This document shows positions 1 through 64,000 of a stretch of DNA of 64,000 nucleotides, in pieces; the first letter of the stretch is position 1; each line of letters starts with the position of its first letter. A program made the translations under genes and the position numbers. Origin of the DNA: Allorhizobium pseudoryzae (lineage in GTDB: Bacteria > Pseudomonadota > Alphaproteobacteria > Rhizobiales > Rhizobiaceae); the NCBI RefSeq assembly GCF_011046245.1, contig NZ_CP049244.1, positions 992,001 through 1,056,000 of the forward strand, given 5' to 3'. The notes below the pieces were generated by a model that saw only the letters and a list, made by a program, of their open reading frames with translations, searched no databases and was not told the origin of the DNA.

Positions 1-164
1 AGGAAGAAGGCCGCCATGCCGCCGATGCCGGTCTTTTTCTGCAGATAGCGGAGCGGTCGGTCGGCCAGGCCCATGACGAGATGGACCGGCGCCAGCAGCA
101 CCGAAAGCCAGTCGGTTCGTTGCGGCGTCACCGGCCGCTCGGATGGGGGTTTGGGCTGCGCCAT
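1..164 (-). CDS. Sugar ABC transporter permease, N-terminal fragment
   Basis: Only the first 54 codons are in the window; the rest lies beyond the left edge. The start is the ATG at 164. The peptide opens with a Pro-rich cytoplasmic leader (MAQPKPPSERPVTPQ), then a basic amphipathic stretch, and the hydrophobic residues of a likely first membrane helix begin at the edge (GGMAAFFL). This layout and its position just downstream of a binding-protein gene fit a MalF-type inner-membrane subunit of a family-1 carbohydrate importer. It is about 110 bp downstream of the binding-protein stop and should belong to the same pectin-oligomer uptake operon. The assignment rests mainly on context, since no permease signature is visible. 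Confidence 0.6.
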   Translation of the reverse strand, partial: MAQPKPPSERPVTPQRTDWLSVLLAPVHLVMGLADRPLRYLQKKTGIGGMAAFF

Positions 165-189
165 GGGGCAATTCCTCATGCATCGGGTG

Positions 190-220
190 CCGCGCGGTAA
201 TACGCGCGGGCAAGGCCCGC
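190..220 (-). terminator. Tandem GC-rich hairpins between binding-protein and permease genes
   Basis: Two overlapping inverted repeats are visible: CCGCGCG/CGCGCGG (190-196 with 203-209) and GCGGGC/GCCCGC (206-211 with 215-220). No T-run follows. Stable hairpins between a periplasmic binding-protein gene and its permease genes commonly protect the upstream mRNA or attenuate downstream expression, as at malE-malF in E. coli. That role here is inference. Confidence 0.45.
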
Positions 221-271
221 CCACCCCGTTAGACACAAGGGGCAGGCGGGTGTTTCACGATCAGGTCTGGC

Positions 272-1534
272 TCAGAGGCCCGAGGCCTTCACCTTCTCGG
301 CCACATCGCTGTCGATGCGGGAAAAGGCGTCCGCTGCCGACATTTCACCGGCCACCGCCTGGGCGACACGGGTCACGACCGCGCCGTACATCGTGTCGGA
401 CCAGCGCCAGCCCGGCATTTTCAGCGCGAGATCGGAGGTGGTCTTGGTGGCGTTGACGAAGGTGTTCAGCGCGTCCTTGACGAGCTGGCTATCCGACTTG
501 AAGTTCACGCCTTCGGCAATGACGCCCTTGTGCGCCGGCAGGAACAGAGTGCGCTCGGAGAATTCCTTCACGATGTCCTTGCGGGCCAGGTAATCCATGA
601 CCTTGGCGACTTCTTTGGCGTTCTTGGTGTATTTCACCGCCACGAGGGCAGCGCCACCGGGAAGGCCGGTGCAGGCCGTCGGGCCGCAGGGGCTGCCGGT
701 TGCCACCCAGTCGAAATTATTGCCGATCTTCTTGGCAAAGTTCGGGACCTGCCAGGAGCCGGCATAATAGAAGGCGACCTGACCGTTGATGAAGTCATCG
801 GCCGCGGCGCGGTAGGACTGGCCGGCCGCAGACACCCAGACGTCCTTCGACATGGTGCCGTCCTTCGACCAGTCGATGAACTTGCCGAAATAGGTCTTGG
901 CGCCCTCGTTGAGCGGCGCAGGCTTGCCACCCGCCCCCATATAGTCCGCGCCGTAGGAGATCGCCGGCCCGGTGATGCGGTGACCGGAACGGTCCATCGC
1001 CATCGGGTAGGGGATCTGCTGGCTGGCGGCGACCTTCTTGGCAGCGGCCGCCCAGTCATCCCAGGTGGCCTTCGGACCCGGCAGCGGAACGCCTGCCTGC
1101 TCGAACAGCGTCTTGTTGGCAAAACCGCCGGTCAGCGTCAGCTGCGTCATGAAGCCGGAGATCTGGTTGGACCCGTCGGGCCGCATCCAGTCGGCATTGG
1201 CGCCGAAATTCTCGTCCCAATACTTGGCATCGGCCACCAGCGGGCGTAGGTCGAGCCAGTGCTTGGACAGGTCCTTGATCGCGGTGACGCGGGCGATATC
1301 CGGGCCATTGCCGGCTTCCAGCTGCACCGGCAGCTGTTCCTTGATCACGCTATAGGCAACATTGTCCACAATGACGTTGATGCCCGGATTGTCCTTCATG
1401 AACCGGTTGATCAGGTCCTGGAACACTTCCCCTTCGATGCCGTCCGAATACCACATGATGCGCACATCACCGGCCTGCGCGGTGGTTGCCATCAGCGCCA
1501 GTGCCGATGCAGCCAGAATCGATTTCAATGCCAT
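272..1534 (-). CDS. Extracellular carbohydrate-binding protein of ABC transporter
   Basis: This is a 420-residue family-1 solute-binding protein that would capture a sugar oligomer in the periplasm for the adjacent permeases. I start it at the ATG at 1534, preceded by AAGGAGGAGGAAAG, rather than 20 codons upstream. The resulting N-terminus (MALKSILAASALALMATTAQA) is a clean Sec signal peptide ending in AQA. The mature protein starts GDVRIMWYSDG and has the usual fold landmarks: a GNGPDIARV-type segment after the first lobe, and an aromatic-rich sugar-binding lobe (for example YYAGSWQVPNF). It lies 49 bp downstream of an 824-aa unknown protein, with kduI and a GH105 hydrolase further upstream in the same operon. 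An unsaturated galacturonide or rhamnogalacturonide is therefore the likely ligand. Substrate is inference. Confidence 0.85.
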   Translation of the reverse strand: MALKSILAASALALMATTAQAGDVRIMWYSDGIEGEVFQDLINRFMKDNPGINVIVDNVAYSVIKEQLPVQLEAGNGPDIARVTAIKDLSKHWLDLRPLVADAKYWDENFGANADWMRPDGSNQISGFMTQLTLTGGFANKTLFEQAGVPLPGPKATWDDWAAAAKKVAASQQIPYPMAMDRSGHRITGPAISYGADYMGAGGKPAPLNEGAKTYFGKFIDWSKDGTMSKDVWVSAAGQSYRAAADDFINGQVAFYYAGSWQVPNFAKKIGNNFDWVATGSPCGPTACTGLPGGAALVAVKYTKNAKEVAKVMDYLARKDIVKEFSERTLFLPAHKGVIAEGVNFKSDSQLVKDALNTFVNATKTTSDLALKMPGWRWSDTMYGAVVTRVAQAVAGEMSAADAFSRIDSDVAEKVKASGL

Positions 1535-1583
1535 GGTCTTTCCTCCTCCTTGTGGGGCAGATCCTCCATCCGCCCCGGTTATT

Positions 1584-4058
1584 TTAAAGTGCAATGGCCT
1601 CGCCCGTTACCGTGTAGTCCTCGCGGCGTAGGGTGCGGCCTTCGGCATTCACCGATCCGTCGGCCATGAACTTGACGGGGCCGTAGTCCGGATCGTGGAT
1701 GATGATCGTGCCATCCTCCGCCACCTCGGCCGTCAGTCCGCCGTAGCGCGTCTCGGCGCTCATAAGGTCGCCGGCTTCCGCAAGTCGTACGATCCAGCGC
1801 GTCTTGCGTCCGGCAAGCCTCAATTCCGCGCTGGCGGACGGTCCTTCCGTGACAGGCAGAAGGTCGCCGCTGCCGATCAGAAGCGCAACACCTGTGCCGC
1901 TGCGGGCAAGGGCCGCGTTACCGGCCACGCGGCTCTCCTCGAACTCCGCCTGCGGGAACCAGGCATGCGAGAATTCCGGCTGGTCCTCGTGCACGTCGAA
2001 ATCGGCAATCGCCAGTCCGCGATACTGTTGCACTCTCGGCACCGTGCCGCAACCGCCCCAATAGGACGGCCGACCGTAGCCCAACTGGATCACCTCGCCC
2101 GGATGGTTGATCCAGATCGCCGCTTCCGGCTTTTCACCGATGCGCAGGTGCAGGACCGTCTCCTGATAGCCCCAGTCCTTCCACCGGTAATGCACGGCGG
2201 AGCCCATGGCGTAGTGTTCGCCCTTGTAGTGATAAAGCGCGGCAAACTTGTCCTGCCCCTGGGCAAAGCGCCATTCCTGATGGGAAGAGCCGCGATGGTC
2301 GGCAATCGCCAGCAATTCGGCCGGCACCTCAAGCCCGTGATCACGCAGGCAGACGGCCAGTTGCGGCAGGGCATGCACGCGGCGGCCATACCAGCCCTTG
2401 CCCCAGAGCAGGCGAGCAACGCCCGACAGTTCCAGCGAGCGGCCGGCGCACAGCGTGTGTTCGTAGGAGCGGCCTTGCGCTGCCGTCACCATGCCGTGAT
2501 GGGCGGAGCGGGCAATGACCTCGCAGAGCCGGATGATGCCGGCCTTGGCGCGGTCGGCGATGTCCTTGTCGGGGGAAAGAGCCGCCAGCGCCGTCAACCC
2601 CTTCAGGTCGATCGGGAAATAGGGGGCGGAGTTGAATTCCGCCATTTCCCAGTGTTCGAAGTGATCGAGCCAGGCGCGAACCCGCGCGGCGCCGATCTTC
2701 GACTGCTCGGCGCCCTTGCGGCCCGAGCGGACGAAGGTCGCCTCGGGAAGCAGATGGCCGGCGAGATAGCAGGCGGTGTGGAAGAGCAGCGCGTGGTTTT
2801 CGGAAAAATACCACTGCACGTCATTGCCGGGCTCGTCCATCCAGTAGCGATAGTTGAGGATGGCGCCGTCGATGCGGGCGCGGGTCTTGTCGTTGATGTC
2901 CTGGCCCCACACGGTGCGCGACCAGATGAGCGGCACCAGCGAGAAATCGGCGCAGTCGTGGCAATCCTCGATCGAGGGCAGGATCTCCTCGATCATCGCG
3001 TCCGTATCGGCACCGGCGCGACCGCTGGCGAGGCGAGCAAAGGCCCGCACGGTGTCGCGCTCGGAATGCTCGGAAATGGCATCCAGCGTTTCGCTGATCC
3101 GGTCGGCAAGCGCGGCGGGCGCTGAACCCTGACGCTCCGCATGGCAGATCTCGACGCCGAGCGGACGGGCGGCGACGAAGCCGCCGGCGTCCAGCGTGAT
3201 GCGGAAATGGCGGAAATCGGCGGGCGCCTGTTCGGCGGGACCGAGATTGAGGCGGGTGGCGCCGGCTTCCAGCTTGAAATCATGGTCGAAGCGTTCGCGC
3301 GACATGAAATCGCCCTCGACCGCAACGTTCACATCGACGGCAACCGGCAGCGGCTTGGCGAAGAGAAGCGTGATGTCGCCGGAGAAGTAAGCGGGGCGGT
3401 CGAGATGCATGCCTTCGAGCGCCGTCTCGATGCTTTCGGCCACGGACCCTTCGACCGGTACCGGAATTGCGATCTTAGCCACCGGTCCCGACAGGTAGTC
3501 GAACTGGTAGAAATAGCGGGCGTCGCGCTCCGCCAAATCGTCGAAGAAGAGCGTGATCTCGTTCAGGCCCGCCTTCAGCGGCAGAGCGAACTCCTGTTTG
3601 GTTTCCAGATTGCGGCCATAGGGCGCCATCCAGCCGATTTCTTCGCCGTTGAGGAAGAGGACCGCGCCGCCGCAGGTGCCGAGCCGGATTTTGGCCGGAC
3701 CAGCTTCCGATGCCTCGATATGGGTACGGGCCCAGGTGGCAAGCCGGGTCGGGCGGAACCAGAAACCGGAGAGATCGACGCGCGGCGAGCCGAAGGGCAG
3801 CCACCAGCGAGCGGCCTCGAATTGGCCACGCACATCCGGGCGCTTGCCACGATAGGTCTCGGCAAAAATCGTCCGGCAGGGATACTCGTGCGGAATGAAG
3901 TTCTTGTGCTTGGTGAGGAAGAAGAAGGGATCCATCTCGCCCTTCATCGGCTGGTCGGGCGTATCGAACCGCTCTTCCATCACCGCGCCGAGCTGCCAGT
4001 AGCGCACCGGTTCACCGGCGCTGAGAGGCTTTCGCATGTAGGTCTGTTCAGTCGTCAT
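1584..4058 (-). CDS. Large protein of unknown family in pectin operon
   Basis: I do not recognise a named family for this 824-residue protein. It has no signal peptide and no membrane segment, so it should be cytoplasmic. Residues about 90-190 look like a galactose-binding-like beta-sandwich, as in many glycoside hydrolases (RLGTCGGAVLFLNGEEIGW, then a GLNEITLFFDD stretch). The centre, roughly 310-660, is helical and rich in Trp, His and Tyr, resembling an (alpha/alpha)6-toroid (for example DVQWYFSENHALLFHTACYLAG and AQGRSYEHTLCAGRSLELSG). The C-terminus appears beta-rich. The start ATG at 4058 overlaps the kduI stop (ATGA), implying translational coupling. Between KduI, a GH105 hydrolase and a sugar importer, it is most likely a hydrolase or lyase acting on imported pectic or related oligosaccharides; the activity is inferred. 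Confidence 0.7.
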   Translation of the reverse strand: MTTEQTYMRKPLSAGEPVRYWQLGAVMEERFDTPDQPMKGEMDPFFFLTKHKNFIPHEYPCRTIFAETYRGKRPDVRGQFEAARWWLPFGSPRVDLSGFWFRPTRLATWARTHIEASEAGPAKIRLGTCGGAVLFLNGEEIGWMAPYGRNLETKQEFALPLKAGLNEITLFFDDLAERDARYFYQFDYLSGPVAKIAIPVPVEGSVAESIETALEGMHLDRPAYFSGDITLLFAKPLPVAVDVNVAVEGDFMSRERFDHDFKLEAGATRLNLGPAEQAPADFRHFRITLDAGGFVAARPLGVEICHAERQGSAPAALADRISETLDAISEHSERDTVRAFARLASGRAGADTDAMIEEILPSIEDCHDCADFSLVPLIWSRTVWGQDINDKTRARIDGAILNYRYWMDEPGNDVQWYFSENHALLFHTACYLAGHLLPEATFVRSGRKGAEQSKIGAARVRAWLDHFEHWEMAEFNSAPYFPIDLKGLTALAALSPDKDIADRAKAGIIRLCEVIARSAHHGMVTAAQGRSYEHTLCAGRSLELSGVARLLWGKGWYGRRVHALPQLAVCLRDHGLEVPAELLAIADHRGSSHQEWRFAQGQDKFAALYHYKGEHYAMGSAVHYRWKDWGYQETVLHLRIGEKPEAAIWINHPGEVIQLGYGRPSYWGGCGTVPRVQQYRGLAIADFDVHEDQPEFSHAWFPQAEFEESRVAGNAALARSGTGVALLIGSGDLLPVTEGPSASAELRLAGRKTRWIVRLAEAGDLMSAETRYGGLTAEVAEDGTIIIHDPDYGPVKFMADGSVNAEGRTLRREDYTVTGEAIAL

Positions 4059-4891
4059 TTCAGGTCCGCCACGGCCACCGGGGCCACATCATTATATTCC
4101 TGGTTTTCGCCGGTCATGCCCCAGACGAAGGCGTAAGGGCCGGTGCCGGCCCCCATATGGATCGACCAGGCGGGAGACAGCACCGCATCGCCACCGGCGA
4201 CGATCAGGTTGCGCGTCTGGTCCGGGCGTCCCATCAGATGAATGACGCGGTCGTCCGCGCCCATGTCGAAATAGCAATAGGCTTCCATGCGCCGCTCGTG
4301 CAGATGCGGCGGCATGGTGTTCCAGACGCTGCCTTCGGCGAGATCGGTGATGCCCATCAGAAGCAGGCAGGACGGCGCCACCTGCGGATGGATATACATG
4401 CGCAGCCTGCGCTTATTGGAACGCTTCTCCTCACCGAGTTCGAGCAGCTTCGATTGCGCCCGCGTGATCAGGCGATGGGGAAAATCGGCGCCGGCCGGAA
4501 CGGAGTTCATGTAGAAGCGCGCGGGCTTTTCCGGATCGGCGGAGCGGACCTCGATCGTCCGCGCGCCGCGCCCGATATAAAGCACGTCGCGATTGTCGAG
4601 GGCGAAGTCCTCACCATCCACCGTGATGGAACCGGCGCCGCCAAGATTGGCAATGCCCATCTCGCGGGCCGACAGGAGATAGGGCGTGCCGATGTCCTCA
4701 CCGGAACCGAAGGTGAGCGGCGATGTGGTTGGCACCGCGCCGCCGAGGATCAGTCGGTCCACATGGGTGTAGACGAAGGTCGCCTGACCGGCGGCAAACA
4801 GGTCCTCGATGAGGAATTCCTTGCGCAGGCGCTCCGTATCGTAGGTCTTGATGTCCTCGGGAGAGGCTCCGTAAAGAACGCGCATCGTCAT
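4055..4891 (-). CDS. kduI: 5-dehydro-4-deoxy-D-glucuronate isomerase
   Basis: KduI converts 5-keto-4-deoxyuronate, released from unsaturated galacturonides, to 3-deoxy-D-glycero-2,5-hexodiulosonate in the cytoplasmic pectin pathway. At 278 residues it matches the family length. The metal-binding cupin ligands known from E. coli KduI (His196, His198, Glu203, His245) fall at exactly the same numbers here, in PPHLHERRMEAY and SIHMGAG. Its start overlaps the GH105 stop and its stop overlaps the start of the 824-aa gene, both by four bases, so the three are translationally linked. A kduD dehydrogenase is not visible in the window and may lie beyond the left edge or elsewhere. Confidence 0.95.
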   Translation of the reverse strand: MTMRVLYGASPEDIKTYDTERLRKEFLIEDLFAAGQATFVYTHVDRLILGGAVPTTSPLTFGSGEDIGTPYLLSAREMGIANLGGAGSITVDGEDFALDNRDVLYIGRGARTIEVRSADPEKPARFYMNSVPAGADFPHRLITRAQSKLLELGEEKRSNKRRLRMYIHPQVAPSCLLLMGITDLAEGSVWNTMPPHLHERRMEAYCYFDMGADDRVIHLMGRPDQTRNLIVAGGDAVLSPAWSIHMGAGTGPYAFVWGMTGENQEYNDVAPVAVADLK

Positions 4892-5988
4892 GCCGCTTTC
4901 TCCGCCGCGTCCACGTGGCTCAGCGCCTCCGACAGGCAGAGGATCGAGAGCGCCTGGCCGTAACCGGTCGGCTGGATGGGGATGTCCTTGTAGAACTGCA
5001 GGTCGTGGCCCATGCGCGTGCCGTAGGAGACGTTCAGCACCGTGCCGCTGTCGTCGATATTGTCCATCACGAAGCGGACGGCCTTGAGACCCGCTTCACG
5101 CCAGGCCGGCGTGCCGAGACCAAGGCGATAACCCTTCAGCAGGCCGTAACCGATGCCGGCGGTCGCGGATGTCTCCTCGTAGGAGGTCGGATCGTCGAGC
5201 AGGGTGCGCCAGGCGCCGCTTTTCGCTTGCAGCGGCAGAAGCGCATTCACCTGTGCGGTCAATACACCGAGCAGGAAATCCTTCACCGGCTTCGGAAGTT
5301 CGGCAAGGTCGATGAGGTCGAAGATGCCGGCGGTGATCCAGGCATTGCCGCGGGCCCAGCGGGCGCGGGCGAAGTTGTGGCGACCCTGAAACGTCCAGCC
5401 GTGGAACCAGAGGCCGGTTTCCACGTCGGAGAGGTAGCGGGCGTGGACGAGGAATTGGCGTGCCGCCTCGTCCACCAGTTCCTGCCGGCCGCTCGCCTGA
5501 CCGTAGGAGGCCAGGAACAGCGCTACCATGTAGAGGGTGTCGTCCCAGAGTTCGTTGTCGTTCACCTTGTCGGAGACATGGTGCTCGAAGGCGCCTTCCT
5601 CCGTGCGTCCCATGTCTGCCATCACCCGGTCGGCCCAGGCATCGAGCGGCGCCTTCCAGCGGTCGTCCTGCGTTTCGCGCCAGAGAACGGAAAGGCCAAG
5701 CATCGGCGCGGTCGTGTTGACGTTGAGCGACGGCAGACCTGCCGCGAGCCGCGCCTCGTACCAGCCCTCGACCAGCGCCTTCAGGTCGTCGCGGCCGGTA
5801 AACTGCCAGAGCCGGATCAGGCCATAGAGCCCGACTCCTTGCGGCCATTCCCAGCTATCGAAGGAAATATAGTCGCCGGCGGTGCCATCGAGATTTGGTT
5901 CGTGAAAACGACCGTCGTGCTTCAAGCCGGTCATGCCGGCCACCAGCCGATCAAGATTGGCAAGAATGGTGGTGCCATTCAGGGCCAT
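4888..5988 (-). CDS. Unsaturated rhamnogalacturonyl/galacturonyl hydrolase (GH105)
   Basis: This 366-residue protein has the (alpha/alpha)6-barrel pattern of GH105 (YteR/YesR) and lacks a signal peptide, so it would act on imported oligosaccharides. GH105 enzymes remove the 4,5-unsaturated uronic acid left by pectate or rhamnogalacturonan lyases. Family hallmarks are NDNELWDDTLYMVALFLA, which carries the expected catalytic Asp, and RARWARGNAW, with SYEETSATAGIGYGLLKG near the C-terminal third. The start ATG at 5988 is preceded by GGGAGGA. It is the first gene of the operon and faces a LacI regulator across 117 bp. Its product would feed KduI, encoded next. Confidence 0.9.
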   Translation of the reverse strand: MALNGTTILANLDRLVAGMTGLKHDGRFHEPNLDGTAGDYISFDSWEWPQGVGLYGLIRLWQFTGRDDLKALVEGWYEARLAAGLPSLNVNTTAPMLGLSVLWRETQDDRWKAPLDAWADRVMADMGRTEEGAFEHHVSDKVNDNELWDDTLYMVALFLASYGQASGRQELVDEAARQFLVHARYLSDVETGLWFHGWTFQGRHNFARARWARGNAWITAGIFDLIDLAELPKPVKDFLLGVLTAQVNALLPLQAKSGAWRTLLDDPTSYEETSATAGIGYGLLKGYRLGLGTPAWREAGLKAVRFVMDNIDDSGTVLNVSYGTRMGHDLQFYKDIPIQPTGYGQALSILCLSEALSHVDAAEKAA

Positions 5989-6059
5989 GAAATCCTCCCG
6001 TCTTCCGCCTCTCCCAAGGCGGTCATGTCTTGAGGCTCAGCAAAACACTGAGAAAAAGA

Positions 6060-6067
6060 TTGCGCAA
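6060..6067. promoter_or_regulatory. Candidate LacI-family operator core
   Basis: The 117-bp divergent region between the GH105 operon and the lacI-type gene contains the perfect palindrome TTGCGCAA, followed by an A/T-rich stretch and a further TTTGCG. Its location suits control of both directions by the adjacent LacI regulator. The palindrome is short, so this is only a candidate. Confidence 0.3.
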
Positions 6068-6105
6068 GCTGAAAATTTTTTGCAGTTTGCGGGAAGGAGA
6101 TTGCC

Positions 6106-7161
6106 ATGGACCTCAAGCCGCTGCCGGGAAAACGGGCGAAGAAAAACCGACGCGTCACGCTGGACGATGTGGCGCGTACCTGTGGCGTGTCGCTCAGCAC
6201 CGCCTCGCGGGCGCTGGCGGGCGAAAAGGGCGTGCGCCCGGACATCCGGGAAAAGGTCCTCGCTGCCGCCAAGCAGGTGAATTATGCCGTTCCTGCCGCT
6301 CTTGCCGGCCGCAAGGTCATCCTCGCCGCCTCCAGTGCCGCGATGATCGATTATGTCCGCAACCAGTTCACGCTCTACGTTCTGGAAGGACTGAATGAAC
6401 GCGCAGCCGCACTGGGCCTGGAGATCGTAACCCGGGCTGTGACCGATCGGGCAGACGAAAAACAGCTTCTGCAGGATGCGCGCGAAGATCCGGAAACCGC
6501 GGGCCTGTTGTTCCTGACAGTGGACGATGAAGCCATGCTGGCGGCGACGCGCGATTTCCCGAAACCCGTCGTTCTGCTGAATGGCCACGATCCGCTGATG
6601 CGGCTCTCCAGTGTCACGCCCTGCAACCGGTCTGCCGCACGGCTTGCCACCGATCATCTCATTCAGCTCGGCCACCGGCGCATCCTGTTTCTCATGCGGC
6701 CCGGTCGGCGCACCATCGAGCACCGTAAGGAAGGCTGGCAAGATGCGCTGCGGCTGAAAGGGCTCGATCATTCGGAGCGGATGGTCGTCACGGTGGACGA
6801 CTGGCTGCCGGAACTGGCGGCGCAGGCGATCGGGCAGAGGCTGTCGGAGAAGGGACAGGATTTCACCGCAGTCGTGACGGCGGGCGACAGTCTGGCCGTC
6901 GGTGCCATCATGGCGGTGCAGAAAGCGGGGCTATCTGTGCCTGGGGATATCTCGGTGGTGGGTATGGATGACCTGCCGCAGGCGGCCTTTGTCAATCCGC
7001 CTCTCACGACGATGCATTTGCCCATGCGCGAAATCGGGGCCGCGGCCGTCGACCTGCTGAGCGAGAGCATGGCCGGTCGCATCAGCCTTGCCCGGCGCAT
7101 CGAACTCGCTTGCCATCTCGTTGACCGTGCCTCCACCGGTCGCGCGCCGGATGCGACGTAA
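6106..7161 (+). CDS. LacI-family transcriptional regulator of pectin operon
   Basis: This 351-residue protein has a LacI helix-turn-helix at about residues 16-60 (VTLDDVARTCGVSLSTASRALAGEKGVRP, then a YAVP hinge) and a periplasmic-binding-protein-like effector domain. The latter includes LATDHLIQLGHRRILFL and the conserved PGDISVVGMDDLPQAAFVNPPLTTM. The start ATG at 6106 follows GGAAGGAGATTGCC. It is divergent from the GH105-kduI-transporter operon and is the obvious candidate repressor, derepressed by a sugar acid from the pathway. The inducer cannot be read from sequence. The basic leader before the helix-turn-helix (KRAKKNRR) is somewhat longer than usual. Confidence 0.9.
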   Translation: MDLKPLPGKRAKKNRRVTLDDVARTCGVSLSTASRALAGEKGVRPDIREKVLAAAKQVNYAVPAALAGRKVILAASSAAMIDYVRNQFTLYVLEGLNERAAALGLEIVTRAVTDRADEKQLLQDAREDPETAGLLFLTVDDEAMLAATRDFPKPVVLLNGHDPLMRLSSVTPCNRSAARLATDHLIQLGHRRILFLMRPGRRTIEHRKEGWQDALRLKGLDHSERMVVTVDDWLPELAAQAIGQRLSEKGQDFTAVVTAGDSLAVGAIMAVQKAGLSVPGDISVVGMDDLPQAAFVNPPLTTMHLPMREIGAAAVDLLSESMAGRISLARRIELACHLVDRASTGRAPDAT

Positions 7162-7232
7162 ACCCAAGATACGGTCAAGAGACTGGATGAAAAGCCATCC
7201 TGTTGTGACGCAAAAATGCGACAAAACCGGCC

Positions 7233-7248
7233 TTAAACGTTAGTTTAA
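7233..7248. promoter_or_regulatory. Inverted repeat upstream of chemoreceptor gene
   Basis: TTAAAC-GTTA-GTTTAA is a perfect 6-bp inverted repeat about 50 bp before the chemoreceptor start, in an otherwise unremarkable 138-bp gap. It could be an operator or promoter element; no regulator is assigned. Confidence 0.25.
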
Positions 7249-7299
7249 CGAAGCTCCCGCATTTTAGATTGATGTAAGTCAATTGCGCGGGGGCGCCTC

Positions 7300-9306
7300 A
7301 TGCTTATTTTTTCTCGTTTCGGAATGGCAAAGACGGTCACCGTGACAACGATCATGATCCTGATTGTCTCATTGGCAACGGTGTCATGGGTCATTTCATC
7401 AACGATCGCCGGACGGATTCAGCAACAGGCCGTCGATAGCCAGAACACCAGCCTGCGTGTGGCGGCCACCATTGTTGAAAAGGAACTTCCCGGCACGCAG
7501 GTGACGTGGAAGAACGGCAATGTCGATCGCATTGTGGCGACGGCCATTCCGGCGAGCTTTACCGATCATTCGATGATCGACAACATCGGTCGCATGACGG
7601 GGCAGACGGCCACCATTTTCGCGTGGGATCCGCAGAACCAGGACTTCTGGCGCCGCACCACGAATATCATCAAGCCGGATGGCAACCGCGCGGTTGGAAC
7701 GGCGCTCGGCAAAACGGGCGCGGTCTATCCCTTCCTCACCAAGGGGCAGGTCTATCGCGGCGAGGCGACCATTCTGGACGTGCCCTATTACACCATCTAC
7801 CAGCCGATCTTCTCGCCGGCCGGCGAGGTCATCGGTATCCTCTACGCCGGTGTGCGTGCGGCCGATATCAACAGCATGGCAAGCGAGATGACCTGGGCGA
7901 TCGGCATTTCCGCCGCGATCGTCCTCTGTCTGGCGGCCTTGCTGGTCGCAATGCTCACCCGCGCCGTGGTGGGGTCCCTGCCGCGGGTGACCGCTGCCGC
8001 AAAAAGCCTCGCCGCTGGCGATCTGACCACCGCCGTGCCGCACCAGACCTTCCGCAACGAGATCGGTGATCTCGCGCGTGCGCTGGAGGTGTTCCGCGAA
8101 GGGGCGCTCCAGAAAATCGCCATCGAACAGAACGCTGCCGAAGCATCGGCTGTCGGCGAACGCGAACGTGCGGAGCGCGAGGCCGCCAAGGAAGCAGAGG
8201 CACGGGCCCTCGACCAGGCGGTCGCGACGCTTGGCGACGGTCTGAAGCGGCTAAGCGCCGGCGACCTGACGGTGCGTATCGATGACGTTTTCGCAGGCAG
8301 TCTCGACAATCTGCGCGCCGATTTCAACGCGTCCGTCGAAAAGCTGGGCGTGACGATGCAGCAGTTGCGCGACGAGATCTCCGGCATCCAGTCCAGCTCC
8401 AACGAAATGTGCTCGGCAGCCGATGACCTGTCTAAACGCACAGAACAGCAGGCGGCTTCGCTGGAGGAAACATCCGCGGCGCTCGAGGAAATCACGGTGA
8501 CGGTCCGGGCTTCCTCCGCCAAGGCCGATGAGGCATCGAACGTGGCCGAGACCGCCCGCAAGAGCACCGACCAGTCGTCCAAGGTGGTCTCCGATGCAAT
8601 TGCCGCCATGGGCAATATCGAGGAAGCCTCGAACGAGATCTCCAAGATCATCAACGTCATCGACGAAATCGCCTTCCAGACCAACCTCCTGGCGCTGAAT
8701 GCCGGCGTCGAGGCGGCGCGTGCGGGCGAAGCGGGCAAGGGGTTCGCGGTCGTTGCGCAGGAAGTGCGCGAACTGGCGCAACGCTCCGCCAACGCGGCCA
8801 AGGACATCAAGGCGCTGATCCACAAATCCGGCGAGGCGGTGGCCGGCGGCGTGTCGCTGGTCGAGCAGACCGGCAAGGCGCTGACCGACATCTCCGCGCA
8901 TGTCACCACGATCAGCGACAAGATCGCCTCCATCGCCTCGGCGGCGCGCGAGCAGAGTTCGGCGCTTGCAGAAGTCAACACTGCCGTTGGCGAGATGGAT
9001 CAGTTCACCCAGAAGAACGCTGCCATGGTCGAAGAAACGACGGCGGTCTCCTACCGCCTGACGGAAAGCGCTGGCACGCTGGTGTCCCTGATCGGGCAGT
9101 TCAACATCGCCGGCCAGGGCGCGCAGACAATGTCTCGCACCCAAGCACCGGCTTCTCCGGCGCGACGTTCTGCCCCCGCTTCGGCATCTGCCTCAATGGC
9201 TCCTGCATCCTCGCCCGCCCGCAACCTGATGGGCAGCGTCCGCAAGGCATTCGGTGGTGGTGGTGCCGCTGCCGCCACCAAGCAGGACAACTGGGAAGAG
9301 TTCTGA
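7300..9306 (+). CDS. Methyl-accepting chemotaxis protein with periplasmic Cache domain
   Basis: This is a 668-residue transmembrane chemoreceptor. Helix 1 (about 10-32) and helix 2 (about 200-222) bracket a periplasmic single-Cache-type sensor of about 165 residues (including [23 protein letters not shown]). A HAMP region follows (about 223-280), then a linker and the cytoplasmic signalling hairpin. The kinase-contact tip is [33 protein letters not shown] in outline. The C-terminus is a long Ala/Ser/Pro linker ending NWEEF, which matches the pentapeptide used to tether CheR/CheB. It stands alone with its own terminator. The Cache ligand cannot be deduced. Confidence 0.95.
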
Positions 9307-9333
9307 GGCACACGAACAAACAATCGAAAAAGA

Positions 9334-9361
9334 CTCCTGCCGGACCGGCGGGAGCCTTTTT
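9334..9361 (+). terminator. Rho-independent terminator after chemoreceptor gene
   Basis: CTCCTGCC / GGCGGGAG form an eight-pair stem (one G-U) with a short loop, followed by CCTTTTTC. It lies 28 bp after the stop at 9306. Confidence 0.85.
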
Positions 9362-9387
9362 CATGCGCGTTTTTGGGGGCCCAGGTG

Positions 9388-9504
9388 TCAGCGCTCGTTG
9401 CTGGCGAGGGTCTGCTCGTCTTCCTTCATCTCCAGCCACATCGCATTCATCACGGCAAAGATGGCGGCCAGCGGAAGGCCGAGGATCCAGGCGAAGTACC
9501 ACAT
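9388..9504 (-). CDS. cydX: Cytochrome bd accessory small subunit CydX
   Basis: This 38-residue single-helix membrane peptide is too short for a usual ORF scan. It begins MWYFAWILGLPLAAIFAV and continues NAMWLEMKEDE, the near-universal CydX/YbgT signature. CydX binds and stabilises the CydAB quinol oxidase. The gene lies 21 bp downstream of cydB on the same strand, the usual cydABX order. Its start is preceded by AAGGAGCGA. Confidence 0.95.
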   Translation of the reverse strand: MWYFAWILGLPLAAIFAVMNAMWLEMKEDEQTLASNER

Positions 9505-9525
9505 CTCAAATCGCTCCTTTGTGCT

Positions 9526-10689
9526 TCAGTAGACGGAATGGCTGTGTTCGGTCACGTCGCTCTCCGTCACCTTGCCCCACAGCACCTTGTAGACCCAGGT
9601 CGTGTAGGCGAGGATGATCGGCATGAAGATGAGCGCGCAGACCAGCATGATGAACAGCGTCAGGTGCGAGGACGAACTGTTCCAGACGGTCAGTGACGAC
9701 TTCGGATCGCTGGACGACGGCATGATGAAGGGAAACATCGTCAGCCCCACCGATGCAATCACGCCGAGGATCGACAGCTTCGAGAGGATCAGCGTCGAGA
9801 CTTCGCGTCCGGCCCTGAGGCCGAGGAAGGTCAGGAGGCCGCAGCCGATCCCGAGCGCCGGGGCAATCGCGATCCACGGACGGTCCTGGTAGGCGGTGAG
9901 CCAGCTTGCCGTGCGTTCCACCTCGAAATGCAGCGGGTTCGACGGGCCGTTGGTGGCATAATCGCCAACAATGCGGAAACCCTCGATACCATAGGCGAGC
10001 CAGAGGCCGGCCGCCGCATAGGCGAGGACGGCGGCGAGGGCTGCGACGGAGCCTATGGCGCGGGCGCGGGCTTGCACGGTACCCTCCGCCTTGACGGTCA
10101 GCCAGACCGCGCCATGCATCAGCAGCATGCTGAGCGACACGACACCGGCGAGCAGCGAGAAGGGATCCAACAGGCCAATGAACTTCGTGTACCAGGCCCC
10201 TTCGTAGATGCTGTGCAGGTCATCGGTAAAATGGAAGGGAACGCCCTGGATGACATTGCCGACGGCAACGCCAAAGAGGAGGGCCGGCACGGCGCCACTG
10301 GCAAACAGCGCCCAGTCCCAGGCAGTGCGCCAGGTCGTATCATCCCGCTTGGAGCGGTACTTGAACGCGACGGGCCGGACGATGAAGGCGGCGAGAACGA
10401 CGAACATCGCCAGGTAGAAGCCGGAGAAGCTCACCGCATAGAGCGGCGGCCAGGCGGCGAAGATGGCGCCGCCGCCGAGGATGAACCAGACCTGGTTGCC
10501 TTCCCAGACAGGGCCGACCGTATTGATCGCCACCCGCCGTTCGACATCCGTCTTGCCGACGAAGGGGATCAGCGCGCCGACGCCCATGTCGAAGCCATCG
10601 GTCACGGCAAAGCCGATCAAGAGGACGCCGAGCAGCAGCCACCAGGTGACACGCAGGAATTCGTAGCTCAGAAGTTCGTGCAGGATCAT
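9526..10689 (-). CDS. cydB: Cytochrome bd ubiquinol oxidase subunit II
   Basis: CydB (387 residues) is the second large subunit of the proton-motive-force-generating bd-type quinol oxidase in the inner membrane. The chosen ATG at 10689 gives the family start MILHELLSYEFLRVTWWLLLGVLLIGFAVTDGFDMG in outline, and lies 5 bp after the cydA stop. An in-frame upstream start would overlap cydA. Landmarks include the GFDMGVGAL segment, the GPVWEGNQVWFILGGGAIFAAWP loop, and about eight hydrophobic helices. The last helix carries the usual AYTTWVYKVLWGKV ending. Expressed with cydA under the upstream FNR/FixK box, it should serve low-oxygen or NO-stressed respiration. Confidence 0.96.
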   Translation of the reverse strand: MILHELLSYEFLRVTWWLLLGVLLIGFAVTDGFDMGVGALIPFVGKTDVERRVAINTVGPVWEGNQVWFILGGGAIFAAWPPLYAVSFSGFYLAMFVVLAAFIVRPVAFKYRSKRDDTTWRTAWDWALFASGAVPALLFGVAVGNVIQGVPFHFTDDLHSIYEGAWYTKFIGLLDPFSLLAGVVSLSMLLMHGAVWLTVKAEGTVQARARAIGSVAALAAVLAYAAAGLWLAYGIEGFRIVGDYATNGPSNPLHFEVERTASWLTAYQDRPWIAIAPALGIGCGLLTFLGLRAGREVSTLILSKLSILGVIASVGLTMFPFIMPSSSDPKSSLTVWNSSSSHLTLFIMLVCALIFMPIILAYTTWVYKVLWGKVTESDVTEHSHSVY

Positions 10690-10694
10690 GATCC

Positions 10695-12308
10695 TTACTC
10701 CGCAGGAATGGCAGTGGGGGCCGGGCGCAAGGCCGAGGGGTTCAGGGTCTCCTGGCGTGCCTTGATCCACTCTTCGGTCTCGGCAACGTCCATGTAGGGA
10801 CCCTTGCGGATGTATTTCAGCATCAGGCCCATCTCGATGATGAACAGCACCGTGTAGAAGGCAACGAAGCCCAGAATGGTGATCAGGAGTTCCGTCACCG
10901 AGAGCGAGCTCGCGGAGAGCGCCGTTGGAAGCACCCCGTCGACCGTCCAGGGTTGACGGCCGAATTCGGCGACGAACCAGCCCATTTCGGCGGCAATCCA
11001 GGGCGCCGGGATCATGGCGACGGCGACTGTCAGGGCCCAGCGCGGGTAGCGCATGCCACGGAAGGAGGCGCGGTAGAAGAAATAGGCCATGGTTGCGATG
11101 AAGCCGAAACCGAGCGCCACCATGATGCGGAAGGCCCAGAACAGCGGCCAGACATGCGGAACCGTATCATTGGCCGCCATCTTGATCTGCGCGTCGGTCG
11201 CGGTGCGCGGATCATCGACGTATTTCTTCAGAAGGAAGGCAAAACCCAGATCGTGAGAGTGGTCCTCGAAGGTCTTCATGATCTCCGCTGGTGTCGCATC
11301 CCGCTGCTGGCGAACCGTCATCAGCGCGTCATAGGCGATGAGGCCCGAGCGGATGCGGTGCTCCGCCTGCTCGACAAGTTCCTTGATGCCGGGGATTTCC
11401 GTCGTCAGCGAACGGGTGCCGATCAGGCCCATGGCGAAGGGAATGTGTACGGCGAAATGCGTTTCGCGTGCCTCCTGGTCCGGGAAGCCGAAGGCAGTGA
11501 AGGGTGCCGGCGCCGCATGGGTTTCCCACATGGCTTCGATTGCGGCGAGCTTCATCTTCTGGCTATGGGTTGCCGAATAGCCGGACTCGTCTCCGAGCAG
11601 CACGACCGAGAAGGCCGAGGCGAGGCCGAAAGCCGCCGCAACGGTGATTGAGCGGCGCGCCAGCGCATGATGGCGATCTTTCAGCAGATACCAGGCCGAG
11701 ACGCCGATGACGAAGACGGAGGCGGTGACATAACCGGCGCTGACCGTATGGACGAATTTCGCCTGCGCCACTTCGTTGAACAGGACTTCGTAAAAGTCTG
11801 TCATCTCCATGCGCATGGTCATCGGGTTGAACTGAGCCCCGACCGGGTTCTGCATCCAGCCATTGGCAATCAGGATCCAGAGCGCCGAAAGGTTCGAGCC
11901 GAGGGCCACGAGCCAGGCAACCGCCAGATGCTGGACCTTGGAGAGCTTGTCCCAGCCGAAGAAGAACAGGCCGACGAAGGTCGCCTCCAGAAAGAAGGCC
12001 ATCAGGCCCTCGATCGCCAGCGGCGCGCCAAAAATGTCGCCGACATAATGGCTGTAATAGCTCCAGTTCATGCCGAACTGGAATTCCATGGTGATGCCGG
12101 TGGCAACGCCAAGGACGAAGTTGATGCCGAACAGCGTGCCCCAGAATTTCGTCATCTGGCGCCAGATCGGGCGGTTGGTCATGACATAGACCGTCTCCAT
12201 GATCGCGACGATGATCGACAGACCAAGCGTCAGCGGCACGAAGAGGAAGTGATACATAGCCGTCAGGGCAAATTGCAGACGTGACAGCTCAACGATGCCG
12301 ATTTCCAT
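10695..12308 (-). CDS. cydA: Cytochrome bd ubiquinol oxidase subunit I
   Basis: CydA (537 residues) carries the haems of the bd oxidase and the quinol site. His20 and His187 correspond to E. coli His19 and His186, ligands of haem b595/d and b558, each shifted by one. Glu100 and Glu108 match the conserved proton-path acids. The GRQPW motif is present in the second half. The length and the long segment between helices 6 and 7 (about 250-390) indicate a long Q-loop of the E. coli type rather than the short CIO type. It heads the cydABX transcription unit, 90 bp downstream of a perfect FNR/FixK half-site pair. Confidence 0.97.
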   Translation of the reverse strand: MEIGIVELSRLQFALTAMYHFLFVPLTLGLSIIVAIMETVYVMTNRPIWRQMTKFWGTLFGINFVLGVATGITMEFQFGMNWSYYSHYVGDIFGAPLAIEGLMAFFLEATFVGLFFFGWDKLSKVQHLAVAWLVALGSNLSALWILIANGWMQNPVGAQFNPMTMRMEMTDFYEVLFNEVAQAKFVHTVSAGYVTASVFVIGVSAWYLLKDRHHALARRSITVAAAFGLASAFSVVLLGDESGYSATHSQKMKLAAIEAMWETHAAPAPFTAFGFPDQEARETHFAVHIPFAMGLIGTRSLTTEIPGIKELVEQAEHRIRSGLIAYDALMTVRQQRDATPAEIMKTFEDHSHDLGFAFLLKKYVDDPRTATDAQIKMAANDTVPHVWPLFWAFRIMVALGFGFIATMAYFFYRASFRGMRYPRWALTVAVAMIPAPWIAAEMGWFVAEFGRQPWTVDGVLPTALSASSLSVTELLITILGFVAFYTVLFIIEMGLMLKYIRKGPYMDVAETEEWIKARQETLNPSALRPAPTAIPAE

Positions 12309-12397
12309 TTTGCTTACTCCCTAGACGGAGGGCGGGCGGGCCCGTCCGTTCTGGTCAAGACTGACTTGGGGTGTAAGCTTCGCGGAGCTCTGGAACC

Positions 12398-12411
12398 TTG
12401 ATCCTGATCAA
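12398..12411 (-). promoter_or_regulatory. FNR/FixK-type box upstream of cydABX
   Basis: TTGATCCTGATCAA is a perfect match to the TTGAT-N4-ATCAA consensus of Fnr/FixK-family regulators. It sits 90 bp upstream of the cydA start in the 125-bp gap between cydC and cydA, a spacing compatible with an activator site near -41. It implies oxygen-limited induction and a separate promoter for cydABX. Confidence 0.85.
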
Positions 12412-12433
12412 TAAGTCACATTTGGGATACGAC

Positions 12434-14086
12434 TTATTCGAGCACGATCACGCGATCGGCCGCAGCCTTTTCGACCGCGCGGTGCGATGCCATCAGGATC
12501 GCGGCCTGTGGCAGGAAGGCCCGGATTCCGGCGAGAACCGCCGTCGCAGTCTCCTCATCCAGCCCCTCGGTCGGCTCATCCAAGAGCAGCACGTGAGGAC
12601 GCCGCAGAAGCGCCCGCGCCAATGCCAGGCGCCTCGCCTCGCCGCCGGACAGGCCTTCGCCGAGATGGCCAAGACGCATGTCGAGCCCGCCCCGATCCTG
12701 CACAAGTGTTTCCAGATGCACACATTTCAGCACCGACCACAGCATCTCGTCCCGCTGGCCCGGATCGGCAAGCTGCAGCGTTTCCCGCACCGTACCGGCC
12801 ATGATGGCGCTGCGTTGCGGCAGAAGCGTCAGGACCTCGCGCAACGCTGCCTCGGGCCAGAGCGGCAGGCTGCGACCAAGAACGCGGATCTCGCCGCCTG
12901 CCACGGGATAGAGTGCGGCGATGGCGAGCAGGATCGTTGACTTGCCACAGCCGCTGGCACCGGACAGCGCCACCGTTTCCCCGGCTGCGACATCCAGTCC
13001 CAGGTCCTGGATCAAACGAGCCTCGCCATCCTGCCGCGCAAGCTGGAGGTTGCGGATGGTGAGAGCCGGACCGTTATCGACATGTGGCTGCCTGTCCTCA
13101 AACGGTGCCGGCTGCTCGTCCGTCCGGGCAAGGTCGCGCCGCACCCCCCGTGCCGCTTCCGCCATCCGGCCGAGATCGCTGGCGGCGCGGCGCAAGGGCG
13201 CAACGGTTTCCGCCAGTGCGAGTGCGGCAAAGAAGGCGAGGGCTGCGAAGGCTGGCTGCAGCAGGCCCTCCTGCGCGGCCTGAAGGCCGAGCCACAGCGT
13301 GCCGGCGCCGACCACGGTCGCCAGAAGCGACAGGGCCAGACCCGTTGCCCGGTCCACCCGGTCAAGAGGAATGGCCAGTCGTCGGGTTTCCGCCGCGGTT
13401 ACAGCCTCCACCTGATCCTGCAGGCGCCCATAGACCGTCAGGTCCCGCCGGCTGCGGATGAGATCGATCAGCCGCGTGCGGAAGGCCTGTGCTGCCGCCT
13501 CCCGCTGACGCGACAAGGGCGTTGCCATGACGAGGCTCGGCCAGAACACCAGCACGGCACCAGCCGTCCATCCGATCGTGACCCAGAGTGCGATGGACGG
13601 GGTGACCAGGAACCACAGCGCGATGCCGGCGATCAACTGCACCACAAGCGCCGAACAGAGCGGTAGGACCAGGCGCAGCGGCACGCCGTCCAGGGCATCG
13701 ATATCCGCCATCAACCGGTTCAATGCCTGCGGCCCGCGGATCGTCTGCATCCGTTGGAGCGGAGCGGACAGAGTCCCGTGCAACAGGCGCAGCCTCAGCG
13801 TTTCCAAGGCCCGAAGCGTTGCATCATGGGTGAGTAGGCGTTCACCGTAGCGGGCGGCGGTGCGCCCGAGCGCGAGGAAACGCACCATGGCGGAGGGACG
13901 GAACACGTCGAAAACGGTGCCGAGCCCGGCAAGGCCAGCCGCAGCGGCCGCCGTGATGAACCAGCCGGAGAGGCCGAGCAATGCGACCCCCATGAGGAGC
14001 ACAACAACCCCGAGCGCTGCTCCGCGAAGTAACGCAGCCCGCTGGTCTGAGACGATGATCCTGAAAATATGCCAGAGCGCGGTCAT
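12434..14086 (-). CDS. cydC: Thiol reductant ABC exporter subunit CydC
   Basis: CydC (550 residues) is one half of the heterodimeric CydDC exporter of glutathione/cysteine, needed for assembly of bd oxidase and periplasmic redox balance. Six transmembrane helices occupy about residues 1-300. The nucleotide-binding domain contains SGASGCGKST (Walker A), LSGGEARRLALARALL (signature) and VLLLDEPTEGLDEETA (Walker B), all intact. Its start overlaps the cydD stop by four bases. It is shorter than the unrelated exporters nearby, and its pairing with CydD and adjacency to cydAB make the assignment secure. Confidence 0.93.
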   Translation of the reverse strand: MTALWHIFRIIVSDQRAALLRGAALGVVVLLMGVALLGLSGWFITAAAAAGLAGLGTVFDVFRPSAMVRFLALGRTAARYGERLLTHDATLRALETLRLRLLHGTLSAPLQRMQTIRGPQALNRLMADIDALDGVPLRLVLPLCSALVVQLIAGIALWFLVTPSIALWVTIGWTAGAVLVFWPSLVMATPLSRQREAAAQAFRTRLIDLIRSRRDLTVYGRLQDQVEAVTAAETRRLAIPLDRVDRATGLALSLLATVVGAGTLWLGLQAAQEGLLQPAFAALAFFAALALAETVAPLRRAASDLGRMAEAARGVRRDLARTDEQPAPFEDRQPHVDNGPALTIRNLQLARQDGEARLIQDLGLDVAAGETVALSGASGCGKSTILLAIAALYPVAGGEIRVLGRSLPLWPEAALREVLTLLPQRSAIMAGTVRETLQLADPGQRDEMLWSVLKCVHLETLVQDRGGLDMRLGHLGEGLSGGEARRLALARALLRRPHVLLLDEPTEGLDEETATAVLAGIRAFLPQAAILMASHRAVEKAAADRVIVLE

Positions 14087-15768
14087 GTCCTGTCTCCGAT
14101 GCGGATGATCCGGTCCATGCGCCGGGCAAGGCCCATGTCGTGGGTGGCAATCACCAGCGTTGCACCGCGTTCTGCCTCTGCCATCAGGCCTTCGGTCACG
14201 AGGCGGGCGGTCTCTGCATCAAGATCCGCCGTCGGTTCGTCCGCCAGCACCACGTCCGGACCGGAAAAGATGGCGCGGGCCAGCGTCAGCCGCCGGGCTT
14301 CGCCACCGGACAGTCCGGCGCCCCGCTCGCCCAGTCGCGTCGAAAGCCCTTTCGGCAGGCCGGCGACGACGGCATCGACCCCCGCCTGCTTCAGTGCGGC
14401 GTCGAGGTCCCCCGGCCGGCCAAGCGTCAGGTTGTGCTGAATGCTGGCGTGGAGGAAATGCGGTGCCTGCGGCATCCAGCCGAGGCGCGAGCGCCAACCG
14501 TCCGCGGTCTCGTCCGTCAGCGGCCGGCCGGCCACCGTGACCGAGCCTTCAGCCGCAGCGGCAAGCCCGGCCATCAGTCTGAGCGCAGACGTCTTGCCGG
14601 CACCGCTCGGTCCGACAAGCGCGACGCTTTCTCCGGGCGCGATCGAGATGTCCGGGAGCGGTGCCCCGGATGCGGAGACGCAGTTGCTCAGGCGGATCGA
14701 TGCCGGCCCTTCGAGCGGTTCTGAGCGCTGTCCGGTGCCGGGCACGGCCGTGGTGTCATCGGCCTCCCAGGCAGCTACTTCGTCGGCGACTGCCGCCGCA
14801 CCCGCCCGGTCGTGCCAGGCGGAGGCAAGGTCACGCAGCGGCTGGTAGAAGTCCGGCGCGAGAAGCAAGAGGAAGATGCCGGCCGCCGGCGAGAGCCCGG
14901 CGCCCCAGGTGCCGAAGGCGATCGTGCCGAGCAGGGTGAAGCCGACGTAAACGGCCATCATGGCGACCCCGATTGCGGCAAACAGTTCCAGCACCGTCGA
15001 GGAGAGAAAGGCGATCGCAAGCACCGCCATGGTCCGCCGGCGAAGATCTCCCGCACTCGCGGCAAAGGCTGCTTCCACTGTCTGACCGGCTCCAAGAAGG
15101 CGAATGTCCAGAAGCGCCGACAGACGTTCCACGAGCACATCGTTGATCGCGCCGATCTCGACCATCTGCCGTGCACTGGCCTCCTTGGCGGCCATGCCGA
15201 CGAGCGCCATGAAGACGGGGATGAGCGGGCCGCTGATCAAGAGAATGAGGCCGGCGGCCCAGGATTGCCAGAAGGCCAGCGCCAGGATGAGCAGCGGGAC
15301 GGTGGAAACACGGATCTGCGCCGGCAGATAGCGGGTGGCATAGGGCACCAGCATCTGCAGCTTCTCGGTCGCAAGCGCCGCAATCGCACCGGCGCCGCCG
15401 CGCGAACCGTCCTCGGCACGACGCGCCTCCGTGCGGACGAGCCTGTCGCGCACCTCTGCCACGACGGTATCGGCCGCCGTCTGTGCCATTGCCTCCGCCT
15501 GCCAGTGCATCAGCCCACGCAGCAGGCCGATCGTCGCAAACCCCATGGCCACGGCTGTCGCGGATACCGGCTTTCCGGTGAGAAGGCTCTCCAGTGCCTC
15601 CGCCACAAGCCAGGCCTGGATCGGCCACAACATCGAGGCGACCGCCGACAGAAGGCCCGCGCGCCGCAAAGGCTTCTGCACCGCCGTCATCAATTGGCTG
15701 AGCGGAGAGGGCCGTCTCCGCTGCTCTGCATTCCGGTGTCTGGCCACTTGCAACCTCGAAACTGGCAT
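14083..15768 (-). CDS. cydD: Thiol reductant ABC exporter subunit CydD
   Basis: CydD (561 residues) is the partner of CydC. The N-terminal half is a six-helix exporter domain. The C-terminal half has an intact ATPase: GPSGAGKTS, LSGGEARRLTLARAIF and VVLADEPTADLDAETA. The annotated ATG at 15768 gives a basic 26-residue leader; an internal ATG at 15690 (MTAVQKPLRR) is also possible, and neither has a strong ribosome-binding site. It is the promoter-proximal gene of cydDC, divergent from an NsrR-like regulator, with an FNR-like box between them. Confidence 0.92.
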   Translation of the reverse strand: MPVSRLQVARHRNAEQRRRPSPLSQLMTAVQKPLRRAGLLSAVASMLWPIQAWLVAEALESLLTGKPVSATAVAMGFATIGLLRGLMHWQAEAMAQTAADTVVAEVRDRLVRTEARRAEDGSRGGAGAIAALATEKLQMLVPYATRYLPAQIRVSTVPLLILALAFWQSWAAGLILLISGPLIPVFMALVGMAAKEASARQMVEIGAINDVLVERLSALLDIRLLGAGQTVEAAFAASAGDLRRRTMAVLAIAFLSSTVLELFAAIGVAMMAVYVGFTLLGTIAFGTWGAGLSPAAGIFLLLLAPDFYQPLRDLASAWHDRAGAAAVADEVAAWEADDTTAVPGTGQRSEPLEGPASIRLSNCVSASGAPLPDISIAPGESVALVGPSGAGKTSALRLMAGLAAAAEGSVTVAGRPLTDETADGWRSRLGWMPQAPHFLHASIQHNLTLGRPGDLDAALKQAGVDAVVAGLPKGLSTRLGERGAGLSGGEARRLTLARAIFSGPDVVLADEPTADLDAETARLVTEGLMAEAERGATLVIATHDMGLARRMDRIIRIGDRT

Positions 15769-15805
15769 TTGTCATGCGAGATAAAGGGCAAAAACCATCC
15801 GCGAA

Positions 15806-15819
15806 CTGATCTAGATCAC
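15806..15819. promoter_or_regulatory. Imperfect FNR/FixK-like box between cydD and nsrR-like gene
   Basis: CTGAT-CTAG-ATCAC keeps the TGAT-N4-ATCA core of an FNR/FixK site and differs from consensus only at the outer base of each half. It lies 38 bp upstream of cydD and 58 bp upstream of the divergent Rrf2 gene, so it could serve either promoter. Confidence 0.55.
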
Positions 15820-15876
15820 ATACGATGCGAAAACTTCCGGTCATAGGATGGTCCTGCAACCATGCGGGGAGGGGCG

Positions 15877-16350
15877 ATGCGACTGACGACCAGAACGAAC
15901 CTGGCGGTGCGGATTCTGATGATGTGCGCGGTCAATGAGGCTCGGACCGTTCGCACCGCCGATATCGCTCGCAGTTGCAATGCATCGCTCAATCACCTGC
16001 TGCACGTCGTATCCGCGCTGCAGGCGCTGGGCTTTCTGGAGACGATCCGGGGCCGCGGCGGCGGTCTGCGGCTTGCCCTGCCCGGCCATCTGATCTCGAT
16101 CGGCACTGTGTTTCGCCAGTTTGAAGCCGGCGTGCCGGTGGCGGAGTGTTTTGATCCGCTGACGAATACCTGTCCATTGGCGGGTGCCTGCCGATTGAAA
16201 GCCTATATCGCGGCGGCGACCGAGGCCTTTTACCGCGAAATGGACCGCGTCTCGCTGAACGATCTGGTGGCCGGCAATTGTGGACTGGAGGCCTTGCTGA
16301 GCCTTGGTCCGCGGCTGCTCGAAGCCTGCCCGTCAGCGGTCGAGGCGTAG
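15877..16350 (+). CDS. Rrf2-family iron-sulfur regulator, NsrR-like
   Basis: This 157-residue protein has the Rrf2 winged helix (MRLTTRTNLAVRILMM at the N-terminus, GRGGGLRLALPG in the wing). Three cysteines, Cys91, Cys99 and Cys105, sit in ECFDPLTNTCPLAGACRLK. NsrR proteins ligate an NO-sensitive [Fe-S] cluster with three such cysteines (E. coli 91, 96, 102), and the following helix also resembles NsrR. I use the ATG at 15877, preceded by GGGGAGGGGCG; an ATG 15 bases upstream would overlap that site. Divergent from cydDC, it may couple NO sensing to the NO-tolerant bd oxidase; that target is inferred. Confidence 0.82.
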   Translation: MRLTTRTNLAVRILMMCAVNEARTVRTADIARSCNASLNHLLHVVSALQALGFLETIRGRGGGLRLALPGHLISIGTVFRQFEAGVPVAECFDPLTNTCPLAGACRLKAYIAAATEAFYREMDRVSLNDLVAGNCGLEALLSLGPRLLEACPSAVEA

Positions 16351-16361
16351 GGCACAACGCG

Positions 16362-17153
16362 TCAGCTGGACAGCAGGGTTCCGCTGCTGCGATAGAGCAT
16401 GTAGGCCGCGACCACGAAGATCAGCCCGGCAAACAGGCTGTTCAACATGCCCTTGCGGGCCGAAAGATTGGCGGCCAGCAGCCCGCCCAGCAGTCCACCC
16501 AGCACGCCGCCGCCGACAAAGACGAGGGCGAGCAGCCAATCGACATAGCCGGACAAGGCATAGTTCAGGGCCGTCGTCAGACCAAACGCGGTGACGGCGA
16601 CGAGCGACGAGCCAATGGCAAACAGGATCGGCATGCCGGTGGAGGCAATCAGCCCCGGCACGATCAGGAAGCCGCCGCCGATGCCGAAGAAGCCGGAGAA
16701 GATGCCGGTCAGCCCGCCGAAACCAACCACTTTCGGCGCGTTTTCCCGCGAACACTGCGCGCCCGGATTGCCTTCCGCGCCGCGTCTCTTGAACATCAGC
16801 ACGCCGACTACCAGCATCAGCAGCGAAAACAGGATGAGCAGTTTCTGGCCGTCGATCATCTTGCCGAGGGTGGAGCCGACAAAGGCCCCGAGAATGCCGG
16901 CAACGCTGTAAATGCCGGCGCAGCGCCACTTCACATGGCCGGCCTTGGCATGGCTCAGCATGTTGGTAAAGGCATTGGCCGCCACCGCAAAGGCGCTGGT
17001 GCCGATCGCCAGATGCGGGTTCGGAACCCCGACCACATAGACCATCAGCGGCACGGCAAGGATCGAGCCGCCACCGCCGAACAGGCCGAGCGTGAAGCCG
17101 ACGAGGCCGCCGGAGAGCGCGCCAAGCGCGTATTGCAGGGGTTCAAGCAGCAT
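16362..17153 (-). CDS. TauE/SafE-family sulfite/sulfur-anion exporter
   Basis: This 263-residue membrane protein has about eight hydrophobic segments in two repeats. Each repeat begins with the glycine-rich motif of the family (GLFGGGGSILAVPLMVY near residue 25 and GFFGIGGGFLIVPGLIA near residue 160). TauE/SafE proteins move sulfite, thiosulfate or related sulfur compounds across the inner membrane. It lies 18 bp downstream of a persulfide-dioxygenase-like gene and probably exports the sulfite made from persulfide. The same pairing occurs in bigR operons. It converges on the NsrR-like gene, with 11 bp between stops. Confidence 0.88.
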   Translation of the reverse strand: MLLEPLQYALGALSGGLVGFTLGLFGGGGSILAVPLMVYVVGVPNPHLAIGTSAFAVAANAFTNMLSHAKAGHVKWRCAGIYSVAGILGAFVGSTLGKMIDGQKLLILFSLLMLVVGVLMFKRRGAEGNPGAQCSRENAPKVVGFGGLTGIFSGFFGIGGGFLIVPGLIASTGMPILFAIGSSLVAVTAFGLTTALNYALSGYVDWLLALVFVGGGVLGGLLGGLLAANLSARKGMLNSLFAGLIFVVAAYMLYRSSGTLLSS

Positions 17154-17171
17154 CGGGCGGCACCTGTTGCG

Positions 17172-18098
17172 TCACAGCGCGTTGACCGGGATCTTCAGGT
17201 ACTGCACGCCGTTCTCCTCCGCCGGCGGCAGCTTGCCGGCCCGCATGTTGACCTGCACGGACGGCAGGATCAGCTTGGGCACGGACAGCGTCCTGTCGCG
17301 TTCGGTGCGCATCTGGACGAAGTCGTCCTCGGAAATGCCGTTGCGGACGTGGATATTGCCGGTGCGCTCTGCCTCCACGGTGGTTTCCCAGGCATAGACG
17401 TCGCGGCCCGGGGCCTTGTAATCATGGCAGAGGAACATCCGCGCTTCACCCGGCAACTGCATCAGGCGCTGGATCGAGCGGTAGAGCGTGCGGGCATCGC
17501 CACCCGGAAAATCACAGCGCGCCGTGCCGTAATCCGGCATGAACAGCGTGTCGCCTGGAAAGATCGCGTCGCCGACCACGTAAGCGAGGCAGGCCGGCGT
17601 GTGACCGGGAACATGCAGCACCGTCGCCTCCAGATTGCCGATGCGAAAACGGTCGCCATCCTCGAAAAGGTGGTCGAACTGGCTGCCATCCCGCTGGAAT
17701 TCCGTGCCGGCGTTGAAGATCTTGCCGAAGACTTCCTGCACCCGGATGATCTCGTGGCCGATGGCAAGCTGACCGCCCAGTTCGGCCTGCAGCAGGGGCG
17801 CTGCCGAAAGGTGGTCGGCATGGGCATGCGTTTCGAGCAGCCACTGAACCTCGAGGTTCTCGGTTTTGATGTAGTCGATCAGCGCACGAGCAGAATCGGT
17901 CATCGTGCGGCCGGAGGCGGGATCGTAATCGAGCACGCTATCGACGATGGCGCAGGCTCTGGATCCCGGATCGCGCACCACGTGGCTGATCGTAAAGGTC
18001 GCCGGGTCGAAAAACGACCGGACAATCGGTTTCAGCTGTTTATCGGCCAAAGCGGCATGAATCAGTTCGGCTGCGTGTTGAAGAGCGTTGTCGGACAT
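17172..18098 (-). CDS. MBL-fold persulfide dioxygenase-like hydrolase (Blh/ETHE1 type)
   Basis: This 308-residue metallo-beta-lactamase-fold protein carries the THAHADH metal motif (LETHAHADHLSAAPL), a later HVPGHTPACLAYVV segment, GDTLF, and LCHDY. These are the metal ligands of ETHE1-type persulfide dioxygenases, which oxidise glutathione persulfide to sulfite. I start at the ATG at 18098 (MSDNALQ) because GGAGGAAGCC precedes it; the longer frame would begin inside the palindrome at 18129-18147. With the TauE exporter downstream and BigR encoded divergently, it matches the Blh gene of bigR operons. There is no rhodanese domain. Confidence 0.88.
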   Translation of the reverse strand: MSDNALQHAAELIHAALADKQLKPIVRSFFDPATFTISHVVRDPGSRACAIVDSVLDYDPASGRTMTDSARALIDYIKTENLEVQWLLETHAHADHLSAAPLLQAELGGQLAIGHEIIRVQEVFGKIFNAGTEFQRDGSQFDHLFEDGDRFRIGNLEATVLHVPGHTPACLAYVVGDAIFPGDTLFMPDYGTARCDFPGGDARTLYRSIQRLMQLPGEARMFLCHDYKAPGRDVYAWETTVEAERTGNIHVRNGISEDDFVQMRTERDRTLSVPKLILPSVQVNMRAGKLPPAEENGVQYLKIPVNAL

Positions 18099-18128
18099 GG
18101 CTTCCTCCATCTCGTGATCCCATAAATA

Positions 18129-18147
18129 CATATTTGCGTTAAATATG
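18129..18147. promoter_or_regulatory. Candidate BigR/SqrR operator
   Basis: CATATTT-GCGTT-AAATATG is a perfect 7-bp inverted repeat, 31 bp upstream of the hydrolase start and 76 bp upstream of the divergent peroxiredoxin. BigR/SqrR-type repressors bind A/T-rich palindromes of this kind in the promoters of their sulfide-detoxification operons. Confidence 0.7.
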
Positions 18148-18223
18148 CAAGTGTGGAATTATGGTTTGGCAATGAGGCGCGCTTCGGTATAGGTCGCGCT
18201 TGAGCGACGGAGGGTTCTGGTTC

Positions 18224-18871
18224 ATGCAAGTGATGGATGACGCGGATGATCTGAGGCGCGGCGCGCTGCGTCTGAACGACCGTGCGCCCGGTTTCACGGC
18301 CCGTTCGACCGCCGGTGACATTTCCCTTTCCTCCTATCGCGGCCGCTGGGTTCTATTCTTCTCCCACCCGGCGGACTTCACGGCGGTCTGCACCAGCGAG
18401 TTCCTCGCTTTCGCCAAAGCCGAAGAAAGGTTCCGCCGCCTGGATTGCGACCTGCTCGGGCTGTCGGTGGACAGTCTCTACGCCCATGTCGCCTGGCTGC
18501 AGGATATCGAACGCAACTTCGGTGTCCGTGTCGGTTTTCCGCTGATCGAGGACAGTTCCATGGTGATCGCAAAAGCCTACGGCATGCTGGACAGCACCTC
18601 GGCCAGCAGCGCCACGGTGCGCGCCACCTACATCATCGACCCGCACGGCATCATCCGCGCCATCGTCTGGTATCCCATGACGGTCGGACGTTCGGTGGAC
18701 GAATTGTTGCGGCTGGTGGAGGCCTTGCAGGTCTCCGAGAGGGAGGGGGCGCTCACGCCCGAAGGCTGGCAGCCGGGCTGTGCGCTGGTCGAACCGGCGG
18801 CGCAGACGCTGGAGACGGCCCGGCAGGCCGAACCCGGCCAGGCCTGGTATTATCGGGAGCGGCGCCCATGA
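18224..18871 (+). CDS. Peroxiredoxin (AhpC/Prx family)
   Basis: This 215-residue thioredoxin-fold peroxidase has the peroxidatic cysteine in FSHPADFTAVCTSEF (the PxxxTxxC motif). A second cysteine lies near the C-terminus in WQPGCALVEP, where resolving cysteines of typical Prx proteins occur. The start is the ATG at 18224 with GGAGG about ten bases upstream, rather than a TTG 24 bases earlier. It overlaps the BigR-like gene by four bases and shares a divergent operator with the persulfide hydrolase. It may reduce peroxides or persulfides arising during sulfide oxidation; that role is inferred from context. Confidence 0.9.
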   Translation: MQVMDDADDLRRGALRLNDRAPGFTARSTAGDISLSSYRGRWVLFFSHPADFTAVCTSEFLAFAKAEERFRRLDCDLLGLSVDSLYAHVAWLQDIERNFGVRVGFPLIEDSSMVIAKAYGMLDSTSASSATVRATYIIDPHGIIRAIVWYPMTVGRSVDELLRLVEALQVSEREGALTPEGWQPGCALVEPAAQTLETARQAEPGQAWYYRERRP

Positions 18872-19293
18872 CACCTCGTCTTCCGCTCGAGATGATGCAG
18901 GAACGGTCTGCCGAAGCGGCGGAATTCATGCGCCTGTTCAGCACCCCGACCAGGCTGATGCTGCTCTGTTACATTGCCGGGGGCGAACGGTCCGTGGGCG
19001 ATATCCAGGACGAGCTTGGCTTGAAGCAGCCAGCGCTTTCCCAGCAGCTGGCCGAACTCAGGACGGCGGGCGTGGTGAAAACCAGGAGGGAATCCCGGCA
19101 GATTTTTTATTCGGTCGCCGATGATCGAGTCAGCGCCGTCATGCAGACGCTGTTTGCGCTGTTTTGCCCGCCGGATGTGCAGAAACAGGTGGTTACCAGC
19201 GAGACGTCAATGAGGGTTGCCTCAACAGGCCTAGGTTCCGCAGCTGCAGAGGCTGGCGAAAGCGCCCAGTGGGCGAGGCTTGATCCCGTATGA
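18868..19293 (+). CDS. bigR: ArsR-family persulfide-sensing repressor, BigR/SqrR-like
   Basis: This 141-residue winged-helix protein has the ArsR DNA-reading segment (SVGDIQDELGLKQPALSQQLAELRTAGVV). Cys34 (LMLLCYIAGGERS) and Cys100 (LFALFCPP) are 66 residues apart, the same spacing as the thiol pair of BigR (42/108) and SqrR (41/107), which forms a disulfide or polysulfide bridge on persulfide exposure. The start ATG at 18868 overlaps the peroxiredoxin stop (ATGA). The C-terminal 40 residues, rich in Ala, Ser and Gly, extend beyond the usual family end. It most likely represses the peroxiredoxin-bigR and hydrolase-tauE units. Confidence 0.88.
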   Translation: MTPRLPLEMMQERSAEAAEFMRLFSTPTRLMLLCYIAGGERSVGDIQDELGLKQPALSQQLAELRTAGVVKTRRESRQIFYSVADDRVSAVMQTLFALFCPPDVQKQVVTSETSMRVASTGLGSAAAEAGESAQWARLDPV

Positions 19294-19330
19294 CGAGGGG
19301 CGCGCGGTCGTCAGCCGCGCACCTTGTGTG

Positions 19331-19411
19331 TCACGTCCCGTCGCGCCACCGGAAGAATGCGATGCCGCCGATCCCAAGACAGAAAGCGAGTGCGACACCT
19401 GTAAGTAGCAT
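19331..19411 (-). CDS. Putative 26-residue membrane peptide
   Basis: This small reading frame encodes MLLTGVALAFCLGIGG followed by IAFFRWRDGT: one hydrophobic helix then a positively charged end, as in many single-pass small proteins. It has a good ribosome-binding site (GGGAGGACTGCCA before the ATG). It lies alone in the 266-bp gap between the bigR-like and cupin genes, on the minus strand. I do not recognise a family. A chance frame of this size is possible, so the evidence is the combination of Shine-Dalgarno, start and helix. Confidence 0.4.
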   Translation of the reverse strand: MLLTGVALAFCLGIGGIAFFRWRDGT

Positions 19412-19559
19412 TGGCAGTCCTCCCAAACCGCTGAAAAGCCGCGCTCCTCAACGCAGCCGCCACAGTGGTACACGCGCCAAGCGAATTGGCAAGCGAATTA
19501 GCAAATGGCAAAACTTTTAGGGAAGACCCGCCGCGGATAGGGCGGGTATCCAGCTTTGA

Positions 19560-20066
19560 TCAGCCCGCCCGCCAAAGTTCTCCCAGCGGGCCGTCCGGCC
19601 CGAAGAGCGGGTCCGTTTCCGGTGGTGGAAGTGTCGCAATGCTGCTCTTTTGCGCCTCGGTCGGCGCGTCCGTCAGGATGTCGGCCTCCTGCCCCGGCGG
19701 ATAGGCGCCGATCACCAGGAAATCAGCGGTTGCTTCCAGCCGCATGTGTCCGGTGCCGGCCGGCAGCACCAGGCAATCGCCCGCCTTCGCCTCAATGATC
19801 TTGCCCGTCGATCCGCCGATCAGAAGCCGCACATGGCCTTTGGCAATCCCCAGCACCTCGTGCGCCCGGCTGTGGTAATGCTGGTAGGGAAAAATCCCGT
19901 TTTGCCAGATGTCCTGCCAGCCGTTCTGCGAGAACCGCTCTTCGAAGGCTTCCGCCCGATGCGCATCGTCGCCCGGCAGCACGGCGCTGTAAAGCAGCAC
20001 CGGAAAGACCGAATGGTTGGGTACCCAGTCGCTTGCCTCGAACATCATTGCGTCGGGCTCAGTCAT
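19560..20066 (-). CDS. Cupin-domain protein (YjlB-like)
   Basis: This 168-residue single-domain cupin contains motif 1 (YQHYHSRAHEVLGIAKGHVRLLIGG) and motif 2 (GDCLVLPAGTGHMRLEA), with the histidines and glutamate expected for metal binding. The overall pattern resembles the small stand-alone cupins of the B. subtilis YjlB group, whose function is not established. The start ATG at 20066 follows GAGGAGAAGGC. It is transcribed alone and faces the dpp operon across a 505-bp gap, so no pathway can be assigned. Confidence 0.8.
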   Translation of the reverse strand: MTEPDAMMFEASDWVPNHSVFPVLLYSAVLPGDDAHRAEAFEERFSQNGWQDIWQNGIFPYQHYHSRAHEVLGIAKGHVRLLIGGSTGKIIEAKAGDCLVLPAGTGHMRLEATADFLVIGAYPPGQEADILTDAPTEAQKSSIATLPPPETDPLFGPDGPLGELWRAG

Positions 20067-20571
20067 TGCCTTCTCCTCATTGCCGTTGCCCTTGTTGCAT
20101 CCGGCAACGGGCCCGCTGCAACAAGCCGTGGATCGGCGGGAGGTTCCAGTCTGGAGGCGACCGGCTCAGCGGCAGATTCTGCCGGCTCCTATCGCACGTC
20201 GCAAATTTTCTATAGTGACCAGTTCAGGCTGTAGATGGATTGTGCTGCAGTGCGAGATCGTTTGAAATATTATTTCTGTTTTCCTGTCATATTTTTACAG
20301 ATCGGAAAGTCTCGTAATTTTTCCGAAGAATTCACGCGCAACGGGCAAGCCCGCGCCTTTACAAGGCGCCCCTAAAGGATATGAGGGAGGCACTGCTGCG
20401 CGTACTTTCCCGCGAATTTGGACGGGTTTGCGGCGCAAAGGCGGTGGTGGCAGGATGTTGTGCAGGGGAAAGCGAGAGAAAAAACAATCTTCTCTCCCCA
20501 ACATCTGCTATCTGCAAACCGAACACGGAGCGACGTCGGACGAATCCATGTCGCACCTATGGGAGATAACA
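20067..20571. other. 505-bp region between cupin gene and dppA
   Basis: This is the only stretch over 300 bp without an assigned gene. It holds an inverted repeat near the cupin (20091-20125), an A/T-rich segment at about 20200-20330 likely to hold a promoter, and a small hairpin GCGCCTT-TAC-AAGGCGC at 20353-20369. A possible 62-codon upstream frame (20381-20569) begins after AAAGGAT and stops two bases before dppA. I see no transposon remnant or RNA gene. The frame's composition does not look clearly protein-like, so I leave it uncalled. Confidence 0.5.
20091..20125. promoter_or_regulatory. Inverted repeat upstream of cupin gene
   Basis: CTTGTTGCA and TGCAACAAG are perfect 9-bp arms separated by 17 bp, starting 25 bp upstream of the cupin start. 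It could be an operator for the cupin gene or a hairpin in its leader. No regulator is assigned. Confidence 0.35.
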
Positions 20572-22167
20572 ATGAAATACAAATTTGGCTTTGCTGCGGC
20601 ACTTCTCGCGGCGTCCTTCCTGTCGACCGCCGCGAGCGCAAAGACGTTCGTGTTCTGCTCTGAAGGTTCTCCGGAAGGTTTCGATCCGGGCCTTTACACC
20701 GCCGGCACCACGTTTGATGCGTCTGCGCATCCGGTCTACAGCCGCCTGCTGGAGTTCGAACCCGGCACGACGAAGCCGGTTGCCGGACTTGCGGAAAGCT
20801 GGACCGTTTCGGACGATGGCAAGGAATATACCTTCAAGCTGCGCCCGGGCGTCAAGTTCCACACAACGGAATTCTTCACGCCGACCCGCACGCTGAATGC
20901 CGATGACGTGGTGTTCTCGATCGATCGCCAGATCAACAAGGACAACCCGTGGCACCAGTATGTTGCTGGCACGTCGTGGGAATATGCCGCCGGCATGGGT
21001 TTCCCGGAACTCATCAAGTCGGTCGAGAAGGTCGATGACCTGACGGTCAAGTTCGTGCTGAACCGTCCGGAAGCGCCGTTCCTCGCCAACCTCGCCATGC
21101 CGTTCGCGTCGATCATGTCGAAGGAATATGCCGACAGCCTGGACAAGGCCGGCAAGAAGGAACAGCTGAACCAGATGCCGCTCGGCACCGGTCCGTTCTC
21201 CTTCGTCGGTTACCAGCAGGATGCGGTTATCCGCTACGCCAAGAATGCCGATTACTGGGGCGGTGCGCCGAAGATCGACGATCTGGTCTTCGCCATCACC
21301 ACCGATGCCGCCGTCCGTTACCAGAAGCTGAAGGCCGGCGAATGCCACCTGATGCCGTATCCGAATGCCGCCGACGTGCAGTCGATGAAGTCGGACTCCA
21401 ACCTGAAGGTGATGGAACAGGAAGGCCTGAACGTCGCCTACCTCGCCTACAACACCACCCAGGCGCCGTTCGACAAGCCGGAAGTGCGCAAGGCGCTCAA
21501 CAAGGCGATCAACAAGAAGGCGATCGTCGAGGCCGTGTTCCAGGGCATGGCAACACCGGCAACGAACCCGATCCCGCCGACCATGTGGTCCTATAACAAG
21601 GACGTCAAGGACGACGCCTACGATCTCGACGCCGCAAAGAAGATGCTGGCGGATGCCGGCGTAAAGGATCTGTCGATGAAGATCTGGGCCATGCCGGTTT
21701 CGCGTCCCTACATGCTGAACGCCCGTCGTGCAGCCGAGATCATGCAGGACGACTTTGCCAAGATCGGCGTCAAGGTCGAGATCGTTTCCTACGAATGGGC
21801 AGAATATCTGCAGCGTTCGAAGGCCAAGGATCGTGACGGTGCCGCCATGCTCGGCTGGACCGGCGACAACGGCGATCCGGACAACTTCCTTGACACCCTG
21901 CTCGGTTGCGATGCCGTCGGCGGCAACAACCGCGCCCAGTGGTGCAACAAGGAGTTCGACGCTCTCGTGAAGAAGGCCAAGGTCACCTCCGACCAGGCAG
22001 AGCGCACCAAGCTCTATGAAGAGGCGCAGGTCATCTTCAAGAAGGAAGCGCCCTGGGCCACGCTCGACCACTCCCTGTCCGTCGTTCCGATGCGCAAGGA
22101 AGTGACCGGCTTCGTCCAGAGCCCGCTCGGCGACTTCACCTTCGAGAACGTCGATATCGCCGAATAA
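20572..22167 (+). CDS. dppA: Periplasmic dipeptide-binding protein
   Basis: This 531-residue family-5 solute-binding protein delivers dipeptides (and in some bacteria haem or delta-aminolevulinate) to DppBCDF. The start ATG at 20572 gives a signal peptide ending AASA, and the mature protein begins KTFVFCSEGSPEGFDPGLYTAGTTFDAS, close to E. coli DppA. Further matches are LNADDVVFSIDRQ, GTGPFSF, LNVAYLAYNTTQAPF, IPPTMWSYN and MLGWTGDNGDPDNF, the last containing ligand-terminus contacts. A strong hairpin follows the stop, so dppA is probably made in excess over the permease genes. Confidence 0.95.
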   Translation: MKYKFGFAAALLAASFLSTAASAKTFVFCSEGSPEGFDPGLYTAGTTFDASAHPVYSRLLEFEPGTTKPVAGLAESWTVSDDGKEYTFKLRPGVKFHTTEFFTPTRTLNADDVVFSIDRQINKDNPWHQYVAGTSWEYAAGMGFPELIKSVEKVDDLTVKFVLNRPEAPFLANLAMPFASIMSKEYADSLDKAGKKEQLNQMPLGTGPFSFVGYQQDAVIRYAKNADYWGGAPKIDDLVFAITTDAAVRYQKLKAGECHLMPYPNAADVQSMKSDSNLKVMEQEGLNVAYLAYNTTQAPFDKPEVRKALNKAINKKAIVEAVFQGMATPATNPIPPTMWSYNKDVKDDAYDLDAAKKMLADAGVKDLSMKIWAMPVSRPYMLNARRAAEIMQDDFAKIGVKVEIVSYEWAEYLQRSKAKDRDGAAMLGWTGDNGDPDNFLDTLLGCDAVGGNNRAQWCNKEFDALVKKAKVTSDQAERTKLYEEAQVIFKKEAPWATLDHSLSVVPMRKEVTGFVQSPLGDFTFENVDIAE

Positions 22168-22191
22168 TCGGCCATTATGACGCATGACAGG

Positions 22192-22220
22192 CCGCGGAAT
22201 GGTGACATTCCGCGGCTTTT
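22192..22220 (+). terminator. Intra-operon terminator/attenuator after dppA
   Basis: CCGCGGAATG-GTGA-CATTCCGCGG is a perfect 10-bp stem with a 4-nt loop followed by CTTTTCC, 25 bp after the dppA stop. As dppB follows on the same strand, it likely gives partial read-through or protects the 3' end of the dppA message. Confidence 0.8.
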
Positions 22221-22325
22221 CCTCAAAGATCGATGCTCGCGGAAGGGCATGATCCAAGGTCTGGCAAAGTCCCGGCATGTCTTGTGTCGGCCAGAACCAG
22301 CCTTCAGAAAAACAACAGGTCCACC

Positions 22326-23330
22326 ATGTTTGGCTTCCTCTTGCGGCGTCTCGCCGTGCTGATCCCGACGTTCATCGGGGTCTCCATCATCGCGTTTGCC
22401 TTCATCCGGCTGCTTCCGGGCGATCCGGTGGCGCTTTTGTCCGGCGAACGGGTCATGTCGCCGGAACGGCATGCGCAGATCAGTGCGCAGCTCGGCCTCG
22501 ACCGGCCGATGGTAATTCAATATTTCGATTATCTGGGCGGCGTGCTGACCGGAGATTTCGGCTCCTCGATCGTCTCGAAAACGCCGATTCTGAAGCAATT
22601 CTGGGCGCTGTTTCCGGCGACCGTCGAACTTTCCTTCTGCGCCATCCTGATCGCCGTGGTCATCGGCATTCCGGCCGGGGTGATTGCCGCGATCAAGCGC
22701 GGCTCGGTGGTTGACCAGTCGATGATGGGTGTCGCGCTCGTCGGCTATTCCATGCCGATCTTCTGGTGGGGCCTGCTTCTCATCATCCTGTTTTCCGGTA
22801 TCCTGCAATGGACGCCGGTCTCGGGCCGCATTTCGCTGATGTATTTCTTCAAGCCGGTCACCGGCTTCATGTTGATCGATTCGCTGATCTCCGGCCAGAA
22901 GGGCGCCTTCTCCTCGGCCGTCAGCCACCTGATCCTGCCCTCCATCGTGCTTGCGACGATCCCGCTCGCGGTGATCGCCCGCCAGACGCGGTCTGCCATG
23001 CTGGAAGTGCTGTCGGAGGACTATATCCGCACGGCGCGCGCCAAGGGACTGTCGCCCTTCCGCGTCGTCAGCCTGCACGCGCTGCGCAATGCCATGATCC
23101 CGGTCATCACCACGATCGGCCTGCAGATCGGCGTGATGCTGGCTGGCGCGATCCTGACGGAAACCATCTTTTCCTGGCCGGGCATCGGCAAGTGGATGGT
23201 GGATAGCGTTTTCCGCCGCGATTATCCGGTCATCCAGGGCGGCCTGCTCCTGATCGCCGGCATCATCATGGTGGTGAACCTGATCGTCGACCTGCTCTAC
23301 GGTCTCGTCAACCCGCGTATCCGCCACTAA
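22326..23330 (+). CDS. dppB: Dipeptide ABC transporter permease DppB
   Basis: DppB (334 residues) is one of two inner-membrane permeases of the dipeptide importer. The start ATG at 22326 gives MFGFLLRRLAVLIPTFIGVSIIAFAFIRLLPGDPV in outline, the typical DppB/OppB opening with its first helix and periplasmic PGDP element. An in-frame upstream extension lacks family resemblance. The EAA loop that contacts the ATPases is at YIRTARAKGLSPFRVVSLHALRNAMIPVI. The end (LLYGLVNPRIRH) matches the family. It lies 15 bp before dppC. Confidence 0.95.
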   Translation: MFGFLLRRLAVLIPTFIGVSIIAFAFIRLLPGDPVALLSGERVMSPERHAQISAQLGLDRPMVIQYFDYLGGVLTGDFGSSIVSKTPILKQFWALFPATVELSFCAILIAVVIGIPAGVIAAIKRGSVVDQSMMGVALVGYSMPIFWWGLLLIILFSGILQWTPVSGRISLMYFFKPVTGFMLIDSLISGQKGAFSSAVSHLILPSIVLATIPLAVIARQTRSAMLEVLSEDYIRTARAKGLSPFRVVSLHALRNAMIPVITTIGLQIGVMLAGAILTETIFSWPGIGKWMVDSVFRRDYPVIQGGLLLIAGIIMVVNLIVDLLYGLVNPRIRH

Positions 23331-23345
23331 GAAGGAGAAAATCCC

Positions 23346-24254
23346 ATGGCAGACACAGCCAAGACCCAGGCGGTCAGCAACGCGGCGCTTCGCCGCCAGA
23401 TGCTCGCCGAATTCTGGTTCTACTTTTCCGAAAACCGCGGCGCCGTCATCGGCCTGTTCGTGTTCATCGCGCTTGTCATCGTGGCGGTCTTCGCTTCGAT
23501 CATCGCACCGCATTCGCCCTTCGAACAGTATCGCGATGCCGTTCTGGTGCCGCCGGTCTGGCTGGAGGGTGGCCGCGCCACCTATCTGCTGGGCACAGAT
23601 GCGGTGGGACGCGATATCCTGTCGCGCCTCATCTACGGCGCGCAGTATTCGCTGTTCATCGGCCTGTTCGTCACCACGCTGTCGCTGACCGGCGGCATCC
23701 TGGTCGGCCTGATCGCCGGTTATTACCGCGGCTGGGTCGATACGGTGATCATGCGCCTGATGGACATCATCCTCGCCTTCCCGTCGCTGCTGCTTGCTCT
23801 CGTGCTGGTCGCGATCCTCGGCCCCAGTCTCACGAACGGCATGATCGCGATTGCGCTGACGCTGCAGCCGCATTTCGTGCGCCTGACGCGCGCCGCCGTG
23901 ATGGCGGAACTGACGCGCGATTACGTGACGGCCGCCCGTATCTCCGGCGCCGGCCCGTTCCGTCTGATGTTCCGCACCATCCTGCCGAACTGCACCGCAC
24001 CGCTGATCGTCCAGGCGACGCTCTCCTTCTCGAACGCGATCCTCGATGCCGCAGCGCTCGGCTTCCTCGGCATGGGCGCCCAGCCGCCGGCACCGGAATG
24101 GGGCACGATGCTGGCCGAAGCGCGCGAATTCATCCTGCGCGCCTGGTGGGTGGTGACCTTCCCCGGTCTTGCCATTCTCATCACCGTGCTGGCGATCAAC
24201 CTGATGGGTGACGGCCTGCGCGACGCGCTCGACCCGAAAATGAAGAGGTCCTGA
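23346..24254 (+). CDS. dppC: Dipeptide ABC transporter permease DppC
   Basis: DppC (302 residues) is the second permease. After a cytoplasmic leader it has the DppC/OppC N-terminal helix (GAVIGLFVFIALVIVAVFASIIAPHSP) and the HxLGTDxxGRD-like segment (YLLGTDAVGRDILSRLIYGA). The EAA loop is DYVTAARISGAGPFRLMFRTILPNCTAPLIV. The C-terminus NLMGDGLRDALDPKMKRS is diagnostic. The start follows AAGAAGGAGAAAATCCC and dppD begins two bases after the stop. Confidence 0.95.
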   Translation: MADTAKTQAVSNAALRRQMLAEFWFYFSENRGAVIGLFVFIALVIVAVFASIIAPHSPFEQYRDAVLVPPVWLEGGRATYLLGTDAVGRDILSRLIYGAQYSLFIGLFVTTLSLTGGILVGLIAGYYRGWVDTVIMRLMDIILAFPSLLLALVLVAILGPSLTNGMIAIALTLQPHFVRLTRAAVMAELTRDYVTAARISGAGPFRLMFRTILPNCTAPLIVQATLSFSNAILDAAALGFLGMGAQPPAPEWGTMLAEAREFILRAWWVVTFPGLAILITVLAINLMGDGLRDALDPKMKRS

Positions 24255-24256
24255 TC

Positions 24257-25108
24257 ATGGCGCTTCTTGAGATTGAAAACCTGACCGTCCAGTTCGAAAC
24301 CGCCAGCGGCTGGTTCAAGGCGGTCGATGGCGTGTCCCTCTCGGTTGATGAGCGGGAAGTGCTGGCGATCGTCGGCGAAAGCGGCTCGGGCAAATCCGTG
24401 TCGATGCTCGCCGTGATGGGGCTTCTGCCCTGGACGGCGAAGATCACCGCCGACAAGATGTTGTTCCAGGGCCGCGATATCCGCGCGCTCTCCGATGGCG
24501 AACGGCGCAAGCTGATCGGCAAGGACATGGCGATGATCTTCCAGGAGCCGATCGCCAGCCTCAATCCGTGCTTCACTGTCGGCTTCCAGATCGAGGAAGT
24601 CCTGCGCATCCACATGGGGATGGGCAAAAAGGAACGGCGTGCCCGCGCGATCGAGCTCTTCACCCAGGTCGGCCTGCCGAACCCGGCAGAAAGGCTCAAC
24701 CACTTTCCGCACCAGATGTCGGGCGGCCAGTGCCAGCGCGTGATGATCGCGATTGCGATTGCCTGTAATCCGAAGCTGCTCATCGCCGACGAGCCGACGA
24801 CCGCCCTCGACGTGACGATCCAGAAGCAGATCCTGGATCTCCTGATGTCGCTGCAGGTCAAGTACGGCATGGGCCTGATCATGATCACCCACGACATGGG
24901 TGTGGTGGCGGAAACCGCCGACCGCGTCATCGTGCAGTACAAGGGCCGCAAGATGGAAGAGGCCGATGTGCTGTCGCTCTTCGAGGCGCCGAAGAACGCT
25001 TACACGCGGGCACTGCTGTCGGCCCTGCCGGAAAACGCAACGGGTGATCGGTTGAGTACGGTCTCGGACTTCATGACGGCGGACGAACTGGCCGGAGGCG
25101 CACGATGA
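24257..25108 (+). CDS. dppD: Dipeptide ABC transporter ATPase DppD
   Basis: DppD (283 residues) is a cytoplasmic ATPase of the importer. Walker A is GESGSGKSVS, the Q-loop is MIFQEPIASLNP, the signature is MSGGQCQRVMIAIAIA, and Walker B is LLIADEPTTALDVTIQ, all intact. It is shorter than E. coli DppD (about 327), ending soon after the ATPase core with a reduced oligopeptide-transporter C-terminal extension. Its stop overlaps dppF by four bases. Confidence 0.93.
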   Translation: MALLEIENLTVQFETASGWFKAVDGVSLSVDEREVLAIVGESGSGKSVSMLAVMGLLPWTAKITADKMLFQGRDIRALSDGERRKLIGKDMAMIFQEPIASLNPCFTVGFQIEEVLRIHMGMGKKERRARAIELFTQVGLPNPAERLNHFPHQMSGGQCQRVMIAIAIACNPKLLIADEPTTALDVTIQKQILDLLMSLQVKYGMGLIMITHDMGVVAETADRVIVQYKGRKMEEADVLSLFEAPKNAYTRALLSALPENATGDRLSTVSDFMTADELAGGAR

Positions 25109-25956
25109 CGGCGACGACAAACAACGCGGTTCCCATGCTGGAAATCCGCAACATCAAGCAAGATTACCACGTCTCGCAGGGGCTCTTTAAGCCTGAGAAG
25201 GTGGTGCATGCGGTGAAGGGCGTGTCCTTCCAACTCGATGCCGGCAAGACGCTCGCGATCGTCGGCGAAAGCGGCTGCGGCAAGTCAACGCTGGCTCGCA
25301 TTTTGACCTTCATCGACGAGCCGACGGCGGGCGAACTGCTGATCGAGGGCAAGACGGTCGATACACGGCCCGGCCACCTCACGGCCGAAATGCGCCGCAA
25401 GGTTCAGATCGTCTTCCAGAACCCCTATGGCTCGCTCAATCCACGCCAGAAGATCGGCGATGTTCTGGGCGAACCGCTGGCGATCAACACGAAGATGTCG
25501 GCGGCGGAACGCCGCGAGCGGGCGACCGACATGCTGGTCAAGGTCGGTCTCGCCCCGGAGCACTACAATCGTTATCCGCACATGTTCTCGGGCGGCCAGC
25601 GCCAGCGCATCGCGATTGCCCGGGCACTGATGCTCAACCCGAAACTTCTGGTGCTGGACGAGCCGGTCTCGGCGCTCGATCTGTCGGTGCAGGCCCAGGT
25701 GCTGAACCTGCTCGCCGACCTGCAGGAAGAGTTCGGCCTCACGTACGTGTTCATCAGCCACGATCTGTCGGTGGTCAAATACATCGCCGACGAGGTGATG
25801 GTGATGTATTACGGCGAAGCGGTCGAATACGGTTCGCGCGAAGAGGTCTTTGCTGATCCGAAGCACGAGTACACGCGCACCCTGTTTGCCGCGACGCCGC
25901 GCGCCGACGTCGAATCCATCCGCGCGCGCCTCGCCCGCAAGCAGGCCGTCGCCTGA
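25105..25956 (+). CDS. dppF: Dipeptide ABC transporter ATPase DppF
   Basis: DppF (283 residues) is the second ATPase. It has GESGCGKST, the Q-loop region IVFQNPYGSLNPRQKIGD, the signature FSGGQRQRIAIARALM and VLDEPVSALDLSVQ. A short C-terminal extension ending in an Ala/Arg tail is present. The start at 25105 is coupled to the dppD stop. It is the last gene of dppABCDF; a palindromic repeat region follows. Confidence 0.93.
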   Translation: MTATTNNAVPMLEIRNIKQDYHVSQGLFKPEKVVHAVKGVSFQLDAGKTLAIVGESGCGKSTLARILTFIDEPTAGELLIEGKTVDTRPGHLTAEMRRKVQIVFQNPYGSLNPRQKIGDVLGEPLAINTKMSAAERRERATDMLVKVGLAPEHYNRYPHMFSGGQRQRIAIARALMLNPKLLVLDEPVSALDLSVQAQVLNLLADLQEEFGLTYVFISHDLSVVKYIADEVMVMYYGEAVEYGSREEVFADPKHEYTRTLFAATPRADVESIRARLARKQAVA

Positions 25957-25981
25957 TCGTCGGCGAGCTGTAGCTTCTACT

Positions 25982-26097
25982 CCCTCTCCCCGCGAGCGGG
26001 GAGAGGGCTGGGGTGAGGGGCAATGAGCTGGCACAACAGTTTGGCATGCCCCTCATCCGGCTGCCGCCACCTTCTCCCCGTCCAGACGGGGAGAAGG
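25982..26097. repeat. Palindromic intergenic repeat of rhizobial (RIME-like) type
   Basis: Two strong palindromes lie in inverse order: CCCTCTCCCCGC/GCGGGGAGAGGG (25982-26007) and CCTTCTCCCCGT/ACGGGGAGAAGG (26070-26097). Between them GTGAGGGGCA and TGCCCCTCAT form a further near-perfect inverted match, so the whole unit could fold. Such CTCCCC/GGGGAG mosaic elements are common between genes of Rhizobium, Agrobacterium and Sinorhizobium. It lies between the convergent ends of dppF and a LysR gene and may act as a bidirectional terminator. The family name is from memory. Confidence 0.75.
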
Positions 26098-26131
26098 AAG
26101 ATACCCGCACCGTCCTTCCGTCTGATCTGGT

Positions 26132-27028
26132 TCAGCCACCTTTCCCACTCGTCCACTGGCCGGCATCCAGCAGCACGCGGATCAGCGGATTGGGAAAGCG
26201 CCGCTTGATCTGCACGGCGTAAAAGTTCTCGACGATGCCCGGAAGCGTATCGAGTTCGCTCAGCATGCCGGTTTCCAACTCCTGCTGCACGACGATCGGC
26301 GGCATCACCGCAAGACCGACGCCGGAGCGGGCGAGGAGACGCATCATCGCCATGTCCTCCACCTCCGCCGCGATTTGTGGCGTGACCCCGAGCCGCGCGG
26401 CAAGCGCCTCGAACTGCAGCCGGACCCCGCTTTCGAGCGTCGGCAGGATCATCGGATGCTGCGCCAGCATCTTGCCGAGTTCCTGTTTGCCGGAAGCGAG
26501 GGCCGGTGAACCGATGAGGCTGACGCGCTGCTGGTAGAGTTGCTCCGAAACGAAGGGCGTCACCGCATCGGCAGCGGGTGGCTGTGTCAAAAGCACGATA
26601 TCGAGGTTCAAGGTCTCCAGTGCGCCAAGTAACTCCGCCGTGCTGCCGGAGCGCAGGATCAGCTCGACATCGGTGCGGTCGAGCAGGGGCCGGATGAACT
26701 CCAGCTGGAAGTTGCGTGACAGCGTCGCCAGGGCGCCGATGCGGATGGCCCGCCGGGTGGTGCCGGTCTGGCGCAGCGTCTGAAGCAATTCGTCGCCGGT
26801 GGCAAAGATCGTGTCGGCGTGATCGAGCGCGATCCGTCCCGCCTCCGTCAGATAGAGCTGCCGGCCGCGTCGTTCGAACAGCTGGTGGCCGAGCCGTTCC
26901 TCCAGCTGCTTGATCTGGATTGATAGCGCCGATTGCGACAGATTCAGCCGTTCCGCGGCACGGGTGAGATTGCCGTCATGCGCAACGGCCCGGAAATAGC
27001 GCAGGTGGTGATAGTTCAACTCGCTCAT
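26132..27028 (-). CDS. LysR-family regulator divergent from dabBA
   Basis: This 298-residue LysR protein has the N-terminal winged helix (YFRAVAHDGNLTRAAERLNLSQSALSIQIKQLEERLG) and a two-lobed effector domain. The opening MSELNYHHLRYFRAVAHDGNLTRAAERL resembles NhaR-like members. It faces dabB across 99 bp containing a palindrome of LysR-operator form (27031-27045). It is therefore the candidate regulator of inorganic-carbon uptake. Its effector is unknown; for a Dab locus a low-CO2 signal would be logical but is inference. Confidence 0.88.
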   Translation of the reverse strand: MSELNYHHLRYFRAVAHDGNLTRAAERLNLSQSALSIQIKQLEERLGHQLFERRGRQLYLTEAGRIALDHADTIFATGDELLQTLRQTGTTRRAIRIGALATLSRNFQLEFIRPLLDRTDVELILRSGSTAELLGALETLNLDIVLLTQPPAADAVTPFVSEQLYQQRVSLIGSPALASGKQELGKMLAQHPMILPTLESGVRLQFEALAARLGVTPQIAAEVEDMAMMRLLARSGVGLAVMPPIVVQQELETGMLSELDTLPGIVENFYAVQIKRRFPNPLIRVLLDAGQWTSGKGG

Positions 27029-27030
27029 CG

Positions 27031-27045
27031 TTCTATTTTATAGAA
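27031..27045. promoter_or_regulatory. Candidate LysR operator for dabBA
   Basis: TTCTAT-TTT-ATAGAA is a perfect 15-bp palindrome (T-N11-A type as in LysR sites), three bases from the LysR start codon and 82 bp from dabB. A second palindrome, TATTCGAATA, follows about 25 bp on. Both lie in a strongly A/T-rich divergent promoter. Confidence 0.55.
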
Positions 27046-27127
27046 TGAAACAGCCAAAACAATGAATTTTTATTCGAATATTGCAGGTGCTAACTCACGA
27101 GCCGTTGAATGAACGGCAGGAGTTGTG

Positions 27128-28696
27128 ATGACCTATTTGCTCGCCCTTGTGCCCGCGGCTCTGTTTGGCTTGGCCGCCGGAATTGCCTTTGCCGGACCGC
27201 AGCAGCGCCCGCGCGGGGTGCTCGCCCTCGTCAACCTTCTGTCTCTCCTTGCGATCGGCACCGCGGGTGCTGCAGCGATCCTCCTGGCGCTGAACGGTGC
27301 CGGCACCAGCCCGCTGATCGGCACGTCGCTTGTCGGCCTTGCGGGCCGGATCGATCTCGTCAGCGTGGTCATGTTGCTGCTCGTCACCTTCATCGGCTGG
27401 GTGGTGCTCAGATACAGTGCCACCTATCTCGACGGCGAAGCGCGGCAGGGCGCCTTCGCCGGCTGGATGAGCGCAACGCTGGCCGCCGTCTCGCTGCTTA
27501 TCGTCTCCGGCACGCTCGCGCAGTTCGTGGCCGCCTGGATCGCATCCGGCCTCTTCCTGCACCGGCTGCTGGTCTTCTATCCGGAGCGGGAGGCCGCCCG
27601 CCGCGCGGCGCACAAAAAATTCCTCGTTTCGCGGGCAGGCGATGCGGCACTCGTGATTGCGGCCCTGCTGCTGGCGTCCGCCTACGGTACGAGTGACATC
27701 GCGACGATCCTGGCTGCGGCGCGCGACGACGCGGCGCCCGCCATGGCGCTCATTGCCGCCGGCTTCCTGGCGCTGGCCGCCGTGCTGAAATCGGCACAGT
27801 TCCCGACGCATGGCTGGCTGACGGAGGTCATGGAGGCGCCGACGCCCGTCTCGGCGCTGTTGCATGCCGGCGTGGTGAATGCCGGTGGTTTCCTGCTCAT
27901 CCGATTTGCCGACGTGATGTTGAATGCACCGATCGTGCTGGCGGTGCTGGTGATGATCGGCGGCTTCACGGCTCTCTTCGGCGGTCTGGTGATGCTGACG
28001 CAGAGCGCGGTGAAGACCTCGCTCGGCTGGTCGACGATCGCGCAGATGGGTTTCATGATCCTCCAATGCGGCCTGGCGCTGTTCCCGATCGCGCTCCTCC
28101 ACATCGTCGCCCACTCGCTCTACAAGGCGCATGCCTTCCTCTCCTCCGGCGGGGCGATCGAGGCCGTGTCCGCAACGCGCAGACCCGGTCCGGTTGCCGT
28201 GCCGGATGGTTTTGCGGTCGCCCGCGCCTTCCTTCTGGCGCTCGTGATCTACGGGGTGATCGGCTTCCTCTTCGGCTTCTGGGACAAGCCGCCGCAGGCC
28301 TTGGCGCTCGGTGCGATCCTCATCTTCGGGGTCGCCTATCTGGTGGCACAGGGTTTTGCCGATGCCGCACCATGGGCTCTTACTTGGCGGACCTCGCTCT
28401 ACTCCGTCGCCGCGGCCACCGGCTACTTTGCCCTGCAATGGGCGGCCTATCACCTGATGGCCGGCACCCTGCCGCCGGCACCGGAGCCAGGCCGACTGGA
28501 ATGGAGCCTGATGCTTCTCTCCGTCACCTCCTTCGGCGTGATCGCCGTTACCCAGTCGCTCTTTCCACTCTGGGCGCATCATCCGGCACTGGCGGGCCTC
28601 AGGGTCCACCTCGCCAACGGATTGTACGTGAATGCCCTCTTTGACCGACTGCTCGGAAACTTCCGGGTTCAAGCCGCAACACTTGCCAAGGACTAA
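27128..28696 (+). CDS. dabB: DabB: proton-channel-like subunit of DAB inorganic carbon transporter
   Basis: This 522-residue membrane protein belongs to the NuoL/MrpA-type proton-conducting family. The antiporter core is visible in LKSAQFPTHGWLTEVMEAPTPVSALLHAGVVNAGGFLLIR and in the broken-helix region HIVAHSLYKAHAFLSSG. It is not part of a complex I or Mrp operon: its only partner is the DUF2309 gene that starts four bases after its stop. That pairing defines DabAB, in which DabB is thought to supply proton energy for directional CO2 hydration by DabA. I use the ATG at 27128; a GTG immediately before it is an alternative. Confidence 0.9.
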   Translation: MTYLLALVPAALFGLAAGIAFAGPQQRPRGVLALVNLLSLLAIGTAGAAAILLALNGAGTSPLIGTSLVGLAGRIDLVSVVMLLLVTFIGWVVLRYSATYLDGEARQGAFAGWMSATLAAVSLLIVSGTLAQFVAAWIASGLFLHRLLVFYPEREAARRAAHKKFLVSRAGDAALVIAALLLASAYGTSDIATILAAARDDAAPAMALIAAGFLALAAVLKSAQFPTHGWLTEVMEAPTPVSALLHAGVVNAGGFLLIRFADVMLNAPIVLAVLVMIGGFTALFGGLVMLTQSAVKTSLGWSTIAQMGFMILQCGLALFPIALLHIVAHSLYKAHAFLSSGGAIEAVSATRRPGPVAVPDGFAVARAFLLALVIYGVIGFLFGFWDKPPQALALGAILIFGVAYLVAQGFADAAPWALTWRTSLYSVAAATGYFALQWAAYHLMAGTLPPAPEPGRLEWSLMLLSVTSFGVIAVTQSLFPLWAHHPALAGLRVHLANGLYVNALFDRLLGNFRVQAATLAKD

Positions 28697-28700
28697 GATC

Positions 28701-31118
28701 ATGGATCACGTTTCACCTGCCGCCCCGTCGCAGCCTGCCGATCTGTCCAAGCTCATCCGCGCTGCGGTGAACGCAGTCCCGCCGGCCTGGTCGCTTTCCG
28801 CAACTGTTGCCGTCAATCCCTTTCTGGGGCAGGTCGGGCGCAGCTTTGCCGAAACCGCCGAACAGGTCATTCGTCTGAGCGGTGTCAGCATTGCCATGCC
28901 GCGCGCCTGGTATGCTGGAAAAATCGCCGAGGGAACCATCACGCAAGCGGATCTGGCTGAAGCGCTGGCGGACAGTCCGCTGACCGGCGCAATGACGCTC
29001 GATGCCTTGAAGGCGGCTGCGCTGCGGGAGCCGGCCCCGGTCGCCGCCATTCCGACGATCGCCGATCTCGCCCGCACCGCCTCCGGCATCGATTGGCCGC
29101 GGCTGGTGGAAGAGCGGATCGGTGCCTTTGCGGCCGGACATTTCGATGAGGGCCAGGCGCTGTGGACGGCGCCGAAAGGGCAGGGACTCTATGCCGCCTG
29201 GCGCATTTATGCGCGCCACGACCTGACGCCCGAAATCGCGGGCCTCAAAGGTTTTGCCCAGACGGTCGCGGACCTGCCGCGGATCTCCAGCCGGGCGATT
29301 GCGGCGAGTGCCGAGACGCTCGGCATCGGCACCGTCCCCGGTTCCTATTTCCATCAGCTGCTCCTCAGCCTCGGCGGCTGGGCCCAATATGCCCGTCACC
29401 TCGATTTCACGGCGGAACGGGATGGCCGGTGCGACGAGACAGTGATCGACCTCCTGGCCATCCGGCTCGCCTTCGAGGAGGCGCTGTACCGGCAGTATGA
29501 GGAGATGCTCGCACCGGACTGGCAGAAGGCCTTGGCGGCGCACCGCGCACCGATCGTACCGAGCCAGGATCGCGAGATCGATGCGGTGCTGCAGGCGGCT
29601 GCCGAGCGGGCCGAGCAGCGGCGGCTGGCTGCTCTTCTGGCAAAAGCTGATAAAGCCAAGCCGGTCGAGGCAACGGCGGTCCATCGGTCTGCGGTCCAGG
29701 CGGCCTTCTGCATCGACGTGCGGTCCGAAGTCTTTCGCCGTGCCTTCGAAAGTGCGGATGCCGGCGTCGCGACGCTGGGCTTTGCCGGCTTTTTCGGACT
29801 GGGTGCCGAACATCGGGGTGAGGCCTCGGATCTCAAGGAACACCGGCTGCCGGTTCTGCTCAAGCCCGGCCTCTTCAGCTGCACGGAAGTGAGCGACGAA
29901 AAGGATCGCGCTGCGCGGATTGAGGCGCGGGCCGTGCGGGCCTTCGGCCGGTTCAAGCAGGCGGCTGTCTCGTCTTTCGCCTTTGTCGAGGCGATGGGGC
30001 CGGTCTATGCGGCAAAACTGCTCGCCGGGGCGTTGAAGCTGGGCGGTCATGTCAAGCCCGCGGCCAAGCCGCGGCTGGTGGAGGCGCTGCCGTTGGAGCA
30101 GAAGGTCGGCATGGCCGCCACCGTGCTGAAGGCCATGTCGCTGACCGAAGATTTCGCGCGCATCGTCCTCATCTGCGGCCACGGTGCGAGCGTCACCAAC
30201 AATCCGCTCGCCAGCGCCCTGCAATGCGGCGCCTGCGGCGGCCATGCCGGTGATGTGAATGCGCGGCTGCTGGCAACGCTCCTCAACGAGGAGCCGGTGC
30301 GCCAGGGGCTCATCGAGCAGGGCATCGTGGTGCCACAGGACACGCTGTTCCTCGCCGGTCTGCATGACACGACGACGGATGCGGTAACGCTCTTTGATGC
30401 GGATATCGATACGGCCGGGCATGCGGAAGACCTCGCACGCCTGAAGCTCTGGCTCGCCTCTGCCGGCCGGCTGGCACGGGCCGAACGCTCCAGGCGGCTA
30501 GCCCAGGCTTCCGAGCGGTCCATCGCTGCCGGCAGCCGTGATTGGTCCGAGGTGCGGCCGGAATGGGGGCTTGCCGGCTGCTCCGCCTTCATCGCCGCGC
30601 CGAGACGGCGGACGGCGAGCCTGTCGCTCGATGGCCGCTCTTTCCTGCATGACTACGTCTGGCGCAAGGATGAGGGGTTCAAGGTGCTAGAACTGATCCT
30701 GACGGCGCCGGTCGTCGTCGCAAGCTGGATCAGCCTGCAGTATTTCGGCTCCGCCACCGCACCCTCGCTGTTCGGTGCGGGCAACAAGCTGCTGCACAAC
30801 GTCGTCGGCGGCATCGGCGTGCTGGAAGGCAACGGCGGTCTGCTGCGCGCCGGTCTGGCCTTGCAGTCCGTGCATGATGGCGAAGGCTTTGCGCATGATC
30901 CGCTGAGATTGTCGGTGGTGGTCGAAGCACCGAAAAACGCCATCAATGAGATCCTCGCCCGTCACCCGTCGGTGAAGGCGCTGTTCGACAATGGCTGGCT
31001 CTCGCTGTTCATCCTGAACGAGGCGGGTGAGATGGCGGAGCGCTACAGCGGAGACCTCGCCTGGAGCGCGTTCGGCGACGGAGGGAAGGGCAGCGTTCCG
31101 CTGAAGGCGGCGGGCTGA
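28701..31118 (+). CDS. dabA: DabA: carbonic-anhydrase-like subunit of DAB inorganic carbon transporter (DUF2309)
   Basis: This 805-residue soluble/peripheral protein is the DUF2309 partner of DabB. The zinc site defined in Halothiobacillus DabA (Cys351, Asp353, His524, Cys539) is recognisable as Cys337 and Asp339 (FCIDVRSE), His494 (ICGHG) and Cys509 (LQCGACGGHAGDVN), with identical two- and 15-residue spacings. The complex is believed to convert CO2 to trapped cytoplasmic bicarbonate. The start ATG at 28701 is four bases after the dabB stop; an upstream in-frame extension overlaps dabB. In a heterotroph, the bicarbonate probably feeds anaplerotic carboxylases at air-level CO2. Confidence 0.93.
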   Translation: MDHVSPAAPSQPADLSKLIRAAVNAVPPAWSLSATVAVNPFLGQVGRSFAETAEQVIRLSGVSIAMPRAWYAGKIAEGTITQADLAEALADSPLTGAMTLDALKAAALREPAPVAAIPTIADLARTASGIDWPRLVEERIGAFAAGHFDEGQALWTAPKGQGLYAAWRIYARHDLTPEIAGLKGFAQTVADLPRISSRAIAASAETLGIGTVPGSYFHQLLLSLGGWAQYARHLDFTAERDGRCDETVIDLLAIRLAFEEALYRQYEEMLAPDWQKALAAHRAPIVPSQDREIDAVLQAAAERAEQRRLAALLAKADKAKPVEATAVHRSAVQAAFCIDVRSEVFRRAFESADAGVATLGFAGFFGLGAEHRGEASDLKEHRLPVLLKPGLFSCTEVSDEKDRAARIEARAVRAFGRFKQAAVSSFAFVEAMGPVYAAKLLAGALKLGGHVKPAAKPRLVEALPLEQKVGMAATVLKAMSLTEDFARIVLICGHGASVTNNPLASALQCGACGGHAGDVNARLLATLLNEEPVRQGLIEQGIVVPQDTLFLAGLHDTTTDAVTLFDADIDTAGHAEDLARLKLWLASAGRLARAERSRRLAQASERSIAAGSRDWSEVRPEWGLAGCSAFIAAPRRRTASLSLDGRSFLHDYVWRKDEGFKVLELILTAPVVVASWISLQYFGSATAPSLFGAGNKLLHNVVGGIGVLEGNGGLLRAGLALQSVHDGEGFAHDPLRLSVVVEAPKNAINEILARHPSVKALFDNGWLSLFILNEAGEMAERYSGDLAWSAFGDGGKGSVPLKAAG

Positions 31119-31136
31119 GCTTTATCGCAGATCGAA

Positions 31137-31156
31137 GTGTCGCACATCTGCGACAC
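31137..31156. promoter_or_regulatory. Operator palindrome copy 1, upstream of GAF/Fis regulator
   Basis: GTGTCGCA-N4-TGCGACAC, embedded in a longer perfect 15-bp inverted repeat (31130-31144 with 31149-31163). It is 94 bp before the regulator start and about 25 bp upstream of a plausible -35 element. The same 16 fixed bases recur at 32216-32235. As a hairpin it may also end dabA transcription, although no T-run follows. Confidence 0.75.
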
Positions 31157-31181
31157 TTCGATCTCCCATCGTTCTTTGCAT

Positions 31182-31211
31182 TTGTCAGGGTCACGGCAGG
31201 CGCTTTATGAT
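31182..31211 (+). promoter_or_regulatory. Sigma70-like promoter of GAF/Fis regulator gene
   Basis: TTGTCA and TATGAT, each one mismatch from consensus, are separated by 18 bp, with the likely start of transcription near 31218. The upstream palindrome would then be centred near -70, a position suited to activation. Confidence 0.45.
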
Positions 31212-31249
31212 ACCGTGCTAAATGTCTGGCGATGCTTTGGGAGGAGCGG

Positions 31250-32206
31250 ATGCGGCGTGAACTCAGTCATTCCGATCTCGTTTATGAAACGGCCGCAAAA
31301 TCCTCGGCGGTCGTTGCTTCGCCCGTCGCGGCCTCCTGGCGACGCTGCCTGGATGTGTATCACCTCGCGCCGGAGAAGGCGGCCCGGCCACAACGCATCG
31401 AAGACGGCGCCTTTCGCGAAGCGCGCGAGCGCATGGAGCGACTGATCGGCAGCTCTTCGGAAGAGGTGGACCGGCTCTACCAGACGGTCGGCCGCTCCGG
31501 CTGCTGCATCATCCTGTCTGATGCACAAGGGATCGTCGTCGATCGCCGCGGTGCCGCGGGCGATGATGCGGATTTCCGGTCGCTTGGGCTCTGGCAGCAG
31601 CATGTCTGGACGGAAGCCTGTGTCGGCACCAACGGCATCGGCACGGCGCTCGCCGATGAGCGGCCTGTCATTATCCACCGCGACCAGCATTTCCTGAGCG
31701 CCAATACCGGGCTCTCCTGTGCCACCGCGCCGATCCGTGACCATCTGGGGCGGGTGACGGCGGCGCTCGACATTTCCACCTGCCGCAACGACGTGACCGA
31801 CATGACGCTGTCCATGCTCTCGCAGGCAGTGCGCGAGGCGGCCATGCGGGTGGAGGCAAACCTTTTTCGCCAGGCTTTTGCCGGGGCGCGGATCGTGCTC
31901 GTGCCGCAGGCAAATTCGCTGACGGCGCTTCTGGCCGTGGACCAGGACGATCTCGTGATCGGCGCAACCCGGCTCGCCCGGCTGGCGCTGAAGCTCGATG
32001 ATCAGCTGATTGCCCAGGGCCTGCCGGCCGCCGATGCTCTGCGCGAGGAACGGGGCGACCCGATCAACGACCTCGACGAGGCCGAGCGCGCCGCGCTTCG
32101 CCGGGCGCTGTCGCGCACCCAGGGCAATGTCTCCAAGGCTGCGGACATTCTCGGTCTCAGCCGCGCCACCCTGCACCGCAAGCTGAAGCGGTTTAACCTG
32201 CAATAG
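31250..32206 (+). CDS. GAF-domain/Fis-type regulator (AcoR-like, lacking AAA+ domain)
   Basis: This 318-residue protein has an N-terminal region and GAF sensor like those of AcoR (SHSDLVYETAAKSSAVVASPVAASWRRCL, then SGCCIILSDAQGIVVDRR and WTEACVGTNGIGTALADERPVIIH). It ends in a Fis-type helix-turn-helix (LRRALSRTQGNVSKAADILGLSRATLHRKLKRF). The sigma54-interacting AAA+ ATPase normally between these is absent: no GESGTGKE or GAFTGA motif, and no room for it. It probably acts on sigma70 promoters. The start ATG at 31250 follows GGGAGGAGCGG. It precedes an aldehyde dehydrogenase gene and the two share an operator sequence. Confidence 0.85.
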   Translation: MRRELSHSDLVYETAAKSSAVVASPVAASWRRCLDVYHLAPEKAARPQRIEDGAFREARERMERLIGSSSEEVDRLYQTVGRSGCCIILSDAQGIVVDRRGAAGDDADFRSLGLWQQHVWTEACVGTNGIGTALADERPVIIHRDQHFLSANTGLSCATAPIRDHLGRVTAALDISTCRNDVTDMTLSMLSQAVREAAMRVEANLFRQAFAGARIVLVPQANSLTALLAVDQDDLVIGATRLARLALKLDDQLIAQGLPAADALREERGDPINDLDEAERAALRRALSRTQGNVSKAADILGLSRATLHRKLKRFNLQ

Positions 32207-32215
32207 GCGTGACGC

Positions 32216-32235
32216 GTGTCGCAGGACTGCGACAC
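32216..32235. promoter_or_regulatory. Operator palindrome copy 2, upstream of aldehyde dehydrogenase
   Basis: GTGTCGCA-N4-TGCGACAC, identical to copy 1 in every palindromic base but with a different spacer (GGAC instead of CATC). It starts 9 bp after the regulator stop and ends 106 bp before the dehydrogenase start. This is strong evidence that one factor, probably the GAF/Fis protein, binds both. Confidence 0.75.
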
Positions 32236-32341
32236 TGTGCGGCGCAACACGAGCGTCGCCACCTTCCGCAAGTTGAGGCCAGAGCGCAATCTTTCCTCCA
32301 TCGGGGCCCGAGGAGGGGCCCTCCAACCGGGAGGACATCAC

Positions 32342-33856
32342 ATGAACGTTCAGGTCCAGACGATTGCCGCTTCGCCCTTCAAGCTCAGATACGGCAATTT
32401 CATCAACGGCGAATTCCGCGAGCCGGTCCATGGCCGCTACTTCCTGAACACCACGCCGGTCACCGGCGGCGTGCTTTGCGAAGTCGCCCGCTCCGACGAA
32501 CACGACGTCAACCTCGCCCTCGACGCGGCGCATGCGGCGAAAGATGCCTGGGGTCGCACTTCGGTTGCCGAGCGCGCCAATATGCTCAACCGCATCGCCG
32601 ACCGCATGGAAGCCAACCTTGAGCTCCTGGCGCGCGCCGAGACCTGGGACAACGGCAAGCCGCTGCGTGAAACCATGGCCGCCGACATCCCGCTCGCCAT
32701 CGATCACTTCCGCTACTTTTCGGCCTGCGTGCGCTCCCAGGAAGGTTCGATCGGCGAGATCGACAATGACACGGTCGCCTATCATTTCCACGAACCGCTC
32801 GGGGTCGTTGGCCAGATCATCCCGTGGAATTTCCCGATCCTGATGGCCGCCTGGAAGGTGGCGCCGGCGCTGGCTGCCGGCAATTGCGTGGTGCTGAAAC
32901 CCGCCGAACAGACACCGGCCTCGATCCTCGTTCTCGCAGAACTCATCGCCGACATCCTGCCGCCGGGTGTCCTCAACATCGTCAACGGTTTTGGTCTGGA
33001 AGCCGGAAAGCCGCTCGCCAGCAGCCCGCGCATCGCCAAGATCGCCTTTACCGGCGAAACCTCCACTGGCCGGCTGATCATGCAATATGCCAGTCAGAAC
33101 CTCATCCCGGTCACACTGGAACTCGGTGGCAAATCGCCGAACATTTTCTTTGCCGATGTGATGAGCGAGGACGACGACTATCTCGATAAGGCGCTCGAAG
33201 GCTTTGCCATGTTCGCGCTGAATCAGGGCGAGGTCTGCACATGCCCGAGCCGCGCGCTGGTGCATGAGAAGATTTACGACCGCTTCATGGAAAAGGCAGT
33301 GAAGCGCGTGGAAGCGGTGCGCCAGGGCCATCCGCTCGACATGTCGACGATGATCGGCGCGCAGGCCTCCAGCGAACAGCTGGAAAAGATCCTTTCCTAT
33401 ATCGACATCGGCAAGCAGGAAGGCGCCGAAGTGCTGACTGGTGGATATCGCAACGAACTCGGCGGCGAACTGGCCGGCGGCTATTACGTCAAGCCCACCG
33501 TCTTCCGCGGTCACAACAAGATGCGCGTCTTCCAGGAAGAGATTTTTGGCCCCGTCGTCTCCGTCACCACCTTCAAGGACGAGGATGAGGCGCTGGCACT
33601 GGCCAACGACACGCTCTACGGCCTCGGCGCCGGCGTCTGGAGCCGTGACGCCAATACCTGCTACCGCTTCGGGCGCCATATCCAGGCAGGCCGTGTGTGG
33701 ATCAACAACTATCACGCCTATCCGGCACATGCGGCCTTCGGCGGCTACAAGCAGTCCGGTATCGGCCGTGAGACCCACAAGATGATGCTCGATCACTACC
33801 AGCAGACCAAGAACATGCTGGTGAGCTACTCGCCGAAGGCGCTCGGCTTCTTCTGA
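32342..33856 (+). CDS. NAD-dependent aldehyde dehydrogenase (AldB/AcoD/ExaC type)
   Basis: This 504-residue enzyme oxidises aldehydes, probably acetaldehyde or short alkyl aldehydes, to acids in the cytoplasm. The family features are [34 protein letters not shown] (cofactor binding), [10 protein letters not shown] (general-base Glu) and [12 protein letters not shown] (catalytic Cys). The [11 protein letters not shown] and [13 protein letters not shown] motifs are also present. The CTCPSR form and the [13 protein letters not shown] end are typical of AldB/AcoD. The start ATG at 32342 is preceded by GGGAGGACATCAC. It is followed by a DUF779 gene, its common companion. Confidence 0.93.
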
Positions 33857-33876
33857 GACAGAAGCCCGACGTGGGA

Positions 33877-33907
33877 GGCTCCCGATTTGCCCGGATCGGG
33901 AGCCTTT
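33877..33907 (+). terminator. Hairpin between aldehyde dehydrogenase and DUF779 genes
   Basis: GGCTCCCGAT and ATCGGGAGCC pair perfectly over 10 bp with an 8-nt loop, followed by TTTCC. It is 20 bp after the dehydrogenase stop and 24 bp before the DUF779 start, suggesting attenuation of the downstream gene. Confidence 0.7.
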
Positions 33908-33930
33908 CCGTTGGATGGGAGGGCCTTGCC

Positions 33931-34296
33931 ATGCCAAAAACATCACCGCGCACCATGGTCTCGGCCACGGAGGCCGCGCTTGACCTGATTGCCGAGATCC
34001 GCAGGGATCATCCGGACATCCTGTTTCACCAGTCGGGTGGCTGCTGCGACGGATCCTCGCCCATGTGCTACCCGGCGGGAGACTTCCTGCTCTCCGATCA
34101 TGACGTGCTGCTCGGCCATATCGGCGGCGTGCCCTTCTACATCGGCGGGCTGCAATACGAGGCCTGGAAGAACACCGATCTGCTGATCGACGTGGTGCCG
34201 GGGCGCGGCGGCATGTTCTCGCTCGACAATGGTCGGGAGCGGCGGTTTCTGGTCCGCTCCAGCGTCTGTCAGGTCGCCAGTTCCGCCACGTCCTGA
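33931..34296 (+). CDS. DUF779 protein, companion of aldehyde dehydrogenase
   Basis: This 121-residue protein belongs to DUF779, a family found almost only beside AldB/AcoD-type aldehyde dehydrogenases. The signature is FHQSGGCCDGSSPMCYPAGDF, with three cysteines that could bind metal or act as thiols; another Cys lies near the C-terminus. No biochemical role is established to my knowledge. The ATG at 33931 is the first start that begins family-like sequence. Its last 28 bases overlap the convergent LysR gene. Confidence 0.88.
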   Translation: MPKTSPRTMVSATEAALDLIAEIRRDHPDILFHQSGGCCDGSSPMCYPAGDFLLSDHDVLLGHIGGVPFYIGGLQYEAWKNTDLLIDVVPGRGGMFSLDNGRERRFLVRSSVCQVASSATS

Positions 34297-35195
34297 GGGG
34301 GCGGCGCGAAATCGCCTTCATGGGCCTGCGCACTGGCGCGCAGAAAATCCATGACCGAACGGACGCGCGCGACCTGCAGCAGGTCGTGGTGGCAGACCAG
34401 CCAGTATTGCCGGTGCAGAACCACCTGCGGCAGCACGGGCCTCAGCTCCGGATACTGGTTGGTGATGAACATCGGCAGCACGCAGAGCCCCAGTCCGTTG
34501 CGGGTTGCCGTCAGCTGGGAAAAGATGCTGGAACTTTGAAAGCCCGGTTTGATGCGCGGATGCACGTCGCCGAGGTAATCCAGTCCCGGCGCAAATATCA
34601 TGTCCTGGATATAGCCGATGAAGGCGTGGCCCAGCAGGTCCTCCGGACACTCTGGCGTGCCGTGTTTCGCGAGATAGTCCACGCTGGCGAAAATCCGCAG
34701 ATGGTAGTCCGTCAACTGCTCGAAATGATAAGGCCCGGCTTTCGGCGGGTCGAGCACCACCGCGAGATCCGCCTCCTTGCGCGATAGCGACATGATCTGC
34801 TGGATGGTGATCAGTTCGAGCGAGATATTGGGATAACGCGTTGTCAGGTCCTGCAGCCGCGGGGCCAGGAAGAAGTTGGAAAACCCCTCCGGCGCCGAGA
34901 GCCGCACCACGCCCCGCTGCAGCGTCGCGCTGCCGGAAATTTCTTCCTGCAGCCGCTCCGCCTCCTGCTCCACCTTTTCCGCTGTCTCGACGAAGCGATG
35001 GCCGATCGGGGTCAGCACGTAGCCGCGGGGATTTCGCTCGAAGAGCTTCACCTTCAGCGAGAACTCCAGCCGGTCGATGCGCCGGGAGACGGTGGCGTGG
35101 CTGGTGCGCAACTGCCGTGCCGCGGTGGACAACTGGCCGGAGCGGGCAACAGCGAGAAAAAACTGCAGGTCGTCCCAGGTGAATGGCGTGCGCAT
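34269..35195 (-). CDS. LysR-family transcriptional regulator
   Basis: This 308-residue protein has a LysR winged helix at its N-terminus (LQFFLAVARSGQLSTAARQLRTSHATVSRRIDRLE) and a type-2 periplasmic-like effector domain (RGVVRLSAPEGFSNFFLAPRL, DLAVVLDPP). The start ATG at 35195, preceded by GAGGGGAGACGG, is chosen over one 21 bases upstream. It is divergent from a branched-chain-type ABC transporter operon, and a CTGTTCA palindrome lies between. It is the likely local regulator, but the effector is unknown. Confidence 0.88.
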   Translation of the reverse strand: MRTPFTWDDLQFFLAVARSGQLSTAARQLRTSHATVSRRIDRLEFSLKVKLFERNPRGYVLTPIGHRFVETAEKVEQEAERLQEEISGSATLQRGVVRLSAPEGFSNFFLAPRLQDLTTRYPNISLELITIQQIMSLSRKEADLAVVLDPPKAGPYHFEQLTDYHLRIFASVDYLAKHGTPECPEDLLGHAFIGYIQDMIFAPGLDYLGDVHPRIKPGFQSSSIFSQLTATRNGLGLCVLPMFITNQYPELRPVLPQVVLHRQYWLVCHHDLLQVARVRSVMDFLRASAQAHEGDFAPPPQDVAELAT

Positions 35196-35208
35196 CCGTC
35201 TCCCCTCT

Positions 35209-35226
35209 CTGTTCAAAAATGAACAG
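35209..35226. promoter_or_regulatory. Candidate LysR operator before ABC transporter operon
   Basis: CTGTTCA-AAAA-TGAACAG is a perfect 7-bp inverted repeat 14 bp upstream of the LysR start. A related degenerate copy, AACAG-N7-CTGTT, lies at 35329-35345 just before the binding-protein gene. The pair suggests a two-site LysR arrangement in the 176-bp divergent region. Confidence 0.5.
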
Positions 35227-35371
35227 AACCTGTTTGCAATTAGTCCGGGATCTGGCTTGCGTCAATTTGATTGATACCGGATGATCCAGTGTCGGCGGTG
35301 TTTTGAGGAGAACACTTCGCCAATTCTGAACAGTCACTATCTGTTTGAGCATCTCTGGGAGGAGATCGATT

Positions 35372-36574
35372 ATGCGCAAAATGCTTCTGGCGTCCGCCGC
35401 GTTTGTCGTGGCCGGCGCGGCCTCTGCTATGGCCGCCCCATCCGATGGAACGGTCAAGATCGGCATCCTGAACGACCAGTCCGGCGTCTACGCGGATTTC
35501 GGCGGCAAATCGTCTGTCGAGGCGGCCAAGATGGCGATCGAGGATTTCGGCGGCAAGGTGCTGGGCGTCCCGGTCGAGATCGTCGATGCCGACCATCAGA
35601 ACAAGCCCGATATTGCCTCCAATATCGCGCGCCAGTGGTTCGATACCAATCAGGTCGATGCGATCATGGAACTCACCACCTCGTCGGTGGCGCTCGCAGT
35701 CCAGGCCATTGCCAAGGAAAAGAAGAAGATCGACATCGTCACCGGTGCCGCAACGACGGAACTCACCGGCAAGCAGTGCAGCCCCTACGGTTTCCACTGG
35801 GCCTATGACACGCATGCACTGGCCGTCGGCACCGGCGGTGCGCTCGTCAAGCAGGGCGGCGACAGCTGGTTCTTCCTGACCGCCGATTATGCCTTCGGTT
35901 ACTCGCTGGAGCAGCAGACGAGCGATTTCGTCAAGGCGAATGGCGGTAAGGTCGTTGGTTCCGTCCGCCACCCGCTCGCCAGTACCGATTACTCGTCCTT
36001 CCTGCTGCAGGCGCAGTCGTCCGGCGCCAAGGTCGTCGGCCTTGCAAACGCCGGTGCCGACACGCAGAACGCCATTAAGCAGGCGGCCGAGTTCGGCATC
36101 ACCCAGAGCGGTCAGCGCCTGGCGGCCCTTCTCTTCACGCTCGCCGAAGTGCACGGTCTCGGCCTTGAGGCGGCGCAGGGCCTGACGCTGACGGAAGGCT
36201 TCTACTGGAACCGCGATGATGAAAGCCGCAAGTTCGGCGAGCGCTTCATGAAGCGCACCGGCAAGATGCCGAACATGATCCATGCAGGCACCTATTCCGC
36301 CGTGCTGCAGTATCTGAAGGCCGTCGAAAAGGCCGGCACCGACGAAACGGAAGCCGTCGCCAAGGTGCTGCATGAACTGCCAGTCGATGATGTCTTCGGT
36401 CGCGGCGGCACGGTTGGCAAGAACGGCCGCATGATCCACGACATGTACCTGCTCGAGGTCAAGAAGCCGGCCGACAGCAAGGCGCCGTGGGATTATTACA
36501 ACGTGCTCGCCACCATTCCCGGCAAGGAAGCCTACATCGATCCGGCCAAGAGCGGCTGCGATCTCGTGAAGTAA
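35372..36574 (+). CDS. Branched-chain-amino-acid-type ABC transporter binding protein
   Basis: This 400-residue periplasmic type-I binding protein (Peripla_BP_6) has a signal peptide ending SAMAA and a mature start at about PSDGTVKIGILNDQSGVYADFGG. Other landmarks are VEAAKMAIEDFGG and GFHWAYDTHALAVGTGGALVKQGG; a Cys near the C-terminus may pair with one in KQCSPYGF. The ATG at 35372 follows GGGAGGAGATCG. The family binds amino acids but also amides, urea, aromatics and short acids. The GMC oxidoreductase and MmsB-type genes downstream argue for a non-amino-acid ligand, which cannot be named. Confidence 0.88.
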   Translation: MRKMLLASAAFVVAGAASAMAAPSDGTVKIGILNDQSGVYADFGGKSSVEAAKMAIEDFGGKVLGVPVEIVDADHQNKPDIASNIARQWFDTNQVDAIMELTTSSVALAVQAIAKEKKKIDIVTGAATTELTGKQCSPYGFHWAYDTHALAVGTGGALVKQGGDSWFFLTADYAFGYSLEQQTSDFVKANGGKVVGSVRHPLASTDYSSFLLQAQSSGAKVVGLANAGADTQNAIKQAAEFGITQSGQRLAALLFTLAEVHGLGLEAAQGLTLTEGFYWNRDDESRKFGERFMKRTGKMPNMIHAGTYSAVLQYLKAVEKAGTDETEAVAKVLHELPVDDVFGRGGTVGKNGRMIHDMYLLEVKKPADSKAPWDYYNVLATIPGKEAYIDPAKSGCDLVK

Positions 36575-36588
36575 GCCGGAAAGCGCTG

Positions 36589-37371
36589 ATGACGAACGCA
36601 TTCGCTGAACAGCGGCCGGAACCGCGGGTGGTCTTGTCCGCCCGCGGTCTGCGCCGGGATTTCGGAGCCTTCACCGCGGTCAAGGATGTCGATCTCGACG
36701 TCCGCCACGCCGAGGTGCATGCGCTGATCGGGCCGAACGGGGCCGGCAAGACAACGGTCTTCAATCTCTTGACCAAGTTCCTGCAGCCGACCGCCGGCAA
36801 GATCACGCTGATGGGCCAGGACATCACCCGCACCGCACCGGACAAGGTGGCGCGTATGGGGCTTGTCCGGTCCTTCCAGATCTCGGCCGTCTTCCCGCAT
36901 CTGTCGGTGCTGGACAATGTGCGTGTCGCGCTTCAGCGCAACAACAACCTGGCGCACCAGTTTTGGCGGCCGCTCTCCGCGCTCGACAGCCTCAATGGCC
37001 GGGCGGAGGATCTCCTCTCCTCCGTCGGCCTGACGCGCGAGCGGGATGTGCTGGCCGCCGATCTTTCTTACGGTCGCAAGCGCGTGCTGGAAATCGCAAC
37101 CACGCTTGCGCTCGACCCGAAGGTGCTGCTGCTCGATGAACCGATGGCCGGGATGGGTCAGGAGGATATCGGCACGATCGCCAACCTGATCCGCGAAGTG
37201 GCCAAGACCCGGGCGGTGCTGATGGTGGAGCACAATCTCTCTGTCGTGGCGGATCTCTGCCACCACGTCACCGTGCTGCAGCGGGGCGAGATTCTTGCCG
37301 AAGGAAATTACGAGACGGTGAGCAGCGATCCCCGGGTGCGCACCGCCTATATGGGCACAGAGGAGGCGTGA
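36589..37371 (+). CDS. ABC transporter ATPase, LivG type
   Basis: This 260-residue cytoplasmic ATPase has Walker A GPNGAGKTT, a Q-loop around LVRSFQISAVFPHLSV, the signature LSYGRKRVLEIATTLAL and Walker B VLLLDEPMAGMG. The MAGM variant of the D-loop is typical of LivG. It begins 14 bp after the binding-protein stop at an ATG preceded by GGAAAGCGC. It pairs with the LivF-type ATPase that starts one base after its stop. Confidence 0.92.
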   Translation: MTNAFAEQRPEPRVVLSARGLRRDFGAFTAVKDVDLDVRHAEVHALIGPNGAGKTTVFNLLTKFLQPTAGKITLMGQDITRTAPDKVARMGLVRSFQISAVFPHLSVLDNVRVALQRNNNLAHQFWRPLSALDSLNGRAEDLLSSVGLTRERDVLAADLSYGRKRVLEIATTLALDPKVLLLDEPMAGMGQEDIGTIANLIREVAKTRAVLMVEHNLSVVADLCHHVTVLQRGEILAEGNYETVSSDPRVRTAYMGTEEA

Positions 37372-37372
37372 T

Positions 37373-38071
37373 ATGGCGGCACTTCTCGAAATCCGCGGCC
37401 TGAATGCCTGGTATGGCGAAAGCCACATCCTGCACGGCGTCGATATGCAGGTGGGCGAGGGCGAGATGGTCACCATTCTCGGCCGCAACGGCATGGGCAA
37501 GACGACGACGCTGCGCAGCATCGTCGGCATCCTGCGCAAACGCCAGGGCGAAATCCGCCTCGCCGGCCGCGACATGATGCAGGTGCCGCTGCACCGCACG
37601 GCGCATCATGGGCTTGGTTATGTGCCGGAAGAGCGTGGCATCTTCGCCTCGCTCAACGTCATCGAAAACCTCATGCTGCCGCCCTCCGTCGGCGAGGGCA
37701 TGAAGGTCGAGGAAATCTTCGAACTCTTCCCGAACCTCTACGAGCGGCGCAACAGCCCCGGTACCCGTCTCTCCGGCGGCGAACAGCAGATGCTGGCGAT
37801 TGCCCGCATCCTGCGCACCGGGGTCAAGGTTCTGCTGCTCGACGAACCGACGGAAGGGCTTGCCCCGGTCATCGTGCAGCGCATCGGCGAGGTGCTGAAG
37901 AAACTCAAGGAGCGCGGCATGACCGTGGTGCTGGTCGAACAGAATTTCCGCTTCGCCGCGCGCGTTGCCGATCGTTTTTATCTGATGGACCATGGCCAGA
38001 TGGTCTCCGAATTCCCGGTCGGGGAACTGCCGGAGCGCATGGACATGTTGCACAAGGTTCTGGGAGTGTGA
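37373..38071 (+). CDS. ABC transporter ATPase, LivF type
   Basis: This 232-residue ATPase has GRNGMGKTT, the LivF-typical segment LGYVPEERGIFASLNVIENL, the signature LSGGEQQMLAIARIL and VLLLDEPTEGLAPVIVQ. The ATG follows AGGAGGCGTGAT, overlapping the end of the LivG-type gene region. With the preceding ATPase it powers the permease pair encoded next. Confidence 0.93.
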   Translation: MAALLEIRGLNAWYGESHILHGVDMQVGEGEMVTILGRNGMGKTTTLRSIVGILRKRQGEIRLAGRDMMQVPLHRTAHHGLGYVPEERGIFASLNVIENLMLPPSVGEGMKVEEIFELFPNLYERRNSPGTRLSGGEQQMLAIARILRTGVKVLLLDEPTEGLAPVIVQRIGEVLKKLKERGMTVVLVEQNFRFAARVADRFYLMDHGQMVSEFPVGELPERMDMLHKVLGV

Positions 38072-38075
38072 TGCC

Positions 38076-38963
38076 ATGACGATGATTTTCGGCATTCCCC
38101 TGCAGGCACTGCTCGGCCAGTTGCTGATCGGCCTCATCAACGGCTCCTTCTACGCGCTTTTGTCGCTCGGCCTTGCCATCATCTTCGGCCTGCTGCGGAT
38201 GATCAATTTTGCGCATGGCGCGCAGTACATGCTGGGGGCCTTCACTGCCTACCTGCTGCTCACCTTCGCCGGCATCGGCTATTGGCCGGCGTTGATCCTC
38301 GCTCCGGTCATTGTCGGCGTGCTGGGTGCGGTGGTTGAGCGCCTGTTTTTGCGCCGGCTCTATGATCTCGATCCGTTGTACGGCCTGCTCTTCACCTTCG
38401 GCCTGGCGCTGACGCTCGAAGGCACGTTCCGTTATTTCTACGGCGCCTCAGGCCAGCCCTACGCCACGCCCACGGCGCTTGCCGGCGGGACGAACCTCGG
38501 CTTCATGTTCCTGCCGATCTATCGCGGCTGGGTCGTCGTCGTCTCGCTCGTCGTGTGCATCGCCACCTGGTTCCTGATCGAGAAGACCAAACTCGGTGCT
38601 TACCTTCGGGCAGCGACGGAAAATGCGACGCTCGTCCAGGCCTTCGGCGTCAACGTGCCGGTTCTCCTCACCTTCACCTATGGGCTCGGCGTCGCGCTTG
38701 CCGCCTTTGCCGGCGTGCTGGCGGCACCCGTCTACCAGGTCTCGCCGCTGATGGGCTCCAACATCATCATCGTCGTCTTTGCCGTGGTCGTCGTCGGCGG
38801 CATGGGATCGATCATGGGGTCCATCATCACCGGCTACATGCTCGGCATCGCCGAAGGGCTCACCAAGGTCTTTTACCCGGAGGCATCCAATATCGTGATC
38901 TTCGTCATCATGGCGATCGTTCTGCTCATCCGGCCGGCTGGCCTCTTCGGACGGGAGGCTTGA
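38076..38963 (+). CDS. Branched-chain-type ABC transporter permease, LivH type
   Basis: This 295-residue inner-membrane permease starts with the LivH opening LLIGLINGSFYALLSLGLAIIFGLLRMINFAHGAQYMLGA and has about eight helices. The ATPase-contact region is TKLGAYLRAATENATLVQAFGVNVPVLL, and VVVVGGMGSIMGSIITGYMLG is the conserved glycine-rich segment. The ATG at 38076 lies four bases after the LivF-type stop, and longer frames overlap that gene. Confidence 0.92.
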   Translation: MTMIFGIPLQALLGQLLIGLINGSFYALLSLGLAIIFGLLRMINFAHGAQYMLGAFTAYLLLTFAGIGYWPALILAPVIVGVLGAVVERLFLRRLYDLDPLYGLLFTFGLALTLEGTFRYFYGASGQPYATPTALAGGTNLGFMFLPIYRGWVVVVSLVVCIATWFLIEKTKLGAYLRAATENATLVQAFGVNVPVLLTFTYGLGVALAAFAGVLAAPVYQVSPLMGSNIIIVVFAVVVVGGMGSIMGSIITGYMLGIAEGLTKVFYPEASNIVIFVIMAIVLLIRPAGLFGREA

Positions 38964-38965
38964 CC

Positions 38966-39976
38966 ATGGCCCGCACTTCTTCCACCGCACCCGCCGTGCT
39001 TGCCGGCGCTGACAAGACCGAACCGGCAGCCGCCTCCGGCCTTAAGCTCGTGCTGGGCGTGATCGCTCTCGGCATCCTCATCGCCGTACCCTTCTTCGTC
39101 TACCCGATCTTCCTGATGAAGGTCCTGTGTTTCGCGCTGTTTGCCTGCGCCTTCAACGTGCTGCTGGGCTATACGGGCCTTCTCTCCTTCGGGCACGCTG
39201 CCTTCTTCGGTGGCGCGGCCTATTTCACCGCGCATGTGGTGAAGGAATGGGGCTTTCCGCCGGAACTCGGCATCCTCACAGGCGTGGTCGGAGCAGCAGC
39301 CCTCGGCTTCGTCATGGGAGCGATCGCCATCCGCCGGCAGGGCATCTATTTCGCCATGATCACGCTGGCGCTGTCGCAGATGTTCTTCTTCTTCTGCCTG
39401 CAGGCCGAGTTCACCAAGGGCGAGGACGGCATCCAGTCGGTTCCGCGCGGCTATCTTCTCGGGATGATCGATCTCAACCAGCCGCTCGCGATGTATTACA
39501 CGGTGGCCGGTGTGTTTCTGCTCGGCCTCTTCCTCATCTGGCGCTTCGTCAATTCGCCCTTCGGCATGATCCTGAAATCGATCCGGGAGAACGAGCCGCG
39601 CGCCATCTCGCTCGGCTATTCCGTGCAGCGCTACAAGCTCGGCGCCTTCGTCTTTTCCGCCGCCATTGCCGGGCTTGCCGGTGCCATGAAGGCGCTGGTC
39701 TTCCAGTTCGCCACCTTGACGGATGTCGCCTGGCAGATGTCCGGCGAGGTGATCCTGATGACGCTGCTCGGCGGCATCGGCACCATGTTCGGGCCGATCG
39801 TCGGGGCGGGGTTCATCGTTGCGCTCGGCAACTACCTCGCAACGACCGGGTTCCCGGTCACCATCATCACCGGCGTCGTGTTCATGGTCTGCGTGCTCCT
39901 GTTCCGCCGTGGCATCGTGGGCGAATTTTATGCCTCGCGGCTCGGTCGGCGGCTAGGGCTCGATCACCGGCACTGA
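38966..39976 (+). CDS. Branched-chain-type ABC transporter permease, LivM type
   Basis: This 336-residue permease has LivM features: LLGYTGLLSFGHAAFFGGAAYFTA, the ATPase-contact SPFGMILKSIRENEPRAISLGYSVQRYKLGAFVFSA, and MTLLGGIGTMFGPIVGAGFIV. A 25-residue Ala/Ser/Thr-rich cytoplasmic leader precedes helix 1. It begins two bases after the LivH-type gene and ends the five-gene transporter. The downstream GMC gene follows after 116 bp on the same strand and may be cotranscribed. Confidence 0.92.
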   Translation: MARTSSTAPAVLAGADKTEPAAASGLKLVLGVIALGILIAVPFFVYPIFLMKVLCFALFACAFNVLLGYTGLLSFGHAAFFGGAAYFTAHVVKEWGFPPELGILTGVVGAAALGFVMGAIAIRRQGIYFAMITLALSQMFFFFCLQAEFTKGEDGIQSVPRGYLLGMIDLNQPLAMYYTVAGVFLLGLFLIWRFVNSPFGMILKSIRENEPRAISLGYSVQRYKLGAFVFSAAIAGLAGAMKALVFQFATLTDVAWQMSGEVILMTLLGGIGTMFGPIVGAGFIVALGNYLATTGFPVTIITGVVFMVCVLLFRRGIVGEFYASRLGRRLGLDHRH

Positions 39977-40092
39977 CCGGCTAATCCTCATGTCCGGGAC
40001 CGCCGTGTCCCGGATCTTTGAAAACCTTGGATCTGATTGCCGCTTTGCGGGCCTCTATGCCCGTCGAAACGCTTCCCTGTGGAGTGGGAGCC

Positions 40093-41688
40093 ATGGAGAC
40101 TTATGATTATATCGTCATCGGCGCCGGCTCGGCGGGCTGCGTGCTCGCCAACCGCCTGGCGGCGGATCGCAACACGCGCGTCCTGCTTCTGGAGGCGGGC
40201 GGCAACGACAACTACCACTGGATCCACATCCCCGTCGGTTATCTCTACTGCATCAACAACCCGCGCACGGACTGGTGTTTTACCACGGAGAAGGAGGAGG
40301 GGCTGAACGGCCGCTCGCTCAACTATCCGCGCGGCAAGGTTTTGGGCGGCTGCTCGTCGATCAACGGCATGATCTACATGCGCGGCCAGGCGCGCGACTA
40401 TGACCAGTGGCGCCAGATGGGCTGCGATGGCTGGGGCTGGGACGATGTGCTGCCGGTCTTCCGCAGGTCGGAGGATTTCTACAAGGGCGCCGACGACATG
40501 CACGGCTCGGGCGGCGAATGGCGGGTGGAGCGTGCCCGCGTGCGCTGGGCGGTGCTCGAAGCCTTCCAGCAGGCGGCAAAGGAAGCCGGCATTCCTGAAA
40601 CCGCCGACTTCAACCGCGGCACGAACGAGGGCAGCGGCTATTTCGACGTCAACCAACGCTCCGGCATTCGCTGGAATACCTCGAAAGCCTTCCTGAAGCC
40701 GGCGCTGGCGCAGGGCAATCTCACCGTTCTCACCAAGGCGCATGCCGAACGGCTGATTATCGAGGGAGACACGGTGACCGGCGTCGAGGTTCGCCATGAT
40801 GGGGTGACCAAGCGGTTTTTGGCGCGGCGGGAAACCGTTCTCTCGGCCGGTGCCATCGGCTCGCCGCATATCCTCGAGCTTTCCGGCGTCGGCGATCCGG
40901 TGGCCTTGAGGAAGGCCGGCATCGACGTCGTTCGGGAGGTGCCGGCGGTCGGCAACAATCTGCAGGACCATCTCCAACTTCGTGTGGTCTTCAAGGTGAC
41001 CGGCGTCCCGACGTTGAACGAAAAGGCCTCGGCCCTCTTCGGCAAGGCGGCGATCGGGCTCGAGTATCTGCTGCGGCGTTCCGGACCCATGTCGATGGCG
41101 CCGAGCCAGCTCGGCATCTTCACCCGTTCGGGACCAGAAAAGGAGACGCCGGACCTGCAGTTCCACGTCCAGCCCGTTTCGCTCGACAAGTTCGGTGATC
41201 CGGTCCACCGGTTTCCGGCGGTCACGGCCAGCGTGTGCAATCTGAGGCCCGAAAGCCGCGGTTCGGTGCATGCCCGCTCACCGGATTTCGCCCATCAGCC
41301 GGCGATTGCGCCACGTTACCTTACCGCCGAAAGCGACCGTCAGGTGGCGGTGAAGGCAATCCGGCTCGCCCGCACCATCGCGCAGCAGCCGTCCTTCGCA
41401 CAGTTTCACCCGGAGGAATACAAGCCGGGACCGGCTTACGAGAGCGAGGAGCAGTTGATGGAGGCCGCCGGCAATATCGGCACCACGATCTTCCACCCGG
41501 TCGGTACCTGCCGCATGGGCGCCGATCCCGACAGCGTGGTCGATCCGCGGCTGAAAATGCGCGGGCTGAACCGGTTGCGCATTGCCGATGCCTCGATCAT
41601 GCCGACCATCACATCCGGCAACACCAATTCGCCGACGATCATGATTGCCGAAAAGGCAGCCCAGATGATCCTGGCGGACAATCGCTGA
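40093..41688 (+). CDS. GMC-family FAD-dependent alcohol/choline dehydrogenase
   Basis: This 531-residue flavoprotein has the N-terminal FAD dinucleotide fold (DYIVIGAGSAGCVLANRLAA, then LLLEAGG), GMC signature 1 (PRGKVLGGCSSINGMIYMRG) and signature 2 (GAIGSPHILELSGVG). The catalytic pair is present: His in IFHPVGTCRMG and Asn in ITSGNTNSPT. These enzymes oxidise primary alcohols to aldehydes; substrate cannot be read from sequence. The start METYDYIVIG at 40093 follows GGAGTGGGAGCC. Directly after a LivHMGF-type importer and before an MmsB-type dehydrogenase, it probably oxidises the imported compound or a derivative. Confidence 0.9.
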   Translation: METYDYIVIGAGSAGCVLANRLAADRNTRVLLLEAGGNDNYHWIHIPVGYLYCINNPRTDWCFTTEKEEGLNGRSLNYPRGKVLGGCSSINGMIYMRGQARDYDQWRQMGCDGWGWDDVLPVFRRSEDFYKGADDMHGSGGEWRVERARVRWAVLEAFQQAAKEAGIPETADFNRGTNEGSGYFDVNQRSGIRWNTSKAFLKPALAQGNLTVLTKAHAERLIIEGDTVTGVEVRHDGVTKRFLARRETVLSAGAIGSPHILELSGVGDPVALRKAGIDVVREVPAVGNNLQDHLQLRVVFKVTGVPTLNEKASALFGKAAIGLEYLLRRSGPMSMAPSQLGIFTRSGPEKETPDLQFHVQPVSLDKFGDPVHRFPAVTASVCNLRPESRGSVHARSPDFAHQPAIAPRYLTAESDRQVAVKAIRLARTIAQQPSFAQFHPEEYKPGPAYESEEQLMEAAGNIGTTIFHPVGTCRMGADPDSVVDPRLKMRGLNRLRIADASIMPTITSGNTNSPTIMIAEKAAQMILADNR

Positions 41689-41711
41689 AACAACAGAGGG
41701 AGGAACAGTTC

Positions 41712-42593
41712 ATGGCCACCATCGCATTCATCGGTCTCGGCAACATGGGTCTGCCCATGGCCGGCAATCTTGCCAAGGCGGGTCACGCGGTGACCGGCTT
41801 CGATCTGTCTCCCGCCGCGGAACAGGCGGCTGAAGCCGCAGGCCTTGGGTTCGCGGGCAGCCTGACGGAGGCGATCGCGACGGCTGACGTCATCGTCACC
41901 ATGCTGCCGGCCGGCGCGCATGTCATCTCCGTGTGGTCTGAGATCGCGCCGCAGGCGAAAGCCGGCAGCCTGCTGATCGATTGCTCGACCATCGATGTGG
42001 CAAGCGCCCGCAAGGCGCATGAGATTGCGAAAGGCGCAGGCCTTGCCGCTCTCGATGCGCCGGTGTCGGGCGGCACGGGCGGGGCCAGTGCCGGCACGCT
42101 CACCTTCATGGTCGGCGGCAGCGACGACGCGTTTGGCCGCGGTGAGCCGCTGCTCCAGGCCATGGGCAAGAAGATCGTCCATTGCGGCACTGCCGGCGCC
42201 GGACAGGCGGCAAAGATCTGCAACAACATGATCCTCGGCATTTCGATGATCGGTGTCTGCGAGGCCTTTGCGCTGGGCGAAAAGCTCGGCCTGTCGCATC
42301 AGGCGCTGTTCGACGTCGCCTCCACCTCGTCCGGGCAATGCTGGTCGCTCACCACCTATTGCCCGGTGCCGGGCCCGGTGCCCACTTCGCCGGCCAACCG
42401 CGATTACGTACCGGGATTTGCCGCAAGCCTGATGCTGAAGGATCTGAAGCTCGCGCAGGAGGCAGCCCTTGCCGCCGGCGCCTCGACACCGCTTGGCGCC
42501 GAAGCGGCACAGATCTACGGTCTCTTCGAGAAACTGGGGCAGGGCGGGCGCGATTTTTCCGCCGTCATCGAGTTTCTGCGCGGCAAGTCCTGA
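41712..42593 (+). CDS. mmsB: 3-hydroxyisobutyrate dehydrogenase family protein
   Basis: This 293-residue beta-hydroxyacid dehydrogenase has the NAD(P) motif IGLGNMGLPMAGNL, substrate-binding DAPVSGGTGGASAGTL and the catalytic lysine in GAGQAAKICNNM. The region FDVASTSSGQCWSLTTYCPVPGPVP is specific to MmsB-type enzymes of valine catabolism. It normally oxidises 3-hydroxyisobutyrate to methylmalonate semialdehyde. The gene lies 23 bp after the GMC gene, so a related C3-C4 hydroxy acid or semialdehyde may be the true substrate here. No mmsA is visible. Confidence 0.88.
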   Translation: MATIAFIGLGNMGLPMAGNLAKAGHAVTGFDLSPAAEQAAEAAGLGFAGSLTEAIATADVIVTMLPAGAHVISVWSEIAPQAKAGSLLIDCSTIDVASARKAHEIAKGAGLAALDAPVSGGTGGASAGTLTFMVGGSDDAFGRGEPLLQAMGKKIVHCGTAGAGQAAKICNNMILGISMIGVCEAFALGEKLGLSHQALFDVASTSSGQCWSLTTYCPVPGPVPTSPANRDYVPGFAASLMLKDLKLAQEAALAAGASTPLGAEAAQIYGLFEKLGQGGRDFSAVIEFLRGKS

Positions 42594-42684
42594 TCGTCAC
42601 CGGCGACCAAGCTTGCACGAGAGCCGTTTTCCCGGCTTCGCAAATCGGCTAGAGGCTGAAGTGCATCGCGGATGAGGGGACATC

Positions 42685-43341
42685 ATGGCAAAGCAGGCTG
42701 GCAGCAAGGCGACAACCAAGAACGTGCTGGGCCAAAACCCGCATGCCGTCCGCGAACCGCGTGCCAACAATCTCGAAATGGCGATCGGCCACGAGGTGCG
42801 CCTGTTCCGCAAGAAGCTCGGCATCACCGTCGCCGATCTCGCCACCGCCACCGGCATGTCGATCGGCATGTTGTCGAAGATTGAAAACGGCAACATCTCG
42901 CCGTCTCTGACGACGCTGCAGGCGCTGTCGAAGGCGCTCGGCGTACCCATCACCGCCTTCTTCAAGGGGTTCGAGGAGCCGAAATCGGCAAGCTTCGTGA
43001 GGGCCGGTGAAGGTGTCGACATGGAACGGCGCGGCACACGGGCGGGTCACCATTACAGCCTGCTCGGCCATATCGAGAACAACACGTCCGGCGTCACCGT
43101 CGAGCCCTATCTCATCACGCTCACGCATGAATCGGACGTCTTCCCGACCTTCCAGCACGAGGGCATGGAGTTCCTCTACATGCTGGAAGGCGAGGTGGTC
43201 TATCGGCATGGCGACAGCCTCTACCCGATGCAGAAGGGTGACAGCCTGTTCTTTGATGCCGATGCACCGCACGGGCCTGAAAAGCTGGTGACGCTGCCGG
43301 CGTGCTATCTGTCCATTATCTCCTATCCGCAAACCCGATGA
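42685..43341 (+). CDS. XRE-family regulator with C-terminal cupin
   Basis: This 218-residue regulator has a Lys-rich leader, an HTH_3 domain at about residues 36-92 (LGITVADLATATGMSIGMLSKIENGNISPSLTTLQALSKALGVP) and a cupin sensor at about 145-215 (HEGMEFLYMLEGEVVYRHGDSLYPMQKGDSLFFDADAPHGP). Proteins of this architecture usually control one local catabolic or nitrogen operon. The ATG follows GATGAGGGGACATC. It stands 90 bp before glxB on the same strand, making the glxBCD-glnT unit the best candidate target; the upstream GMC-mmsB genes are the alternative. Confidence 0.9.
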   Translation: MAKQAGSKATTKNVLGQNPHAVREPRANNLEMAIGHEVRLFRKKLGITVADLATATGMSIGMLSKIENGNISPSLTTLQALSKALGVPITAFFKGFEEPKSASFVRAGEGVDMERRGTRAGHHYSLLGHIENNTSGVTVEPYLITLTHESDVFPTFQHEGMEFLYMLEGEVVYRHGDSLYPMQKGDSLFFDADAPHGPEKLVTLPACYLSIISYPQTR

Positions 43342-43430
43342 TTGCCCTTCAGGAAACATTTATTCTCTGAGATTGATTTTCTGGCGTGCCGCTGCTACCC
43401 CTGTTCCAGAGAAGAACGGGGAGTTGAACC

Positions 43431-44336
43431 ATGTGCGGCATCGTCGGTTTGTTCCTGAAGGACAAGAGCCTGGAGCCGAGGCTCGGCGACCTTTTGTCGG
43501 ACATGCTGATCACCATGACGGACCGGGGACCGGATTCCGCCGGTCTTGCCATCTATGGCGCGGCCCCTGCCGGACGGGCGAAGATCACGGTCCAGTCGGC
43601 GCAGCCGGAGGAAGATTTCGAAGGTCTTGCCGATGCGCTTGCCGAAAGAGGCGTGGAGGCGGTCGTCACGCGCAAGAGCACCCATGCGGTGATCGCGCTT
43701 GATGCGTCGCTGTTGGAGGAAGCCCGCACCGCCCTCGCGGAGGTCCGTCCGAACCTGCGCGTGATGGGCGCAGGCGAGCGGGTCGAGATCTTCAAGGAGG
43801 TTGGGCTGCCGAAGGATGTGGTGACGCGCTTCGGTATCCGGGCGATGGCCGGCACGCACGGCATCGGCCACACCCGCATGGCGACAGAAAGTGCCGTCAC
43901 CACGCTCGGCGCCCATCCATTTTCCACCGGAGCCGACCAGTGCCTCGTCCACAACGGCTCGCTGTCGAACCACAACAATCTGCGCCGCACGCTTGCCCGC
44001 GACGGCATGCGTTTCGAGACGGAAAACGATTCCGAGGTCGCCGCCGCCTATCTCACGGCGGAGATGGAGAAGGGCAAGGATCTGGGCGAGGCGCTCGGTA
44101 GCGCGCTCGACGATCTTGACGGCTTCTTCACCTTCGTCGTCGGCACGAAAACCGGCTTCGGCGTGCTGCGCGATCCGATTGCCTGCAAGCCGGCGGTGAT
44201 GGCCGAAACCGATCGCTACGTCGCCTTCGGTTCCGAATACCGCGCGCTGGTCAACCTTCCCGGCATCGAGGAGGCCCGCATCTGGGAGCCGGAGCCCGCC
44301 ACCGTCTATTTCTGGGATCACGAGAAAGCCGCCTGA
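43431..44336 (+). CDS. glxB: GlxB: class II glutamine amidotransferase of glutamate-synthase-like complex
   Basis: This 301-residue protein corresponds to the glutaminase domain of glutamate synthase. Cys2 (MCGIVGLF) is the expected N-terminal nucleophile, with TDRGPDSAGLAIYG, GHTRMATESAV and LVHNGSLSNHNNLR completing the Ntn-hydrolase active site. With the two following genes it splits glutamate synthase into three polypeptides, as in rhizobial GlxBCD and N-methylglutamate synthase MgsABC. The start follows CGGGGAGTTGAACC. It is the first of four tightly linked genes ending with a GlnT/GmaS-type synthetase. Confidence 0.9.
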   Translation: MCGIVGLFLKDKSLEPRLGDLLSDMLITMTDRGPDSAGLAIYGAAPAGRAKITVQSAQPEEDFEGLADALAERGVEAVVTRKSTHAVIALDASLLEEARTALAEVRPNLRVMGAGERVEIFKEVGLPKDVVTRFGIRAMAGTHGIGHTRMATESAVTTLGAHPFSTGADQCLVHNGSLSNHNNLRRTLARDGMRFETENDSEVAAAYLTAEMEKGKDLGEALGSALDDLDGFFTFVVGTKTGFGVLRDPIACKPAVMAETDRYVAFGSEYRALVNLPGIEEARIWEPEPATVYFWDHEKAA

Positions 44337-44337
44337 C

Positions 44338-45024
44338 ATGCCTGTTTTCGACCTCTCCAAGACGCCGCTGCGCGCGTTGAACGGCGCCCTGCACGGGCTG
44401 GGACCTGGTACCAACGATACCGTCTTCGAGGTGATCCATCCGCGCGGACACCATGCGGTGGCCGTCGGCATCGACAGCCCCGTCACCGTCGAGGTGCGGG
44501 GATCGGTCGGCTATTATTGCGCCGGCATGAATGATGGCGGCACCGTCACCATTCATGGCTCCGCAGGGCCGGGGGTGGCGGAAAACATGATGTCCGGCAC
44601 GGTCATCATCGAAGGCGACGCCTCGCAATATGCCGGGGCAACCGGACGCGGCGGACTGCTCGTCGTCAAGGGCAATGCGGCCTCACGCTGCGGCATCTCG
44701 ATGAAGGGTATCGATATCGTCGTGCATGGCTCGATCGGTCACATGTCGGCCTTCATGGGCCAATCTGGCCATCTCGTCGTCTGCGGCGATGCCGGCGAGG
44801 CGCTGGGCGACAGTCTTTACGAAGCCAAGCTTTTCGTGCGCGGTTCGGTCAAGAGCCTCGGCACCGACTGCGTGGAAAAGCAGATGCGCCCGAAACACCT
44901 GAAGAAACTGGCGGAGCTTCTGGAAAAGGCCGGTGTCACGGATGCAAAGCCCGAAGAGTTCCGGCGCTATGGGTCCGCCCGCAAGCTCTATAATTTCCAC
45001 ATCGACAATGCCGACGCGTACTGA
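44338..45024 (+). CDS. glxC: GlxC: GXGXG-domain subunit of glutamate-synthase-like complex
   Basis: This 228-residue protein is the beta-helical GXGXG domain of glutamate synthase as a separate chain. The repeated pattern is visible: YYCAGMNDGGTVTIHGSAGPGVAENMMSGTVIIEGDASQYAG and later GHMSAFMGQSGHLVVCGDAGEALGDSLYEAKLFVRG. It has no catalytic site of its own and would hold the amidotransferase and FMN subunits together. It starts one base after the glxB stop. Confidence 0.9.
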   Translation: MPVFDLSKTPLRALNGALHGLGPGTNDTVFEVIHPRGHHAVAVGIDSPVTVEVRGSVGYYCAGMNDGGTVTIHGSAGPGVAENMMSGTVIIEGDASQYAGATGRGGLLVVKGNAASRCGISMKGIDIVVHGSIGHMSAFMGQSGHLVVCGDAGEALGDSLYEAKLFVRGSVKSLGTDCVEKQMRPKHLKKLAELLEKAGVTDAKPEEFRRYGSARKLYNFHIDNADAY

Positions 45025-45038
45025 GGCGAGGATTTTTC

Positions 45039-46367
45039 ATGAGCTATCACAATCCTCTCACCCCGCCGCGCAAATCCGCCACCTTTGACGATCATACGCT
45101 TGCCGAAATCCGCCGCGCGGCGGCGACCGGCATCTACGATATCCGCGGCGGCGGCACCAAACGCAAGGTGCCGCATTTCGATGACCTCCTGTTTCTCGGT
45201 GCCTCGATCTCCCGCTATCCGCTCGAGGGCTACAGGGAGCGGTGCGATACCTCCGTCACGCTTGGCACCCGCTTTGCGAAGAAGCCGATCGAACTGAAGA
45301 TCCCGATTACGATTGCCGGCATGAGCTTTGGTGCCCTGTCGGGGAATGCCAAGGAGGCGCTCGGCCGCGGGGCGACGCTCGCCGGCACCTCTACGACGAC
45401 CGGTGACGGCGGCATGACGGACGAGGAGCGTGGCCATTCGGAAAAGCTCGTCTACCAGTATCTGCCCTCGCGTTACGGCATGAACCCGAAGGATCTGCGG
45501 CGGGCCGATGCGATCGAGATCGTCGTCGGCCAGGGCGCCAAGCCCGGCGGCGGCGGCATGCTGCTCGGCCAGAAGATTTCGGATCGCGTCGCCGAGATGC
45601 GCACCCTGCCGAAGGGTATCGACCAGCGCTCCGCCTGCCGACATCCGGACTGGACCGGCCCCGATGATCTCGAAATCAAGATCCTCGAACTGCGCGAGAT
45701 CACCGACTGGGAAAAACCGATCTATGTGAAGGTCGGCGGTGCGCGCCCCTATTACGACACCGCCCTTGCGGTGAAGGCCGGGGCCGATGTGGTGGTGCTC
45801 GACGGCATGCAGGGCGGCACGGCTGCCACCCAGGACGTCTTCATCGAACATGTCGGCATGCCGACGCTCGCCTGCATCCGGCCTGCCGTCCAGGCTCTGC
45901 AGGATCTCGGCCTGCACCGCAAGGTGCAGCTGGTGATTTCCGGCGGCATCCGCTCCGGTGCGGATGTCGCAAAGGCACTGGCGCTCGGCGCCGATGCCGT
46001 CTCGATCGGCACGGCGGCGCTGGTTGCGATCGGCGACAATGATCCGAAATGGGAGGAGGAATACAGACAACTCGGAACCACCGCCGGTGCCTATGACGAC
46101 TGGCACGAGGGCAAGGATCCCGCGGGCATTACCACGCAGGACCCCGAGCTTGCCGCACGGCTCGATCCGGTGCTCGCGGGGCGGCGGCTTGCCAATTACC
46201 TGAAGGTCATGACGCTTGAGGCGCAAACGATCGCGCGCGCCTGCGGCAAGAACAAACTGCACAACCTGGAACCGGAAGACCTCTGCGCTTTGACGATGGA
46301 GGCCGCCGCCATGGCGCAGGTGCCGCTGGCCGGCACCAGCTGGTATCCGGGCAAGGGAGGATTTTGA
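45039..46367 (+). CDS. glxD: GlxD: FMN-domain subunit of glutamate-synthase-like complex
   Basis: This 442-residue protein is the FMN-binding central/synthase domain of glutamate synthase (TIM barrel). Landmarks are ITIAGMSFGALSGNAKEALGRGA, GDGGMTDEER, VGQGAKPGGGGMLLGQKIS, KVGGARPYYDTALAVKAGADVVVLDGMQGGTAATQ and VISGGIRSGADVAKALALGADAVSIGTAAL. It would use ammonia from GlxB with 2-oxoglutarate (ordinary glutamate) or transfer methylamine from gamma-glutamylmethylamide to make N-methylglutamate. The neighbouring GlnT/GmaS-type gene favours the second reaction, by inference. Confidence 0.9.
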   Translation: MSYHNPLTPPRKSATFDDHTLAEIRRAAATGIYDIRGGGTKRKVPHFDDLLFLGASISRYPLEGYRERCDTSVTLGTRFAKKPIELKIPITIAGMSFGALSGNAKEALGRGATLAGTSTTTGDGGMTDEERGHSEKLVYQYLPSRYGMNPKDLRRADAIEIVVGQGAKPGGGGMLLGQKISDRVAEMRTLPKGIDQRSACRHPDWTGPDDLEIKILELREITDWEKPIYVKVGGARPYYDTALAVKAGADVVVLDGMQGGTAATQDVFIEHVGMPTLACIRPAVQALQDLGLHRKVQLVISGGIRSGADVAKALALGADAVSIGTAALVAIGDNDPKWEEEYRQLGTTAGAYDDWHEGKDPAGITTQDPELAARLDPVLAGRRLANYLKVMTLEAQTIARACGKNKLHNLEPEDLCALTMEAAAMAQVPLAGTSWYPGKGGF

Positions 46368-46456
46368 CGCTAAGGACGTCGCTCTCCAGCCGGAGCGGCA
46401 TTCTGGACAAAAACATCGCTGATTGTGTCTCAAATCCATAAAAACAGGGGAACGGC

Positions 46457-47764
46457 GTGACACAGGATCTTGCAGGCTTCGCGCACGAGCGGGGCATTCG
46501 ATATTTCATGATCAGTTATACCGACCTGTTTGGTGCCCAGCGCGCCAAGCTGGTTCCGGCGCAGGCGATCGCCGACATGCAGAGGGATGGCGCAGGGTTT
46601 GCCGGCTTCGCCACCTGGCTCGACATGACACCAGCGCATCCGGATCTCTTTGCCATGCCGGACGCGTCTTCGGTGATCCAGCTTCCCTGGAAGCGGGATG
46701 TGGCCTGGGTTGCCGCCGACTGCGCCATGGATGGCCAAGCGGTCGAGCAGGCGCCGCGCGTCGTCCTGAAACGGCAGGTGGCCAAAGCCGCCGCCGCCGG
46801 ATTGCGGGTGAAGACGGGCGTCGAGGCCGAGTTCTTCCTGATCAACGCCGACGGCGATCGCATCTCCGATGACGCGGACATCGCGGAAAAGCCCTGTTAC
46901 GACCAGCAGGCGCTGATGCGGCGTTACGACGTCATCGCCGAAATCTGCGATTACATGCTGGAGCTCGGCTGGAAGCCCTACCAGAACGACCATGAGGATG
47001 CGAACGGCCAGTTCGAGATGAACTGGGAGTTCGACGATGCGCTGGCGACTGCCGACAAACATTCCTTCTTCAAGTTCATGGTCAAGTCGGTGGCGGAAAA
47101 GCATGGACTTCGCGCCACCTTCATGCCGAAACCCTTCCAGGGGTTGACCGGCAATGGCTGCCATTGCCACATTTCCGTCTGGGATCTGGATGGCAAGACC
47201 AATGCCTTTGCCGATCCCGCCATGCCCTTCGGATTGTCTGCCAAGGGCAAGACCTTCCTCGGCGGCATCATGGCCCACGCGGCGGCCCTCGCCGCCATCA
47301 CCAATCCGACGGTCAATTCGTACAAACGCATCAATGCGCCGCGCACCGTTTCCGGCGCCACCTGGTCGCCCAACACCGTCACCTGGACCGGCAACAACCG
47401 CACGCACATGGTGCGCGTGCCGGGGCCGGGACGGTTCGAACTGCGCCTGCCGGATGGCGCGGTGAACCCCTACCTGCTGCAGTCCGTCATCATCGCCGCC
47501 GGTCTCCGCGGCCTGGAAACGGATGCCGATCCGGGGCCGCACCACGATATCGACATGTATGCGGAGGGCCATCTGGTGAAGGATGCTCCGCGCCTGCCCT
47601 TGAACCTTCTGGATGCGCTGAGGGCCTATGCGGCGGACGATGCGCTGCAGGCGGCGATGGGCCGCGACTTCTCGGACGCCTATCTGAAGCTGAAGCACGG
47701 CGAATGGGATTCCTATTGTGCCCATTTCTCCCGCTGGGAGCGGCAGGCGACCCTCGACGTCTGA
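46457..47764 (+). CDS. glnT: Type III glutamine synthetase / gamma-glutamylmethylamide synthetase-like
   Basis: This 435-residue glutamine-synthetase-fold enzyme has the ATP/metal elements VEAEFFLI, NGQFEMNWEF, GNGCHCHISVWD and the NRTHMVRVPGPGRFELRLPDGAVNPYL region. It belongs to the GlnT/GmaS group rather than GlnA: it is short, lacks the adenylylation loop, and sits with glxBCD. GmaS ligates methylamine to glutamate; rhizobial GlnT has been described as a weak glutamine synthetase. The start is GTG at 46457 with AGGGGA upstream. No mgdABCD dehydrogenase genes follow, so methylamine may serve as a nitrogen source only, or mgd lies elsewhere. Confidence 0.85.
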   Translation: MTQDLAGFAHERGIRYFMISYTDLFGAQRAKLVPAQAIADMQRDGAGFAGFATWLDMTPAHPDLFAMPDASSVIQLPWKRDVAWVAADCAMDGQAVEQAPRVVLKRQVAKAAAAGLRVKTGVEAEFFLINADGDRISDDADIAEKPCYDQQALMRRYDVIAEICDYMLELGWKPYQNDHEDANGQFEMNWEFDDALATADKHSFFKFMVKSVAEKHGLRATFMPKPFQGLTGNGCHCHISVWDLDGKTNAFADPAMPFGLSAKGKTFLGGIMAHAAALAAITNPTVNSYKRINAPRTVSGATWSPNTVTWTGNNRTHMVRVPGPGRFELRLPDGAVNPYLLQSVIIAAGLRGLETDADPGPHHDIDMYAEGHLVKDAPRLPLNLLDALRAYAADDALQAAMGRDFSDAYLKLKHGEWDSYCAHFSRWERQATLDV

Positions 47765-47924
47765 AAACCTCTTGCTGTTTCGATCACGAATTTTTTGGGA
47801 ACAACAAAGTTCTTGCGGGCCTCCGTCAGGATCATTTTTTTGCCACGCGCGTTAACGATGAAGTTTCTGCAGGCTGTCGTCAGACTCGCCAGTCCGGCAG
47901 CGACAGCATCAAAGGAGTATTTCC

Positions 47925-48455
47925 ATGAAGAAGATTCTTGCCGTGGCGCTTGCTACGCTCCCCGTTCTCTCCAGCGTTGGTGCAGCCTCTGCCGCTGACG
48001 TGATCTCGAGACGCGACGCCGTTCCGACCTATACGGAAAGCGATCAGCGCGGCGGCGTGCGCATCGGTTATCTCGATTGCAGCATCGGCGGTGGCGTGGG
48101 TTACGTTCTCGGTTCGGCCAAGGAAGCGGATTGCGTCTTCACCTCCACCATCGGCTCCGAACCGCTGGATCGATATACGGGCGTTGTCCGCAAGATGGGC
48201 GTCGATATCGGCTTCACCACCCGCAGCCGCATGATCTGGGCCGTGCTGGCGCCGACCGCCGGTTACCACCACGGTTCGCTCGCCGGCCTCTATCAGGGTG
48301 CCAGCGCCGAAGTGACGGTTGCGGCCGGTGCCGGCGTCAACGTGCTGATCGGCGGGACTGCCGGCTCGATCCATCTGCAGACCGTCAGCGTCACCGGCCA
48401 GCTTGGCCTGAACCTGGCTGCCACGGGCACTTCCATGACACTCACCCCCGCCTGA
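47925..48455 (+). CDS. Secreted DUF992 protein
   Basis: This 176-residue protein has a signal peptide (MKKILAVALATLPVLSSVGAASA) and a DUF992 domain. Visible elements are IGYLDCSIGGGVGYVLGSAKEADCVF with two cysteines that may form a disulfide, YTGVVRKMGVDIGFTT, WAVLAPTAG, and GASAEVTVAAGAGVNVLIGG. The glycine-rich beta pattern suggests a small periplasmic or outer-membrane-associated beta fold. No function is established for this alphaproteobacterial family. The ATG follows AAAGGAGTATTTCC; the 160-bp gap from glnT suggests its own promoter. Confidence 0.85.
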   Translation: MKKILAVALATLPVLSSVGAASAADVISRRDAVPTYTESDQRGGVRIGYLDCSIGGGVGYVLGSAKEADCVFTSTIGSEPLDRYTGVVRKMGVDIGFTTRSRMIWAVLAPTAGYHHGSLAGLYQGASAEVTVAAGAGVNVLIGGTAGSIHLQTVSVTGQLGLNLAATGTSMTLTPA

Positions 48456-48479
48456 TCCTCCAAACTTAGGCCCGGTCTT

Positions 48480-48506
48480 ACCGCCTCGCCATCTTGGCGG
48501 GGCGGT
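48480..48506. terminator. Hairpin between convergent DUF992 and oxyR genes
   Basis: ACCGCCTCGCCA and TGGCGGGGCGGT form a 12-pair stem (one G-T) with a TCT loop, spanning the junction of the convergent genes and touching the oxyR stop. It lacks a T-run, so it is a probable but not canonical terminator. Confidence 0.55.
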
Positions 48507-49441
48507 CAAAGAGATGGCGGAGTGTGCTTGCCAGTTTCCGAGGAACGCAGGTTGTCCGCCGCGTCCCGCACGATCTCTGCAACCGCATTCAACTGCCGGG
48601 CAATCGCGCTCGACCGACGCCAGACCATGCCGATCCGGCGAGATGGCTGCGGCTCCTTGAAGCGGGCGACACAGACCCGCGCTGAGCGCGTTTCTACCGG
48701 GACCGCGATCTCCGGAATGAGCGTCACGCCAATGCCCGCCCCCACCATCTGCACGAGCGTCGAGAGCGAACTGCCATCCAGCAGTTCGCGCGGCTTCTGG
48801 CTTCCGCTGCCGACCTGGCAGAAAGACAGTGCCTGCTCGCGGAAACAATGCCCCTCCTCCAGCAGAAGCAGCCGCATTTCCTGAAGCTGTTCGCGTTCCG
48901 GCACCGGTTTTTCCTGATCCTCCCAGGCGCGGACCAGCAGGAAATGCTCATCGAACAGAGGCACTTCTTCCAGCGAGGCTTCGGAGACGGGCAGGGCGAC
49001 GATGGCCGTATCGAGCCGCCCTTCCGAAAGCTCGTCGAGAAGTTTCGGTGTCACCGTTTCGCGCACATGGATGTCGAGAGCGGGGTTTTCGCGCGTCAAC
49101 CTGCCGATCATGGCCGGCAGAAGATAGGGCGCAACCGTTGGAATGACGCCGATCCGAAGCCGCCCCGTCAGCATCTCCCGTGAAGCACGAGCGAGATCCC
49201 CCAATTCATCGACCGAACGCAGGATCTCCCGCACCCGGAGCACAAATTCCTCGCCAAAGGTGCTGAGACGCACCTGACGGGCCCCGCGTTCGAGCAGTTC
49301 CACACCCAGCGTCTCCTCCAGTTCCTTGACCTGCACCGACAATGCCGGCTGCGAGATGGAACAGGCCTCGGCGGCGCGCCCGAAATGGCCGTGCCGGGCC
49401 AGCGCGTCGAAATAGCGAAGCTGCCGCAGCGTCAGGTTCAT
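48506..49441 (-). CDS. oxyR: Hydrogen-peroxide-sensing LysR regulator OxyR
   Basis: OxyR (311 residues) activates katG and other defence genes after peroxide oxidises a cysteine pair. Cys199 and Cys208 are at the same numbers as in E. coli, within EEGHCFREQALSFCQ. The helix-turn-helix is HGHFGRAAEACSISQPALSVQVKELEETLG. The effector domain ends with a short hydrophilic tail (GKHTPPSL). It is divergent from katG across 209 bp, the standard arrangement in alphaproteobacteria. Confidence 0.94.
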   Translation of the reverse strand: MNLTLRQLRYFDALARHGHFGRAAEACSISQPALSVQVKELEETLGVELLERGARQVRLSTFGEEFVLRVREILRSVDELGDLARASREMLTGRLRIGVIPTVAPYLLPAMIGRLTRENPALDIHVRETVTPKLLDELSEGRLDTAIVALPVSEASLEEVPLFDEHFLLVRAWEDQEKPVPEREQLQEMRLLLLEEGHCFREQALSFCQVGSGSQKPRELLDGSSLSTLVQMVGAGIGVTLIPEIAVPVETRSARVCVARFKEPQPSRRIGMVWRRSSAIARQLNAVAEIVRDAADNLRSSETGKHTPPSL

Positions 49442-51870
<2,429 letters not shown>

Positions 51871-51923
51871 TCGCGCGAATGCGTGGTGGCCGGCACGTCC
51901 GGCCGCCGATGTGCTTTCCTGAA

Positions 51924-51964
51924 ATGCACAAAGGCCGCGGGTTTGATCCGCGGCCTTTGTGCAT
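51924..51964. terminator. Strong bidirectional terminator between katG and CNB-protein gene
   Basis: ATGCACAAAGGCCGCGG and its exact complement CCGCGGCCTTTGTGCAT form a 17-bp perfect stem with a 7-nt loop, in the gap between convergent genes. Confidence 0.85.
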
Positions 51965-51984
51965 GTCTCGATCGGGTCTGAGCT

Positions 51985-52464
51985 TCAGCTGGCGGGTGCA
52001 TGCTCGCGGCTGCGCGCCAGCGATAGTTCCATCGTCGTGTGGTTCAGGCGGTCGGCCAAAACGCGCATGATCTCGACCGCCATGTCCGGGAAATCGTTCA
52101 TCAGGTCGAGGAAGCTGTCCTTGCTGATCTTCAGCACTTCCAGCCGGGTCGTGGCGCGCACCGTCGCCGTCCTCGAGACGTCGCACAGGATGGCGATTTC
52201 GCCGACGATCGAATTCTGCTCGACCTCCGCCACCTTGATCTCGCTCTCGCCCGAATCGACAAGCACATCCGCCGTTCCCGACAGCACCACATAGGCCGCG
52301 TCGCCGGCATCGCCCTGGCGGAAAAGGTTCTGGCCTTCCCGGCACGTCAACCGTTCAGAGGCGAAGGCCAGAAGCTTCAGCTTGGCCGGCGCGATCTTGG
52401 CGAAGAGCGGCACGCGCCGCAACATTTCCACTTCGTCCTTCAACAGCATCGGCAGACCTTTCAT
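51985..52464 (-). CDS. Stand-alone cyclic-nucleotide-binding domain protein
   Basis: This 159-residue protein consists of one CNB domain and a short C-terminal helix, with no helix-turn-helix or kinase. The phosphate-binding cassette is intact: GEIAILCDVSRTATVRA, with Glu89 and Arg98 positioned to hold the cyclic phosphate and ribose. It should bind cAMP or cGMP. Starts at 52464 and 52449 (MLLKDEVEMLRRVP, with AAAGG upstream) are both possible. It lies 14 bp downstream of the 913-aa ABC-like protein and is the last gene of a cluster containing a membrane cyclase, so it may be the ligand-binding regulatory subunit of that ABC-like protein. Confidence 0.85.
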   Translation of the reverse strand: MKGLPMLLKDEVEMLRRVPLFAKIAPAKLKLLAFASERLTCREGQNLFRQGDAGDAAYVVLSGTADVLVDSGESEIKVAEVEQNSIVGEIAILCDVSRTATVRATTRLEVLKISKDSFLDLMNDFPDMAVEIMRVLADRLNHTTMELSLARSREHAPAS

Positions 52465-52478
52465 GACCTGGCAAAAGA

Positions 52479-55217
52479 TTAATACGAGACGAGTTGCTTG
52501 AACATACTCTTTTGATCGGCGAACTCGGCAAACGTCCCATTTTCGACAAGATTGCCATTCTGGAAAACCATGATCCGGTCAAAAAGTTCGCTCATCCGTG
52601 CGTTCGGCAGAACCCAGAGGATGGCCGGCTTGTGTCCCTCCTCGTGCAGATCGGTCATGATGTTGCGCGTGATGGCTTCCTGGGATCGCTGATCGAGCGC
52701 CGGCAGCGGCCGGTTGAAGATGAAATAGTCGGATCGTTTGAGAAGCGCGCGGGCGAGATTCAGCTTCTGTCGCTGGACATTCGTCAGCCGCCGTCCCTGC
52801 GCGCCAACCTGGAAATCCAGCCCGATCGACAGGACGTAGTCCTCAAGCTCCAGTTCGCGGAAAATGGACTGGATGATGCTGCGGATCTTGTCGCTCGTTT
52901 CCGCGTCCTGCAGGCTGATGCGCCCAAACAGAACATTGTCCATCAGCGATGCGGACGCCATGAAATGTTCGGGATCGTAGCGCTCGATGGCTTCGGCCAG
53001 TTCCGGCGGAATATCGGCGTAGAACTGCGTGCGGGCCTCGACGATCATCGCCATCAGATCGGCCGTCAGCAGGCCGAAGCGATGCCGGGGTTCGATATAG
53101 GCAAAGCTCAGGCGGATGATGTTGGCCCGTTCTTCCCCGCTGGCCTTTTCGAAGGAATGTTCCTTCAGTTTCGGCAGCAGCGACTCGTAGGCCGGAATGT
53201 CTTCCGCCTTCATGAAGGTCAGCTGCTGGAAGAACGGATGGCCGGGGGGAAGGTCGCGGAACAGTTCGACCATGTTCTCCGCAATCTCGAGCCCCATGTC
53301 GTAGAGCTTGGCGACCAGCCCGGTCTGGCGCAGGACCTGCCGGAAATAGGGATGTTCCGCAAGGTCCTGGCTGGTCATCAGTCCGGGTTTCATGACACCG
53401 AACAGGATGTTCTCACCGACGCTGGCCAGACTGTTGTAACTGCCGTCTTCGAAACTCTCGACCACGCCGTCCAGATCTTCGGCCACCAGGCGGTCGCGCA
53501 GTGCCGCGCGGACCATGACGATCTGGTCGGTCATGACGCCGTGGGTGTCGATATCCACCTGCGAGCGCAGGGCGAGGTAGAACAGATCCTGTGAAATGGT
53601 CACCGCATCGAGAACCGGACGGATGACCTTCAAGAGATCGTCCGGTCCGCTTGCGCCCGCGGCGCGATAATCGATCCAATCGCTGTTGAGGTCGAGGACC
53701 GGGTTTCCGGCACTGATCGTCTCGCCGATTTTTCTGCGGAAGGTGCGGGCATCGGCGCCCTCGTAGGTCACGTCCGTCAGCGGTGCATGTTTGAGCACAT
53801 AGAGAAGGTTGTCGCGAAGCGTGCCGTGGAAGAAATAGGTGTCGGACGAGACGTAGGAGATGCGGCGTCCGGTAATCGCTTCCGGCACCTTGCGGATATC
53901 CTTTCCGTCGATCGTGATCTCGCCCGATGCCGGCCAGACGATACGACCCAGCGCTTCGGCCAACGCGTCGCCGCCCGAGCCGGGATCGCCGAGGATCGCC
54001 ACGGTCTCGTCGGGGGCGATCTCCAGCGAGACATGGTGGAGGATCGGCGCATTGCTGTCGTCGGTCAGCACCAGGCCGGTGATCACCAGGGGCGAGAGAA
54101 GCCGCGGTACCGGCTCGCGGAACACCTCCTGGATTGTCCGGTCGCTCAACCCGTCCACATCGAATTGTTCGCTCACCTGCGCGTATTTGATCTGCACGTC
54201 CTGACGTGCCTGATCCCAGTCGATCAGCTCCTTGAGGGGGCCCGGAAGATCCTTGTAGGCGGCGATCACCGCCACCAGCTGGCCGATGTCGATCCGGCCC
54301 TGGAGCGCCAGATAGCCGCCGATGGCGTAGAACAGAAAAGGCGTCACCTGGGCCAGGAAGTTGTTGATGAACTTGACCAGGAATTTCCACTGGTAGAGAT
54401 CGTAGCGGATCGCAAAGATCCGGCCCAACCGGTCGGCGATGTCGGCGCGCTCGAGGTTGGATGTGTCGTGGCCGCGGATGGTGTGGATGCCGTCGACGAT
54501 CTCGCTGACGCGCCCGGACAGCTCGCGCGCGGTCAGCTGGCGCTCGCGCCCGAGGATCAGGAGACGCTTGCGCATTCTGGGGATAATGATCGCCTGCACC
54601 ATCACGATTGCGAAGGCGATCATGCCCAGCCAGAAGTTCTGCATCAAGATGAAGGCGAGCGCCGTCAGCGCCTGGCCGCCCAGAAGCGCCGGCTGCACGA
54701 AGGCATCACCGGTAAAACCGCCGAGCGGCTCCACCTCGTCCTTGACCATGGTGGCGATCTCGGCCGCGCGCACGCGTTTGAAGTGCGAGGGCGGGAAGCG
54801 CAGCACACGGTCAACCAGTTCGAAGCGAATACGCCGCAACATCCGTTCGCCAAGCCTACCCTTGTAGGTGTTGATGTAGAACTTGAAGAGACCGTTCAGC
54901 ACCACAAGGCCGAGAAAGACGCCGCTCAGCGCCATCAGCATCTGGACGCGATCAAGCTCCACCCCCTCGAAGAGCTGGATGTGACCGATCAGCGGCAGGT
55001 CGAAGGCAATCGGCATGAACAGCTGGGTGGCATCGGGAGCGCCAAAGCCGTCACCCTGGATCGGGCCGTTGACGATGCGTTTGGGCAGGTCGAAGGAGAG
55101 GAAATACGGGATCATCGACGCGGCGACGACCAGCAGGATCCACAGTTGCTGCTTGTAGGTGTTGACCCAGATGTAACGCGTGAGGCTTTTTTCCATCGTG
55201 CTCTTCATGTCGGCCAT
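52479..55217 (-). CDS. ABC exporter-like protein with degenerate ATPase and ~280-residue insertion
   Basis: This protein (912 residues from the ATG at 55217) has an exporter-type six-helix membrane domain at about 25-325. Its nucleotide-binding region is split. The Walker A position reads GDPGSGGDAL (about 411-420), without the essential Lys. The Q-loop region, ISYVSSDTYFFHGTLRDNLLY, has no Gln. About 280 unrelated, mostly helical residues follow (about 475-757), containing a second FGVM-type echo (ENILFGVM). Then come SLMDNVLFGRI, LTNVQRQKLNLARALL in place of LSGGQ, and YFIFNRPLPALD in place of LLLDEPTSALD. The H-loop His is also absent. The scaffold is conserved but every catalytic element is altered, so ATP hydrolysis is unlikely. 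It sits between a CNB protein and two cyclase-like genes. Confidence 0.8.
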   Translation of the reverse strand: MADMKSTMEKSLTRYIWVNTYKQQLWILLVVAASMIPYFLSFDLPKRIVNGPIQGDGFGAPDATQLFMPIAFDLPLIGHIQLFEGVELDRVQMLMALSGVFLGLVVLNGLFKFYINTYKGRLGERMLRRIRFELVDRVLRFPPSHFKRVRAAEIATMVKDEVEPLGGFTGDAFVQPALLGGQALTALAFILMQNFWLGMIAFAIVMVQAIIIPRMRKRLLILGRERQLTARELSGRVSEIVDGIHTIRGHDTSNLERADIADRLGRIFAIRYDLYQWKFLVKFINNFLAQVTPFLFYAIGGYLALQGRIDIGQLVAVIAAYKDLPGPLKELIDWDQARQDVQIKYAQVSEQFDVDGLSDRTIQEVFREPVPRLLSPLVITGLVLTDDSNAPILHHVSLEIAPDETVAILGDPGSGGDALAEALGRIVWPASGEITIDGKDIRKVPEAITGRRISYVSSDTYFFHGTLRDNLLYVLKHAPLTDVTYEGADARTFRRKIGETISAGNPVLDLNSDWIDYRAAGASGPDDLLKVIRPVLDAVTISQDLFYLALRSQVDIDTHGVMTDQIVMVRAALRDRLVAEDLDGVVESFEDGSYNSLASVGENILFGVMKPGLMTSQDLAEHPYFRQVLRQTGLVAKLYDMGLEIAENMVELFRDLPPGHPFFQQLTFMKAEDIPAYESLLPKLKEHSFEKASGEERANIIRLSFAYIEPRHRFGLLTADLMAMIVEARTQFYADIPPELAEAIERYDPEHFMASASLMDNVLFGRISLQDAETSDKIRSIIQSIFRELELEDYVLSIGLDFQVGAQGRRLTNVQRQKLNLARALLKRSDYFIFNRPLPALDQRSQEAITRNIMTDLHEEGHKPAILWVLPNARMSELFDRIMVFQNGNLVENGTFAEFADQKSMFKQLVSY

Positions 55218-55355
55218 CAACGTTGGGGTAAACCGTCGATAGCGTCCGTCCCCTCTGCCTCGAACTGCTGCAGCTGAATATTACGGGGGAAGTGCCGAAT
55301 GGCAATCGCGGGGTCAGCGTGAGGTGACATCCAGCGCAAACACGGCTGGAAAACC

Positions 55356-56567
55356 TCAGCCGGTGCGGGCTGTCTGTTCGGCGTCGAGCTTCATTGCAAG
55401 GTCGCGGGCAGCCAGAGCATACCCGCCATTGCCGCCATCGATGAAGTGCACGTGGTCCTTCGACATCGGGGTCAGCACGAAACAGGTCATCAGTGCACTG
55501 TCCTGGCGATGCATGCCGTAGTGGCAGATGCCCTTGGCCTCCGCATCGGCAAGCAGGACCTCAAGACGCCAACGATGAGCATCATCCACATCCACCGTCA
55601 TCTTCAGTCCGTCGTCGAACTTGCGGAAATCGGAGTTTTCCGCCACTTCGCGGGCATAATCGCGCGCGTTAAAGCGGCCCATTGACAGGTTGAACTTGTA
55701 GAGCAGGACGGCAAGAAGGGCCTGCGTGAGGCCAGAAAGCCGCGCGCGCAACCGTTGTCCGGGCGGTGCGGCGGCGGTCTCCGCGTCGATGTTGCCCGCC
55801 CTGAAACGAAGGGGCGGTCCCTCGACCGGCACGGGATGGCCGTCCCGGTTCTGTTCGGCGGTCACGGCAATGATGGCGGCCACCAGCGCCCGAAACTCCG
55901 GCATCGTCGCTTCGGATACGGGTTTGGCGATAATGGAGACAACGTCGCCATTCTGCGCCGCGATCGGGTCCCAACGGCAGGAGAGGCCGGTCAAATCCGG
56001 GTGTGTGTCGGCTTTCCGGTCGATCCTGTAGCGGCCGGACTTCATCTGCTCTTCGGCCCAGCTTACGCCCCCGCCGCTGAACATCGCGTAGGAGACATGA
56101 TCGCTGGCGCCGAACCGGGCCACGCGCACATCGAGGCCGGCCTCGCGAATGTCGATGAGCGGCACGAGCGCCACCCGCAGCTCGAGCTGTAGCTCCGCCG
56201 AGACCCAGTCCCGCACCGCCGCAAGGATCTGTGTGGCCTGCTCCTCCAGGGCGCCGGGCAGGGCAACAATCGCCCCGTCGCCGCCGAAGACGAACGGGTA
56301 GTCCTTCATGTCCATGCCGTTGAGAAGCGCCGAGATCACGCTGGCGCCGGCCATGTTGACCGTTTTGTAGCGGCCTTCCGCAATCGCCTTGGTGGAGCCG
56401 ACGATATCGGCAACGGCCAGCACCCAGCCCTCCGGCAGCGGCGTATAGCTTGCCGTCTCCGCAACGCCTTCGAAGCGGGTGAGCAGCGGAAGCTGCTGGA
56501 AGAAACTGCCGGCTGCGTTGCGAGTATCCATGGCGGAGACGCTAGCATGGTTTGCGGGGCTTGGCAT
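55356..56567 (-). CDS. DUF3095 protein, divergent class III cyclase-like
   Basis: This 403-residue soluble protein belongs to DUF3095, which has no assigned function to my knowledge. Its N-terminal part resembles a class III nucleotidyl cyclase: ADIVGSTKAIAEGRYK places Asp54 at the first metal position and FVFGGDGAIVALPG places Asp97 at the second. The spacing is 43 residues, against 44 in the neighbouring true cyclase. The usual adenine-selecting and transition-state residues are not evident in the rest, so it may have a different product or be regulatory. The start at 56567 overlaps the cyclase stop (TGATG); an ATG at 56531 is an alternative. Confidence 0.8.
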   Translation of the reverse strand: MPSPANHASVSAMDTRNAAGSFFQQLPLLTRFEGVAETASYTPLPEGWVLAVADIVGSTKAIAEGRYKTVNMAGASVISALLNGMDMKDYPFVFGGDGAIVALPGALEEQATQILAAVRDWVSAELQLELRVALVPLIDIREAGLDVRVARFGASDHVSYAMFSGGGVSWAEEQMKSGRYRIDRKADTHPDLTGLSCRWDPIAAQNGDVVSIIAKPVSEATMPEFRALVAAIIAVTAEQNRDGHPVPVEGPPLRFRAGNIDAETAAAPPGQRLRARLSGLTQALLAVLLYKFNLSMGRFNARDYAREVAENSDFRKFDDGLKMTVDVDDAHRWRLEVLLADAEAKGICHYGMHRQDSALMTCFVLTPMSKDHVHFIDGGNGGYALAARDLAMKLDAEQTARTG

Positions 56568-58303
56568 CAGGCCGTTCGCGTCTTCAGGGCTCTTCCCGGC
56601 GCCGTCGTCTGCAGCAGCATGCCGGTCATGGATTTGCCGAAGACGAAAATACGTAGCGGAATGGTCCGGCCGCGCACCACGATCTTGCGGGTCTCCGCCA
56701 TGGTGACATCGACGTTGGACAATGTCGCAACCGGCTCCGACATCACGAGTGGCATGTCGATTTCCTTCGCAGTCGTTTCCAGGCGGCTCGCGACGTTCAC
56801 GGTATCGCCGATTGCCGTCAGGTTGCGGGCGTTGCCGTAGCCGAGCGTGCCGACAACGGCGGAGCCCGCATGGATCCCGATCGCCACTCGAAGCGGTATC
56901 GTCAAGTCCTGCGACAGCTGCCGGTTCAGCTCGTCGATCCCTTCGATGATCCCGGCTGCGGCGCGAACCGCCTGACGGCAGCCATCCTCAAGAGATCCGT
57001 TGATGCCGAAGAGCGCCATCGCGCCATCGCCGATGAACTTATCGACGCGTCCGCCGGCGGCTTCCACCGCCGCGCCGACCACCGCGAAGTAGCGGTTCAA
57101 CAGAAAAACAATATCGAAGGGCAAGCGTGCTTCCGAAATCGTCGTGAAGTTGCGGATGTCACAGAAGAGAACCGCGATCTCGCGTTCCCGTCCCGGAACC
57201 GCCTCGTAGGATTCCGAAACGCCTTGCGGGTCGGGAAATGCCACAAGCAGCGGCGACAAGGTGACACTGCCCGTCGGTCGAAGCTGGCAGGCGAGGCGCA
57301 CGCCGGGCCCCGCCTCGATCCTGTCCAGTGTCCTTTGCTCGGCTGGGTCCGCGGCCGGCAGATGCTCTTCGCCGTCGATGATCTGCACGCGGCAGGTGGA
57401 GCATCGGCCCTTGCCGCCGCAAACGGCGTAATGGGGCTTGCCGGCAATCCGGCTCGCTTCCAGGACCGTGAAGCCGCGCGGCACGCTGATCGCCTCGCCT
57501 GTGACATAACGGATCGTGACGAGGTGGGCGCGCTCCCGGATCCAGCGGATGCCGCGCGCCGCAAAGATCAGGACGACGGCGGACACGAACACGCCATAGA
57601 GGATCACGCGCAGGTCTTGCAGTTGCTCCACGGCGCCCACCGGCAGGATCGTCGGGTCATAGGTTCCGCCCGGAAAGCCGCTCAACGGAAAGGTCGGGTT
57701 GGCGATCGTGCGGCCCATCTGCACGAAGCCGAGCAGCGACAGGATCGGAAGCAGGATCGCCAGCGTCAGCGCCCAGGGCCAGATGCCGGCATACCAGGAG
57801 CGATAGCGCAGCCAGAAATGGATCCCGATGCAGCCATGCGCCCAGATCACGATCAAAGCGAGGGACTGCTTGAAACCGTCTGCCGGGGATTTCGTCCACA
57901 GGCTGTGAACGATGGTTTCGTAGCTGTCCCGCAGATGGAAGAGATGCGAGGCGACGCGGGTCCCGAGGATATGGTCGATCAGCAGCAGCGGAACGGAAAG
58001 CCCGAGCACGACCTGCATCGCCTCGGACTTCGGCATGGCCAGGCTTCTTCGCACAAACAGCGTCCGGAGCACGAGAATGACGTGCACCAGGAAAGAGCCA
58101 TAAAGCAGTGTCGTTCCGATCGGATGGCGCCAGATGGCGAGAAGCGCGGGGCGGGCATGATCTGCGGCCTGAACCGAAATGAGGCCGATACTGTGGTTGA
58201 TGATATGCATCAGCAGGAACAGAAAGATGATCAGGCCCGACAGCAGGCGCGCACGACGCAGCTGCCGCTCCGAAAAAAGCCCCTTCAGGATATCCGCCGC
58301 CAT
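56567..58303 (-). CDS. cyaC: Membrane-anchored adenylate cyclase with His-rich anchor and [2Fe-2S] domain (CyaC-like)
   Basis: This 578-residue protein has three parts. About six membrane helices (18-250) carry several histidines in or near helices (H33, H37, H74, H111, H120, H123, H156, H162), like the dihaem anchors of succinate dehydrogenases. A ferredoxin-like [2Fe-2S] domain follows (about 262-350) with Cys295, Cys301, Cys304 and Cys339. The C-terminus is a class III cyclase: Asp382 and Asp426 for metals, Lys422 and Asp500 for adenine, Asn503 and Arg507 for catalysis. This matches my recollection of the redox/quinone-responsive CyaC of Sinorhizobium meliloti. It would report quinone-pool redox state as cAMP. 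Confidence 0.9.
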   Translation of the reverse strand: MAADILKGLFSERQLRRARLLSGLIIFLFLLMHIINHSIGLISVQAADHARPALLAIWRHPIGTTLLYGSFLVHVILVLRTLFVRRSLAMPKSEAMQVVLGLSVPLLLIDHILGTRVASHLFHLRDSYETIVHSLWTKSPADGFKQSLALIVIWAHGCIGIHFWLRYRSWYAGIWPWALTLAILLPILSLLGFVQMGRTIANPTFPLSGFPGGTYDPTILPVGAVEQLQDLRVILYGVFVSAVVLIFAARGIRWIRERAHLVTIRYVTGEAISVPRGFTVLEASRIAGKPHYAVCGGKGRCSTCRVQIIDGEEHLPAADPAEQRTLDRIEAGPGVRLACQLRPTGSVTLSPLLVAFPDPQGVSESYEAVPGREREIAVLFCDIRNFTTISEARLPFDIVFLLNRYFAVVGAAVEAAGGRVDKFIGDGAMALFGINGSLEDGCRQAVRAAAGIIEGIDELNRQLSQDLTIPLRVAIGIHAGSAVVGTLGYGNARNLTAIGDTVNVASRLETTAKEIDMPLVMSEPVATLSNVDVTMAETRKIVVRGRTIPLRIFVFGKSMTGMLLQTTAPGRALKTRTA

Positions 58304-58360
58304 GTTCCGCCGTTCTTGTTTGCCGCGGACTGTCCTCCGTCGGCTTCACGCGTCTTCCGT

Positions 58361-59194
58361 TTAACGGATATCGAGCACCATTCCGTCGAAGGCCGCCACG
58401 GTGTTCGGGAAGGCCTCCTGCGCCAGCCGTTCCAGCAGCGCCATTTCGCCGTCGGTGCGGGTGGGAGAGTGATGGAAAAGAACCAGCTTTTTCGCGTCGG
58501 CAGCCTGCATCAGTTTCACCCCTTGTTCCCAGGTGGAGTGGCCAAAGCCGCGGTAGCGCTGCATCTCCGCTTCGGTGAAGGCGGAATCGTAGACGACGAC
58601 ATCGGCGCCCTCCATCAGGGCAAGGGCTGTCGGATCCAGTTTTCCCGGTTCATGCTCGATGTCGAACACCAGTGCCAGAGCCTTCCCCTCCCATTCCACG
58701 CGGTAGCCGATGCAGCCACCCGGGTGATTGAGCGCAAAGGTCTTGATGACGATGCCGGGCTTTGGTGTGATGATCTCGCCGGCACGGAAATCTGAAAACC
58801 GTAACGTGGCATTGCAGATTTCGACGTTGATCGGAAAAAATGGCGGGCTAATGAACTTCTTGATCATCTCGCCCGTCGTCATGGCGCCGCACAGATGGCC
58901 GGACCAGAAGGTCACGGTGATGGCCGGGTTGTAGATCGGCTTGAAAAACGGCAGGCCGATGATGTGGTCGTAATGACAGTGCGTGAAGAAGACATTGATG
59001 TCGTCCACGCTCTGTCCGAGCAGCGACTGGCCGGCGCCCATGATACCGGACCCTGCATCGAAGATCAAAATATGCTCGCCGCACCGGACTTCGAGACACG
59101 GCGTATTGCCGCCGTATCGAACGAAGTCGTCGCCCGACACCGGAATGCTGCCGCGCGTACCCCAGAATTTCACGTAGAACCGCTGATCCGTCAT
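58361..59194 (-). CDS. MBL-fold metallo-hydrolase, candidate cyclic-nucleotide phosphodiesterase
   Basis: This 277-residue protein has the metallo-beta-lactamase fold in the ribonuclease-Z/phosphodiesterase-like subgroup. It begins FYVKFWGTRGSIPVSG and has GGNTPCLEV, the metal motif FTHCHYDH, later His/Asp ligands (FDIEHEPG, VYDSAFTEAE) and LVLFHHSPTRTD. No signal peptide is present. I start at the ATG at 59194, since the upstream 14 codons are not family-like. It is the first gene of the cyclase cluster, 57 bp before cyaC. A cAMP-degrading role is attractive from context, but this fold hydrolyses many substrates. Confidence 0.75.
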   Translation of the reverse strand: MTDQRFYVKFWGTRGSIPVSGDDFVRYGGNTPCLEVRCGEHILIFDAGSGIMGAGQSLLGQSVDDINVFFTHCHYDHIIGLPFFKPIYNPAITVTFWSGHLCGAMTTGEMIKKFISPPFFPINVEICNATLRFSDFRAGEIITPKPGIVIKTFALNHPGGCIGYRVEWEGKALALVFDIEHEPGKLDPTALALMEGADVVVYDSAFTEAEMQRYRGFGHSTWEQGVKLMQAADAKKLVLFHHSPTRTDGEMALLERLAQEAFPNTVAAFDGMVLDIR

Positions 59195-59430
59195 CTGCCC
59201 AACACGCACACTCTTGTTGTATAAGATAGTGTGCAAACCTTACCGTTTCACGCAGCCAAGAGTGTTTTGCCCCGAAAGGCAAGCCCCTCACTGGACCTCC
59301 CGGCAAAAGCGCCTGCCGTTTCACAGGCAAACTCTTGCCGGCGGATCATCAGGCTGTCATCGGAAGTGCCTATTTGATGTCGCAATGCCGGATTTGGTCC
59401 GGCGCCTTCAATTCCAATCACGAGTACGAG

Positions 59431-60327
59431 ATGAGCTCTTTGATCGCCGCTGGATTTGCCGTCGAAGCCGCCGATGGTCGGTTGTCCTCCCTGTCTGCAG
59501 ATCTGCGAGCGGTCGTCGATCTCGGTGCGGATGCGGTGGAGCTGACGCTGACCAGTCTCGATCTGATCGCCGGCGGGCGCATGATCGAGGAGCGTGTCGC
59601 ACCGCTCCTTGCGCTCACCCGGCAGTTCGACGTGACCTATACGGCCCACGGTCTTGTTTCGTCCAACTTCATGGATCCGGACACGCTGCCCTCCCAGTTG
59701 CAGGCCGCCAAGGCACTGGTGGAACTCTGCGACCGGATTGGCGCCAGGGTCCTGGTGCAGCATGGCGGTTTTCTTCGGGCGGACCAGATCCACCAGCGCG
59801 CTGATGCCGTGGACCGCGAGCGCGAGGCGCTTCACGAGCTCTGCGCATATGCCGCCCGGCACGGCGTGCGCATCGCGCTGGAAAACATCTTCAGCACGGC
59901 GCCCGGCCAGTATCGGCAAACGCCGGCAGAAATCGCCGGGACGGTGAAGGCCGTCAATCATCCCGCCCTTGTTGCGCTGATCGATTTCAGCCACGCCTAT
60001 CTGGAAGCCACCTATCGCGGGCTCGACTTCATGGCCGAGATCGCCGCCATGGCGCCGGTGGCCGGCCATCTGCACGTGCATGACAGCTTTGGCCGGCCCA
60101 AGGGTTTCTACGAGGCCTTTTTCCCGCAGGAGGCCGTCGCGCTTGGCATCGGCGATCTTCACCTGCCGCTCGGCTGGGGCGATATCGCCTGGGAGCGGAT
60201 CTTCTCCGAACTGCGTTTTCTGCCCGGAACGGTGCTGATGATGGAGATCGGCGAACGCTATCGGCAGGAACAGCCGGCAAGCCTTGCCTTTGCCCGGCAG
60301 TTGATGAGCCTAAGCGCCAAGGCCTGA
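59431..60327 (+). CDS. TIM-barrel sugar isomerase/epimerase-like protein
   Basis: This protein (298 residues from the chosen start) belongs to the xylose-isomerase-like TIM-barrel superfamily (AP-endonuclease family 2). Characteristic strands and metal ligands are TYTAHGL, VLVQHGGF, IALENIFS, VALIDFSHAYLEA, GHLHVHDSFG and MMEIGERY. The catalytic Glu/Asp/His set for a divalent metal appears intact. The ATG at 59431 gives a compact N-terminus, but the ATG at 59377, with GGAAG upstream, is also plausible. It is divergent from the cyclase cluster by about 240 bp. Substrate unknown: sugars, keto-inositols and hydroxypyruvate are all known in the superfamily. Confidence 0.8.
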   Translation: MSSLIAAGFAVEAADGRLSSLSADLRAVVDLGADAVELTLTSLDLIAGGRMIEERVAPLLALTRQFDVTYTAHGLVSSNFMDPDTLPSQLQAAKALVELCDRIGARVLVQHGGFLRADQIHQRADAVDREREALHELCAYAARHGVRIALENIFSTAPGQYRQTPAEIAGTVKAVNHPALVALIDFSHAYLEATYRGLDFMAEIAAMAPVAGHLHVHDSFGRPKGFYEAFFPQEAVALGIGDLHLPLGWGDIAWERIFSELRFLPGTVLMMEIGERYRQEQPASLAFARQLMSLSAKA

Positions 60328-60333
60328 GCAGGC

Positions 60334-61986
60334 TCACGGCTGCGACAGGGCCTCGGTCAACAGCGCTTTCACGGCACTCATCGGAACCTCACCCGCTGCG
60401 GGTGGATGCAGACCGTCCGCAAATCCCCGGCTTCTAAAGCGGTCCAGAAGTGCGGCGTCGCGGGTAATGACGTGCATCGGAACGGCGCGGGACGCATCCG
60501 GCCCGGTGACGATCGAAGCTGGCTGGTGGTCGCCGATGACGATGAACAGGTCGTCGTCGCCATAGGTTTCGATATAACTGCCGATCGTCTGCAGCGAATA
60601 ATCGATGGTGCGGATATAGTGCTGGCGCACCCGTTCCGGGTCGGCCCAGACCTCTTGCGGAGTTGGCCCGCTCTGTGCCTCGGTGTCGAAGATCCGCCCA
60701 TCGCCCACCGCGGCCCAGTCCACGAGAGAGGCGACCGGCGTCCAGGGCGCATGGCTGGAAATCAGCGCCACCTCCGCCATCACCGGCTTGCGGCCCGGCT
60801 TTTCCCGCACCATGCTTTGCAACGCCGATAGGGTATACTGGTCCGGCATCGTCACCCAGTTGTAGGGTTTGCCCCGGTAACCGAGATCCTTGGCGGCCAG
60901 CACCCGGTCGTAGCCGTAATAGGCGGCTTCCGGCCAGTCCATGGTGATGGCCGGCATCACCCCGACGCTCTGCCAGCCGGCCTCGGAGAACTGCCTGTTC
61001 AGCGTCGGCCAGTCGCTCATCATCAGCCGGTCATAGCGGGCCTGATTGTCAACCCAGAGGCCGGAGAGGAACGTGCCATGCGCCAGCCAACTGAGGCCGG
61101 CGACCGTGGGCGATGTGATCCAGCGGCTGGCTGAGCCAAAGCCCTTCGCCGCCAGTTTCTCCTCCAGTTCTGTCAGGCGCGGGCTGATGAGCGGCGCGTA
61201 GCGAGGGTCTTCCACGGCGCTGCGCCCATAGGATTCGACAAAGATGAGGATCACGTCGCGGCCTGCCACCTGTGCAAAGTCCGGCGCTGCCGGCGATGTG
61301 GGGGCCGGATCAGACAGCGTCCGCTCGAACGCCGCCATGTCGGCAATCGAGGTCGCGATCAGTGTGGTGCGGGCCTGCAGATAGGGCAGTGCACCCGCTT
61401 CTATGGCGAATGGCAGGCGCAGCGGCAGCGCCAGCGCGATCAAGGCTGCGACCGAAACGGCGGCGGATATGGGCCGCATTCCATCCCGTGCGGGAGGTGG
61501 TGTCGCGGCAACCCCGCGCAGGCTGCGGGCATAAAGGGCGAGAAAAACGAGAAAGGACAACAGGATGGCGATAATGCCGGCCGCTGCAATGCCGGTGCCG
61601 ATCGCGCCCGAAAGAAGGTTCCAGCCGTCCAGCAGCATCTTGCCGTCGAGATAGGGATTGAACGGTCGCTGGAAGGCGCTCTGCGTTCCGATGTCGGCAA
61701 GCTTCAGAAACAGGATGAGGCCGAGTAGCAGCGTCACGATCCACCGGAAGACTGTGCCGATCCGGCCTTGAAAGACCATCAGAAACAGCGCGATCACTGG
61801 TACTTCCACCGGCAGGCGGAGGAAGGCGGCAAACCGCACGGCGTCCGGATGATCCGGCAGGTTGAGAATGACGGTCGTGAGCGTCAGAACGGTGATCCAC
61901 GCAAGGATCGTGGGCAACAGCGCGCGATGAGCGCGCTGCCCGGTGCCCTCAATTCCGCGTCGACTGGTCTGCACCTTGTCATCCAC
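60334..61986 (-). CDS. Membrane sulfatase/alkaline-phosphatase-superfamily enzyme (phosphoglycerol-transferase-like)
   Basis: This 550-residue protein has about five membrane helices in residues 20-200, then a periplasmic catalytic domain of the LTA-synthase/OpgB/sulfatase superfamily. Metal-site elements are DVILIFVESYGRSA at the start of the domain, a Ser/Thr-rich segment SPTVAGLSWLAHGTFLSG at the likely nucleophile, and FIVIGDHQPAS near the end. Such enzymes move phosphoglycerol or phosphoethanolamine from lipids to glycans. The start is GTG at 61986 with AAGGAG eight bases upstream; a nearby ATG is out of frame. It converges on the TIM-barrel gene and is divergent from a lipid-flippase-like gene. 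Confidence 0.82.
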   Translation of the reverse strand: MDDKVQTSRRGIEGTGQRAHRALLPTILAWITVLTLTTVILNLPDHPDAVRFAAFLRLPVEVPVIALFLMVFQGRIGTVFRWIVTLLLGLILFLKLADIGTQSAFQRPFNPYLDGKMLLDGWNLLSGAIGTGIAAAGIIAILLSFLVFLALYARSLRGVAATPPPARDGMRPISAAVSVAALIALALPLRLPFAIEAGALPYLQARTTLIATSIADMAAFERTLSDPAPTSPAAPDFAQVAGRDVILIFVESYGRSAVEDPRYAPLISPRLTELEEKLAAKGFGSASRWITSPTVAGLSWLAHGTFLSGLWVDNQARYDRLMMSDWPTLNRQFSEAGWQSVGVMPAITMDWPEAAYYGYDRVLAAKDLGYRGKPYNWVTMPDQYTLSALQSMVREKPGRKPVMAEVALISSHAPWTPVASLVDWAAVGDGRIFDTEAQSGPTPQEVWADPERVRQHYIRTIDYSLQTIGSYIETYGDDDLFIVIGDHQPASIVTGPDASRAVPMHVITRDAALLDRFRSRGFADGLHPPAAGEVPMSAVKALLTEALSQP

Positions 61987-62061
61987 CGTAGGTTCTCCTT
62001 ACAACCATCCTGTCGCATCGCCTGATGAGCGGCAAACCCGAAAGTCATACCCTTGCGCTAC

Positions 62062-62967
62062 ATGCATCTGGCAGGAAGCCTTGCCGCTCTCGTCCTGGTT
62101 CCGGTTCTGATCGCCCATATCGATCGGGGTCCGCTGCTGAAAGCGCTGTCGGACGTCTCGCTGGTCGAGATCGCCATCGGTCTCCTGATCGTCCAGGCGC
62201 AGATCATCCTGTCCGCGCTTCGCTGGCGTTTTACCGCCCAACGGCTCGGCCAGGACATGCCGCTCGGCTGGGCCGTGCGGGAATATTACATTGCCACAGC
62301 GCTCAATCAGACGCTGCCGGGCGGCGTGGCCGGCGATGCGTTGCGTGCCTATCGAAGCCGCACCTCCGCCCCGTCGGGCATCAGGCTCGCGGCGAAAAGC
62401 GTGATTATTGAGAGGCTGTCCGGTCAGATGGCCTTCTTTGTCGTCTGTGCCTGCGGGCTGTTCTTCTGGCCCGGCCTGCTGGCGAGCGTCTTTCCCGTCG
62501 GGCTTCTTCCCGTTGCCCTGCTGAGTGCGGCCGCCCTCATCGTGATCCTCGTCCTCGCCTGGAAAAAGCTTGCCCCACTCCGCGACGATCTTGCCCAGGT
62601 CTTCGTGCGTGACGGCGCCTGGAAACGGCAGGCCGGTCTCAGCCTGTCGGCGGTTGGGTCCTATATCCTGCTCTTCTGGTTTGCTGCGCATGCCACAGGC
62701 GGCACGTTGCCGCTTTCCGGGCTCGTCACCGTCGTGCCGCTCTGTCTTCTCTCGATGCTGATTCCCACCGGTTTCGGCGGCTGGGGAACGCGCGAGGCGG
62801 CGGCTGCCGCGCTCTGGCCGCTGATCGGCCTCGCCAGTGCGCAAGGGGTTGCGGCGAGCGTCACCTATGGGGCTCTGGCCCTGATCGGCGCGCTTCCAGG
62901 GCTTCTGCTTCTCCTCGTCAGTCATCGCACGGCAGCAAAAGAGGCTCACCGGGAAAGCCGGGCATAG
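62062..62967 (+). CDS. Lysylphosphatidylglycerol-synthase-TM/flippase-like membrane protein
   Basis: This integral membrane protein of about 301 residues has roughly eight helices and belongs to the LPG-synthase transmembrane (UPF0104, AglD/YbhN-like) family. Diagnostic stretches are SALRWRFTAQRLG, YYIATALNQTLPGGVAGDALRAYRSR and the C-terminal IPTGFGGWGTREAAAAAL. Family members handle or flip polar lipids or polyprenyl-linked sugars. The ATG at 62062 is chosen, although a TTG nine bases earlier is in frame and neither has a clear ribosome-binding site. Its last 22 bases overlap the convergent FkbM gene. Confidence 0.82.
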   Translation: MHLAGSLAALVLVPVLIAHIDRGPLLKALSDVSLVEIAIGLLIVQAQIILSALRWRFTAQRLGQDMPLGWAVREYYIATALNQTLPGGVAGDALRAYRSRTSAPSGIRLAAKSVIIERLSGQMAFFVVCACGLFFWPGLLASVFPVGLLPVALLSAAALIVILVLAWKKLAPLRDDLAQVFVRDGAWKRQAGLSLSAVGSYILLFWFAAHATGGTLPLSGLVTVVPLCLLSMLIPTGFGGWGTREAAAAALWPLIGLASAQGVAASVTYGALALIGALPGLLLLLVSHRTAAKEAHRESRA

Positions 62968-63692
62968 ATGTCACCCGATGGGGCGTCGGGCGCAAGATGC
63001 TGGATCTTTGCCTGCAAGTCCGCAAGGCCGGTCCACTCCGGTTCGACAAACCGGTGGCTTTCCCCCACGACCCGGTTGAAACGGTAATCTCCCCGGCTCG
63101 CAAGCGCTGCCAGAGCCGCGTCCGTCAGGTGCGGCATGGAGGGAATATATTCGAACGCGACGAGCGGCAGCGGCTCGTCCACGCCGTTCAGAATATCGGC
63201 TTCGGCACCCTCGACATCGATCTTGCAGAAATCGGGCATTCCATAACGCTGAACGAGGTCCGCAAGCGTCACCATCGGTACCTTCAGCGTGCGGTCCCAT
63301 TCGACAGAGGCAAAACCCGGCGTCTTGGCAGCCGTCTCGACGAAACTCGTGGAAATACTGGTCACGGTCGGGTGCCGGCTTGAAATATGAAGGTCGATCT
63401 CGCCGCTCTCGCGCCCGACGGCGACGCGTTCCAGCGCCACCAGATCCTTCTCCAGATGCTTGTGCAGGAAGTCGGCGAACAGCGGCTGCGGTTCGACCGC
63501 CACGACCCGTGCGCCGAGCTGCAGCAGGGTCCGACTGCGGCTTCCCACATGAGCGCCGATGTCGAAGACGAGATCGCCGGGCTTCACCAGTGCGCGATAG
63601 AAACGCTTCAGGCTGCTCCGCCGCCAGGGCATGCCGTAATAGATCGCAATGGAACGGGCGAGACCGAACGAGGCGGCGAGGTTTCCGGTCAC
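62946..63692 (-). CDS. FkbM-family SAM-dependent methyltransferase
   Basis: This 248-residue protein has the FkbM-type Rossmann methyltransferase core: GDLVFDIGAHVGSRSRTLLQLGARVVAVEPQP for SAM binding and FCKIDVEGAEADIL near the active site. These enzymes O-methylate sugars or lipids, often in surface glycans. I start it at GTG 63692, which overlaps the stop of the upstream gene (GTGA), giving translational coupling. A longer frame to 63977 reads out of phase through that upstream membrane-protein gene and looks non-native. Substrate unknown. Confidence 0.85.
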   Translation of the reverse strand: MTGNLAASFGLARSIAIYYGMPWRRSSLKRFYRALVKPGDLVFDIGAHVGSRSRTLLQLGARVVAVEPQPLFADFLHKHLEKDLVALERVAVGRESGEIDLHISSRHPTVTSISTSFVETAAKTPGFASVEWDRTLKVPMVTLADLVQRYGMPDFCKIDVEGAEADILNGVDEPLPLVAFEYIPSMPHLTDAALAALASRGDYRFNRVVGESHRFVEPEWTGLADLQAKIQHLAPDAPSGDIYARLSR

Positions 63693-64000
63693 GGAGCGCT
63701 GTCCTTGCGGGTGAGAAGCCAGATCGTATCGACGGCGAACGAATAGACGAGAAGCGCCAGGCACAGGGCAGAGAGCATGCCCGATGCCGGTTGCCCGAAG
63801 CCGGGCAGGATGACGAGACAGAGGGCCGCCACCTGCACCACACAGATGATCTTGCGCCGCAGGGAGGGGAAAAGCTCCTGGCGCAATTTTGGCAGCAGCC
63901 ACTGGGCCAGGATGAAACCGTAGCGCATCAGGCCGATCAGCACCACCCAGAGCCCCGCCTTTCCGAGCACGGCGCAACCGATGGACAACATCAGGATCAG
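63689..64000 (-). CDS. C-terminal part of membrane protein, probable CDP-alcohol phosphatidyltransferase
   Basis: The gene enters from the right edge, so only about 103 C-terminal codons are visible; an internal ATG at 63991 is probably not its start. The fragment has three or four hydrophobic segments. A basic loop, PKLRQELFPSLRRKIICVVQ, precedes VAALCLVILPGFG, and it ends SFAVDTIWLLTRKDSAP. This pattern resembles the C-terminal helices of CDP-alcohol phosphatidyltransferases, whose catalytic DG...AR motif would lie off-window. It is coupled to the FkbM gene. Identification is tentative. Confidence 0.5.
   Translation of the reverse strand: MILMLSIGCAVLGKAGLWVVLIGLMRYGFILAQWLLPKLRQELFPSLRRKIICVVQVAALCLVILPGFGQPASGMLSALCLALLVYSFAVDTIWLLTRKDSAP

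What the first reader, a model, noticed from the sequence alone, without database searches (positions are those of the whole stretch)
51985..59194. Five-gene cAMP-like circuit built around a pseudo-ABC transporter
Five consecutive minus-strand genes combine an apparent cyclic-nucleotide source (redox-type membrane cyclase), a second cyclase-like protein (DUF3095), a possible degradative enzyme (MBL hydrolase), a receptor (stand-alone CNB protein) and an ABC-exporter-like membrane protein with no recognisable ATPase motifs. Seen: gene order, the TGATG overlap between cyclase and DUF3095, the 14-bp gap between ABC-like and CNB genes, and intact ligand residues in the CNB and cyclase. Known: each domain family. 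Inference: cAMP made in response to quinone redox state is read locally by the CNB protein, which acts with the ABC-like protein at the membrane in place of ATP hydrolysis. I know of no described system with this set.
Basis: partly seen in the sequence, partly recalled or inferred. Interest (0 to 1): 0.88.

Follow-up and report, generated by a model that had tools for sequence, protein, structure and literature searches.

The report
Pseudo-ABC exporter coupled to nucleotide sensor
A membrane pump that has lost its ATP-burning parts sits, in nearly all relatives examined, beside or joined to a cyclic-nucleotide sensor and often within a surface-sugar gene cluster, which suggests it is controlled by a signalling molecule rather than driven by fuel.

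Summary
The five genes are real and as described. The core is a two-gene pair: a 913-aa protein with an ABC exporter fold but no complete ATPase site (0 of 181 relatives keep Walker A Lys, Ser/Thr and Walker B Asp together), and a cyclic-nucleotide-binding (CNB) protein. They are adjacent or fused in 59 of 59 family, 72 of 81 class and 80 of 80 named loci, overlapping samples. Outside the family the pair mostly lacks cyclase, DUF3095 and MBL genes nearby; within it, all 50 DUF3095-bearing genomes of 121 also carry the pseudo-ABC.

In Sinorhizobium meliloti this maps, by gene order, to the locus of a putative phazolicin-protecting surface polysaccharide (PMC10128002). In this genome those genes lie 150 kb away with a second pair.

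Best reading: a cyclic-nucleotide-responsive pseudo-ABC component of surface-glycan export or assembly, with local nucleotide signalling added in Rhizobiaceae. Ligand, transport and ATPase loss are untested.

The parts
51985..52464 (-). Stand-alone cyclic-nucleotide-binding (CNB) protein, 159 aa; CNB match at residues 41-123, no DNA-binding domain found
   Evidence: PF00027 71 bits; phosphate-binding Arg98 in 57/57 family, 39/39 class, 83/83 named or plasmid loci and Glu89 in 54/57, 37/39, 80/83; adjacent to or fused with the ABC-like protein
52479..55220 (-). Pseudo-ABC exporter, 913 aa (conserved start probably Met9, about 55196): ABC transmembrane domain plus degenerate NBD
52956..53774 (-). 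Insertion of about 270-300 aa in the NBD (about residues 483-755), with extra copies of the segment that follows the Q-loop
   Evidence: Profile comparison of segments 575-660 and 730-815: probability 98.7, E 4.6e-16; 440-520 with 730-815: probability 93, E 3.4e-7; 440-520 with 575-660: probability 78; control segment 640-735 against 440-520 and 730-815: probability under 1
55356..56567 (-). DUF3095 protein, 403 aa, predicted tandem class III cyclase-like fold in one chain
56567..58303 (-). CyaC-type membrane adenylate cyclase, 578 aa: histidine-bearing TM domain, [2Fe-2S] ferredoxin domain, class III cyclase domain
   Evidence: PF00111 and PF00211; in 26 homologues His33, 37, 74, 111, 156, four Fer2 Cys, Asp382, Lys422, Asp426 are 26/26; Thr496 25, Asn503 24, Arg507 24, the rest gaps
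58361..59194 (-). MBL-fold hydrolase; candidate cyclic-nucleotide phosphodiesterase (weak)
51900..51975 (-). Strong 17-bp hairpin just after the CNB stop, between convergent CNB and peroxidase genes; possible end of the transcription unit
   Evidence: dG -40 kcal/mol, z -7.4, 0 of 200 shuffles as good; not found by the T-tail terminator scan
60334..61986 (-). Sulfatase-like protein, 550 aa, upstream of MBL; part of the block in the nearest relatives
   Evidence: PF00884 20.5 bits, below cut-off 25; same block in Rhizobium sp. SL86 and SSA_523
61999..62949 (-). Protein of unknown function, 316 aa, same block
   Evidence: no Pfam family; conserved in the two nearest relatives
62946..63977 (-). 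FkbM-type methyltransferase (cut by the window end; 392-aa ORF in the genome)
   Evidence: PF05050 59 bits; full ORF in the flanking stretch; FkbM genes recur in the glycan clusters

Best explanation
A cyclic-nucleotide-coupled pseudo-ABC exporter working in surface-glycan export or assembly. Step 1 (shown by sequence): the protein keeps exporter and NBD folds (predicted) but no complete ATPase site. Step 2 (shown by adjacency and fusion): it goes with a CNB domain, as a partner or as its own C-terminal domain. Step 3 (inferred): a cyclic nucleotide bound by the CNB, instead of ATP turnover, sets the conformation of the exporter dimer, gating or flipping a glycan intermediate, or switching the glycosyltransferases encoded with it. 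Step 4 (shown as linkage): the pair often lies with four glycosyltransferase families, a deacetylase-like protein, UDP-sugar dehydrogenase and a peptide-type importer. Step 5 (inferred): in Rhizobiaceae a redox-sensing CyaC-type cyclase makes cAMP for it, the MBL protein may remove cAMP, and the DUF3095 cyclase-like protein makes or senses a second nucleotide.
For: CNB adjacency or fusion: 59/59, 72/81 and 80/80 loci; fused domain confirmed by Pfam in Azospirillum and Ruegeria. No relative of 181 has the catalytic set, although the NBD fold is predicted intact. CNB Arg and Glu kept. Cyclase has adenylate-type catalytic residues, ferredoxin cysteines and membrane histidines. DUF3095: 50 of 50 carriers among 121 family genomes also carry the pseudo-ABC (57 of 121); class 13 of 16 against 79 of 240 (own genome counted in both; hypergeometric 8e-27 and 6e-5, phylogeny ignored). 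At least 2 of 4 glycosyltransferase families near the pair in 27/46, 33/42 and 54/74 loci with long flanks; 22 of 42 class loci have all four plus the deacetylase-like gene divergent from the pair. R. johnstonii 3841 pRL11 56-87 kb holds all five families with the glycan genes, and so does S. meliloti pSymB, DUF3095 there in two frames. PMC10128002 (section 12 part 1 and passages read) reports that transposon insertions in nine genes between smb21252 and smb21271 lower fitness under phazolicin; the pair sits there by gene order.
Against: No biochemistry for the pair was found. The CNB ligand is unknown: for HetC, an ABC exporter with an N-terminal CNB domain, cAMP gave no significant thermal protection and ppGpp bound (PMC10986499, passages read). 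In S. meliloti CyaC is reported to interact with Clr and CycR, so cAMP could act through transcription (PMC10463352, abstract, background and passages read). Outside the family the pair mostly lacks a local cyclase. Some class members keep Walker A Lys (29/41), Glu (24/41) and His (19/41), so ATP binding there is possible. 5 of 81 class hits had no CNB in the stretch held and 4 more had it overlapping or upstream. 17 of 46 family, 9 of 42 class and 20 of 74 named long-flank loci have fewer than two of the glycosyltransferase families. In this genome the glycan genes lie with the other pair, 150 kb away. The smb numbers of the pair are my inference, and I could not see which nine genes the Tn-seq study means.
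Confidence: 0.45

Rival explanations
1. Regulatory platform, not a transporter: the pseudo-ABC is a membrane receptor or scaffold, SUR-like, that uses the CNB to control the glycosyltransferases or the peptide-type importer and moves nothing itself.
Against: Transmembrane residues are highly conserved, as expected of a substrate path too; a shared ABC fold does not separate SUR from exporters.
Confidence: 0.25
2. cAMP acts through transcription: cyclase products go to Clr/CRP-type regulators that turn on the glycan genes; the CNB protein beside the pseudo-ABC answers another ligand, such as (p)ppGpp.
For: PMC5498481 (passages read): Clr/cAMP controls polysaccharide genes up to smb21248, beside this locus. 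PMC10463352: CyaC interacts with Clr and CycR. PMC10986499: an ABC-linked CNB domain for which ppGpp, not cAMP, bound.
Against: CNB keeps the Glu and Arg of cyclic-nucleotide pockets; cyclase, MBL and DUF3095 genes are near the pair itself in 29 of 199 loci.
Confidence: 0.15
3. Asymmetric exporter: the pseudo-ABC is the degenerate half of a heterodimer with an active ABC exporter and is still ATP-driven by the partner.
For: Degenerate-site heterodimers exist (PMC7756269 and PMC12038006, seen in the listing only; TmrAB and TM287/288 are among the fold matches); R. johnstonii has a canonical-looking exporter (RL_RS30060) in the cluster.
Against: A homologue labelled as that exporter appears in 1 of 46, 0 of 42 and 1 of 74 long-flank loci; here the whole NBD is degenerate, not one composite site.
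Confidence: 0.08
4. Phage defence of the Pycsar type: cyclase plus CNB effector.
For: PADLOC Pycsar models match the CNB (60 bits) and the cyclase domain (87 bits).
Against: Those look like generic domain matches; the cyclase has adenylate-type Lys422 and Thr496 (the rule is recalled); the pair is conserved with glycan genes across a class.
Confidence: 0.03

Closest known systems
HetC of Nostoc PCC 7120 (PMC10986499)
   Same: ABC exporter joined to a CNB domain that is needed for its function
   Different: HetC needs its ATPase and has a C39 peptidase; its CNB is N-terminal and binds ppGpp; here the ATPase site is lost and the CNB is separate or C-terminal
CyaC of Sinorhizobium meliloti, redox-sensing adenylate cyclase (PMC10463352)
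   Same: Membrane domain with conserved histidines and class III cyclase domain
   Different: cyaC (smc01818) is encoded beside TetR and LysR regulators; here a CyaC-type gene lies with the pseudo-ABC/CNB pair
PPP (phazolicin-protecting polysaccharide) locus of S. meliloti, smb21252-smb21271 (PMC10128002)
   Same: Glycosyltransferases, importer, deacetylase-like protein, cyclase, MBL, DUF3095, pseudo-ABC and CNB in one cluster
   Different: The passages read treat it as a polysaccharide locus and do not describe the pair; the window copy is separated from its glycan genes
SUR subunits of KATP channels
   Different: SUR binds nucleotides at its NBDs and has no CNB partner (recalled)
TIGR03896 bacteriocin-type transport-associated CNB protein
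   Same: CNB protein named as associated with bacteriocin-type transport
   Different: Our CNB scores 45.8 bits against cut-off 161
Class III adenylyl cyclase-like ATP-binding protein of Pseudomonas aeruginosa (PDB 6yii)
   Different: 9% identity; activity of DUF3095 unknown

Membership tests
Type IV (ABCB-like) ABC exporter | Transmembrane domain plus NBD fold | tested here: met
   PF00664, PF00005; model matches exporters and ComA NBD
Type IV (ABCB-like) ABC exporter | Functional ATPase motifs (Walker A, Walker B, signature, H-loop) | tested here: not met
   Degenerate in the window protein; K+S/T+D together in 0 of 181 relatives
CyaC-type redox adenylate cyclase | Membrane histidines, class III catalytic residues, ferredoxin cysteines | tested here: met
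   Invariant, or with gaps as the only exceptions, in 26 homologues
CyaC-type redox adenylate cyclase | Heme binding and quinone response | not testable with these tools
   needs protein
DUF3095 (PF11294) | Pfam gathering score | tested here: met
   437 bits against 22.2
Class III nucleotide cyclase (for DUF3095) | Cyclase fold and two metal-binding Asp | tested here: met
   (predicted fold; Asp54 and Asp97 assigned by sequence motif)
Class III nucleotide cyclase (for DUF3095) | Full substrate and transition-state residues (Lys, Asn, Arg) | tested here: inconclusive
   N-terminal half matches the cyclase weakly (probability 48), C-terminal half not (probability 0.15)
Cyclic-nucleotide-degrading MBL phosphodiesterase (NF041851) | NCBIfam cut-off | tested here: not met
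   46.2 bits against 400
CRP/FNR transcription factor (for CNB) | DNA-binding domain after the CNB | tested here: not met
   159 aa, only PF00027; stop-to-stop length median 169 in 188 stand-alone CNB frames, 15 over 230
CRP/FNR transcription factor (for CNB) | Cyclic-nucleotide pocket Glu and Arg | tested here: met
   (pocket roles recalled)
PPP polysaccharide locus | Homologous gene set in conserved order with the S. meliloti locus | tested here: met
   for this genome split in two
PPP polysaccharide locus | smb numbers of the pair inside smb21252-smb21271 | tested here: inconclusive
   Inferred from SM_b21272 = a LacI-family TF (PMC11387232) and smb21247/smb21248 = deacetylase/aminotransferase (PMC5498481); the 1021 record held has no annotation
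Pycsar defence | Pyrimidine cyclase plus CNB effector | tested here: inconclusive
   Generic-looking matches; the residues point to adenylate (specificity rule recalled)

The most novel reading that the evidence does not exclude
A class-wide family of exporters in which ATP hydrolysis was given up and conformational control passed to a cyclic nucleotide bound by a partner or fused CNB domain: a ligand-gated, ATP-independent ABC flippase or gate for a surface glycan, with a redox-sensing cyclase, a possible phosphodiesterase and a second nucleotide enzyme (DUF3095) added in Rhizobiaceae to control it locally.
Probability: 0.3. Interest if true: 0.92.

Novelty: new variant of a known kind. Interest (0 to 1): 0.74.

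Why it matters
ABC exporters are defined by ATP use. A widely conserved family without a complete ATPase site, tied nearly one-to-one to a cyclic-nucleotide sensor, would show a different way of controlling the same fold and a direct second-messenger effect on envelope transport rather than on transcription. It would also give a candidate function for a CNB protein without a DNA-binding domain, for DUF3095, and for the cAMP link of a putative surface polysaccharide that protects rhizobia against an antimicrobial peptide.

Tried and rejected
Literature: 'DUF3095' gave 0 papers; the prefixes smb2126, smb2127, pRL11004 and RHE_PE0004 gave 5 papers, smb21252-21271 terms 2; CNB-with-ABC terms and phazolicin with polysaccharide gave no listed paper whose title or abstract start describes the pair (one search listed 15 of 1,695, 15 of 595). 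Only open-access PMC papers were searched. pRL110044 (growth phenotype in PMC5118466) was dropped: gene order places it beside, not at, the CNB gene. Heterodimer partner idea: low support. Independent fusion origins of the CNB: the tree needs only one change, so not claimed. DUF3095 C-terminal half against the cyclase domain: no significant match. I first took the S. meliloti cluster to lack DUF3095, because the gene table leaves it out; one search found it, in two frames. PHROGs, given three of the five proteins, gave two ABC families and one weak unknown for the ABC-like protein and none for the other two. The family, class and named samples overlap (for example L044 and L161 are identical), so the counts are not independent. 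Dropped or limited rows: partial second pieces G139:C115, G178:C170 (class) and G328:C556 (family) were not fetched; the motif tally used 41 of 81 class hits; long-flank counts leave out short contigs and the 19 short class stretches. Glycosyltransferase labels are best matches among my query proteins and may mix paralogues. The E limit of 1e-60 leaves out weaker relatives.

Full report
OBSERVATION. The TGATG overlap and the 14-bp gap are in the sequence. A 17-bp hairpin (dG -40, z -7.4) follows the CNB stop. The 135-bp gap between DUF3095 and the ABC-like gene has a weak promoter-like match, so one operon is not shown. In the nearest relatives, Rhizobium sp. SL86 (its ABC frame is split) and SSA_523, the block also includes three upstream genes: sulfatase-like, unknown, and FkbM methyltransferase.

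THE PAIR. At E 1e-60 the ABC-like family is in 57 of 121 genomes sampled from the family, 79 of 240 from the class and 20 of 249 from the phylum; of those 20, all but one partial match are in the class. The CNB gene is close by downstream on the same strand (within 700 bp), or fused at the C-terminus, in 59 of 59 family loci (57 adjacent, 2 fused; own window and own second copy included) and 80 of 80 named loci, and in 72 of 81 class loci (64 adjacent, 8 fused). Of the other 9, four have a CNB frame overlapping or just upstream and five have none in the stretch held. Pfam confirms the fused CNB in Azospirillum and Ruegeria. The fusion may have one origin. The CNB keeps the phosphate-binding Arg in 57/57 family, 39/39 class, 83/83 named or plasmid and 4/4 fused, and the Glu in 54/57, 37/39, 80/83 and 1/4 (Asp in the other three fused).

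THE SETTING. At least two of four glycosyltransferase families lie near the pair in 27 of 46, 33 of 42 and 54 of 74 long-flank loci; at least two parts of a peptide-type importer in 22, 26 and 53. In 22 of 42 class loci the deacetylase-like gene and all four glycosyltransferase families are on the strand opposite to the pair. Records name the deacetylase-like protein a polysaccharide deacetylase, but Pfam gave no family. R. johnstonii 3841 pRL11 at 56-87 kb holds CNB, pseudo-ABC, three glycosyltransferases, the importer, a cyclase, UDP-sugar dehydrogenase, DUF3095, an FkbM gene, a CyaC-type cyclase, a fourth glycosyltransferase, a deacetylase-like gene and MBL. In S. meliloti pSymB (strain RCAM1750) the set runs from the aminotransferase/deacetylase genes to a LacI gene; DUF3095 is there too, in two frames and absent from the gene table. 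PMC5498481 (passages) names smb21247 and smb21248 as deacetylase and aminotransferase; PMC11387232 (passage) lists SM_b21272 as a LacI-family regulator; the pair would then be about smb21269 and smb21270 (inference). PMC10128002 (section 12 part 1 and passages) reports that transposon insertions in nine genes between smb21252 and smb21271 reduce fitness under phazolicin, names a putative polysaccharide PPP, and notes that cAMP is reported to regulate genes potentially involved in its synthesis and that cyaA insertions are depleted. I could not see which nine genes. PMC10315480 (passage read) reports seven of these nine genes up-regulated under attack by Myxococcus.

THIS GENOME. The glycan genes are not beside the window copy. 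On the same contig, 150 kb away, a second pair (C4:1197771-1201050; pseudo-ABC 55% identical) is followed by GTd, UDP-sugar dehydrogenase, deacetylase-like protein, importer and GTa-GTc to 1215831 (16 fetched stretches plus the window, C4 only, were examined). So the system looks split here: signalling genes with one pair, glycan genes with the other.

HOW IT LIKELY WORKS. Shown: the pair is a conserved unit; the ATPase site is incomplete; the cyclic-nucleotide pocket and the cyclase are intact in sequence; the unit often lies with glycan genes. Inferred: a cyclic nucleotide bound by the CNB sets the state of the exporter-like protein and so controls export or assembly of the surface glycan; [quoted passage not shown] The main doubts are the ligand (HetC's CNB binds ppGpp, PMC10986499), whether anything is transported, and whether cAMP acts here or through Clr.

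NOVELTY. I found no listed paper describing this pair in the searches named in Tried and rejected, which cover open-access papers only. The parts are known kinds; the combination of a family-wide ATPase-deficient exporter with a near-constant CNB partner is a new variant.

Noticed in passing
window 52956-53774: The pseudo-NBD insertion is built from repeats of the segment following the Q-loop (DNLLYV, ENILFG and DNVLFG at residues 470, 603 and 761).
   Followed up: partly
G000 C4:1197771-1215831 (L037, L230, L231): Second pseudo-ABC/CNB pair with the glycan cluster, 150 kb from the window copy.
   Followed up: yes
L222:8205-9995: A canonical-looking ABC exporter (RL_RS30060) lies in the R. johnstonii cluster but is rarely found in the others.
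   Followed up: partly
L222:2504-3847, L220:18003-19352: A second cyclase type (about 447 aa, weak PF00211 match) recurs in these clusters; its catalytic residues were not checked.
   Followed up: no
L218:12667-15433, L220:21130-22393: In the S. meliloti 1021 record the pseudo-ABC frame is split in two, and in RCAM1750 the DUF3095 frame is split; sequencing error or decay not settled.
   Followed up: no
window 51900-51975: Very strong hairpin without T-tail between the convergent CNB and peroxidase genes.
   Followed up: partly
window 60334-62949: Sulfatase-like and unknown genes conserved with the five genes in the two nearest relatives.
   Followed up: partly
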